From Spirochaetota bacterium (lineage in GTDB: Bacteria > Spirochaetota > UBA4802 > JAFGJZ01), in contig JAKPJF010000013.1 of the NCBI GenBank assembly GCA_029554345.1, positions 1 to 41,907 of the forward strand: a stretch of 41,907 nucleotides of DNA, read 5' to 3'. Positions within the stretch are counted from its first letter, which is position 1. Each line of letters starts with the position of its first letter. The notes beneath the pieces are model-generated. The model did not search any database. It had not been told where the DNA came from and worked only from the letters and a program-made list of their open reading frames with translations. Below are positions 1 to 41,907 of this stretch, piece by piece. Both the position numbers and the translations under genes were made by a program.

Positions 1-287
1 GCAACAGAACCAGGGATACAGAAAGACTGAAGTCCTTCTCCGATAGTTTCTGCCGCTGTAGCAGCATCAGTGATTCCTTTTTTTATCGCTATAGCCGCGC
101 CTGTAATATATGCCCATACAGCATTTTCAAACGCGATAGGCTGAACGCCTTTAACTATTGCAGGTACATCGATGCCTTTTGCATCACATATTGACTTAGC
201 TTCTTCGAGCGACTTGATTCCGTTTTTACCGAGAGCCGCTTCGATCTGTTTTATTCTTCTGTCATAGCTTTCAAATAATGCAGCCAT
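1..287 (-). CDS. GGGtGRT protein, N-terminal part (C-terminus lies outside the window)
   Basis: Reading leftward from an ATG at 287, the frame is open to the window edge, giving the first 95 residues. The N-terminus (MAALFESYDRRIKQIEAALG, then a stretch on the pattern K-G-V-Q-P-I-A-F-E-N-A-V-W-A and a glycine/alanine-rich IGEGLQSFCIPGSVA) matches what I know of the GGGtGRT family, named after a motif that would lie beyond the edge. The family is conserved in anaerobes and is usually encoded beside an IscU-like protein, as here; its biochemical role is not established. A strong Shine-Dalgarno (TAAGGAGGAA, 300-291) overlaps the stop codon of the upstream gene, so the two are surely co-translated. 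Identification is from remembered family sequence, not a search. Confidence 0.82.
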   Translation of the reverse strand, partial: MAALFESYDRRIKQIEAALGKNGIKSLEEAKSICDAKGIDVPAIVKGVQPIAFENAVWAYITGAAIAIKKGITDAATAAETIGEGLQSFCIPGSV

Positions 288-297
288 TTATTCCTCC

Positions 298-990
298 TTA
301 CTCTTCACGCGGATCGATATATTTTTTGGCGTCTGCGAATCTTCCGTAAGTGGAAGTTGCTTTTTTGAGCGCCTCGTTTGCGTCAGTTCCTTTTTTGATC
401 GCTTCCATCATTTTGCCGAGATGAACAAATTCGTAACCGATTGATTCACCTTTCTCATCAAGAGCGATTTTTGTAATGTAACCTTCAGCCATTTCGAGGT
501 AACGGGGACCTTTTGCTTTTGTGCTGAAAATAGTTCCGACCTGGCTTCTAAGACCTTTACCGAGATCCTCAAGTCCTGCACCGATTGGAAGTCCGCCTTC
601 ACTGAAAGCAGTCTGAGTTCTTCCGTAAATAATCTGAAGAAAAAGCTCTCTCATCGCAGTGTTGATAGCGTCACAGACAAGGTCAGTGTTCATAGCTTCG
701 AGGATTGTTTTTCCGGTAAGAATTTCCGCAGCCATTGCAGCAGAATGCGTCATTCCCGAACATCCGAGAGTTTCAACGAGAGCTTCCTCGATGATTCCGT
801 TTTTAACGTTAAGAGTAAGTTTGCATGCACCCTGCTGAGGGGCACACCAGCCTACGCCGTGTGTAAGACCGGAAATGTCTTTAATTTCCTTAACCTGATC
901 CCATTTTCCTTCCTGAGGGATGGGAGCCGGACCGTGATTAGGGCCTTTGGCAACACAGGTCATTCTTTCGACTTCGTGTGAGTACTCCAT
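298..990 (-). CDS. IscU/NifU-like iron-sulfur scaffold-type protein paired with GGGtGRT
   Basis: A 230-residue protein with an IscU-like core: a GWCAPQQGAC segment near residue 50, a TLGCSGMTHSAAMAAEILTG segment near 75-95 and VCDAIN near 105, so cysteines sit roughly where scaffold ligands would be expected. It is longer than IscU (about 130 residues), with a C-terminal helical extension rich in Lys and Glu. In anaerobes this variant is found beside GGGtGRT proteins, the arrangement seen here. A GTG at 996 is also in frame, but AAGGAG at 1004-999 lies 8 nt before the ATG at 990 and only 2 nt before the GTG, so 990 is preferred. That it assembles Fe-S clusters is inferred from family only. 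Confidence 0.82.
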   Translation of the reverse strand: MEYSHEVERMTCVAKGPNHGPAPIPQEGKWDQVKEIKDISGLTHGVGWCAPQQGACKLTLNVKNGIIEEALVETLGCSGMTHSAAMAAEILTGKTILEAMNTDLVCDAINTAMRELFLQIIYGRTQTAFSEGGLPIGAGLEDLGKGLRSQVGTIFSTKAKGPRYLEMAEGYITKIALDEKGESIGYEFVHLGKMMEAIKKGTDANEALKKATSTYGRFADAKKYIDPREE

Positions 991-1347
991 TAGCACAACT
1001 CCTTATATATTTTGTAATTCCAAGATAGACCAATAACAGGGTAACTCTTAATGGAGGGCTGTATATGTCAATAAATTTCCTTTGAGTTTGATGAAGTGAT
1101 GAGTATTGAAAGGTTACGAATTCTTTAAATAAAGAGAAATGTTAATATGAAAAATAATATTTATTAATCAATTAAAAGAGCAATAGATATTAAAATAAAG
1201 GTCTCATAATTAAAAAATACGCTGCCATTATACTAAAAAGACAAAAGAAATATAAAATTAATGCATGATAGTATAGAATCACTTAATCTCTTGATTATTT
1301 GTAACAATAATCGATATATTTCTTCTAAGAAAGATAATGGAGAACAT
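991..1347. other. Divergent intergenic region, about 350 bp
   Basis: This AT-rich spacer separates the GGGtGRT pair (leftward) from a secreted-protein gene (rightward). A minus-strand TTGACA occurs at 1071-1066, but I found no matching -10 hexamer at 16-18 nt. The plus strand has only non-specific A/T runs. An upstream extension of the rightward frame, from 1261, has no ribosome binding site. I see no RNA gene or repeat here. Confidence 0.5.
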
Positions 1348-2415
1348 ATGTATAAGAAAGTAGTTATATTTTTGGTACAGATATTATTGATTTCAAATGT
1401 TTTTGCACAAAATAAAGATTTTTCTTTTCCCGAAACAGAAGCCGGACAGTATGTTTATTATCTTGATACAAGGAAAGATAATATGCGGTTAACCGGTCTT
1501 TTAAAATTTTTTGATAATACTATTGTCTGCCGTTCTATAGATCTTAAAACAAAGGAAGCATGTCTTATTACTTTAAAAATTACAGAGAATAATGACAGAT
1601 TAGAAATTTCACCGGACAGGTTGCTGGAAGGAAATTTTGAAAAAAACGTACAATACATGCTAGTAGATATTCTTAATATAGCCGAACAGAACAGAAGAAA
1701 TAAGGAGAAAATCGGTTATCAGATATCATCATTTAATGATGAGTGGAAAGAATTCGGTTATACCTTGGTGCATTCCTTTTCTAAAACAGTTCCATTTTTC
1801 AATCTTTTGTCTACAAGTATGAAAGATGGTAAAGAGAATATATATCAGGCTGTTTTAATTGGCAGAATGAGAGATTCAAAAGATAAAACTTTTTTTGAAT
1901 TTGAATCCTTAGATATTGAGAAAAATCTTAACGCAAATTTTATTGTTCCAGTTAAAAAAGAAAAAGAGATGGAGCTTAGCGAGGCTACGATAAATCTCGA
2001 TGAGAATTGGAAGTTCATCAAAAGCGGAACCTATCCGGAAATTCTTTATGATGGATTTTGGTTAGCAATTAAAAGTATGAGAGATGCACAGATAGGAATA
2101 GAAGCTTATGACTTAAAAAAAATAAACGAAAAGATGGTAAAACTTTCAGCAGTCGAATTGGCTAATTCTTTTGTCTTTTTTAATCCGAGGGTAATTCCAT
2201 CAAGTGTTAAAGTAATTGAGAATGATAAGAATGATGTTGAGACAGAATTCACGGTAGTTGATCCTGTAACTAAATACAAAACATTTATGCATACCAGAAC
2301 AATAAGAAAAGGAAATAATATAACATTTATTAATTTTTCCGTTTATCAGGAAACATATGATGCAAACAAAAAATATTTTGAAAGAATATTCAAATCAGTG
2401 AAGTTGAAAAAATAG
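1348..2415 (+). CDS. Secreted protein of unknown function, PsbP/DcrB-like tail possible
   Basis: A 355-residue protein starting MYKKVVIFLVQILLISNVFA, a clear Sec signal peptide with cleavage likely after FA (about residue 20). The frame opens at 1261, but the ATG at 1348 is preceded by a GGAG and followed at once by the signal peptide, so it is the better start. The mature part is mixed alpha/beta with many Lys and Glu. The last 130 residues (from NLDENWKF to the KSVKLKK end) have the feel of the PsbP/DcrB-like fold seen in small secreted proteins: an amphipathic N-terminal strand, a conserved TFMHTRTIRKGNNITFINFSV hairpin and a terminal helix. That fold assignment is a guess. No enzymatic motif is visible, and the gene stands alone ahead of a terminator. 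Confidence 0.72.
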   Translation: MYKKVVIFLVQILLISNVFAQNKDFSFPETEAGQYVYYLDTRKDNMRLTGLLKFFDNTIVCRSIDLKTKEACLITLKITENNDRLEISPDRLLEGNFEKNVQYMLVDILNIAEQNRRNKEKIGYQISSFNDEWKEFGYTLVHSFSKTVPFFNLLSTSMKDGKENIYQAVLIGRMRDSKDKTFFEFESLDIEKNLNANFIVPVKKEKEMELSEATINLDENWKFIKSGTYPEILYDGFWLAIKSMRDAQIGIEAYDLKKINEKMVKLSAVELANSFVFFNPRVIPSSVKVIENDKNDVETEFTVVDPVTKYKTFMHTRTIRKGNNITFINFSVYQETYDANKKYFERIFKSVKLKK

Positions 2416-2470
2416 AAAATTCTGAAAAACATTAAAGTGCCTGATAAAATGCAGAAAAATGTTATTTGGG

Positions 2471-2503
2471 AAATCCTAATATTTTAGTAGAATATTAGGA
2501 TTT
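2471..2503. terminator. Bidirectional terminator hairpin between convergent genes
   Basis: AAATCCTAATATT (2471-2483) and AATATTAGGATTT (2491-2503) form a perfect 13-bp stem with a 7-nt loop. The tail is T-rich on both strands, although short. It lies 55 bp after the rightward stop codon and 8 bp after the leftward one, so it can serve both genes. Confidence 0.7.
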
Positions 2504-2511
2504 TAGAAAAA

Positions 2512-2826
2512 TTAGTTTTCATCATGAAAATGAAGTTTAATTTCTTCGTTCTCCAGCTGTTTCATTGAAAAAGTTCCGGCATTTAAGGCAGTCATTTTGT
2601 TGCGGGGTGATGCGGCATCTATTTTAGCAAAGAGAGATTTCCGGTCTTTTTCTGAGCAATCTTTACTGAAATAGCATTTGAATTTATTCAGGTCGTCATG
2701 ATCGAACATTATTATAAATGCCGAATGTTCTACGAAAGCGACATCTTCATACGCATGCGTTACTTCAAGTCCAAGGGCTTCTTCGATTATCTGTTTGACT
2801 CTTCCGAGATTCCAAAGCTTTTTCAT
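2512..2826 (-). CDS. Small protein of unknown function (104 aa)
   Basis: The protein begins MKKLWNLGRVKQIIEEALGL and contains an alternation of helix and strand typical of a soluble single domain: VTHAYEDVAFVEHSAFIIMFD near residues 22-42, then a Lys-rich stretch and a LHFHDEN tail. There is no signal peptide. The frame extends upstream to 2877, but the ATG at 2826 has a GAGG seven bases before it and the upstream residues look like non-coding translation. I do not recognise the family. The convergent gene ends 96 bp away, with the shared terminator between them. Confidence 0.62.
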   Translation of the reverse strand: MKKLWNLGRVKQIIEEALGLEVTHAYEDVAFVEHSAFIIMFDHDDLNKFKCYFSKDCSEKDRKSLFAKIDAASPRNKMTALNAGTFSMKQLENEEIKLHFHDEN

Positions 2827-3056
2827 AATACATCCTCTATAATAATTGATAATGAGAATTCTAATACAATTTGACAATTAATATCTTAAACGTCGAGAAA
2901 TGAATTGTTGTTTTGATTTCGTATATGTAAAGATTTCAAGATTAATAGCTAAATAAGAGAAAATATGATGTAGTTATAAAAGAAAAAAAGATTTGCGGAT
3001 TTTTAACGGTTAAATTCCATTAAACTTAAAACAAGTTAATTATCCCGGGAGTTTTT

Positions 3057-4358
3057 ATGCTTTATCCTGAAAAAGAAAAAATTTCACTCGAAAAACTTAA
3101 AGAGCTTCAGCTGGAACGCCTTAAATGGTCGCTGAAACACGCCTACAGAAATAATGCTGTTTATAAAAAGAAATTTGACGATGCCGGATTCAATCCTGAT
3201 TCGTTCTCTTCTTTTGATGACATGAAAAGAGTTCCTTTTCTTTATAAACAGGAAATGAGAGAATCTTATCCGTACGGATTATTTGCAGTTCCGATGAACA
3301 AAGTGGTACGCCTTCATTCTTCTTCAGGAACAACGGGAAACGCGACAGTAGTCGGATATACTAAAAATGACGTCGAAATCTGGGCTGAGGTTTGTGCGAG
3401 AAGTCTTTCCGGCATTGGAGCGACTGAAGAGGATATTATTCAGGTGGCTTACGGTTACGGTCTCTTTACCGGAGGATTGGGTCTTCATTACGGTGCTGAA
3501 AAGCTCGGTGCTGCAACGATTCCGATATCCGGCGGAAATACTGAAAAACAGCTGATGCTCATGAAAGATTTCGGTTCGACAGTTCTTGCTTGCACACCTT
3601 CGTATGCATTAAATATTGCAGATTTTGCGGCAAAAAACGCGCCGGAACTTGATTTTAAAAAGCTGAAACTCCGCAAGGGAATTTTCGGTGCTGAACCATG
3701 GACTAACGAAATGCGTACTGAAATTGAATCGCGTCTGGATATTGATGCTTATGATATTTACGGTTTGAGCGAAGTTATCGGGCCGGGTGTTTCATGCGAA
3801 TGTGAAGCAAAACAGGGAATGCATGTTTTCGAAGATCATTTTTATGTCGAAATTATTAATCCTGAAACGGGAGAAATCCTTCCTGAAGGATCACAGGGAG
3901 AAATTGTTTATACTTCATTAACAAAAGAAGCTTGTCCAGTTATAAGATACCGCTCACGCGACATTACTCGTCTTTACCGCGATAATTGTTCATGCGGCAG
4001 AGTTTTTACCAAAATGGAAAAAATTACAGGAAGATCAGATGACATGCTTATCATCCGAGGTGTGAACGTTTTTCCTTCACAGATCGAATCTGTTCTTGTT
4101 GCTGTTGAAGGAGTTGAACCACATTATCAGATTATTGTCGATAGAAAAGGGACTCTTGATGATATAGAAGTTAAAGTCGAAGTTAATGAAAGCATCTTTT
4201 CGGATGAAATGAAAGTCATGAGCGAACTTTCTTCTAAAATAGCTTCAAAGATAAAAACTCATCTTAACATATCAGCAAAGATTACTCTTGTTGAACCTTC
4301 TTCTATTGAGCGAAGTGTCGGCAAGGCTGTCCGTGTAATTGATAAAAGAAAAAAGTGA
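3057..4358 (+). CDS. paaK: Phenylacetate--CoA ligase (aryl-acid CoA ligase, PaaK family)
   Basis: This 433-residue adenylate-forming enzyme has the usual PaaK length. The ATP-binding P-loop-like motif SSSGTTG is at 88-94, YGLSE at 235-239, RYRSRD at 297-302, and the PaaK-type GRSDDML hinge at 325-331, followed by the small C-terminal lid. A CxC pair (CSC) near 311 is the kind of putative metal-binding feature seen in many anaerobic homologues. It converts aryl-acetates such as phenylacetate, using ATP and CoA, to the CoA thioester, or runs in reverse to conserve energy. Its gene leads an operon with an ACT protein and iorAB, spaced 7 nt from the next gene, so its substrate is probably an aryl acid arising from aromatic amino acids. 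Confidence 0.93.
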
Positions 4359-4365
4359 GGTAAAA

Positions 4366-4803
4366 ATGAATATTCAGCAGATATCTGTATTTATTGAAAA
4401 CAAACCGGGACGTCTTCAGCATGTACTTGAAGTTCTGAACTCGGGTCATATCAACATTTTAACTCTTACTATCGCCGAGATTAATGATTTCGGAATTCTC
4501 AGAATGATTGTGGATAAACCGAATACTGCACATGATATATTAAGAAAAGAAAATGTTACTTCATCTGTAAATGAAGTTCTTGGAGTCGGTATCGATGATA
4601 AACCGGGAGGACTTCTCAGGCTGATCAAGTGTTTCGCAGAGAATAAACTTAACATTGAATACATGTATGCTTTCACCCAGAAAAAAGGAGATGAAGCAAC
4701 GATGATTTTCCGCTTTGAGGATATTGAGGCGGCAAAAAACCTTCTAATCAAGGAAGGATTCAACATAATGAAAAAAATTGATATAATCGGAGATCAGGAA
4801 TAA
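4366..4803 (+). CDS. Tandem ACT-domain protein of the ior operon
   Basis: A 145-residue protein made of two ACT domains: residues 1-70 (MNIQQISVFIENKPGRLQHV...) and 71-145 (VGIDDKPGGLLRLIKCFAEN...). Each begins with the beta-strand followed by the E/D-x-K-P-G-x-L turn that binds amino acids in this family. No catalytic domain is attached. Stand-alone ACT proteins of this kind are commonly encoded between a PaaK-type ligase and indolepyruvate oxidoreductase; an allosteric role sensing aromatic amino acids is likely but untested. The ATG at 4366 follows a GAGG overlapping the paaK stop; an earlier in-frame codon at 4339 lies inside paaK. The stop overlaps the start of iorA by one base. Confidence 0.88.
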   Translation: MNIQQISVFIENKPGRLQHVLEVLNSGHINILTLTIAEINDFGILRMIVDKPNTAHDILRKENVTSSVNEVLGVGIDDKPGGLLRLIKCFAENKLNIEYMYAFTQKKGDEATMIFRFEDIEAAKNLLIKEGFNIMKKIDIIGDQE

Positions 4804-6356
4804 TGAAAAAAGTCCTTTTAGGAAATGAAGCTATCGCGCGCGGAGCCTATGAAGCAGGATGCAGAGTAGCCGCCGGATATCCGGGAACGCCTTCAACCGA
4901 GATTCTTGAGGCGATGGCGCATAGTTATCCGGAAGTAAAAAGCCAATGGTCATGCAATGAAAAAGTTGCCTTTGAAGTTGCTGCAGGTGCGGCTATAGCC
5001 GGAGCGCGTTCGATGACTACTATGAAGCATGTAGGGCTGAATGTTGCGGCTGATCCGATGTTTACTTTTTCTTATACAGGCGTAACATCCGGATTTGTTA
5101 TAATCAACGCGGATGATCCGGGCGCATGGAGTTCGCAGAATGAGCAGGATAACCGTCACTATGCCAGAGCTGCAAAACTTCCGATGCTCGAACCTAGTGA
5201 TCCACATGAAGCTTATTCATTCACTAAACTTGCATTTGATCTTTCGGAGCAGTTTGACCGTCCGGTCATTGTAAGAACAACTACAAGAATTTCACATTCT
5301 CAGGGAGTTGTTGATATCGGAGAGAGAAAGGAATCAGAGTTGAGAGAGTTTCCGATCAATCCGCAGAAATATGTAATGATTCCTGCTCATGCCCGGCCAA
5401 GACATAAGTTTGTTGAAGAACAGCTTGAAAAGATGAGGGAATATTCTTATACTTCGGGCATTAACCGGATTGAAAAAGGAAAAACAAAACGCGGAATCAT
5501 TACAGCAGGTATTTCATATGAATACGTAAAAGAAACCTGTCCGGATGATAATATTCTGAAAATTGGAATGATGTGGCCTCTTCCAGACAAGATGATTAAA
5601 GAGTTTGCATCGATGAATGATGAACTTTTTGTGGTAGAAGAACTTGATCCGTTTATCGAAGATTATATAAAAGCTCTCGGAATTAAAGTGATCGGCAAGG
5701 AAATAATTCCTCTTTGCGGTGAACTGAATTCAGATATTGTAGATTCTGCTCTTAACGGAAAAAAGCATTCTAACAGCATTAATCCTTATGCCGGAACAAT
5801 TCCAAACCGTCCGCCGTCACTTTGCAAGGGATGCCCGCATGCTCTGGTTTTTAACGCCATCAAAAAGCTCAACCTGATTGTAAACGGAGACATAGGATGT
5901 TATACTCTGGGAGTTCTTCCTCCTTACAATGCGATGCATAGTCAGGGATGTATGGGAGCAAGCGTGAGCATGCATCTCGGTTTTGAAAAAGCTTGGGGAA
6001 ATGCTCTTGCAAGAAAAAGCGTCGCTGTTATCGGCGATTCAACTTTCATTCATTCGGGAATTACCGGTTTGATAGATATCGTTTATAACGGCGGAACAGG
6101 AACAGTTATCATTCTTGATAACCGTACTACCGGAATGACAGGACATCAGGAAAATCCTTCGACAGGAAAGACTCTTCTCGGAGATCCTTCTCCTGAATTG
6201 AATTTTGAAGCACTATGTCTTGCATGCGGAGTAAAAAGAGTTGTTACCGTTGATCCTATAGAAAAGGAAAATCTTGAAAGAGTTCTTGCTGAAGAAACAG
6301 CCGCAGAAGAGCCTTCGGTCATCATCGTAAAACGCAAATGCATACTTAAAAAGTGA
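4803..6356 (+). CDS. iorA: Indolepyruvate:ferredoxin oxidoreductase, alpha subunit, lacking the ferredoxin domain
   Basis: A 517-residue subunit. The N-terminal pyrimidine-binding transketolase-like domain (GNEAIARGAYEAG..., with AAGYPGTPSTEI near 20) is followed by a middle domain. The C-terminal thiamine diphosphate domain contains CKGCPHA near 341, the TPP motif beginning GDST near 411 and ending with LDN about 26 residues on, and GMTGHQENPSTGK. It decarboxylates aryl-pyruvates to aryl-acetyl-CoA while reducing ferredoxin. The odd point is its end: the chain stops at VIIVKRKCILKK, where the family normally continues with two CxxCxxC [4Fe-4S] motifs. No frameshifted ferredoxin tail is present, because iorB begins 11 nt later. 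Position in the paaK-ACT-iorAB operon supports the assignment strongly. Confidence 0.93.
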   Translation: MKKVLLGNEAIARGAYEAGCRVAAGYPGTPSTEILEAMAHSYPEVKSQWSCNEKVAFEVAAGAAIAGARSMTTMKHVGLNVAADPMFTFSYTGVTSGFVIINADDPGAWSSQNEQDNRHYARAAKLPMLEPSDPHEAYSFTKLAFDLSEQFDRPVIVRTTTRISHSQGVVDIGERKESELREFPINPQKYVMIPAHARPRHKFVEEQLEKMREYSYTSGINRIEKGKTKRGIITAGISYEYVKETCPDDNILKIGMMWPLPDKMIKEFASMNDELFVVEELDPFIEDYIKALGIKVIGKEIIPLCGELNSDIVDSALNGKKHSNSINPYAGTIPNRPPSLCKGCPHALVFNAIKKLNLIVNGDIGCYTLGVLPPYNAMHSQGCMGASVSMHLGFEKAWGNALARKSVAVIGDSTFIHSGITGLIDIVYNGGTGTVIILDNRTTGMTGHQENPSTGKTLLGDPSPELNFEALCLACGVKRVVTVDPIEKENLERVLAEETAAEEPSVIIVKRKCILKK

Positions 6357-6367
6357 GGAATCGGTTT

Positions 6368-6943
6368 ATGGAAAAAAATATAATTTTTTGCGGAGTAGGC
6401 GGACAGGGAGTAATCCTTGCCAGCAAAGTTCTCATGGAAACTGCTCTCCGTGCGGGTTATGATGTAAAGGAATCTGAAGTTCACGGAATGGCTCAGCGCG
6501 GCGGAAGCGTCGAATGCTGTGTCCGCTTTGGTACAAAAATATATTCTCCGCTTATAGCAAAAGGTAAAGCAGACTATGTTGTGAGTCTTGAACTTTTAGA
6601 GTCTCTCAGAAAAATTGAATTTCTTTCTGATGAAGGAACAATGATTGTTAATGACTTTAAGATTGATCCGGTTCCTGTTCAGCAGGGAGTTCTGGAGTAT
6701 CCTCAGGATATTAAAGATTATCTGAATGCAAATGTTAATAATCTTCTAATTGCAGAGACTGAATCTGTTCTTAAAGAAATTGGAAGTCAGAAAGCGCTTA
6801 ATATTGTGATGCTTGGAATTCTTTCTAACTATCTTGAGTTCAGTGAGAAAGAATGGCTTGAATCTGTAAAAGTATGCGTTAAAGAAAAATTTGTTGAGAT
6901 GAATATCAAAGCCTTTCTTGCAGGAAGAAGTTTGAAAAAATAG
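6368..6943 (+). CDS. iorB: Indolepyruvate:ferredoxin oxidoreductase, beta subunit
   Basis: A 191-residue gamma-domain subunit of the 2-oxoacid:ferredoxin oxidoreductase superfamily. It starts MEKNIIFCGVGGQGVILASK, where GVGGQG (9-14) is the signature, and has the conserved EVHGMAQRGGSVE at 38-50. It pairs with IorA to handle CoA. The annotated reading could begin at a GTG overlapping the iorA stop (6353), but GAGGAA at 6355-6360 is ideally placed for the ATG at 6368, which is also where homologues begin. It is the last gene of the operon; the next gene converges 18 bp downstream with no obvious hairpin in between. Confidence 0.93.
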   Translation: MEKNIIFCGVGGQGVILASKVLMETALRAGYDVKESEVHGMAQRGGSVECCVRFGTKIYSPLIAKGKADYVVSLELLESLRKIEFLSDEGTMIVNDFKIDPVPVQQGVLEYPQDIKDYLNANVNNLLIAETESVLKEIGSQKALNIVMLGILSNYLEFSEKEWLESVKVCVKEKFVEMNIKAFLAGRSLKK

Positions 6944-6961
6944 TCCTACCATAAGAAAAAA

Positions 6962-7372
6962 TCAGAAAAGCTTCACCTTGTACTTTTCTGCCATTTTCTG
7001 AATCTGATCGGAGGAAATGTCATGAATGTTTTTTCCTCCGTGACGGTTTTCAACTGTTAAAACGAAAACATTATATGACATTTCTGAAGCCATTTTAAAA
7101 TATGGTTCCATTTCCCATTCTGCCGTAAAAGTGTTGTGAATAAAAACTTTATCACAACCGGAAGAAAGAGCTTCGCGCGTCATGTTCTCGCAGTGCTTAT
7201 ATGCGAGGTGATTTGTTTTATAGTCGAAAGAATATTCTCCTGTTGATTGATCAATAAAATAATCATCTATAGAAAAAAAAGGATATTTCCCTTTTTCAGA
7301 TAGAATTTCTGCTATTGCCGATTTTCCGGCACCTGGAAGTCCGCGAAGTAAGAATAATGATTTAATAAGCAT
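6962..7372 (-). CDS. P-loop ATP-binding protein, AAA_33/polynucleotide-kinase-like
   Basis: A 136-residue protein with a Walker A motif, RGLPGAGKS, at residues 10-18 and an SIDDYF motif near 34-39 in the position where kinases of this group carry a catalytic aspartate. Further on, KVFIHNTFTAEWEMEPYFKMA resembles the V-I-x-D-N-T-N-x-x-x-x-E-x-x-P-Y segment of N4BP2-like and T4-Pnk-like kinases. It is therefore a small cytoplasmic nucleotide-dependent kinase or ATPase of unknown substrate. It is short, a single domain without the C-terminal lid of longer kinases, but shows no sign of truncation. It sits upstream-facing beside the radical SAM pair, 26 bp from the 3' end of iorB's neighbourhood, and may be independent of both. 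Confidence 0.78.
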   Translation of the reverse strand: MLIKSLFLLRGLPGAGKSAIAEILSEKGKYPFFSIDDYFIDQSTGEYSFDYKTNHLAYKHCENMTREALSSGCDKVFIHNTFTAEWEMEPYFKMASEMSYNVFVLTVENRHGGKNIHDISSDQIQKMAEKYKVKLF

Positions 7373-7397
7373 AACCTATAATATAATTAAGTTTTAT

Positions 7398-8294
7398 CTA
7401 TAGAAATTTAAAATTTTCAAGAACTGCTAATGGTTTAAGTTTTTGAATTACATAAGTTTCTACACTCGGAGTACATCCGCAAATTGTACATGTTTTATTA
7501 TTGTAAATACCTTTACGGCAACAACATTCAGAAAGAACGTCGTTGCAAATAAGAATGCTTGACCATACAGGTCTCTTCCATTGGCCGGAAAGAAGGAGCT
7601 TAATACCGTCAAAAGTATTAGAAATTTTTAAAGGATGAAGTTTTTTAAGTTGAAGTAATTTGTTGAGAACACTATTTCTATTTCTTTTGTTCAGCATCAA
7701 AGAAGAATCTGCTCCGATATATGGAGTAAATAAATGAAAGAGGATCCCTTTAACTTTTTTGTTTTTTATTATCTCATTGAAGTCTTCTGTAAAAGAATAA
7801 TGATTATAATTGCTGATTGTATAATTAAGAAAAATTCTTTTATGATTACTGTTATTAATATTATTCCAAACCTTATTATAAATTGACCCTCTAATTGCAT
7901 TGTGAGTTTTTTCTGAACCGTCCATGCTTATCCATAAATAATCAGCTGAAGAATCAAGTTTGAAAGTTCCGTTTGTACAAATAACAACTCTGAAAAAACC
8001 TATTTTCTTGGCAAATTGAACAATACTTTCAATATTCTTTTTTTTTGAACGCCAAAGAAAAGGTTCTCCTCCTGTAATAACAAGAATTCTTGAACCTAAT
8101 GAGTATAATTTTTGAATCTGATTTGTTATTATTTCATAAGAGAAGTTCTGATAGCCAAGATTGGAAACACTGCAATGCTTACAATGTAAATTACATTTAT
8201 CTGTTATAATAATAGAACTTGTCAATGGTATCTTGTGGCCGAGAAAATAGCATTTAATAATCCAAGAAAGATAGTATAGTATTTTAATTATCAT
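7398..8294 (-). CDS. Radical SAM protein with a seven-cysteine C-terminal tail
   Basis: A 298-residue radical SAM enzyme. The cluster motif C34-x3-C38-x2-C41 (DKCNLHCKHC) is followed by VITGGEPFLW, the SAM-binding GGEP motif, and a TIM-barrel-like body. The last 50 residues carry seven cysteines (about 250, 257-259, 269, 272, 274), as in a SPASM-like auxiliary Fe-S site but with a spacing I do not recognise. The start codon overlaps the stop of the upstream radical SAM gene as ATGA, so the two are translationally coupled. Both are more AT-rich than surrounding housekeeping genes, hinting at transfer. Substrate unknown; peptide, tetrapyrrole or cofactor modification are all possible. The family is certain, the function is not. 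Confidence 0.85.
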   Translation of the reverse strand: MIIKILYYLSWIIKCYFLGHKIPLTSSIIITDKCNLHCKHCSVSNLGYQNFSYEIITNQIQKLYSLGSRILVITGGEPFLWRSKKKNIESIVQFAKKIGFFRVVICTNGTFKLDSSADYLWISMDGSEKTHNAIRGSIYNKVWNNINNSNHKRIFLNYTISNYNHYSFTEDFNEIIKNKKVKGILFHLFTPYIGADSSLMLNKRNRNSVLNKLLQLKKLHPLKISNTFDGIKLLLSGQWKRPVWSSILICNDVLSECCCRKGIYNNKTCTICGCTPSVETYVIQKLKPLAVLENFKFL

Positions 8295-9568
8295 TTTAAA
8301 TCAATTCCAAGAGGATTCGGATTATTGTAGTTCTGAGACCAGACTTTATTTATGAAATTCAGAGAAAAATAATTTTGAATTAAATGAATATAATGAATTC
8401 CATTATTGTTAATGTAAATGAATTCTTTATCAAATCTAGCATAACGGAAAACCCTGAGTAGTACAAAAAACAATTTATAATCAGTTAACAAATCTGATGA
8501 AAATAAAGATTTATATTCTAATATAGGAATCTTAGTCTCATATAGTCTCCAATAAAGCCAATATAGTTTTTCCATATTTATCGAAACATTCATGACAAGA
8601 GAATAAGGTAATTTGCTTGAATGAACTTTATTTTGATAAGTATTAATGTCGAATACATTGAATAGGAAATGATTTCCCGTGAAAGTTGCGGCGGAAGGAC
8701 CTAATCCAAGATAATAGTTTCTTGTTACTGAAGAGTATTTATGCTGAGAATTTTTTATAAAACTCCAAACTGAAATTTGCTGATAACCGTTCTTAACTAA
8801 TGTATCACAAATATGAAAATAAAATTTTCTTCTCACAAAAGAATTTGGTGACTTAACCTTATTTAGTTTCTTGAATTTGCCAATCGAAGAATAAGGAAAA
8901 GTAAATAGGGGATAAGTTGTTATTTGATCAGCTTTTGAATTAATTGCTTTATTTAAAGATTCGTTTAATTCATTAAGAGTTTGACCGGGAATTGCAAAGA
9001 TGATATCAATATTAACAGTGTCGAAATTGTGTTTTTTTGCTTTCTTTATGGCCTTTAGGGCTGTAATGGCATCATAATTCCGGCCAATTGCTTTTAAATG
9101 TTGTTGATGAAAATCCTGAATGCCGATACTTATTAAGTTACATTTCATATTCTTAAGGGCTGTTAGTATTTCTTCCGTTAAATCTTCCGGATTAGTTTCA
9201 ATTGCAATATTTCTAATGGTGCAGATGGATTTTAGCAGATCTATTGCTTCAATTAAAGTGTTCAATAAAAGAGTAGGTGATCCTCCGCCTATATAGAGAG
9301 AATCTATAATTTTTCCTTCAATATTCTTTTTGTGTAATTTAATTTCCTTTATAAGGGATAAAGAAAAATCTTTTGCTTTATGAAGTGAATATTCTTCCTT
9401 ATAATAAGGACAATAAGGACAGATGTTTTTACAAAAGGGAATATGAATATATAGGTTGTTTATTCTACTAAAATCTAAGTGATTGTTGTCATATTTATTA
9501 AACAACATGGAATCTTTCTTGCCGAGACAAAAATATCGAAGTAATAAATATCTTAATATTTTAATCAT
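8291..9568 (-). CDS. HemN/HemW-family radical SAM protein
   Basis: A 425-residue protein with C46-x3-C50-x2-C53 in the context YIHIPFCKNICPYCPYY, the hallmark of coproporphyrinogen III oxidase-like enzymes. GGGSPTLL near 95 and GIQDFHQQHLKAIGR near 150 are also family motifs, and LGLGPSAA near 285 corresponds to the HemW G-x-G-A-x-S segment. Length lies between HemW (about 380) and HemN (about 455). It lacks a clear ribosome binding site at the ATG (9568). True HemW is a heme chaperone; paralogues such as HutW/ChuW degrade heme anaerobically. Which of these applies cannot be told here, but overlap with a second radical SAM gene suggests a two-enzyme pathway rather than housekeeping HemW. Confidence 0.85.
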   Translation of the reverse strand: MIKILRYLLLRYFCLGKKDSMLFNKYDNNHLDFSRINNLYIHIPFCKNICPYCPYYKEEYSLHKAKDFSLSLIKEIKLHKKNIEGKIIDSLYIGGGSPTLLLNTLIEAIDLLKSICTIRNIAIETNPEDLTEEILTALKNMKCNLISIGIQDFHQQHLKAIGRNYDAITALKAIKKAKKHNFDTVNIDIIFAIPGQTLNELNESLNKAINSKADQITTYPLFTFPYSSIGKFKKLNKVKSPNSFVRRKFYFHICDTLVKNGYQQISVWSFIKNSQHKYSSVTRNYYLGLGPSAATFTGNHFLFNVFDINTYQNKVHSSKLPYSLVMNVSINMEKLYWLYWRLYETKIPILEYKSLFSSDLLTDYKLFFVLLRVFRYARFDKEFIYINNNGIHYIHLIQNYFSLNFINKVWSQNYNNPNPLGIDLK

Positions 9569-9628
9569 AAATCAAGAAAAGAACCAAAGATATAATTGTC
9601 CATAAAAAAATGCTTGAGTTATTCATTA

Positions 9629-9647
9629 GTTCGACCGAACATATGTT
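9629..9647. promoter_or_regulatory. LexA-box-like palindromic site between divergent genes
   Basis: GTTCGACCGAACATATGTT contains two overlapping inverted repeats that share GAAC. The right one, CGAACATATGTT (9636-9647), matches 12 positions of the Gram-positive-type LexA/DinR box (CGAAC-n4-GTTYG), and AACATATGTT is a perfect palindrome. It lies 61 bp upstream of the radical SAM operon and directly against the ATG of the rightward gene, so a bound repressor could control both directions. Whether LexA or another regulator binds is inference. Confidence 0.4.
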
Positions 9648-9917
9648 ATGGATATTTCATCTGGAATTTCAAACATATCTTTAGGGCAGAACAACAAGCT
9701 TGTTCTATGGCCTAATTATCCTTCGAATCAAGTTGATCGAGTCCGTGCTGTTGAAAACTACCGTCAATCGTCACGGGAAATCTACAAAGCTTCTGCGGAA
9801 GAAGAGTCTGAGATAATGAAGTCTCAGAATAATCCTAAGATGTCAGTTTATACCGACAAAGCCGGTATCCGTGCAGCATCTGCCGTTCCGGGCGCGTTAT
9901 TCGACGCTTTCGCCTAA
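9648..9917 (+). CDS. Small protein of unknown function (89 aa)
   Basis: The open frame reads MDISSGISNISLGQNN... and has a charged helical middle (about 30-60) ending ...AASAVPGALFDAFA. No cysteine, signal peptide or membrane segment is present. Third-position base use looks coding, and the next gene's Shine-Dalgarno overlaps the stop codon, so the two are an operon. The ATG at 9648 has no ribosome binding site and abuts a palindromic operator-like site; translation might be leaderless, or begin further downstream (for example the Met at residue 56). I do not recognise the family. Confidence 0.55.
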   Translation: MDISSGISNISLGQNNKLVLWPNYPSNQVDRVRAVENYRQSSREIYKASAEEESEIMKSQNNPKMSVYTDKAGIRAASAVPGALFDAFA

Positions 9918-9926
9918 GGAAAATAA

Positions 9927-10310
9927 ATGAAAATTGAACATATTGCCGTTTGGGCAAAGGATATCGAGAAACTTAAGAATTTCTACGTGTCTTATTTCGG
10001 TATGACTTCAAATGAAATGTATCATAATAAAAATACGGGATTTAGATCATATTTTCTCAGTTTTCAGGGCGAATCTGCAAGAATCGAAATTATGAATAGA
10101 GATGATGTAAATGAATCCGTATTAAAAGAAATGCTCGGACTTGCTCATTTTGCAATTTCTGTCGGCAGTAAAGAGAAAGTTGATGAACTTGCACTTACTA
10201 TGGAAAAAGATGGTTTTATAATAGCAAGCAAACCTAGGACAACCGGAGACGGTTACTATGAATGTGCTGTTCTTGATCCCGAAGGAAATAAGGTTGAAAT
10301 TACAATATAA
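9927..10310 (+). CDS. VOC-family (glyoxalase/bleomycin-resistance fold) protein
   Basis: A 127-residue single VOC domain made of two beta-alpha-beta-beta-beta halves. It starts MKIEHIAVWAKDIEKLKNFY with the usual metal-ligand His at residue 5; the second half begins GLAHFAISVGS, with the other His, and ends DPEGNKVEITI, with the terminal Glu. Such proteins bind a divalent metal and act as lyases, isomerases or dioxygenases on small molecules; the substrate cannot be predicted. The ATG follows AAGGAAAA, which overlaps the stop of the small gene nine bases upstream. A strong hairpin terminator begins right after its stop codon. A second, only distantly similar VOC gene lies at 23125-23535. Confidence 0.85.
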   Translation: MKIEHIAVWAKDIEKLKNFYVSYFGMTSNEMYHNKNTGFRSYFLSFQGESARIEIMNRDDVNESVLKEMLGLAHFAISVGSKEKVDELALTMEKDGFIIASKPRTTGDGYYECAVLDPEGNKVEITI

Positions 10311-10336
10311 AAATCCCCGCTTTCGCGGGGTTTATT

Positions 10337-10338
<2 letters not shown>
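10311..10338. terminator. Strong bidirectional rho-independent terminator
   Basis: CCCCGC (10315-10320), loop TTTC, GCGGGG (10325-10330), with TTTATTTT to the right and, on the opposite strand, ATTTTTAT to the left. It starts at the stop codon of the VOC gene and ends at the stop codon of purA, so it ends transcription of both convergent genes. Confidence 0.9.
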
Positions 10339-11987
<1,649 letters not shown>

Positions 11988-14429
11988 ATGAAAAAGATAA
12001 CTATTTTCATTTTTTTGTTTTTAATCAGCTTTCCGGTTTTTGCTCAGCAAAAAATAATGCTGAAAGGTGTAATTACAGATTCAATCAACCGAAAGCCTGT
12101 TGATATGGCAACTGTAATGGTTTTGGAAATTAAGACTAAGACTTATACTGACGAATTCGGAAAATATAATGTTACTTTTCCATCTGCCGGAACATATACT
12201 ATTATTGTTAAAGCAGATGGAAATCAGATTCATCAGGAAAAAATTGTCATTAGTGCCACGGAAGAAAGAAATATTGTACTAAAACCTCTTAAAGTTCAGG
12301 GCGGTGCAATAACAATTAAGGGGGATAGGGACATTCAAAAAATTTCCAGACATTCCCTGTCGAATAAGGAAATAAAGGCGATTCCTGCTGCATTCGGTGA
12401 TTCTTTGAGTGCATTGACTGCTCTTCCGAATGTTATGAGAACTGATGGAATGTTTGGACCATTAATTATACGCGGAGCAAGCCCTGATTATAACGGATAT
12501 CTCGTTGATAACATACCTATTTATAATCCATATCACTTTGGCGGATTGCATTCAATAATTAATACAAATATCATTGATGAGATCGATTTATATTCATCAT
12601 CTTTTCCTGCTCATTTCGGTAATGCTCAGTCAGCAGTAATAAACGTTAACACTGTAGATGAAGTAAAAAATTTTGGGGGGTTTGCAGACATTTCAATGCT
12701 GTATTCTTCAGTAGTTCTGAAGACTCCTCTAAAAGAAAAATATTTTGAAGATGGAATTGAGAAAAAAAAGAATAACGGTTACTTCATTTTTGCAGGAAGA
12801 ATAGGCTATATTTCTCTATTTTTAAAGGCGACCAAAATGATTTATGAAGCAATGGGGAAGGATGTTCCAAGTGAAGCTCCGCAGTACGGAGATTACCAGA
12901 TAAAAATTAAAAGAAATTTAAACGACAGAAATGCTATCAGCTTTCTAGCTTTTGGATCTTTTGATCAAATGAAGTTTGTTACGGAGGAAGATGATCTTGC
13001 TGCATCAGATGATCCTTATCTTACTAATATAAAATTTAAAGAGTCAATTTTTTCTCATGCCCAAGGTGTTACACATACATATACTCCGAATGAAGCTGTT
13101 CAGAATAAATTACTAATTTATAATTCGATGATGACTTCAAAAATGTTTTTTGCCATGAGAGATTCTGATGTTAAAGTTCTACGAGACGGCTTTGAACCTC
13201 AGACAAAACCTATAATCGCCGGAATAAAAGAATCTGTAAAAGTTGATTTAATAAAAAATTATCTTCAGCTGAAAGCCGGCGGAGAATTTACATACTACTA
13301 TTTTAGAACAGCCGGAACAAGCTTTGAAGTTAACAAAACATCCGAAGATTTGGGCGATGAAGAATGGCTCACTCTTGTTCATCTCGGAGATAATATCAAA
13401 AACAAAACAGTATCCGGTTTTTCAGAAGTAAAAATAAATTTCGGAGGATTGGAATTTGTTCCGGGTATCCGCACGGAGTATTTATTTTTAACAAAAAAAG
13501 CGACTGTTGACCCGAGGGGAATGATCGCATATACTTTTCCATCAGAGACAACCGTTTCTTTTGCCGGAGGAAAGTATTCTTACTTTCCACAGCTTTCATC
13601 ATCTTTTTTTCAGTTAATGCCGCATCTTTCAAAAGCAGAATATATTACCCCTCAATATTCTTATCATTCTTCGGCAGGTATAGAGCAGAAGATATTTAAG
13701 AATTTTTCTGTTAAGTTGGAAAGTTTTTATAATTATTATATGGATCAGCTGACTGAAGAAAAATGGATAGATAATGATGGAGTTGAACGTAACTATAAAA
13801 ACTGTATGAAAATGAGAAGTTACGGGACAGAAATAATGATCAAAAAAGATATTAATGAAAATGAAAATGGAGTTTACGGGTTCATTAATTATACTTTTGA
13901 TAAAAGTCAGTATAAAACAGGAGCTAAAAATAACAATGCTCAAATGGTTAAAGATTATGCTTCGGAAGGAATGTACTATGATGCTTCAGAGTATAAGAAA
14001 TGGATAGATTCCCCCTATGATATGAGGCATATTCTGAAAATGGTTCTGGCATATAAGTATAATAGACACACTTTTTCTACAAGAGTTCAATATAATACTT
14101 CTAAGCCGTATACTCCTATAAATGGAGGATGGCACGATACGGATTTTTCTGATCCGAAAGATCCAAATCATGAGAGATGGGTTCCTCTTTTTGGTACTAT
14201 TAATTCAAAAAGATATAAGCCGAGTTATCAGATAGATTTGCGGTATGAATACCGTCAGAAATATGAGTGGGGATATTTTTCATGGTACTTGGAATTGATT
14301 AATGTTACTGCTCAATCACCCGAAGAAGAGAAATGGGATTATAGATATGGATACAGCAGAAATAATCCTAAAATTGAAAAGGAAGATGCTGTTCCTCTTC
14401 CGAATTTTGGTGTTGAAATATCATTTTAA
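11988..14429 (+). CDS. TonB-dependent outer-membrane receptor with carboxypeptidase-regulatory-like N-domain
   Basis: An 813-residue receptor. The signal peptide is MKKITIFIFLFLISFPVFAQ. Residues about 25-100 form a CarboxypepD_reg-like beta-sandwich (GVITDSINRKPVDMATVMVL). The plug domain is about 115-225, with the conserved SLSALTALPNVMRTDG and IIRGASPDYNGYLVDNIPIYNP segments. The rest is rich in alternating aromatic strands and ends in Phe, as expected for a 22-strand barrel. Substrate uptake depends on TonB/ExbBD encoded elsewhere; no transporter, hydrolase or siderophore gene flanks it, so the ligand is unknown. An in-frame ATG at 11973 exists, but AGGA at the right distance and the signal peptide favour 11988. 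A terminator hairpin follows. Confidence 0.92.
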   Translation: MKKITIFIFLFLISFPVFAQQKIMLKGVITDSINRKPVDMATVMVLEIKTKTYTDEFGKYNVTFPSAGTYTIIVKADGNQIHQEKIVISATEERNIVLKPLKVQGGAITIKGDRDIQKISRHSLSNKEIKAIPAAFGDSLSALTALPNVMRTDGMFGPLIIRGASPDYNGYLVDNIPIYNPYHFGGLHSIINTNIIDEIDLYSSSFPAHFGNAQSAVINVNTVDEVKNFGGFADISMLYSSVVLKTPLKEKYFEDGIEKKKNNGYFIFAGRIGYISLFLKATKMIYEAMGKDVPSEAPQYGDYQIKIKRNLNDRNAISFLAFGSFDQMKFVTEEDDLAASDDPYLTNIKFKESIFSHAQGVTHTYTPNEAVQNKLLIYNSMMTSKMFFAMRDSDVKVLRDGFEPQTKPIIAGIKESVKVDLIKNYLQLKAGGEFTYYYFRTAGTSFEVNKTSEDLGDEEWLTLVHLGDNIKNKTVSGFSEVKINFGGLEFVPGIRTEYLFLTKKATVDPRGMIAYTFPSETTVSFAGGKYSYFPQLSSSFFQLMPHLSKAEYITPQYSYHSSAGIEQKIFKNFSVKLESFYNYYMDQLTEEKWIDNDGVERNYKNCMKMRSYGTEIMIKKDINENENGVYGFINYTFDKSQYKTGAKNNNAQMVKDYASEGMYYDASEYKKWIDSPYDMRHILKMVLAYKYNRHTFSTRVQYNTSKPYTPINGGWHDTDFSDPKDPNHERWVPLFGTINSKRYKPSYQIDLRYEYRQKYEWGYFSWYLELINVTAQSPEEEKWDYRYGYSRNNPKIEKEDAVPLPNFGVEISF

Positions 14430-14462
14430 TAGAAATATTTTTTACAAAAAGAGATAAAAGAA

Positions 14463-14487
14463 ACCCCGCAGTTGCGGGGTATTCTTT
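14463..14487. terminator. Bidirectional rho-independent terminator
   Basis: ACCCCGC (14463-14469) and GCGGGGT (14474-14480) form a 7-bp GC-rich stem with a tetraloop; T-rich tails follow on both strands. It lies between the TonB receptor gene and the convergent unknown gene, whose stop codon touches it. Confidence 0.85.
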
Positions 14488-15340
14488 AAAAAGATGATTT
14501 TGAACCCACACCACCGCGACCGTGAGTGGGGATAAATTTAAAATCAGGAAACAAGTTTTTCAAATATGAACTGACAGAAGAAGCTTCTTCAATGCTTGCA
14601 TCAACTCCATGACCCTTAAAGTTGGAACCGGCATCAACAATGTAATATTTTATTTCCCCGTCTTTTCTATATAGCTTTATGTTTCCACCGCAGTTAGTCT
14701 GACACGAAGGAAGTTCTTTTTTTAATTTTTTGTCTGTTTCAACATGAGTCTCTGTACCGGATGTATAGAAAAGAGCTTTTTTTGATCTTCCTTCGGGAAG
14801 GCATGCCATATATGTTATATATTCATTTTCACAAAGCTCTTCAAGCATACTTCTAAAACGGGTTTTGTTGACATCTTCCCATTTTTCAAGTCCGGTATAT
14901 TTGCCTATTCGGAGTTTCTGCTGAACAGGAACAAAGATGGTGCTCAGCATATTTTTCTTTTTCAAAAAAAGAATAAATCTTGGAGGAAAAACCGAAGCGG
15001 TAAACGAAACTATTTCTTTTCTTTTAGCAGGATTTGCCGTGTATAATGCGGAAGTTTCTATTACAGAAAGAGCATCTTTGCATTCATCGAAAGAAAAATC
15101 TGTATCAACGGTATAATATGATTCATTTTCGAGAATTTTCATGAATCCCTGTTCTGCGATCATCGTTGAAGCGTTTAAATCAATGATGCTTTCGAGAACA
15201 ATTTTTTCATTATCAGCAGAAAGAACCCTGCCCATGCAAATTGTGTCCTTGTAAACCTTAATGAGAACTTCACCGGCTTTGAAATCTGCAATATGTTTTT
15301 GTGTCAGCAGATTTCTTTTTATCATCTCTTCTAAAAACAT
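14486..15340 (-). CDS. Conserved-looking protein of unknown function (284 aa)
   Basis: A soluble protein with no signal peptide or membrane segment. An N-terminal helix is followed by a small beta-barrel-like stretch (GEVLIKVYKDTICMGRVLSADNEKIVLESI, about 23-52) that resembles an Sm/SH3-like fold. The rest is mixed, with CQTNCGGN near 215-222 and a Gly-rich C-terminus (HGRGGVGSKSSF). The ATG at 15340 has AGGGGGT six bases before it. I do not recognise the family; the two-cysteine CxxxC might bind metal. It is convergent with the TonB receptor gene and separated from it by a shared terminator, so functional linkage is unlikely. Confidence 0.72.
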   Translation of the reverse strand: MFLEEMIKRNLLTQKHIADFKAGEVLIKVYKDTICMGRVLSADNEKIVLESIIDLNASTMIAEQGFMKILENESYYTVDTDFSFDECKDALSVIETSALYTANPAKRKEIVSFTASVFPPRFILFLKKKNMLSTIFVPVQQKLRIGKYTGLEKWEDVNKTRFRSMLEELCENEYITYMACLPEGRSKKALFYTSGTETHVETDKKLKKELPSCQTNCGGNIKLYRKDGEIKYYIVDAGSNFKGHGVDASIEEASSVSSYLKNLFPDFKFIPTHGRGGVGSKSSF

Positions 15341-15472
15341 TTAGTACCCCCTGTGGTTTTTAGAAAAACCAGAAAAAATCGCCGAAGTGTCAAGTTTTGT
15401 CAATAGAAAAATATGAAAAAGTGAATACCGTCCAACCGGTAAATTTATGCTTGTTGTTGATATAAAAAGATA

Positions 15473-15501
15473 TTGCTTTAGCAGAACAATTAAAGTATAA
15501 A
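15473..15501 (+). promoter_or_regulatory. Candidate sigma70 promoter of the diguanylate cyclase cluster
   Basis: TTGCTT (15473-15478) and TATAAA (15496-15501) are separated by exactly 17 bp and lie 87 bp upstream of the chosen start. The match is 4/6 and 5/6 to consensus. It would drive the cyclase, the secreted repeat protein and the LRR-like gene together. No operator is obvious. Confidence 0.45.
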
Positions 15502-15587
15502 GATTTATATTAACTTATCGGCTGCAATAAGAACACTTTTTCATTTTCAGTCTAATGTCCATTTGGAAAGCAATCAGGAGTATTATA

Positions 15588-17219
15588 ATGTGGAATATGG
15601 CATTGTCTCTCTCTTTGGTAACAATAGCGAGTGCCATTGCAATTATGATGTGGATTATGACCATTGCCAGAAAAAGCGGAACATTAATATATTTTGCTAT
15701 TTCGTTTTCACTTCTTTCAATTTCTTTTGCGCTTTTTAATACCCAGGGATTTTTGCATCCTTTTTTCGGTATTGTTCTAGCAAATTTTCTTATGATCTTA
15801 TCCTATATGTTTCTTGCCTGGGGAACACGTGTTTTTTATCAAATAAGGCCTGTTTTGCCATTTCGATTTTATGTTTATGTTGTATCGGCAGTAGTTATTC
15901 TATCTCTTTTCACCTTTCTGTTTTATTCGTACAAGGTACGTGCTGTAACAGCGTCAACTTGTATAGCTATTTTTTCAACAGAAAGTATATTCACATTGAT
16001 TAAAGCGGGTTTTGTTTCTAAGCAAATCCGTTTTAAACTTCCGATTATAATAATTATTTCATTATTCATAATTTTTCATATAGTCAGAATAATCGTAATG
16101 ATTATTTCCAGCGACATTGGTTCATATTTTATGGAGATTCATCCGTATACTACCGCAACCTTTCTTGCGACCCAGTTTTTCACTATTCTCTGGGCTGAAT
16201 TAATTCTTTTGGCTGATATGGAAGATCTCCTCGGAAAAGTGGAAAAAAAAAGAGATCAGCTTGCGAGTATTGCGTTTAATGACCAATTAACCGGAATTAA
16301 TAACCGCTATGCTCTTGAAGGATTTCTTGATCAGGAACTTGAACGACAGGATAGATATCTTGAACCGCTTTCTTTTATTTTGTTTGATATTGATCACTTT
16401 AAGCAAATTAATGATAAATGGGGTCATTCGGCCGGAGACGAGGTTTTGATTAATGTTGCGCACACCGCTCAGAAAAATCTTCGTTTGACAGACAGAATTT
16501 TCCGTTGGGGTGGTGAAGAATTTCTGATTGTCTGTCCTCATACGGTTATAAACGGTGCAGCAGATTTCGCCCAGAAGCTTCGTCATTTATTATCTGTTAT
16601 TGATTTTTCGGAATCAAAAATTTTACCGAAAAAATTTTCAGGAATAACTGCAAGTTTCGGAGTGATAGAACGTTTTCCCGGAGAAGCCAGAAATGATTGT
16701 TTCAGACGTGTAGATGAGGCAATGTATTTTGCGAAAAAAAACGGAAGAAACCGGGTGGAATTAGATAGAAACGGCAAAGAAAAGAAAGGGCTTATTAATA
16801 TAGAATGGCTGGAAGAATGGGATTCCGGTATTTCTCAGATAGATCAGGAACACCGGGAATTGGTGCAAAAAGGAAACCGGCTTATGAATCTTGCTGTAAT
16901 TCAATCCAAAAAAGAATTACTCTGTGAAGCAATGAGTTCTTTGCAGACTTATATAATTAAACATTTTCGAAATGAAGAAGAAATACTTAAAGCAATCAAA
17001 TATGATAAGCTGGATGAGCATAAAAGAATTCATAAACATCTTGAGGAGGAAGCCCGTATTCTTTATGAGAAACTTGAAAAAGATCCTGCAGTATCAATAG
17101 AAATATTCCATTTTCTGGCGGATCAGATAATTGTCGGACATTTAATAGATTATGATTCTGATTTTTTCCCAATAGCCAGAGGAAAAGCAAGTGATGCAGT
17201 TTTAACTAGCAAAGAATAA
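15588..17219 (+). CDS. Membrane diguanylate cyclase with C-terminal bacteriohemerythrin domain
   Basis: A 543-residue three-part protein. Residues 1-205 hold six or seven membrane helices; a GGDEF domain spans about 225-385; a hemerythrin domain spans about 405-530. The active-site loop is GGEEF (308-312), with the product-inhibition I-site RLTD (299-302) five residues before it, and FDIDHFKQINDKWGHSAGDE is present, so it should make c-di-GMP. The hemerythrin part has all diiron ligands (H in QEH, H and E in HFRNEE, two His in HKRIHKH, and H..D in GHLIDYD). O2 or redox state probably tunes cyclase activity. The frame opens at 15555, but AGGAG at 15576-15580 fits the ATG at 15588. The next gene starts 4 nt after the stop. 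Confidence 0.93.
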   Translation: MWNMALSLSLVTIASAIAIMMWIMTIARKSGTLIYFAISFSLLSISFALFNTQGFLHPFFGIVLANFLMILSYMFLAWGTRVFYQIRPVLPFRFYVYVVSAVVILSLFTFLFYSYKVRAVTASTCIAIFSTESIFTLIKAGFVSKQIRFKLPIIIIISLFIIFHIVRIIVMIISSDIGSYFMEIHPYTTATFLATQFFTILWAELILLADMEDLLGKVEKKRDQLASIAFNDQLTGINNRYALEGFLDQELERQDRYLEPLSFILFDIDHFKQINDKWGHSAGDEVLINVAHTAQKNLRLTDRIFRWGGEEFLIVCPHTVINGAADFAQKLRHLLSVIDFSESKILPKKFSGITASFGVIERFPGEARNDCFRRVDEAMYFAKKNGRNRVELDRNGKEKKGLINIEWLEEWDSGISQIDQEHRELVQKGNRLMNLAVIQSKKELLCEAMSSLQTYIIKHFRNEEEILKAIKYDKLDEHKRIHKHLEEEARILYEKLEKDPAVSIEIFHFLADQIIVGHLIDYDSDFFPIARGKASDAVLTSKE

Positions 17220-17223
17220 TTAT

Positions 17224-18327
17224 ATGAATTATTTCCGGTTTGTCATTATACTTCTTATCGCTAATATTTACGCAACTGAAAGTAAATCAGAATTTTTCGG
17301 AGAAATAGATAAACCAGACACTGAAATACACAACTCTGTTTCCGAACCATGGGAAACCATTTTTCAAAAAACCGGCGGAACCCGATATGAAATCTCCTCT
17401 AATAAAGACAAAAAATTTAAAATTATATTAAATCGCTACCAAAACCCGCTTCCAATGATTCAATTTAACTGGAAAGGTTATACTGTATGCTATTATGATT
17501 ACTTCGGTTTATCAAGTAATGGAAACGAATTAGGAAATATTGTTCAAATACGGAATAAAGAAAAAGTGCTGTATGATATACGCGGGAATAGTTATTTTTA
17601 CGGATTTAAGTATGATGTTTTTTCTTATATAAAAGGAGAAGAAGATCCTTATGATTTTTTTTTCCGGGATGTAACAGGAGACGGAGAGCCTGAATTATTT
17701 ATCCATGCGGGAACTCAGGGGGCATATTCTTATTGGACAATGTATATTTTCAGAATGACTAAGAACGGACCTGAGAATATTTTCAAATATTATACCGGAA
17801 GAGTCGGAACTCTGCAAACTTCTCAAATGGATATAAATTGGGAGTCGCACTGGGATGACCGAGCATGGGATATCATGAATCTCAGATGTTATGTCCGTGA
17901 CATTGACAACAACGGTATTCCTGAAATGATAATGGCTAATTCTGTTATTGAGCACCTTATGGGGCAGACTCACGGGCCGTATATTCTTACTATTCTTGAG
18001 TGGAATAGAAAATGTTTTTTTGATAAAACAAGAAAATTTCCTGAACTGGCACGTAAGGCAGCTTTAAGCTATGCTGATGATAGTAAGAATGATGCATTTC
18101 CTACGGATAATGCATATCTGTTTATATCCGATTATCTTATGCCGTATTATGCAAACATGATTCTTGCCGGTCAGGAAAAGAAAGCCCAAGAATGGATCAG
18201 AAAAAACGGAAAAGGTGAAATTCTTGAATGGCTTGATGATAAAAAGCAGATTCAATCTATTCATGAAGCTCTTGTCTTAAAAAGAGTCGGAGAAAAGATG
18301 AATAAAAGAAAAGAGTATGTGTATTGA
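17224..18327 (+). CDS. Secreted protein with two DxDxNG-type calcium-loop-like repeats
   Basis: A 367-residue protein with a short signal peptide (MNYFRFVIILLIANIYA). Two copies of an acidic loop, RDVTGDGEPELFI near 147 and RDIDNNGIPEMIM near 230, match the FG-GAP/EF-hand-like D-x-[DN]-x-[DN]-G-x-x-E pattern found in extracellular beta-propeller and integrin-like proteins. The mature part is rich in aromatic residues. Function unknown; a calcium-stabilised envelope protein is likely. It starts 4 bp after the diguanylate cyclase and its stop overlaps the start of the next gene, so all three should be co-expressed. The ribosome binding site is weak, consistent with translational coupling. Confidence 0.72.
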   Translation: MNYFRFVIILLIANIYATESKSEFFGEIDKPDTEIHNSVSEPWETIFQKTGGTRYEISSNKDKKFKIILNRYQNPLPMIQFNWKGYTVCYYDYFGLSSNGNELGNIVQIRNKEKVLYDIRGNSYFYGFKYDVFSYIKGEEDPYDFFFRDVTGDGEPELFIHAGTQGAYSYWTMYIFRMTKNGPENIFKYYTGRVGTLQTSQMDINWESHWDDRAWDIMNLRCYVRDIDNNGIPEMIMANSVIEHLMGQTHGPYILTILEWNRKCFFDKTRKFPELARKAALSYADDSKNDAFPTDNAYLFISDYLMPYYANMILAGQEKKAQEWIRKNGKGEILEWLDDKKQIQSIHEALVLKRVGEKMNKRKEYVY

Positions 18328-19208
18328 TGAAAAAAAGTTTTAAAGTTGATAGATATCCTGATGGGAAAAGTTTCCTGTATATCAATTCAAATAAGCTGGA
18401 TGAATGTTTAGATTATTTTAAAAATGGAGATTTTTACGGAATTGGAATTAATTCTATGAAAGGATATTCATCGGATAATTTAGACTTTTTAAATCAAATA
18501 CCGGATGTTAAAGGACTGAGCATTGAAGATACTATATCAAATATTGATGGTATAAACTCACAAAAAGGATTAAAGTATCTTCTGATCAATAAAGTTAGTA
18601 ATGAACTGGATGAAGATGTTATTAGAGGGCTTGACGAATTGAGAATTGCTGAATGGTCCAGTAAATTCAATTTAATCAGTAAGTGTGAAAATTTAGAATC
18701 GCTTTATATATATTCATATAAGCCTAAAGAGAATGATTTGCTTGGACTTTCAAATTTAAAAAGGTTGAAATCTCTTGAAATTGTAAAGTGTCCTGTAACA
18801 ACACTTAAGGGTATTGATAGTATTAAGTCATTGAATAAATTGATAATAAGATACTTTAGTAAGCTGGAATATGTTGGGGATATTGTGAATCTGGAACTTT
18901 TGGAACACCTGGAATTTGATCACTGCAGCAAAATAAAAGATATAGAAAAAATTTCTCAACTCAAACAATTATCGTTATTAGGCATAAATAGTTGCGGTAA
19001 AATTCCATCTCTTGCCTTTCTTAAAGATATTAGTAATCTTAAGAGATTGGCATTCGTAAAAACAGAAATTATAGATGGTGATTTCTCATTCTTTTTGGAC
19101 ATGCCTGTAGTGGAATATGTTGGTTATTTTGATAAAAAACATTATTCAATAAAATCAGACGATCTGAATTCATTATTAGATAAAAAGAAAGGTCATAAGA
19201 AGTTGTAA
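18327..19208 (+). CDS. Leucine-rich-repeat-like protein
   Basis: A 293-residue cytoplasmic-looking protein, with no signal peptide. From residue 50 on it shows five to eight irregular repeats of about 22 residues, with the L-x-x-L-x-[IL]-x-x-[CN] core, for example LKSLEIVKCPVTTLKGIDSI, LEHLEFDHCSKIKDIEKISQ and LSLLGINSCGKIPSLAFLKD. This solenoid probably binds a protein partner. Repeats of this non-canonical kind occur in immunity proteins and in spirochaetal LRR proteins; neither use can be proved here. A TTG at 18324 precedes the ATG at 18327 in the same frame. The start overlaps the previous stop, so translation is coupled. There is no clear terminator after it. Confidence 0.72.
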   Translation: MKKSFKVDRYPDGKSFLYINSNKLDECLDYFKNGDFYGIGINSMKGYSSDNLDFLNQIPDVKGLSIEDTISNIDGINSQKGLKYLLINKVSNELDEDVIRGLDELRIAEWSSKFNLISKCENLESLYIYSYKPKENDLLGLSNLKRLKSLEIVKCPVTTLKGIDSIKSLNKLIIRYFSKLEYVGDIVNLELLEHLEFDHCSKIKDIEKISQLKQLSLLGINSCGKIPSLAFLKDISNLKRLAFVKTEIIDGDFSFFLDMPVVEYVGYFDKKHYSIKSDDLNSLLDKKKGHKKL

Positions 19209-19287
19209 ATATGCTCAGAAAAATAATGATTATCAGAAAATTTTGAATTAAAAGAAGACTTAAAAAAATATATTAATGAGGTGTTTA

Positions 19288-20499
19288 ATGAAAAAAATAT
19301 TATCTTTGTTGTTTCTTTTTGCAGTCACCATTTCTCTTCGTGCTGAGGAGCCAGGGGATGATAAAAGATTAATATTTTCAAAACCTTTCTCTCAAAGTGA
19401 AGGAGAATATGTTCTTTACGGGAAGAATTCAGATATTTATAAATTTATCAAAAGACTTGAATCAGTTAAGCTTAGAAATTTTGATGAATCTATTGATTTA
19501 GGTTACGCATATTTTATAATTAAAGAAAAAGATAAAGCATTAAAAGAATTTCAAAGTGTAATTGATTGCGGAGAATCAAATCCTAAATGTTTCAACATGA
19601 TCGGCGGTATTTATCTTGAAAAAGGTAACAACTACAAGGCCGAAGAATATTATCTTAAAACACTTGAAAAGTACCCCAATAATCTGACTGCATTGTATAA
19701 TATGGCACGCATATATTATAATAAAGGAGATTATGATAAAGCAAAAAGAAACATAAGAAATATTCTTGATAATGACAAAGAATATTATGATGCTCACGAA
19801 CTTTTAGGTCTTATTGCGCAGAAAGAAAAGAAAACGGAGGAGGCGGAAAAATATTTTAGAAAAGAAATTGAATTATATAGTTCTTCTCCGGAATCACACC
19901 GACGTTTAGCTGATTTAATTGCACAAAGAAAAGGCGACATTAACGAAATAATTCATCACTACAGAGCTGCTCTCTCAAATTCTCCATATGACAATGAAGT
20001 GAGAAAACTTTTAATAAGTGCTTATGAGAAAAAAGGAGGAGAATCTCTGGATATAGCAAAAGATGAGAAGAAACTTCTTTCTCTCAAACTTCAAAATTCT
20101 GTGCTTTATAATTATTCTCTGACATTTATTAGAAAAGATTCTACTAAAGAAGATATGGAAAAGGCGATTGAAATACTTAAAGAACAACTTAAGCGTTATC
20201 CGGGATATCCTGCTGCTAATTTGAATATTGGTGTTCTGTATGTAAGAATGGGGGATAGAAAAAAAGCATTTGATTACTACCTGAAAGAACTCGATGTTAA
20301 TATAAACAACGTTTCAGTATATTATAACATCGGATATTATTTCCTGGATGAACTTAAACAAGCCAAAACACGAAAAGAAGCAGTGTCTAATCTTGCTTGT
20401 GCAAAAGGAATGTTTCATAGATGTACAATTATAGATCCGTTTGATAAAAAAGCTGCAGAAATTGAAGAAAGAATTGATAAATATCTCTCAGAAATATAA
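19288..20499 (+). CDS. Periplasmic tetratricopeptide-repeat protein
   Basis: A 403-residue protein with signal peptide MKKILSLLFLFAVTISLRA. From about residue 70 it is built of TPR-type helix pairs; clear units include PKCFNMIGGIYLEKGNNYKA, LTALYNMARIYYNKGDYDKA, YDAHELLGLIAQKEKKTEEA and PAANLNIGVLYVRMGDRKKA. Each has the G/A/Y pattern of canonical 34-residue repeats. Such proteins act as scaffolds in envelope complexes. The ATG at 19288 has GAGGTG six bases ahead and starts the signal peptide; an in-frame ATG at 19276 has no site. The 79-bp gap from the LRR-like gene may hold a separate promoter. Partner unknown. Confidence 0.88.
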   Translation: MKKILSLLFLFAVTISLRAEEPGDDKRLIFSKPFSQSEGEYVLYGKNSDIYKFIKRLESVKLRNFDESIDLGYAYFIIKEKDKALKEFQSVIDCGESNPKCFNMIGGIYLEKGNNYKAEEYYLKTLEKYPNNLTALYNMARIYYNKGDYDKAKRNIRNILDNDKEYYDAHELLGLIAQKEKKTEEAEKYFRKEIELYSSSPESHRRLADLIAQRKGDINEIIHHYRAALSNSPYDNEVRKLLISAYEKKGGESLDIAKDEKKLLSLKLQNSVLYNYSLTFIRKDSTKEDMEKAIEILKEQLKRYPGYPAANLNIGVLYVRMGDRKKAFDYYLKELDVNINNVSVYYNIGYYFLDELKQAKTRKEAVSNLACAKGMFHRCTIIDPFDKKAAEIEERIDKYLSEI

Positions 20500-20540
20500 A
20501 AATCAATGTTGAAATAATATTCGCGGAAATCCGGTACAGT

Positions 20541-21131
20541 TTATATTTCCGGTAATTCTAGTGAATACTTTTCACATAATAAAGAACGTAATTTTTGATA
20601 CTTTTGAGGTTCTTTTTTTAAATCGGCAATTGGAATTTTGATATAACTGTCAGAGCCAACCGGAATTTTTAAAAATCCGAAACTTACTGCAAACGGCTTT
20701 TTAAAAACTGCCTGAAGTATTTCAGAATATAAAACTTCCTTTCTCGAAAATTTAATGAAAACAAGCCGGTCCTGCATAAAATATATTCCTGCATTACGGA
20801 AAAAACTTAACATGATATTTGAAAGAAAAGTTATTATTACAGCTAAAACCGGAAGACTGACTGCAAATAGAATTTCTTGTTCTAAAATTCCTTCACTTGT
20901 GTCTATCAATATTAGTCCGATTGCACAACCCCAAAATAGAAGAAGAAAAAGTATTCTGAAGCCTGAAAAAATCGAGACAAGTTCTTGAGGAATAGTGCCG
21001 AAAACGAATAAAGAATTTTCTCTATATGTTTCCTGAAGTGTTTTGAATCCGAGAAGTTTTCTTCTTCTCGCTAGAAAAAATTCTACAGTTGTGCCCAGGC
21101 AAATAGAAATGAACAGAATAAGGTATTTCAC
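20541..21131 (-). CDS. Membrane protein of unknown function with C-terminal soluble domain
   Basis: A 196-residue protein starting from GTG at 21131, with GGAG eight bases upstream. Helix 1 (MKYLILFISICLGTTVEFFL), a hairpin of two membrane helices about 60-115 (FRILFLLLFWGCAIGLILI and LFAVSLPVLAVIITFLSNIML), then a soluble C-terminal domain of about 70 residues (YFMQDRLVFIKFSRKEVLYSEILQAVFKK) that looks like the PH-like bPH/YdbT type fold of small membrane proteins. I do not recognise the family. It is convergent with the TPR gene; an imperfect hairpin (20524-20551) overlaps its 3' end and might end both transcripts. Confidence 0.65.
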   Translation of the reverse strand: MKYLILFISICLGTTVEFFLARRRKLLGFKTLQETYRENSLFVFGTIPQELVSIFSGFRILFLLLFWGCAIGLILIDTSEGILEQEILFAVSLPVLAVIITFLSNIMLSFFRNAGIYFMQDRLVFIKFSRKEVLYSEILQAVFKKPFAVSFGFLKIPVGSDSYIKIPIADLKKEPQKYQKLRSLLCEKYSLELPEI

Positions 21132-21335
21132 GTTTTTTGCTCCGGTAATTTATAAAAAAGTAAAATAACTAATTAGTATTTATTCATATAAAAGTCTATA
21201 AATTTATGGAAAAGTTACAACTTATTGTCAGAAAACTTTGTGAGAAACCGCAAATATATCGTATGACTAAAAAATGAAAAGATTGATGATTGTATCTATC
21301 TCAAAAAGGTTAGTTAATAAAGTGGAGATGTTATA

Positions 21336-22151
21336 ATGGAATACAATGTTTATAATGAACGTAACATAGGAATTCTTGTTGATGATGAAATGCTTAAAAA
21401 ATCTTTAGAACAAAATGGCAAAGACCTGTCTGTTGAAATAATATCCGCAATGGGTATTTCGAAAGATAAATGCTATTCCAAACGGTTAGAAGAGGCTATT
21501 TATCACGAAAAGCAGATAAATAGAATAAAAGCTATGTATAGCCTGTTAAGTTTGGAAGATATAACCACTTTTGAGGCACTTAGAAAAAAAGAGTCCAGTA
21601 TTCCAGACGAAGATTTTCAATATGAACTTAGTGAAAAGTCAATATTGCAGGCAGTTTTAATACGTTTGGAAAAAGGAACTGAAGGAGTCTATGAAGCTTT
21701 TTTTAGTGAAAGTGTCCCTTCAATAGTGAAGACTGATTTGTTGTACATTTACGCGACAGGTTTTTCTACGGCTTCAAATGACATTGAATATCTAATAGAT
21801 GGAATAGAAGTTTTTGCAAAAAAGAGCGAGCAATGGATGAAGAAATTAAAGAAAGATGACTTCGAAGATGTTTTGATGTCATGCTTGGATGGACTTTTTA
21901 TAATTTCTGAGAGAAGTTCACTTCTAAGTGAATTGCCTAAGATAAATATTGAAAAGCTAAGTAAAACCGGAGCTGAAATTTTAAAAATGAAAATAGACTC
22001 ATACGCTAAAGAAATAATCGCTTCATTAGCAAGGGCTCTTCCACCGAAGTATGCTTATGAAATGTTGGAGCCCATAATGGATGGACGAGCCAAAGGAGAT
22101 GTAAAAAAGGAATTAAATGCTTCACTAAGAATTTTAAAATCCAAAGCATAG
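21336..22151 (+). CDS. All-helical protein of unknown function (271 aa)
   Basis: A soluble, strongly charged protein with no signal peptide or cysteine-rich motif; the pattern of amphipathic helices suggests a HEAT-like or superhelical fold. Near residues 55-75 it reads MYSLLSLEDITTFEALRKKES, and the C-terminal half (KMKIDSYAKEIIASLARALPPKYAYEMLEPIMDGR) looks like consecutive helix pairs. The ATG at 21336 follows GGAG eight bases earlier. It stands alone, with about 200 bp of AT-rich spacer on either side and no recognised partner. No function is proposed. Confidence 0.68.
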   Translation: MEYNVYNERNIGILVDDEMLKKSLEQNGKDLSVEIISAMGISKDKCYSKRLEEAIYHEKQINRIKAMYSLLSLEDITTFEALRKKESSIPDEDFQYELSEKSILQAVLIRLEKGTEGVYEAFFSESVPSIVKTDLLYIYATGFSTASNDIEYLIDGIEVFAKKSEQWMKKLKKDDFEDVLMSCLDGLFIISERSSLLSELPKINIEKLSKTGAEILKMKIDSYAKEIIASLARALPPKYAYEMLEPIMDGRAKGDVKKELNASLRILKSKA

Positions 22152-22361
22152 GTAAGGACTATAAGTTATTTATTTAACACGGATGTATTAAAGAATACAA
22201 GCATGGTTTATCATAAAATCAATTATCATTTCTTTTATTAGGAAAGCAGAGTTCATAGTATGTAATAGAAAAAGGTTTAATAAGACATTATAAAAATTGA
22301 CAACATGGTGGTTGATAAATAAGTGGTATTGCTTATCGGATTATGGGGAAAGAGATCACAA

Positions 22362-23030
22362 ATGTATAAAGGAAGAAATATAAGAAAATTAGAAATATTT
22401 ATAATATTTATAGTGCTAAATGTTTCTGCCTGTTCTTCGGGAGCTCCTGAACAGACAATTCAAATAATAAACACGGGGACATATAAGTGTTCTTTAACAA
22501 TGCAGTTATATGCACCGGATGATAAGATTTCCAGCAAATATATTGTTAACGAAACGGTAAAACCGCAAGAGGAAGTATTTACACACGTATATGAAGGCGT
22601 ATATCTGATCTCTATATGGGATAATAACGACAATCTTCTCAAAGAATTTGATAAAATTTTCATTAAACTACCATCAGAGAAGAGCAGTTATAATCCCATT
22701 ATTATCGATACGGCGCTTAATAAAAATTATGCATTGGTCAATTTGAACTACCTTTATTCGGGCGGAGCCTTTGCTGAACATATGTCAAAGGCCGTGGGTA
22801 CAAAATCCGAAAATATAAAAGTAGTTCACTATTACAAGGGTGATTTTCCTTTTTATGTTCCGGAGAATTATAGAACAAGCAAAACATTTGTGGACGTTTT
22901 CACTGAAAAATTACCGAAAGAAACAGTTTATGGAAACAATGTTTACGGACTTGTTCCTCTTCCGTCAGGTATAACAAACAAAAATGATATCATGTTATAC
23001 ATAGAAGAATATCTTGAAAAGAAAATGTGA
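22362..23030 (+). CDS. Putative lipoprotein of unknown function
   Basis: A 222-residue protein starting MYKGRNIRKLEIFIIFIVLNVSACSSG. The hydrophobic core, followed by V-S-A-C, is a lipobox, so Cys24 would be lipidated and the protein anchored in a membrane. The mature part has a beta-rich domain (QIINTGTYKCSLTMQLYAPDDKIS, HVYEGVYLISIWDNNDNLL) resembling small immunoglobulin-like modules of envelope lipoproteins. The upstream open frame begins at a GTG (22323) whose first 13 residues have no signal character; a GGGGAAAGAG purine stretch precedes the ATG chosen here. No neighbouring gene is close enough to form an operon. Confidence 0.72.
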   Translation: MYKGRNIRKLEIFIIFIVLNVSACSSGAPEQTIQIINTGTYKCSLTMQLYAPDDKISSKYIVNETVKPQEEVFTHVYEGVYLISIWDNNDNLLKEFDKIFIKLPSEKSSYNPIIIDTALNKNYALVNLNYLYSGGAFAEHMSKAVGTKSENIKVVHYYKGDFPFYVPENYRTSKTFVDVFTEKLPKETVYGNNVYGLVPLPSGITNKNDIMLYIEEYLEKKM

Positions 23031-23124
23031 GATAATTTTTGCGGCAATTATAATCAATCCGTTTGTTTTATTGCCGGTATTATGAAATCACTTGTCAGCT
23101 GGAGAAGAGTTGAATCTGCCGTTT

Positions 23125-23535
23125 CTACCAGTCTGCCTCGACATTTTTCATCGTAAACTGCGAACTGTCTTTGGTATATTGATGAACTTCAAAAGGGTAT
23201 CCGTCGGGATCTTTAATCCAGATCTGATAGGTTCCATCACAGCCGAGTTTCTTTTCTGTGTGAGAAATTTTGAGTTCGGCAAGTTTTGCGATAATTAGAT
23301 CAATATCATCAGCTTCAAAGCAAAAATGAGCCAGACCGCAATTTTCTTTTTTAGTCTGTTCAGGGTTTTCAAATAATTCAATAAAAGATCCGGAAACTAT
23401 TTCAAGATATGCTCCGAAATTTTTACCGTTTCGTGTAAAAATAAAATTCACTTTGCAACCAAGAGATTTGTAAAAATTCAATGATGAATCAAGATTTGAA
23501 ACATTGAGACAGATGTGTGCTAATTTTTTAAACAT
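23125..23535 (-). CDS. VOC-family (glyoxalase-fold) protein
   Basis: A 136-residue VOC domain: MFKKLAHICLNVSNLDSSLNFYKSLG with the metal-type His at residue 7, ENCGLAHFCFEADDID in the second half and the DPDGYPFEVHQY segment, whose Glu completes the site. It resembles lactoylglutathione lyase and fosfomycin-resistance type members, but the fine substrate determinants cannot be read here. GAGGA sits six bases before the ATG. It starts 11 bp after the MATE gene stops on the same strand, so the two are likely co-transcribed, a combination consistent with a small-molecule resistance or detoxification role, although this is inference. Confidence 0.85.
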   Translation of the reverse strand: MFKKLAHICLNVSNLDSSLNFYKSLGCKVNFIFTRNGKNFGAYLEIVSGSFIELFENPEQTKKENCGLAHFCFEADDIDLIIAKLAELKISHTEKKLGCDGTYQIWIKDPDGYPFEVHQYTKDSSQFTMKNVEADW

Positions 23536-23546
23536 AATATCCTCAT

Positions 23547-24920
23547 TTATTTTTTGCTGACTTCGCGGATTTTCAGTTTTCCGGATTCTAATCCTGAAAA
23601 AAAGAACCGCTCAACAATTATAAAAAATACCAAAGCAATTATTGCTGAAATAAAGATAGAAGCCATAACCGATTGAATATTTTTTCCGATAACATATGCT
23701 CCTATTGCGCATGCAGGAATATTTAAAGCATATATTCTTATTGCGGAATATATAAGGCTGCGGTTTGCGAAACCGGAAACCGACATAACTGTTGTGATCA
23801 TAAAAACAGGTATTGAAATGAGTGAGGTCGCAGGCATCCATATAACAATGACGGATGCTAGACTGAGAACTCCAGAGTCTTCCTGAAACATTTTAAAAAG
23901 CCATGGACTTAAGAAAAAGTATAAAACAAACATTGTTCCGCTGACTGCGAGTCCCAGTTTTGTCGCAACGGATGTTGATTTTCTCATCCGTTTGAAATTT
24001 AACGCACCGGCAGCCTGTCCTGCAACGGTTGACAAAGCGCTGATTAGCGACCATATCGGTATAAGAGCAAGCTGTTCGAGCCTTGAATAAAGAGTAAATG
24101 CGGTAATTATTTTCGGGTCAATGCTGACCATAATACGATTGTAAAAAATAAAACTTATTGATGCGAGAATGTTCGTCACGCTCTGAGGAAGCCCGACGCG
24201 GATAATTTCGCCGGTAGTTGCAATAGAAATATTTTTGACCGACCAGTGAATTTTAACTTTTGATTCTGTACGGCGGAAGACTATATAAAGATAAACAAAA
24301 CCTGCAGCGTTTCCTAACGCTGTTGCAAGCCCGGCTCCCGCAATTCCCATACCGGCTGTAAACATCAACAGAGGATCAAGAATGATGTTCGCTACGGTAC
24401 CGATCATCATCGACGCCATCATGTGTTTTGTTCTGCCTTCACCCTGCAGTATTCCGATAAATACAGAACTGAGCAGCATAAATGGAATTGCAGGCAGAAC
24501 CCATAGAAGGTAGCTCAACCCGTATTGATGCAGCATCTTTTCCCCGCCGAAAAGAGAGAGAATCGGCGAAGCAAGAGAATACATGATAAGAAGGCTTATA
24601 AAACTTGTGATAAGAGCCAGAAAAAGACCGCTTTCTGCCGTGCAGTCAAGTTCGTGTTCTTTGCCTGCGCCGATCGCACGTGCAACAAGCGAAGAGACAC
24701 CGCCCGCAATACCGAAACTGATTGCCATGAAAATGAAATAAAGCGGCCATACGAGACCGGTGGCTCCGACAAGCCATGGATCTGACGGATCAATCCTGGA
24801 AATAAAAAACGTATCTACTATATTATAAAGAAGAGCAAAGAATTGACCGGCTAGTACAGGAAGAGAAAGATTGATTAGAGTCGGCGTCAAAGCTCCAGAA
24901 CGGATATTAACTTTTTTCAT
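23547..24920 (-). CDS. MATE-family multidrug/sodium antiporter
   Basis: A 457-residue protein with the 12 membrane helices and length typical of NorM-type MATE exporters. Diagnostic segments are PTLINLSLPVLAGQFFALLYNIVDTFFISRI at the N-terminus, GAGKEHELDCTAESGL near 88, GEGRTKHMMASMMIGTVANIILDPLLMF near 165-195 and RVGLPQSVTNILASISFIFYN near 245. It would export organic cations or drugs using Na+ or H+. The ATG at 24920 lacks a recognisable Shine-Dalgarno, so a later start cannot be excluded, but the first helix begins soon after it. It is followed on the same strand by a VOC gene. Confidence 0.92.
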   Translation of the reverse strand: MKKVNIRSGALTPTLINLSLPVLAGQFFALLYNIVDTFFISRIDPSDPWLVGATGLVWPLYFIFMAISFGIAGGVSSLVARAIGAGKEHELDCTAESGLFLALITSFISLLIMYSLASPILSLFGGEKMLHQYGLSYLLWVLPAIPFMLLSSVFIGILQGEGRTKHMMASMMIGTVANIILDPLLMFTAGMGIAGAGLATALGNAAGFVYLYIVFRRTESKVKIHWSVKNISIATTGEIIRVGLPQSVTNILASISFIFYNRIMVSIDPKIITAFTLYSRLEQLALIPIWSLISALSTVAGQAAGALNFKRMRKSTSVATKLGLAVSGTMFVLYFFLSPWLFKMFQEDSGVLSLASVIVIWMPATSLISIPVFMITTVMSVSGFANRSLIYSAIRIYALNIPACAIGAYVIGKNIQSVMASIFISAIIALVFFIIVERFFFSGLESGKLKIREVSKK

Positions 24921-25162
24921 AATGGAAACATAATGACAGGGCTATGGATAACTGCACAAGAATTTTTTAGTCAATTTGTAAATATATTCTAATAAATAAT
25001 ATAAAAACATAATATCAACAAGGACTGAAAAAACATGAGCCGAAGAAAAATCAAATTGCGCAAAAAAACAATACTATTTATACACATATTAAGCATCAAT
25101 TTATAATATTTTGACGGGTAATCGGATTTAGAAAAGAACTATTTATAAGTTGTATTACTTCG

Positions 25163-25447
25163 TTACATGTTTTTTTCAGTCAATTTACCGGTAATATATT
25201 TATGAAGAATGCTGGAAACAAGTGTCTGATAAGGCATCCCTTCTTCAAGAGCTTTTGCTTTCAGAGATTGAATGTATCTTTTTGCAATTCTGATATTCAT
25301 TCTCTGATCTTTGATTGAAGTGGTTCTCGCTGCCTTTTTGAAGATTTTCTTCAGTTCAGCGGCATTTTTTACAGGAACCCATTCTTCGTTTTCTATTGAG
25401 TTAATTAATTCTTTTTCATCTTTATCTATAATCGTTTTAATAACAGC
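25163..25447 (-). pseudogene. CopG-type antitoxin, no usable start codon (probable frameshift near the start)
   Basis: On the minus strand a 94-codon open frame runs from a GCT at 25447 to TAA at 25163. It contains SIENEEWVPVKNAAELKK, then RMNIRIAKRYIQSLKAKA and LEEGMPYQTLVSSILHKYIT, the ribbon-helix-helix region of CopG-type antitoxins of type II systems. It has no ATG, GTG or TTG before the internal AGA-ATG. The toxin's stop overlaps an ATG (25452-25450) as ATGA, exactly where the antitoxin should start, but that ATG leads in another frame to a stop after eight codons. A single-base deletion just after the start, or an unusual ATT/ATA start, would explain this. Confidence 0.75.
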
Positions 25448-25448
25448 G

Positions 25449-25706
25449 TCATTTATTCAGGTAAAGTTTCGTATATTTTCTGCTCGGGTAAATTGTTTTA
25501 AGAAAAATAGATTCCTTATTCATGACACAAGGTACAGCATAGACATAATCATCAATATTAACTAAAACAATAATCTGATCCGGATATTTCTTTGAATTAT
25601 GATGCTGTAAAAAAGCAATAATATCATCTGATTCATTTGCGACAACAATTTGCTCAAAAGAAATATTACGGCTTTTATTCAGCAATTTGATTATGGAGAT
25701 TACCAT
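25449..25706 (-). CDS. Type II toxin-like protein partnered with a CopG antitoxin
   Basis: An 85-residue protein whose RNISFEQIVVANESDDIIAF, KYPDQIIVLVNIDDYVYAVP and ESIFLKTIYPSRKYTKLYL segments match the small BrnT/RelE-fold toxins encoded ahead of CopG-type antitoxins. The N-terminus (MVISIIKLL) is not the usual short Trp-containing strand. Another frame a few bases upstream reads M-N-V-E-L-S-W, which looks more like it, so a frameshift may have altered the start. A GTGGAA is near the ATG at 25706. Its partner gene overlaps the stop codon but is itself damaged, so the module is probably inactive. Confidence 0.7.
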   Translation of the reverse strand: MVISIIKLLNKSRNISFEQIVVANESDDIIAFLQHHNSKKYPDQIIVLVNIDDYVYAVPCVMNKESIFLKTIYPSRKYTKLYLNK

Positions 25707-25909
25707 GATAATTCCACATTCATAAATATATTAATAAGCTGGGCTTATGTCAATACGATAAAGGTGGAAAAAAGAAAGAGTTAAAGGCTTATAAGATAAA
25801 TGTTGAAATGAAGATATTTCTAAGAATTACGATCGCACTGCAGGTGAGAGCAGAAATTATGTACTAATACTATATATATCTATTAACAATTGAACTGCTT
25901 TCATTTCCT

Positions 25910-26272
25910 TTAATGATAATTTATGAAATAGATGCAAATCATTATTAAACCTATAATATCAGAGCCTATTAAGATAATAAAAGCAATTTTCATGAATATA
26001 TGATAAGACCAAAGACTTTGATCGAAAAAATCAAAATATAAAGATATCAATGTTTTATCATTAGAGAAAATTTCTCGTATCAATATTAAAAAAGGATAAA
26101 TTATTAATAAAATACCAAAGCCTAAAAGATTTTCGTTAATTTTAAAATCATGTTTTAAAAGAAAAAAAAGTAATATTGCTGGAAAAATTATTGATTTAAC
26201 TAGTATAAAGAATCCTTCTTCACTAGAAGAGTTGTTTTTTAAATCTTTAGATGTGTATCGATCGTATCTCAT
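25910..26272 (-). CDS. Small membrane protein of unknown function (120 aa)
   Basis: Three hydrophobic helices at about 22-41, 49-68 and 92-115 follow a charged, tyrosine-rich N-terminus (MRYDRYTSKDLKNNSSSEEG). The composition (many Ile, Phe and Leu codons with A/T third bases) fits the AT-rich accessory patch around it. The start has no good ribosome binding site. No family is recognised. It could be a real orphan gene of mobile origin. Confidence 0.5.
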   Translation of the reverse strand: MRYDRYTSKDLKNNSSSEEGFFILVKSIIFPAILLFFLLKHDFKINENLLGFGILLIIYPFLILIREIFSNDKTLISLYFDFFDQSLWSYHIFMKIAFIILIGSDIIGLIMICIYFINYH

Positions 26273-26298
26273 AAGTTTTATCTTTAATTAGAAATTTA

Positions 26299-26496
26299 TT
26301 ATTCACTGTTTAATATATTTTTTAGTTTTTGCAATCGGCTTAATATTTCTTTCCAAAAATAGAAATATTTACGATATTCAATACTCAAAAGACTAATCTC
26401 AATTCGAAATTTCTTTCTGCTTTTTAAACTATAGCAAGTTTGAAGACATCTATCTTTATAATCATAAAATCTATTATGATATTCTTTTGCCGGATG
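26299..26496 (-). pseudogene. Possible gene remnant without a start codon
   Basis: A 65-codon open frame reading HPAKEYHNRFYDYKDRCLQ... and ending ...RLQKLKNILNSE has helical, coding-like composition but begins directly after a stop codon and contains no Met. It lies just beyond the 3' end of the broken vapC and may be the tail of a lost gene. Weak evidence. Confidence 0.25.
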
Positions 26497-26546
26497 TCAA
26501 ATTCAAAATAAACTGTTAGCCTTTGCGATGATATACGGCTGCAGTT

Positions 26547-26957
26547 TCAAATATCAGTCTTGAATAATTTTAAATCTGTATACTTTTCAATATGATTAAA
26601 ATCTTTATCAAAAGTGACTAAAGTAAGTTTATTTCTTATGCAGAGGCTTGCTATAAGAAAATCAAATGATCCGGCAGTTATTCCTTTAGATTTTAATAAA
26701 TTACGAAGTTCAGCAGCATAGATATAATCATTTTTTATTGTTTCAATATAGGGAAAATCAGAAAGAATAAGATTTATTTCATTAAATAATTTTTTGTCAG
26801 TAATTCCGCTTAGTATCTCTTGAATTATTATACCGGTAAGAACTATTTCGTGTTAGTTTAGTATAAGTTTGGAAAGAATGGTTTCTGAAGAGCTTATTGA
26901 GGTATTCTTTCGGCGTAATGCCTCAGACCATACTGAAGTATCTACAAGAAATTTCAT
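26547..26957 (-). pseudogene. vapC: VapC-type PIN-domain toxin interrupted by one in-frame stop codon
   Basis: Starting at ATG 26957, eight bases after vapB, a 136-codon frame ends in TGA at 26547 and is interrupted only by TAA at 26855-26853 (codon 35). On both sides the sequence is a good PIN domain: MKFLVDTSVWSEALRRK, then after the stop EIVLTGIIIQEILSG, TAGSFDFLIASLCIRNKLTL and TFDKDF. The expected acidic catalytic residues are all there (D6, E47, D99, D117). The rest is open, so inactivation is recent or the stop is a sequencing error. A functional enzyme would be an RNA-cleaving toxin. Confidence 0.85.
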
Positions 26958-26965
26958 AGCTAAGA

Positions 26966-27160
26966 TTATTTCCGGGATGATTTATAATCGAAGCTTAAAT
27001 CGATATCAACCTTGTTAAAATATTTAAGGATATTTTTCTGTTTTTTACGCTGTATAAATTCTTTTAGAGCAAAATTAACTGCTTCGCGCTTGGTTTTAAA
27101 ATTTCCGATTTTATATGCTTCCTGAAGAAGATCAACGTCAATATTAAGATTTGTAGCCAT
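26966..27160 (-). CDS. vapB: VapB-type antitoxin
   Basis: A 64-residue protein, MATNLNIDVDLLQEAYKIGN..., of the short ribbon-helix-helix VapB type: a DNA-binding strand, then FKTKREAVNFALKEFIQRKK, the conserved helix pair, and a C-terminal toxin-binding tail (FNKVDIDLSFDYKSSRK). The frame extends upstream to 27190, but the ATG at 27160 after GGGGT is the natural start. It lies eight bases before the damaged vapC. A promoter with an inverted repeat upstream fits autoregulation by the VapBC complex. VapB alone may still repress this or related promoters. Confidence 0.85.
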   Translation of the reverse strand: MATNLNIDVDLLQEAYKIGNFKTKREAVNFALKEFIQRKKQKNILKYFNKVDIDLSFDYKSSRK

Positions 27161-27181
27161 TATAGTACCCCGAATGAAAGG

Positions 27182-27210
27182 AAGATACACAATACAGTGT
27201 GTAGAGTCAA
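27182..27210 (-). promoter_or_regulatory. vapBC promoter overlapped by an inverted-repeat operator
   Basis: On the minus strand TTGACT (27210-27205) is 17 bp from TATCTT (27187-27182), giving a sigma70-type promoter. In the spacer and -10 region TACACA (27186-27191) and TGTGTA (27198-27203) form a 6-bp inverted repeat with a 6-bp centre. An operator in this place is typical for autoregulated toxin-antitoxin genes. Confidence 0.6.
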
Positions 27211-27301
27211 GAGGAAAGTGACAGTCTCTTTAAAGGAAATGGAATATGACTATATCCGACAGAAATTCGCAAAAAAAGCCATCGCAAGGAGCATATTTTA
27301 C

Positions 27302-27325
27302 GTATTGCATGACGGCATGCAATAC
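27302..27325. repeat. Palindrome related to the 39.5-kb hairpin array
   Basis: GTATTGCATG (27302-27311), loop ACGG, CATGCAATAC (27316-27325): a perfect 10-bp stem. Its flank, CATGCAATACAT, resembles CATGTAATACAT in the hairpin array at 39565-39576. It follows the stop codon of the gene at 27344 and may also act as its terminator. Confidence 0.6.
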
Positions 27326-27343
27326 ATATTACGGATTATAAAA

Positions 27344-27778
27344 TTAGTTATTTTCAGCGATAAGTTTTTCTATGTTTAGATTTAAAGAAGAAGATGAATT
27401 TTTCTCTATTTCAGTAATGACGGATAAAAGCTCTTTCGAATTAATAGAAGAAATGATATCCGGCAGAATATTTTCTTTAGCTAATAATATATCTGCAGGA
27501 CCGTTTATTAAAAGGGCTGTATAGTGTTTTGACAGATTTGATACCGATCTGGCGTCATCTTCATTTTCCCATCTGTGACAGTTAACAAAACCTTCGCCGT
27601 TTATCCAGCTTACGATTCCGAAGGTGTTTGAATGAAGACGTACATGATTGATAATACCGGAATCATCAACTGCAATTATGACTGCTTTATCTACAAAATC
27701 CGGTTTTAAAAACGAAACAAAATCGAGAATTCTAAGATTATTCGATTTTGTTTCGTTAGAGAAACGTAAATAATTCAT
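27344..27778 (-). CDS. Unknown protein translationally coupled to leuS
   Basis: A 144-residue soluble protein without signal peptide or known motif. The body is alpha/beta (KAVIIAVDDSGIINHVRLHSNTFGIVSWINGEGFVNCHRWENEDDARSVSN), with a Ser-rich linker and a terminal helix. The alternation suggests a PAS- or roadblock-like ligand domain, but that is a guess. Its ATG overlaps the leuS stop codon as ATGA, so it is expressed with leucyl-tRNA synthetase; no mechanistic link is known to me. The hairpin at 27302-27325 follows its stop codon. Confidence 0.72.
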   Translation of the reverse strand: MNYLRFSNETKSNNLRILDFVSFLKPDFVDKAVIIAVDDSGIINHVRLHSNTFGIVSWINGEGFVNCHRWENEDDARSVSNLSKHYTALLINGPADILLAKENILPDIISSINSKELLSVITEIEKNSSSSLNLNIEKLIAENN

Positions 27779-30237
27779 TTAACCACTATATTCACCAGCT
27801 TATCCGGTACGGAAATAATTCTTACTATTTCCTTTCCTGTGATGAATTCCTTTATTCTCGAATCTTCCATAGCTGTTTTTTCAAGAACATCCTTCGGTGT
27901 TCCTGCAGCAAGTTCAGCCTTCGATCTTATCTTTCCGTTTACCTGAAAAACTATTTCAACCGAATCGTCTTTTGTGAGTTCTTCGATAAAATCAGGCCAT
28001 TTAGCATCTACTAAAAGATCCTTTCCTCCGAGAAGTTCCCATAGTTCTTCAGTCATGTGCGGAACAAATGGATTTAAAATAACGAGAAGTTTGCTTACAG
28101 CTTCGGAAAGTGCCGCCTTTCCGTCTGCAGTTTCATAGACTTCATCTTTTACGGCATAAAGAGCGTTGACGAGCTCCATCATTCTCGCGATCGCGGTATT
28201 GTACTGCGTTCTGTCTTTGATGTCGCCAGTAACGGCTTTAACTGTTTTATGAGTAGCTTTTCTGAGAACAGAAAGTTCTTTCTGAAGTTCTCCGCTGAAA
28301 GAATAATTCAAAACAAATTTATCTTCGTGCTTGTTTATAAATCTCCAGAGTCTGGTTACAAATCTGAAGCATCCTTCGACACCTGTTTCAGCCCAATCCA
28401 GATCTTTTTCAGGCGGCGCGGCGAACAGCATAAAAAGACGTACGGTGTCAGCTCCGTATTTCGCGATCATTTCATCCGGATCTACAACATTGCCTTTCGA
28501 TTTGCTCATCTTCGCGCCGTCTTTTACGACCATTCCCTGAGTGAGCAGACGTTTGAAAGGTTCCTTGGTAGGAACGAGTTTCATTCCGTGCATCACCATG
28601 TTGAAAAAGCGCGCGTAAAGAAGATGCATGCAGGCATGTTCAACTCCTCCGATATACTGGTCAACAGGCGTCCAGTATTCAACATCGCTCTTGTCGAATA
28701 TCTCTGCGGAATCCGGAGATGAATACTTAGCGTAATACCAGCTTGAATCGACAAAAGTATCCATGGTCTCGGTTTCGCGACGCGCTTCGCCGCCGCACTT
28801 AGGGCATTTGGTTTTATAAAAAGATTCCATCGTCGTTAGAGGAGAAACCGATGAACCCTTAAAATCCACTTTAGTAGGAAGAACAACCGGAAGTTCGTTT
28901 TCAGGCACACCGACTGTTCCGCACTTGTCGCAATAAACTACAGGGATCGGACAGCCCCAGTATCTCTGGCGTGAAATTCCCCAGTCGCGTAGGCGGTAAT
29001 TGACCTTGATTTTTCCAATGCCGCTTTTTTCCGCAAATGCAGAAATCTTTTCAATCGCGTCTTTGTTTGAAAGGCCTGAAAACTCTTTCGAATCGACAAG
29101 AGTTCCTTCTTCGGTATAAGCGTCTTTCATTTCTGATACAACAAGGTTCTTTTCGGGATTCTGGATAACTATCCGGACAGGAATATTGTATTTTTTCGCG
29201 AAGGCAAAGTCGCGTGAATCGTGAGCCGGAACCGCCATAACAGCACCAGTGCCGTATTCCATCAGAACAAAGTTTCCGACAAAAAGAGGAACCTTGTCAC
29301 CGGTAAAAGGATTAATAACCTTTATGCCTGAATCTATTCCTTCTTTTTCCTTATCTTCATTATTTCTTTCGGTTGCGGAAAGAGCTTTCTGTTTGGCGAT
29401 AAATTCCTTAACCTTCGGATCATTTATTTTTTCAAACACGGGATGCTCGGGAGCCGCAACCATGAAAGTCACACCGAAGATCGTATCCGGACGTGTTGTG
29501 AATATCGGGAAATCTTCGCCGCTTTCGAGTTTGAAATTCGCCATGAGACCTGTCGATTTTCCGATCCAGTTTTTCTGCATGGTGATAACTCTTTCAGGCC
29601 AGCTGTCTTTGAGTTCTTCGTGACCTTTCAGCAAATCTTCAGCATAATCGGTAATCTTGAAATACCACTGTTCAAGATGTTTCTGTTCAACCTTGGAGGA
29701 ACATCTCCAGCATAGACCTTCTTCAACCTGTTCATTAGCAAGAACTGTGTTACATTCCGGGCACCAGTTGACGGAAGATTTCTTCTTATAAACAAGACCT
29801 TTTTCCATCATCTTGAGGAACATCCACTGTCCCCATTTATAGTATTCGGGCTTATATGTGGCGATTTCTTTTGACCAGTCGTATGAACAGCCGAGAAGCT
29901 TGAACTGGCGTTTCATGTTTTCGATGTTGCTGCTTGTCCATTCATAAGGCGGAATATTATTTTTAATCGCAGCGTTTTCAGCCGGAAGACCGAACGAATC
30001 CCATCCCATCGGATGAAAAACATTATATCCCTGAAGACGCATGAAACGCGCGACAAGATCACCGATCGAGTAATTTCTTACATGACCCATGTGAAGTCTT
30101 CCTGAAGGATACGGAAACATTTCAAGAACATAATATTTCGGGCGTTCATCGCGTTTTTGGAGAAACACTTTATCTGAATCCCATCTTTTCTGCCATTTAT
30201 CTTCGATTTCTGTAAAATTATAACGTTTATCTTCCAC
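27775..30237 (-). CDS. leuS: Leucyl-tRNA synthetase
   Basis: An 820-residue class I synthetase of bacterial type. HIGH box HMGH (about 49-52), zinc-finger-like CPEC...CWRC near 170, CP1 editing domain with TTRPDTIFGVTFMVAAPEHP, a second CDKC/CPKC pair near 430-480, KMSKS about 575, and the C-terminal anticodon and Leu-specific domains are present. It charges tRNA-Leu with leucine and hydrolyses mischarged products. The frame could start at an ATG at 30270, but AGAGG precedes the GTG at 30237 at a seven-base spacing, and MEDKRYNFTEIEDKW is where the family normally begins. The downstream gene overlaps its stop. Confidence 0.97.
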   Translation of the reverse strand: MEDKRYNFTEIEDKWQKRWDSDKVFLQKRDERPKYYVLEMFPYPSGRLHMGHVRNYSIGDLVARFMRLQGYNVFHPMGWDSFGLPAENAAIKNNIPPYEWTSSNIENMKRQFKLLGCSYDWSKEIATYKPEYYKWGQWMFLKMMEKGLVYKKKSSVNWCPECNTVLANEQVEEGLCWRCSSKVEQKHLEQWYFKITDYAEDLLKGHEELKDSWPERVITMQKNWIGKSTGLMANFKLESGEDFPIFTTRPDTIFGVTFMVAAPEHPVFEKINDPKVKEFIAKQKALSATERNNEDKEKEGIDSGIKVINPFTGDKVPLFVGNFVLMEYGTGAVMAVPAHDSRDFAFAKKYNIPVRIVIQNPEKNLVVSEMKDAYTEEGTLVDSKEFSGLSNKDAIEKISAFAEKSGIGKIKVNYRLRDWGISRQRYWGCPIPVVYCDKCGTVGVPENELPVVLPTKVDFKGSSVSPLTTMESFYKTKCPKCGGEARRETETMDTFVDSSWYYAKYSSPDSAEIFDKSDVEYWTPVDQYIGGVEHACMHLLYARFFNMVMHGMKLVPTKEPFKRLLTQGMVVKDGAKMSKSKGNVVDPDEMIAKYGADTVRLFMLFAAPPEKDLDWAETGVEGCFRFVTRLWRFINKHEDKFVLNYSFSGELQKELSVLRKATHKTVKAVTGDIKDRTQYNTAIARMMELVNALYAVKDEVYETADGKAALSEAVSKLLVILNPFVPHMTEELWELLGGKDLLVDAKWPDFIEELTKDDSVEIVFQVNGKIRSKAELAAGTPKDVLEKTAMEDSRIKEFITGKEIVRIISVPDKLVNIVVK

Positions 30238-30427
30238 TGAATAACCTCTCCGCGGCAAATGAAAATACATTTAACTGATAAATGAAATGGAATTGATTTC
30301 ATTATTTTTTGTCAAATAAAAGATTGAATAATGGTATTGTTAATATTATCCACTCCTTAGCCTGTTTCTCTGAAATATAAATTTAAGTTTTGAGATAAAC
30401 TAATTTAACAACAAAGTAGAGGGAATT

Positions 30428-31378
30428 ATGAAGTCCATTCAGTATTCTGCTAAACCGAGAATGAGAGTAATCCTTTGTAATGATTTCGGAGGAGACCCCG
30501 ACGGAATGATTCAGCTTGCACATCACATTCTTTCTCCGTCTGTTGAAATACGTGCCATAATAGGTTCTTTTTTTACCAAAGATACTCTTTTCGGTGTTGA
30601 TTCTTCTGCAGATGCCGCCTGTTCAGCTGTTCGAAGTCTGCTGAAAGAAATGAATCTTTCAAGCAAGTTCAATTTGCTGAAAGGATCTGACGAGCCCATG
30701 AAAGACACTAGAACGCCTGTTATGTCGGAAGGTGCGGAGTTTATTGTGAAAGAAGCTATGAGGAATGATTCAGATCTTCCTTTGTTTATTCTTTGCGGGG
30801 CTTCTCTGACAGATCTTGCAAGCGCCTGTTTGATTAATCCAGAAATAACATCCAGATTAACCGCTGTCTGGATCGGCGGAGCAGAATATTACGAAACTGC
30901 CGGAAAAATTTCCGTATGTCCGAAACTGGAATATAACATGGGAATTGATATTGTTTCGGCTCAATATGTTTTTAATTATTCAAAAATACCTTTATGGCAG
31001 GTTCCGCGTGATGTTTACCGTCAGGTTATGGTTTCATATTCGGAGATTCAGCTAAGAATTAAAAAAGCCGGAAAGTTTGGCAAATACCTTGCTGGTTTAA
31101 TTGATGAAATCATGATTCTTGCCGATTCCTGCGGACTGAAAATGGGGGAGACCTATATTATGGGGGACAGTCCGCTTGTACTACTCAGTGCGCTTCAGTC
31201 GGCTTTTGATCCGGATACTTCATCATCAGCATATATTGAAACTCCCGCGCCTCAAATAGACAATGACGGAAATTATATTTTAAATCCTGAAGGACGAAAA
31301 ATAAGGGTCTATCAATCTATAGATGTGCGTTTACTCATGGAAGATTTCTATTGTAAACTTCAGATGTATTGCCGATGA
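30428..31378 (+). CDS. Nucleoside-hydrolase-like protein
   Basis: A 316-residue protein of the inosine/uridine-preferring nucleoside hydrolase fold. The N-terminal NDFGGDPDGMIQLAHHIL (about 18-35) is the calcium-binding D-x-x-x-D-x-D motif, with Gly where one Asp is usual. LPLFILCGASLTDLASA is near 115-130, the ligand loop AVWIGGAEYYETAGK is near 140, and YNMGIDIVSA carries the usual N and D of the C-terminal Ca2+ site. Family members hydrolyse N-glycosidic bonds; the altered motif leaves the substrate, or even activity, uncertain (a DUF1593-type relative is possible). The gene is divergent from leuS and followed 88 bp later by uppP. Confidence 0.78.
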   Translation: MKSIQYSAKPRMRVILCNDFGGDPDGMIQLAHHILSPSVEIRAIIGSFFTKDTLFGVDSSADAACSAVRSLLKEMNLSSKFNLLKGSDEPMKDTRTPVMSEGAEFIVKEAMRNDSDLPLFILCGASLTDLASACLINPEITSRLTAVWIGGAEYYETAGKISVCPKLEYNMGIDIVSAQYVFNYSKIPLWQVPRDVYRQVMVSYSEIQLRIKKAGKFGKYLAGLIDEIMILADSCGLKMGETYIMGDSPLVLLSALQSAFDPDTSSSAYIETPAPQIDNDGNYILNPEGRKIRVYQSIDVRLLMEDFYCKLQMYCR

Positions 31379-31466
31379 TCCGGTTCAAAAAGAATTTTCC
31401 GTTCATAAAAAACTTTACATCAGCCGGTGTATTTTAATACATTTGCTCAACTAACAGGAGATAAAA

Positions 31467-32303
31467 ATGTTTCATATAGTAATTGTCTTTTTTGTTTTGG
31501 CTTTTATTCAGGGTGTCGCGGAATTTCTTCCTATATCGTCTTCCGGTCATTTGGCTATATTTGAAAATCTTCCGGCAATGAAACAGGTTCTTAGCGGAAT
31601 CGGTGAAGAAAACAATCTTTTGATAAACGTTGCGCTTCATGTAGCGACACTCGTTGCAGTAGTAATTTTTCTCCGCAAGGATATCCTTGGTCTGATAAAG
31701 GGTTTTATACTTTCCATTAAGAATAGAGATTTTAAGTCTTATGAATGCAGAATGGCTCTTCTTCTTATAATTGCCTCGATTCCGGCGGCTCTGGTCGGTA
31801 TTTTTCTAAATGACAAGATAGAATCGATTTTCGGAAGCCCTCAAATCATTTCTGCATTTCTTATGATTAACGGAATCATGCTTATTTTGACTAAAAGAAT
31901 CCGCGTAAAAAGCCGAAAATTAGAAGAGATGGGATTCCGGCAGGCTTTGATTGCCGGCATCTGTCAGGGAGTTGCCGTAATGCCGGGCATATCGCGTTCG
32001 GGTTCGACAATCGCGGGATCTCTTCTCGCTGGATTGTCCCCGGAGGCCGCTGCCAAGTTTTCTTTTCTGATGTCGATTCCGGTTATTCTCGGAGCGGCGG
32101 TTCTTGAAGGAAAGGATGCTTTCAGCGGAAACATAGAAGGGTCTGTGTGGATTGCTCTTCTAGCTGCGATGGTTTTTGCGGCGGTTGTCGCTTTCTTCAG
32201 CGTGAAGGTTCTCTTTTACGCGGTAAAGAAGGTGAGGCTTGATGTTTTCGGATATTATACTCTTCTGGCAGGGGCCGCGTTCTTCGCCTATTTCTCATTG
32301 TAA
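31467..32303 (+). CDS. uppP: Undecaprenyl-diphosphatase
   Basis: A 278-residue multi-spanning membrane enzyme (about seven or eight helices) of normal length. It removes phosphate from undecaprenyl diphosphate, recycling the lipid carrier for peptidoglycan and other envelope polymers. The two family motifs are QGVAEFLPISSSGH (near 14-27, active-site Glu and the SSSGH loop) and PGISRSGSTIAG (near 172-183, with the catalytic Arg). AGGAG precedes the ATG at an ideal spacing. It is followed 29 bp later by ftsK on the same strand. Loss or over-expression of such enzymes alters bacitracin sensitivity in many bacteria. Confidence 0.97.
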   Translation: MFHIVIVFFVLAFIQGVAEFLPISSSGHLAIFENLPAMKQVLSGIGEENNLLINVALHVATLVAVVIFLRKDILGLIKGFILSIKNRDFKSYECRMALLLIIASIPAALVGIFLNDKIESIFGSPQIISAFLMINGIMLILTKRIRVKSRKLEEMGFRQALIAGICQGVAVMPGISRSGSTIAGSLLAGLSPEAAAKFSFLMSIPVILGAAVLEGKDAFSGNIEGSVWIALLAAMVFAAVVAFFSVKVLFYAVKKVRLDVFGYYTLLAGAAFFAYFSL

Positions 32304-32332
32304 ACCGGAATCCGGTATAACCGGAGTTAATA

Positions 32333-34969
32333 GTGTCTTCAAAGAGAATTTACGATGCGCTTGGTGTTTTTTGTATTCTTCTATCGGTTCTCGCTGCGGC
32401 GGCATTGCTTTCTCATGTTTTCGGATTTGAAAGCAATTTTGCCGGTTCGGCCGGAAAACATTTCAGCGCGTTTCTTTTCTCTGTTTTCGGATACGCTTCA
32501 TTTCTCTCGGTTCTCATCTTCGCGTCATGTGCGTCATTTTTTTTCAAAAAGAATAGGGATATTCTTCTCGAAAGACTCTTTACTGTATTTTATATGATTC
32601 TTGCTTTTTCCGCCCTGCTTTCGCGCGTTTTGCCCGAAGCAACAGGCGGTTCTGTCGGAAAAGTCTTGAGCATTTTTCTTTCTGATAAATGCGGAAAAGC
32701 AGGATCTGTTTTAATACTTTTGATTATCAATCTTCTGGGGCTCATTCTCGGAGGATTGGTTTCTGTTGAAAGTCTATTGAGCAATGTTAAGGAGAACAGC
32801 AGGAAAATGGGAATATTTATAAAAGACAAATTCGAGAAAAAACGTGTTATCAGTTCTGAAAAAGAAATTCCGATTGTCTCCAAAACAGCTTCCGGCAAAA
32901 AGAAACTGCCGTGGTTTACAAAAGAAACTGTAATCATCGGCAATCCCTATGAAGAAGAGCTTCCTCTTGTAAAAGATCTGGATACGCTTGCTGCTCAGAA
33001 TTTATTTGATGAGGCTGAATTAAAAAAAGAAACACTTCCCTTGCTTCCTGAAAAACCATTTCAGGAATTTAAATCACCGAAAGATGATATCATAGATGCA
33101 TTGCGTGCTCCGGTGCGTATTGAAAAAAGAACAATTAATATCACTCCAGAACCGTCGAGCTATGTTCTGCCGGACGGAGTTGTCGCTAACCGTATAAAAA
33201 ATATCGGTGAATCTGACGGAACATTTCTTAATTTGAAAAACGATTATTGTTCTGAAAACGAAGGAAAAATAATTTCACAGATATACATTGAACCTGAAAT
33301 CAAAGAAGAAAAAGAGATTATTTCCGATAAAAAGACCGTAGCGAAAGAAGAAAATATTGAAGAAGAAATTCTGACGGCAGATGAATTGCCTGATGAAAAT
33401 TTTGTAGTTTATGATGATGAATCTGTTTTTGAAGCTCAATCAGAGGCAGAAGAAATTGATTTTGAAGAAGATCTTGAAGCTGAATCAGAAGCCGAAGAAG
33501 CGGAATATGACGAGGATGTGGTTGTTCCTGCGACTGAGAAGGTTTTTGAAGAGATTAAGCTTGAGTCGAAATATGAGATACCTGTAAGTCTTTTTACTTT
33601 TTCGGAAGCAGTAGATTACGATTCGTGGCAGACTGAAGTTCAGAAGAACTCTGTTCTTCTTGTTAAGACTCTGAATGATTTCGGGATTCCGTCCAAAGTC
33701 GTCAAAGTTAACCGCGGTCCGGTCATTACGCTTTATGAAATGCAGATTGCGCCGGGAATCAAAGTTACAAAAATTGTTTCGCTTTCCGACGATATCGCGA
33801 TGGCGCTTGCCGCGTCAAGAGTCCGCGTAGTTGCGCCGATTCCGGGAAAATCCGCAATCGGTATTGAAATACCGAATGCTCTCCGCGAAACGGTAACGCT
33901 GGGAGATGTTCTTGCCTCAAATGAATTTATTCATTCGGAAATGGCTCTTAAAGTTGCGGTCGGAAAAGATATCCTCGGAAAACCTGTGATGCTTGATCTC
34001 AAACGCCAGCCTCACATGCTTATAGCCGGCGCTACAGGCGCGGGAAAATCAGTCTGCGTTAACACAATTATCACGAGTCTGATTTGCAGTTATGATCCGA
34101 ATTACGTGCGCTTCATTATGGTTGATCCTAAGATGGTTGAGCTTCAGCTTTATAACGGAATTCCTCATCAGCTTACTCCGGTTATCACAGAACCTGATGT
34201 CGCTCCTAAAGCGTTGAAATGGGCAATTTACGAGATGGAGCGCAGGTATAAACTTCTTTCGGAACTTTCAACGCGCGACATAGAAAGATATAATCAGAAA
34301 GTTGCCGCATACGGAAGAAGCACTCTTCACGAAAAGCTTCCGTACATAGTCATCATTGTGGATGAGCTTGCCGATCTGATGATGGTCGCTCCGAAGGAAA
34401 TAGAGAATCATATAACACGAATAGCTCAGAAAGCGCGTGCGGTCGGAATACATCTTGTTCTTGCTACACAGCGTCCGTCGGTAGACATTATTACAGGTGT
34501 AATCAAGGCGAACTTTCCTGCGCGAATTGCTTTTCAGGTGGCTCAGAAAATAGATTCGCGTACGATTATTGACCAGAACGGTGCGGACAAGCTTCTCGGA
34601 AAAGGAGATATGCTGTATCAGTCGCCGATGAGCTCGTTCCCTGTCAGAATTCAGGGGGCATTTATTTCGGAAGATGAAATAGTAAAGATTGTTAAACATG
34701 CCAACCGTTACGGCCGTCCTAAGTATATTGATATCGAAGAAGCGGTCAGACAGAATGAAGATCTTGATGAAGAGGATATTGAAGAAAGCGATGAACTCTT
34801 TACCGAGGCTCTGAAAATTGTCGAGCAGAGCAAAAAGGCAAGCGCCTCATATCTTCAGCGAAGACTTTCAATCGGCTATAACCGCGCTGCGCGAATAATT
34901 GAAAGAATGGAAGAGCTTGGATATGTCGGGCCTCAGCAGGGAAGCAAGCCGCGTGAAGTAATGGTCTGA
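32333..34969 (+). CDS. ftsK: DNA translocase FtsK/SpoIIIE
   Basis: An 878-residue septal DNA pump. Four membrane helices occupy about 12-150. An acidic, Glu-rich linker runs to about 420. The motor domain has Walker A GATGAGKSVCVN near 566 and Walker B IIIVDELADLMMV near 672, and a C-terminal gamma winged helix about 815-878 (YLQRRLSIGYNRAARIIERMEELGY), which reads KOPS sites and, in organisms that have it, activates XerCD. It uses ATP to move the chromosome ends through the closing septum. The GTG at 32333 follows GGAG at a six-base spacing. The next gene begins three bases after its stop. Confidence 0.97.
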   Translation: MSSKRIYDALGVFCILLSVLAAAALLSHVFGFESNFAGSAGKHFSAFLFSVFGYASFLSVLIFASCASFFFKKNRDILLERLFTVFYMILAFSALLSRVLPEATGGSVGKVLSIFLSDKCGKAGSVLILLIINLLGLILGGLVSVESLLSNVKENSRKMGIFIKDKFEKKRVISSEKEIPIVSKTASGKKKLPWFTKETVIIGNPYEEELPLVKDLDTLAAQNLFDEAELKKETLPLLPEKPFQEFKSPKDDIIDALRAPVRIEKRTINITPEPSSYVLPDGVVANRIKNIGESDGTFLNLKNDYCSENEGKIISQIYIEPEIKEEKEIISDKKTVAKEENIEEEILTADELPDENFVVYDDESVFEAQSEAEEIDFEEDLEAESEAEEAEYDEDVVVPATEKVFEEIKLESKYEIPVSLFTFSEAVDYDSWQTEVQKNSVLLVKTLNDFGIPSKVVKVNRGPVITLYEMQIAPGIKVTKIVSLSDDIAMALAASRVRVVAPIPGKSAIGIEIPNALRETVTLGDVLASNEFIHSEMALKVAVGKDILGKPVMLDLKRQPHMLIAGATGAGKSVCVNTIITSLICSYDPNYVRFIMVDPKMVELQLYNGIPHQLTPVITEPDVAPKALKWAIYEMERRYKLLSELSTRDIERYNQKVAAYGRSTLHEKLPYIVIIVDELADLMMVAPKEIENHITRIAQKARAVGIHLVLATQRPSVDIITGVIKANFPARIAFQVAQKIDSRTIIDQNGADKLLGKGDMLYQSPMSSFPVRIQGAFISEDEIVKIVKHANRYGRPKYIDIEEAVRQNEDLDEEDIEESDELFTEALKIVEQSKKASASYLQRRLSIGYNRAARIIERMEELGYVGPQQGSKPREVMV

Positions 34970-34972
34970 TGA

Positions 34973-35767
34973 ATGTTTAAGGCGGGGCTGAAACTTTTTT
35001 CGACAAACACGGAATGCGCGGAACAGGCAGAAGCTCTTTATGATAAAAACATCTACAGCTACATAGAGCTTTATTCGGTTCCGGATTCTTATAATAAAAC
35101 CATAAATCTATGGAAAAGTCTCAAGATTCCTTTTGTAATTCATGCCGCGCATTACGGCGCCGGAATGAACCTGGCCGTAAAAGAAAATTATGAAAAGAAC
35201 AAGGTTCTGGCAAAAGAAGCGTTTTCATTCGCGGATGGACTAAATGCCGAGAAGGTGATTTTTCACACAGGCGTTAACGGAACTAAAGAGGAAACTGCAC
35301 GGCAGATTAATCTATTGGCAGATCGGCGCATAATAATCGAAAATAAGCCTTATCTCGGAAACGGAGAAAACCTTTTCTGCGTCGGTTCGAATCCGCAGGA
35401 GATTGAGTTCATTATAAATGAAACACAACGCGGATTCTGCCTGGATTTCGGACATGCCGTATGCGCCGCGAATTCTTCCGGAAAAGATATAATGGAATTC
35501 ATCTCTTCTTTTCTTTCTCTCAAGCCGCTTATGTATCACATTTCGGACGGATTTTATGATTCTGAATATGATACACACGAGAAGTTCGGCGATGGGAATT
35601 TTCCTTTGTATTCATTCCTCTCAATGATTGAGGATGATTCAATGATTACAAATGAATGCAAAAGAATAAATTATTCCAGTCTTGACGGTTTTGAAGAAGA
35701 AATAATTCTGCTTCAGACACGTTTCGGACGTATTGTCACCCATGCAAACAATCGAACCGCGAAATAA
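34973..35767 (+). CDS. Xylose-isomerase-like TIM-barrel protein (AP endonuclease 2 family)
   Basis: A 264-residue single TIM barrel without signal peptide. The metal-ligand pattern of this family appears in order: HAAHYG near 57-62, IFHTGVNG near 95-102, a Glu in RIIIENKPY near 125, LDFGHA near 158-163, HISDGF near 190-195 and DTHEKFGDGNFP near 201-212. Members are sugar isomerases/epimerases, or in some cases endonuclease IV-like. It starts three bases after ftsK with a poor ribosome binding site, so it is probably read from the ftsK message. Its last 55 bp overlap, in the opposite direction, the end of the next gene. Confidence 0.82.
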   Translation: MFKAGLKLFSTNTECAEQAEALYDKNIYSYIELYSVPDSYNKTINLWKSLKIPFVIHAAHYGAGMNLAVKENYEKNKVLAKEAFSFADGLNAEKVIFHTGVNGTKEETARQINLLADRRIIIENKPYLGNGENLFCVGSNPQEIEFIINETQRGFCLDFGHAVCAANSSGKDIMEFISSFLSLKPLMYHISDGFYDSEYDTHEKFGDGNFPLYSFLSMIEDDSMITNECKRINYSSLDGFEEEIILLQTRFGRIVTHANNRTAK

Positions 35768-36168
35768 TAAACCCATGACAAAGTGAAGGATTTTTCTTTC
35801 ATCATCTCAAGAAAAAGTTTGTCGATGTCCTTTCGTGTAATTTTGTGATAAGAATAATATTGGTATAAAGCGTCATGAACCATTGAAGCATAATATGTTT
35901 TTGGTTTCATGGATTCAATATCGATTATTCCGTCAGGAGTTCCGATAACTGCTAAATCAAAGAAGCTGAACTTCGGGGAACATCCATTCCATGCATAGCC
36001 TTTTGGAATGATAATAGTTCCGTCATTTTTGATTTCAAGCCAATCTGCATTAAAAGAATGACCGGTGAAGGAGGTTTTTCTTTTATAATCGTTTTCAAGT
36101 TTGAAAATCCAGACAGAAAATTTTTCTCTCGGTCTGAAGTTTTTTGAATTTTCGATAGAAAGTTTCAT
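35713..36168 (-). CDS. DUF1353-like protein
   Basis: A 151-residue protein containing IIIPKGYAWNGCSPKFSFFD (about 60-80), the hallmark of the DUF1353 family, and SMVHDALYQYYSYHKITRKDID (about 105-126), with the conserved His-Asp. Members are often found in phage genomes, near tail genes, but also in chromosomes; the function is unknown. AAGGAC eight bases before the ATG (36168) favours this start over the open frame's first Met at 36210. The 3' end overlaps the TIM-barrel gene by 55 bp in antisense. No other phage gene is seen near it. Confidence 0.78.
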   Translation of the reverse strand: MKLSIENSKNFRPREKFSVWIFKLENDYKRKTSFTGHSFNADWLEIKNDGTIIIPKGYAWNGCSPKFSFFDLAVIGTPDGIIDIESMKPKTYYASMVHDALYQYYSYHKITRKDIDKLFLEMMKEKSFTLSWVYYFAVRLFAWVTIRPKRV

Positions 36169-36327
36169 CAGTTTTGTCCTTGCTTTTTTATTATATAGAC
36201 AGTTAATCAATATTAATATAAAAAATAAAACTTTTTTTTATTTAAATTAAGCAGCATAAGTAACTTATTATTCAAACAAGTTACTTAATTGGTATTCGTT
36301 AAAAGTTTTATTCAATAAAGAGGTAAT

Positions 36328-37152
36328 ATGAAAAGATTATTCTCATTAACGGCAGTCTTCTTTTTTGCGGTCATTTTTTCCGGTTGCATGGGCAATAAAA
36401 ATCTTAAGACTATTAAGGAAAAAAAGCAGTTTGCTGTGATAACTGTTTTTGCTGATTCAAAAGTGAAGGAGTATGTTGATTCTTCAAAAACAGGAAAGAA
36501 AGGAAAAGACGAAAATGATGAAATCGACGCCGCTGAGTCATTTAAACTTCTTGGAAAATTAACAGGAAGCAAGAAAATAGAAGAAACAGCGGAATCTATT
36601 GAAAAGAAATTCAGTCACATGACAAAACCGGTTCTTGACCAGGGACAGTCTTCTCTTGAAAAAAATCTCAATTCTGTTTCACAAATCAAAGTTCTTCCAT
36701 TTTCTGCAGTGATAAAAAACAAAGCATATCAGGCTTCTTTTAAAAAAGAAGGAAAAGACGGAAACTGGTTTGAAGTTATGAATTTGGCGTATCCGGAAGG
36801 TTTCGGGAACATAGAATATAATAATTCCAAAATTACCGAAAAACTTTGTTCTGATCTCGGTGTAGAAGGATTTATCGTTATAGAAGTTAAATTTATGACA
36901 CAGAAAACACAAGGTATAATTTTAGGTGGAGAGGGACAACAGGCAAGAGTTTCTCTTAAATGCGGAATTTATGATAAGAAAGCGAAAGTGCTTTGGGATA
37001 AAACCGAGATCGTGGTATCGTCAAAGGATGTTTCGACTATAAGCGGTATTTATAACAGAGATGATATGAACAAGCTCCTTCTTGAATGTTATGACAAGGC
37101 CGGAAAAAACATATTTAAAAATCTTTCAAAAGATCTCTCTTCTGCCAAGTAA
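36328..37152 (+). CDS. Putative lipoprotein
   Basis: A 274-residue protein with a lipoprotein signal (MKRLFSLTAVFFFAVIFSGC; lipobox F-S-G-C, Cys20). After a charged, Lys/Glu-rich helical part (about 40-110), the C-terminal half has a mixed alpha/beta fold in which LCSDLGVEGFIVIEVKFMTQ and RVSLKCGIYDKKAKVLWDKTEIV resemble the CsgG/TolB-type domain of envelope lipoproteins. That similarity is tentative. GAGG precedes the ATG at good spacing. A hairpin follows the stop codon, so the gene is monocistronic. It probably sits in the periplasm-facing leaflet or at the outer membrane. Confidence 0.78.
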   Translation: MKRLFSLTAVFFFAVIFSGCMGNKNLKTIKEKKQFAVITVFADSKVKEYVDSSKTGKKGKDENDEIDAAESFKLLGKLTGSKKIEETAESIEKKFSHMTKPVLDQGQSSLEKNLNSVSQIKVLPFSAVIKNKAYQASFKKEGKDGNWFEVMNLAYPEGFGNIEYNNSKITEKLCSDLGVEGFIVIEVKFMTQKTQGIILGGEGQQARVSLKCGIYDKKAKVLWDKTEIVVSSKDVSTISGIYNRDDMNKLLLECYDKAGKNIFKNLSKDLSSAK

Positions 37153-37158
37153 GTTCAC

Positions 37159-37190
37159 CGGCTGTCAATATACGTATTGACAGCCGCAAA
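37159..37190 (+). terminator. Hairpin terminator after the lipoprotein gene
   Basis: CGGCTGTCAATA (37159-37170) and TATTGACAGCCG (37175-37186) form a perfect 12-bp stem around TACG, followed by an A/T-rich tail with a short T-run. It lies seven bases after the stop codon. Confidence 0.75.
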
Positions 37191-37214
37191 TAATTTTCCA
37201 TATTCATCCATAAG

Positions 37215-37883
37215 ATGAAAATATTAAGAAAAAAAATTATACTTCCCTTTGTTATTATGGGAGTCCTGCTTTTTACTTTATGCATCATTTTTAATTCAAT
37301 AATGCTGCATACTGCCGAACCTTTAATGAAGAATGAAATTTCTGAAATCAAAAAGGCTCAGGCTGTGCTTCTGCCGGGTGCGGGAGTTTACAAGGGAAAC
37401 AGGGTATCCTATGTTCTGTATGACAGGATAAATGCCGCCGTTGAACTATATAAATCAGGTAAGGCTTCCAAAATTCTGGTAAGCGGTGATCACGGAACTA
37501 AAGAATATGATGAAGTGAACACTATTAAAATACGCCTGATGCAAAGCGGAATTCCGGAGAGAGATATTTTTACCGACCATGCGGGGTTTTCAACCTATGA
37601 CAGCGTTTTGCGTGCGAAGAAAATATTCCTTGTAGAATCAATGATTATCGTAACTCAGGAATATCACCTGACACGGGCTCTCTATCTTTCAACACGCTGT
37701 TCGATAAAAGTTCAGGGATATTCTTCTGATAAAAGAAAATACAAGATGATAACTTATTATATAATGAGGGAAAGACTTGCCCGATTCAAGGATTTCATAA
37801 AAATTAATATTATTAAAGCCGATCCTAAATTTCTCGGAGAAGAAATTCCGATAACAGGGGACGGCAGGGATACAAGAGGCTGA
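37215..37883 (+). CDS. ElyC/SanA/YdcF-family (DUF218) membrane protein
   Basis: A 222-residue protein with one N-terminal membrane anchor (about 8-30), then the DUF218 domain: QAVLLPGAGVYKGNRVSYVLYDRINAAVELYKSGKASKILVSGDHG near 50-95, and STYDSVLRAKKIF and VTQEYHLTRALYLS in the second half. The family includes SanA and ElyC, which affect envelope integrity and peptidoglycan synthesis in E. coli through an unclear mechanism. It lies three dozen bases after a terminator and its stop is directly followed by the start of the PfkB kinase gene, suggesting coupled translation. The ribosome binding site is weak. Confidence 0.87.
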   Translation: MKILRKKIILPFVIMGVLLFTLCIIFNSIMLHTAEPLMKNEISEIKKAQAVLLPGAGVYKGNRVSYVLYDRINAAVELYKSGKASKILVSGDHGTKEYDEVNTIKIRLMQSGIPERDIFTDHAGFSTYDSVLRAKKIFLVESMIIVTQEYHLTRALYLSTRCSIKVQGYSSDKRKYKMITYYIMRERLARFKDFIKINIIKADPKFLGEEIPITGDGRDTRG

Positions 37884-38888
37884 ATGAAAAAATACGAAAT
37901 AGTCGGAATCGAAAACGCGCTTATCGATATTCTGGTAAAATCGAGCGATGAAGAGATTGAAAAACTCGGACTGAAAAAAGGAGTGATGCAGTTAGTTGAA
38001 TCTGATGAACAGAAAAAGCTTCTTGCGTCACTTGAAAATTCAAATGCCGAATATGAGCTTGGCGGAAGTACGGCAAACGCTCTTCGCGGGGCAGCAGTTC
38101 TGGGAGCGAAGACATTATACTCTTCCGCTCTCGGAAACGACAAGTGGAAGGAAGTTTTCAGAAAGCGTCTTGCCGAACTTAATATTGCCGACCGTACGGT
38201 AATCAAGGAAGGGCAGACCGGCAGCTGTGCAGTACTGGTGACTCCTGATGCGGAACGCACGATGAATACTTTTCTCGGAGCATGCAGGCTTTATTCGCGC
38301 GAGAATCTGCCTGTTTCAGATATTGAATCATGTTCTATATTTTTTTCAACCGGTTATGTCTGGGATATGCCCAATCAGATAGACGCTATCGAGGAAGCTG
38401 TACGGCTGGCGAAAGCTTCAGGCGCACTTTTTGCTCTTGATATAGCAGATCCCTTTGTCGTGTCGCGAAACGGCGAACGCTTCAAGGAAATGGCTGCTTC
38501 GGGTTTGATTGATATTCTTTTTGCGAACGCGGATGAAGCGAAAATGCTCACAGGAAAAGAAGGCGAGCATGCCGCGGCTGAACTTCATAAAAATATTCCT
38601 CTCGTTGCTGTCAAAGTCGGATCAAAAGGTTCGTTTGTCGCTTATAAAGGAAAGAATGAACAAGCTGGAATTTTTCCAGCCGAACCAATGGATTCTACCG
38701 GTGCGGGGGATATGTATGCCGGAGGTTTCCTTTTCGGTCTTGCAAAAGGATGTGATCCTTTGACTTGCGCAAAGATCGGATCATTTCTTGCGGCTGATAA
38801 TATATCGCGAATCGGTGTACGCCTTTCTTCTGATATCAGGGAAAAGATTGTAAAAGCCATTCCGGAAATTGCGGGTCTTGTGGGATAA
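37884..38888 (+). CDS. PfkB-family carbohydrate/nucleoside kinase
   Basis: A 334-residue ribokinase-fold enzyme. GGSTANALRGAAVLGAKTLYSSALGNDKW (about 58-86) is signature 1, and DSTGAGDMYAGGFLFGLAKG (about 270-290) is signature 2 with the catalytic Asp. The sequence order and IGIENALIDILVKSSDEE at the start resemble adenosine kinase-like or 'sugar kinase of unknown specificity' members. It phosphorylates a sugar or nucleoside hydroxyl with ATP; the substrate is not predictable. The ATG is immediately after the TGA of the preceding gene. A plain ribosome binding site is missing, consistent with coupling. Confidence 0.92.
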   Translation: MKKYEIVGIENALIDILVKSSDEEIEKLGLKKGVMQLVESDEQKKLLASLENSNAEYELGGSTANALRGAAVLGAKTLYSSALGNDKWKEVFRKRLAELNIADRTVIKEGQTGSCAVLVTPDAERTMNTFLGACRLYSRENLPVSDIESCSIFFSTGYVWDMPNQIDAIEEAVRLAKASGALFALDIADPFVVSRNGERFKEMAASGLIDILFANADEAKMLTGKEGEHAAAELHKNIPLVAVKVGSKGSFVAYKGKNEQAGIFPAEPMDSTGAGDMYAGGFLFGLAKGCDPLTCAKIGSFLAADNISRIGVRLSSDIREKIVKAIPEIAGLVG

Positions 38889-38907
38889 AAAATCAAAAGG
38901 AGTTTTT

Positions 38908-39495
38908 ATGGGCAAACTTATAAAACTGAAAGTCAATGAAGTCTATCAGCTCAAAATAACTCTTCAGGAAACCAAGCCGGAAATATGGAGGCGGTTTCTT
39001 GTTGTTTCGTCAATAAAACTCCCTGACCTGAGCAAGGTGATTCAAACTGTTATGGGATGGACGAATTCCCATCTGCATCAGTTTGTCAAAGACGGAAAAA
39101 TCTATTCTGAACCCGATGAACATTCATATCATGAAAGCGTTGATTATAGAAAAATCAGGCTGAATCAGTTTATGACTGAAGAAAAACAGTCGGTAATTTA
39201 TGATTATGATTTCGGTGACGGCTGGTCTCATAAAATCGTTCTCGAAAAAATCATCAGTGAGAAAATGCAGAAATATCCCGAGTGTATCGGCGGAAAAAGA
39301 GCGTGTCCTCCTGAAGACTGCGGCGGGCCGTTCGGCTACGGAAATCTGATGGAAATTCTTTCTGATCCTGACAACGAAGAATATGATTCAATGATGGACT
39401 GGCTTGAAGGTGATTATGATCCCGAATTCTTTGATATGGAAGAAGTTAACGAAATGCTAAAGGAGAAGGATTTCGGGTGTGTTGATTTTGATTAA
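38908..39495 (+). CDS. pRiA4b ORF-3-like protein
   Basis: A 195-residue protein matching the plasmid pRiA4b ORF-3 family (PF07929-type): VYQLKITLQETKPEIWRRFLVVSSIKLPDLSKVIQTVMGW near 10-50, HLHQFVKDGKIYSEPDE near 54-70, IYDYDFGDGWSHKIVLEKI near 100-118 and ACPPEDCGGPFGYGNLMEIL near 138-157. The family is widespread on plasmids and in genome accessory regions, and its function is unknown. AGGAG precedes the ATG at 38908; an upstream Met at 38869 overlaps the PfkB gene. It is the last gene before the hairpin array. Confidence 0.88.
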   Translation: MGKLIKLKVNEVYQLKITLQETKPEIWRRFLVVSSIKLPDLSKVIQTVMGWTNSHLHQFVKDGKIYSEPDEHSYHESVDYRKIRLNQFMTEEKQSVIYDYDFGDGWSHKIVLEKIISEKMQKYPECIGGKRACPPEDCGGPFGYGNLMEILSDPDNEEYDSMMDWLEGDYDPEFFDMEEVNEMLKEKDFGCVDFD

Positions 39496-39527
39496 ATTGT
39501 TTTGCTCAAGAGTTAAGCAGACTTCAC

Positions 39528-39849
39528 AAGGCTTCGCCTTATGTATTCGTTACTCTCATGGTGTCATGTAATACATAAAAGGTGTTTCATACCTTTTAAA
39601 TCCAGTTTGTCCGGTCACCGGACTTGTTTTTAAAGATGTCGATATCTCCGAGTGTCGGAATACAATCAAAGGCTTCGCCTTTGTAATTCCTTGTTCGCAT
39701 GGTCTCATGCGATAAGATCAAAAGGGACAGGGCTTCAGTCGCCAGCCCTGTCCCTTTTGAAATCCCTACCCGGCTTTTGTCGGGCGAATTCCTCGCACCG
39801 GCTTTGCCGGATGCTGCGGTCGCCCGAGTGGTGTCCGACTGCGTCGGAC
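39528..39849. repeat. Array of about ten consecutive stem-loops with two copies of one composite unit
   Basis: In order: AAGGC-ttc-GCCTT (39528-39540); ATGTATT/AATACAT (39541-39576); TAAAAGGT/ACCTTTTA (39576-39598); GTCCGG-tca-CCGGAC (39609-39623); TCCGA-gtg-TCGGA (39647-39659); CAAAGGC-ttc-GCCTTTG (39667-39683); TCGCATG-gtct-CATGCGA (39695-39712); a 17-bp stem TCAAAAGGGACAGGGCT with its complement (39718-39760); CCCGGC-tttt-GTCGGG (39769-39784); CGGGCGA/TCGCCCG (39781-39826) enclosing CCGGC-ttt-GCCGG; and GTCCGAC-tgc-GTCGGAC (39833-39849). Segments 39528-39576 and 39668-39715 share the order GGCTTCGCC, TTC, CATGG-n-n-TCATG and are diverged repeats. The whole gap from 39496 to 40131 has no supported gene. 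Confidence 0.85.
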
Positions 39850-40031
39850 TTTTAGGGAAGGTTCTACCATATTTCCTTTTCTTAAGTACGCTAACTATTC
39901 TATTGTCCAACAGAAGATTAGGAGAGATTACAAAAGTTGTCTCGCTTCAAATAATTTACAGGTATTACATTATCTTGCATATTTGGTTTGGAAAGCCTTA
40001 TAAGTAAGTTTATATAATCACCTTATTAATC

Positions 40032-40059
40032 TTGACATGCATAATATTATCGATATAAT
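40032..40059 (+). promoter_or_regulatory. Near-consensus sigma70 promoter of the SUMF1-domain gene
   Basis: TTGACA (40032-40037) and TATAAT (40054-40059), both perfect, are separated by 16 bp. The spacer and flank contain an imperfect A/T palindrome (TATTAT-cga-TATAATA) that could be an operator. The start codon lies 73 bp downstream. This is the strongest promoter in the window. Confidence 0.75.
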
Positions 40060-40131
40060 ATACAGAAGTATTATACTAATAATCTCTGAATTTATAGTTT
40101 TTACAAGGATTTAAAAATCTAAGGAGAACCA

Positions 40132-41169
40132 ATGATAAAGTTTAGAATATCTGCAATTATGATTTTTACAATGTTACTCGTGTTTTCTTTCTATGTAAGC
40201 ATCGCGAAAAGTGATGATTCAAAAAATATGGATTTAAATGAAGTTTTGACTTACACCTTGCCAAATGGTATTTTATTTAAGATGATTGCAACTCCTGATA
40301 TCCCGATAAATAATACTTTTCCGACCGGCACAAATGATTCCGATTCATCGAATGTCCCTGCGCGTTTTATTATGGGAGAAACGGAGGTTACATATGAACT
40401 GTGGTATAAAGTTTATAAATGGGCAACTACCAATGTAGGCGGAGGTAAACGTGAAGATGGCGGTGGTTTGTACAAATTTGCTAACGCTGGAATTGAGGGA
40501 AGTAATGGAAAAGTCGGCGCGAAACCGACAAGTGCTAAACGAGAACCAGTAACGAAAGTCAATTGGCGTGACTCTATTGTTTGGTGTAACGCTCTTACCG
40601 AATATTACAATGCTAATAATGGAACGAAAGCTGTTCTTATATGTGTTTATACTTATAATGGATCAATAATACGCGATTCGACTAATTCTAACGCATTAGC
40701 CTGTGACAACACAATACAAAATTTAACTGCAAAAGGTTTTCGTTTACCGACAAGTAACGAGTGGGAATTTGTAGCACGTTACCGAGGAACTGATACAACA
40801 AATGCTGTTGCTGGCAGTGATGGAACATATTATACTAAGGGAAACAGCGCGAGCGGTGATACTCAGGCATGTAATGCATCAACGCCAACATTGGGTGATT
40901 ATTCTGTATATAGATTAAATTCAGATAAAACATCCATCGTAAAAACAAAAAAACCTAATGCTCTCGGTGTATATGACATGAGTGGAAATGTTTGGGAATG
41001 GTGTTTTGATTGGCATCCTGATTTTGTCGGTAAATACAGGGTGATACGTGGCGGAACCTACTTCTACGCCGAAAACATTATACAGTTGGGAGAGGTGTCC
41101 TGCGGTGATCAATTTTCTGAAGGTGAAGAAATGGATGACTACGGCTTCCGCTTCTGTAGAACTAGGTAG
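40132..41169 (+). CDS. Secreted SUMF1/formylglycine-generating-enzyme-like domain protein
   Basis: A 345-residue protein with a signal peptide (MIKFRISAIMIFTMLLVFSFYVSIA). The SUMF1 fold is seen as FIMGETEVTYELWYKVYKWA near 81-100, EPVTKVNWRDSIVWCNALTEYYN near 140-160, GFRLPTSNEWEFVARYRG near 200-220, GVYDMSGNVWEWCFDW near 280-295 and the RVIRGGTYF...YGFRFCRTR end. It lacks the paired active-site cysteines of true formylglycine-generating enzyme in its C-terminal loop (the region after RGGT has one Cys in VSCGDQ), so it is more likely a binding or structural relative, as in the PvdO/EgtB-like branch. Secreted copies are common in spirochaetes. AAGGAG precedes the ATG. Confidence 0.87.
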   Translation: MIKFRISAIMIFTMLLVFSFYVSIAKSDDSKNMDLNEVLTYTLPNGILFKMIATPDIPINNTFPTGTNDSDSSNVPARFIMGETEVTYELWYKVYKWATTNVGGGKREDGGGLYKFANAGIEGSNGKVGAKPTSAKREPVTKVNWRDSIVWCNALTEYYNANNGTKAVLICVYTYNGSIIRDSTNSNALACDNTIQNLTAKGFRLPTSNEWEFVARYRGTDTTNAVAGSDGTYYTKGNSASGDTQACNASTPTLGDYSVYRLNSDKTSIVKTKKPNALGVYDMSGNVWEWCFDWHPDFVGKYRVIRGGTYFYAENIIQLGEVSCGDQFSEGEEMDDYGFRFCRTR

Positions 41170-41180
41170 AATCCATTTTC

Positions 41181-41222
41181 ACGACATCTCTTCTTTATTT
41201 AAAGAGAGATGTCGTATTTTAT
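41181..41222 (+). terminator. Rho-independent terminator after the SUMF1-domain gene
   Basis: ACGACATCTCT (41181-41191) and AGAGATGTCGT (41205-41215) form a perfect 11-bp stem, with ATTTTATT after it. It lies 12 bp beyond the stop codon. Confidence 0.8.
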
Positions 41223-41461
41223 TCAAGACTTCGCTTTTTAATTTCTTTATCATGGAGATTGAAGGTGTTGATCTGTTTCTATGTAGTTATTTTGTTTCGA
41301 TTATCATTATTTTAAATTGTCAGTTCTAAGACTTGATTCTATTGATCACAATTTTGTATAAGAATTTATACACTACGAATTGTTTTCTGTTGACTTTCGT
41401 GAGTTTAATCTTTTAATTACTTTCCTTAGAGTTTTGTAGCGTTATATAGAATGGAGAGTGA

Positions 41462-41791
41462 ATGAATTTTCTTTTATTAAGTGTATTGTTTATAAACATA
41501 TTACTTAGCCGAATAATTTCTAATTTTAATAAAAAAAAGAATAATTTATATTTTAATAAAAAAAGAGAAAGGGAAAAACTATTTTTCAGACCTTCACTTT
41601 CAATACTTGAAGAAAAGTGTTTTAGAATTGTTTATTTCAATTATCATTATTCTAATTTAATTCGAGTATGGATTCAATTAGAATATAAAACTAAAACTCT
41701 ATCATATTATAATAAAATAGATATATTATTAATTGTTTTTACCTTTTTGGATATAGTTTTATTAGCAATCACTGCTGTCCCATTGTTTTAG
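41462..41791 (+). CDS. Small membrane protein of unknown function (109 aa)
   Basis: Two hydrophobic helices, at the N-terminus (MNFLLLSVLFINILLSRIIS) and the C-terminus (IDILLIVFTFLDIVLLAITAVPLF), flank a basic, aromatic-rich loop containing KKKNNLYFNKKREREKLFF. A GGAGAGTG just upstream supports the ATG at 41462. No family is recognised. Codon use is extremely AT-rich, suggesting an accessory gene. It is separated from the SUMF1 gene by 290 bp that hold a terminator and little else. Confidence 0.5.
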   Translation: MNFLLLSVLFINILLSRIISNFNKKKNNLYFNKKREREKLFFRPSLSILEEKCFRIVYFNYHYSNLIRVWIQLEYKTKTLSYYNKIDILLIVFTFLDIVLLAITAVPLF

Positions 41792-41907
41792 CTCCATATA
41801 CATCCTTGAATTTCACAATTCAATTCCTTGTCTGATAAGGGTCGATGCTTAACCGGGCAAATAAGATCACGCAATGATTTTCCGGAAAACATATTCTCTC
41901 TGATAAT
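41788..41907 (-). CDS. Possible 3' end of a gene entering from the right edge
   Basis: On the minus strand the frame is open from the edge to TAA at 41788, giving 39 residues (IIRENMFSGKSLRDLICPVK... to the C-terminal EIQGCIWS). The stop overlaps the preceding gene's stop by two bases in antisense. A purine-rich GAGAG stands before an internal ATG. It may be the tail of a gene, or chance; the sequence beyond the edge is needed to decide. Confidence 0.25.
   Translation of the reverse strand: MIRENMFSGKSLRDLICPVKHRPLSDKELNCEIQGCIWS

Follow-up and report, generated by a model that had tools for sequence, protein, structure and literature searches.

An interspersed family of mosaic hairpin arrays in Spirochaetota that tends to lie between conserved and accessory genes

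What is the dense cluster of stem-loops at positions 39528-39849 of a 41,907-nucleotide stretch of Spirochaetota DNA, and why should one intergenic region hold so many different hairpins? The stretch (hereafter the window) corresponds to contig C122 in the draft assembly of the own genome (G000), which comprises 3.03 Mb and 214 contigs. A first-pass annotation, made from the letters alone, had counted at least ten hairpins there. That number stands under a looser criterion, whereas a scan requiring a stem of at least 5 bp and a score cut-off yields nine, with the hairpins at 39503-39519 and 39557-39568 falling below the cut-off. In 300 dinucleotide shuffles of 39496-39870 the mean count was 1.0 and the maximum 5, and the summed hairpin score of 155 compares with 11.8 in the shuffles (maximum 59). 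Hairpin density is higher here than anywhere else in the window. The predicted folds far exceed those of shuffled sequences on both strands, whether the region is folded as RNA (z-scores -8.0 and -8.8) or as DNA (-12.0 and -9.5). Three particulars of the annotation were recovered: a perfect 17-bp stem at 39718-39760, a hairpin nested within another (outer arms CGGGCGA at 39781-39787 and TCGCCCG at 39820-39826, inner CCGGC/GCCGG at 39798-39810), and a duplicated unit, of which the copies at 39528-39573 and 39669-39714 are 76% identical. The element proved longer than had been noted, starting further left with a hairpin at 39503-39519 and ending beyond 39849 in a tail, TTTTAG; its ends are not joined by any overall inverted repeat. 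The parts of this copy and its two neighbouring genes are as follows.

38908 to 39495, plus strand: left gene, PRiA4_ORF3 family; the left neighbour in the sister species too
39503 to 39519, plus strand: left-end hairpin TGCTCAAGAGTTAAGCA, just past the stop codon of the left gene (39495); the module also lies at the left end of the array on contig C168 and of its ortholog in the sister species
39528 to 39540, plus strand: type-a hairpin AAGGCTTCGCCTT, common to many arrays; with the next type-b hairpin, up to 39573, the first duplicated unit
39557 to 39568, plus strand: type-b hairpin CATGGTGTCATG, assigned from sequence and array layout
39576 to 39598, plus strand: type-a hairpin TAAAAGGTGTTTCATACCTTTTA, from the hairpin scan
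39609 to 39623, plus strand: type-b hairpin GTCCGGTCACCGGAC, from the scan and the array layout
39647 to 39659, plus strand: type-b hairpin TCCGAGTGTCGGA, from the scan and the array layout
39667 to 39683, plus strand: type-a hairpin CAAAGGCTTCGCCTTTG, second duplicated unit
39695 to 39712, plus strand: type-b hairpin TCGCATGGTCTCATGCGA, from the scan and the array layout
39718 to 39760, minus strand: I module, with an interchangeable 17-bp stem and a conserved minus-strand loop, GGCGACTGA; covariation in 21 copies; the loop recurs in locus L212, from another family of the order
39781 to 39826, minus strand: J module, the nested hairpin (7-bp outer stem, inner CCGGC/GCCGG), one of at least four interchangeable J types for this slot
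39833 to 39849, minus strand: K module, terminal hairpin GTCCGAC-TGC-GTCGGAC; about 12 unrelated stems fill the K slot of other copies
39850 to 39863, plus strand: tail TTTTAG..., after K and towards the accessory gene
40132 to 41169, plus strand: right gene, with an FGE-sulfatase domain; beyond the orthologous array of the sister species lies a RelB/RelE-like pair instead

The region is one of many. A BLAST search of the own genome returned 80 matches at E<=10 on more than 30 contigs, corresponding to about 50 other places, and the subset of parts that is present differs from copy to copy. We count about 45 arrays in this genome; the census looks nearly complete, because 177 kb of contigs without a BLAST hit (20 contigs or their first 20 kb) contained none. 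A covariance model built from the right part of the element (K-J-I, 137 positions, minus strand) hit the own genome 36 times and the sister species (G001) 27 times.

The arrays share a fixed order of modules in one orientation: alternating type-a and type-b hairpins, then I, J and K, and finally a T-rich tail (GTTTTAGGTG after the K hairpin). Type-a hairpins have the form AAAGG..CCTTT, at times ATAAGG..CCTTAT; type-b hairpins include GCATGG..CATGC, GTCCGGTCACCGGAC, CCGAGTGTCGG and others, and the two types are joined by linkers such as AATCCGGTTT. Some arrays carry in addition a module of two stems (c+d), situated within a type-a loop, within the I loop, or between J and K, of which the stems vary among copies while the loops persist. 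The dispersed copies, this modular make-up, and hairpins that sit in or replace loops at orthologous sites bear out the suggestion of the first-pass annotation that small palindromic elements of one family have become nested in each other here.

Pairing is retained in slots where the sequence is exchanged. In the I slot (21 copies), 97.2% of the cells are paired and covariation amounts to 0.497, compared with 0.212 when shuffled and at most 0.13 when the partners are slid. In the K slot, which is occupied by about a dozen different stems, the corresponding values for 50 copies are 99.4% and 0.648, against 0.201 and at most 0.08. The K-slot copies were picked by their flanks only, with no requirement for pairing, and this set replaces an alignment that had been picked for perfect palindromes. 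The shuffle test is inflated by related copies; the slid controls preserve relatedness and stay below the observed covariation. The annotation had reserved a random palindrome cluster or an assembly artefact for the case that the units had no other copy in the genome and showed no covariation or transcript; other copies and covariation have both been found.

The family is confined to one Spirochaetota genus by nucleotide sequence and is wider by structure. Among 58 relatives, only G001, the single genome of the same genus in that set, carries it at the nucleotide level, and a conserved 31-base pattern matched solely G001 in a collection with one genome per species (84,980 species), from which the window's own record is possibly absent. 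The exact motif was not found in viral contigs, the window copy had no blastn match in plasmids or phages, and a copy from genus g11 had none in plasmids; a viral, phage or plasmid origin was rejected on these empty searches. Restriction to a single genus was overturned by the covariance model, which gave weaker but significant hits in five of five genomes of genus g7, in three g11 genomes and, once, in g9, and no hit in the two genomes of the sister genus. Among 198 genomes across the phylum, E<=1e-5 was reached by the own genome, g7 and g11 only, and by no genome outside the order. In g7 and g11 the stems are different, and loops and layout are kept: in L212 (g7) an unrelated stem is combined with the same I loop, TGGCGACTGAA, and a similar linker; L214 and its kin (g11) keep the order b-I-J-K, and their J module closely resembles one of the J types in the own genome. 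The g11 elements are also dispersed: two genomes have 22 and 23 matches, and three more have 4-5 each. Sampled stretches of other relatives in the order were free of such arrays. All genomes are drafts, the sister genome being 66% complete. The wholesale replacement of stems with retention of pairing, loops and order, together with the recurrence of the layout in other genera, is strong evidence that folding is selected or actively maintained.

Some ten arrays are found at matching sites in the two species, and these orthologous arrays gain or lose two-hairpin units of 50-57 bp. One species lacks a 50-bp b+a unit between ATCCNGTTT repeats at the pyruvate kinase site, where the J type has also been swapped; a similar two-hairpin unit distinguishes the species at the homoserine dehydrogenase site and at the site shared by contigs C191 (own genome) and C217 (G001). 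At the latter site the I stem is wholly different, with loop and flanks unchanged. Loops are also a place of insertion: the I loop of the C76 array has 6 nt, and its G001 ortholog holds a 60-nt two-hairpin insert between identical arms, while at the greA site a nested insert splits a hairpin that is present in the other species, in a flank that is 98% identical. Slippage, unequal recombination and exchange between copies would account for these changes; we infer active transposition from none of them. Since most arrays have kept their position between the two species, movement is slow or rare.

The two ends of the arrays tend to face different kinds of genes: a conserved chromosomal gene on the left, a variable accessory gene beyond K and the tail. 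Of 20 left genes in the own genome, 19 belong to a Pfam family that scores over its cut-off; on the right the figure is 11 of 20, with genes called mechanically as open reading frames throughout. The left genes include those for AdhE, GltD, homoserine dehydrogenase, pyruvate kinase, S-adenosylmethionine synthetase (MetK), TrpA, GreA, a DinG-type helicase and an enzyme with a PPDK domain; a Fic protein and a Mutator transposase are exceptions in being accessory. On the right we find TIR, MazE, RibD_C, KilAC, MORN and unknown proteins. At the few sites that the two species share, they usually have the left gene in common and differ in the right one. At the window site, PRiA4_ORF3 and the array are followed by the FGE-sulfatase gene in the own genome and by the RelB/RelE-like pair in G001. 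An array together with a 197-aa gene on C191 is missing at the matching place in G001, although most of a neighbouring gene has been lost there as well, so that plain deletion can explain this case. Conversely, an array with a 93-aa gene on C287 of G001 is missing in G000. At the adhE site, the single array of G000 corresponds to array-relE-array in G001, and in one g11 stretch two arrays face inwards on a block of small genes. These presence/absence changes may be gains or losses. The left gene lies on either strand, and arrays occur at either end of it. A bias for replication strand was rejected, with 24 of 38 arrays agreeing in GC-skew orientation, which is not significant.

Several individual neighbourhoods deserve mention. 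The right gene of one array in the own genome (L144:12289-16650; contig C161, 37.3-41.6 kb) encodes a 1453-aa Cas9 with a Csx12 alpha-helical lobe (PF21069) and HNH_4. Locus L097 (G001 C217:16000-27773) contains several copies of an RHS/YD-repeat-type C-terminal gene, and next to each copy lie a hairpin array and a small gene that differs from copy to copy. A g11 genome (L248:12932-13705; G013 C12) has, past the tail of an array, a gene with a penicillin-binding transpeptidase domain (PF00905), which by eye resembles a class D beta-lactamase. In the window itself, positions 38870-38895 correspond to G001 C10:12140-13411, where a 1.2-kb insertion with a 403-aa gene, and no array, separates PfkB from PRiA4_ORF3; single-gene insertions thus happen without arrays too.

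We hypothesize that the region is one copy of an interspersed family of mosaic elements, selected for the folding of a single strand and located at the borders of accessory-gene insertions; we give this reading even odds (a probability of about 0.5). Selection would keep the folded minus strand, probably as single-stranded DNA. Slippage or unequal recombination at the linker AATCCGGTTT, which is repeated, would add and remove units, and modules would pass between copies by recombination. Recombination of arrays in the same orientation, or a putative recombinase acting on the folded strand, would insert, swap or remove the adjoining accessory gene; recombination between arrays would be the simplest way to exchange it. 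The position between a conserved and a changing accessory gene would then offer a testable route for single-gene exchange in genomes without a recognisable integron.

A different view is that the elements are purely selfish palindromes that insert into each other and into intergenic DNA, moved by an HUH enzyme (Y1 or Y2) that acts in trans or is now lost, and that accessory genes merely coincide with regions tolerant of insertion. The nesting of hairpins is as expected from such elements, Y1 transposases occur in related genera that carry the structural family, and the own genome contains a single IS91-type Y2 element at a distance of 4-5 kb from an array. Random nesting, however, does not lead one to expect a fixed module order and a fixed orientation to the neighbours. 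Furthermore, the genus has no Y1 enzyme: PF01797 (RAYT/Y1) gave no hit in G000 or G001, while positive controls were detected. In three related genomes none of 14 Y1 loci adjoins an array; GTAG stands at the base of only 10 of 510 hairpins (about 2%), and the tag CGTC/TGTC/CCTC is absent at most hairpin bases. A RAYT/REP system is rejected on these three grounds, and the proposal that the region is a site for a RAYT-like protein is not supported. No Y2 was found in the sister species (genome 66% complete), and with one Y2 element in all, IS91 was set aside as the probable mobiliser. We consider the selfish reading unlikely. That the elements are non-autonomous and mobile, as the first-pass annotation had offered, is supported indirectly by presence and absence between species; on the other side, no mobilising enzyme was found, and no excision product was seen, nor, as would mark a MITE, a target-site duplication at the clean empty sites, which are too few and diverged to reveal one.

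Two candidates for a mobilising enzyme emerge from the gene content, namely a tyrosine recombinase adjoining an array in G001 and the Y2 element of the own genome. The former is the right gene of its array and follows it directly (L095:2479-3534; G001 C326), with Phage_int_SAM_4 and Phage_integrase domains. The latter (L150:5701-7677, contig C183) is IS91-like: a tyrosine recombinase gene, broken into two reading frames, precedes a gene for a Y2 transposase that carries Zn_Tnp_IS91. Contig C183 also has two pieces of array and an IS3-type element that appears to sit inside one of them. Elsewhere in the own genome, clusters of adjacent tyrosine recombinase genes that resemble recombinase-in-trio elements are found at C180:3760-5497 and C180:22138-23740.

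The arrays might alternatively be a family of structured non-coding RNAs on the minus strand, with their own transcripts or as part of those of their neighbours, in which stems vary and loops and junctions are conserved. Compensatory change, a conserved loop (GGCGACTGA) that reaches another family of the order, and the strong predicted folds are compatible with this, as is the prevalence of minus-strand G-U pairs among the departures from Watson-Crick pairing in the I and K slots. These wobble pairs, however, make up just a few percent of the cells, and the loops are mostly triloops, neither GNRA nor UUCG tetraloops. About 170 triloops read TNC in array orientation (GNA on the minus strand) and 13 are of the reverse kind (GNA in array orientation), although array orientation was set partly from motifs that contain loops, so that this count is not fully independent; in g11 the numbers are 12 and 2. 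The DNA mini-hairpin d(GCGAAGC), which is extraordinarily stable, has a C-GNA-G loop. Stable DNA mini-hairpins of this type have been treated before (PMC10527192). Because C-GNA-G triloops prevail and wobble pairs are few, we regard single-stranded DNA as the better guess for the selected molecule. The suggestion of a structured RNA is compatible with covariation and the one-strand lean of the wobble pairs, and fits triloops and wobble share less well than single-stranded DNA does. Against an RNA also speak the inconstant relation to the strand of either neighbouring gene and the copy number of about 45 per genome, with large indels. A known RNA family was rejected because no match reached the gathering score of an Rfam family; the weak E-value matches are microRNA-type hairpins. 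Overall, we judge an RNA family doubtful, somewhat more so than selfish palindromes. The minus strand (as the window reads) is favoured, not proven, as the conserved folded strand, since wobble pairs favour the plus strand in two type-a hairpins, of which the window contains one.

An ordinary cluster of intrinsic terminators, chance palindromes or an assembly artefact is hardly credible and is refuted as the main explanation: although K followed by TTTT resembles a weak terminator, the shuffles never reach the observed structure, the family recurs in independently assembled genomes, and arrays lie at either end of neighbouring genes; for this last reason a simple 3'-UTR or terminator role was rejected as well.

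Descriptions of palindromic repeats in bacteria usually involve a RAYT that moves one or a few types of hairpin. In generic terms the family is a bacterial interspersed mosaic element, set apart by how many classes of hairpin it combines, by its fixed grammar and interchangeable stems, and by its link to accessory genes. As in the BIME/REP elements of enterobacteria and pseudomonads, there are many dispersed extragenic copies, composed of mosaic palindromic units with conserved linkers. However, BIMEs repeat one or a few types of palindrome in alternating orientation, whereas the arrays combine many classes in a fixed order and one orientation, with stems that are interchangeable within a slot and hairpins nested in loops, and they have neither the GTAG tag nor a RAYT in the genome. 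CGTC-tagged palindromic repeats have been reported in Spirochaetes too (PMC3733652); these are likewise palindromic and have no known dedicated transposase, and large mosaic intergenic clusters are described in Neisseria. The arrays differ from them in being mostly untagged, in having triloops instead of loops of 4-5 nt, and in their multi-module grammar. The mobile GC clusters of yeast mitochondria (PMC4478555) are also palindromic and GC-rich, have no known transposase and undergo merger and shuffling, but they are mitochondrial, short single clusters with no fixed grammar and no relation to accessory genes. In the accessible part of the open-licence literature, Spirochaetes included, we found no description of the present family.

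In integrons, accessory genes are cassettes that each lie beside a folded, strand-specific attC site, of which the sequence varies while the structure is kept. The arrays resemble attC sites in all these respects, and we speculate that they are recombination platforms for accessory-gene cassettes: an integron-like exchange in several genera of Spirochaetota, with a folded single strand recognised by its structure and sites spread over the whole chromosome. We hold this to be improbable, about as much so as the RNA reading. Unlike attC sites, the arrays are scattered over the chromosome instead of forming one array, and they contain many hairpins each. The best match to the integron integrase profile (TIGR02249; own genome only) scored 90.8 bits against a cut-off of 265; an integron proper was rejected for want of an integrase over cut-off, although tyrosine recombinases occur in the own genome.

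Further conserved sequence is found beyond the arrays. In the tails of L007, L028, L030 and L055, several copies share TTTTGGATTTGACW-N17-CATAAA or similar beyond the K tail; this motif is promoter-like and reads towards the accessory gene. The tails of L027, L056 and L098 (for example at about 1770-1900 of L098) contain a second conserved long hairpin, which is imperfect (CCGGCTTC..CCTTATGCC..CATAAGG..ATCCGTAAGCCGG), lies between convergent accessory genes and arrays, and is vaguely attC-like.
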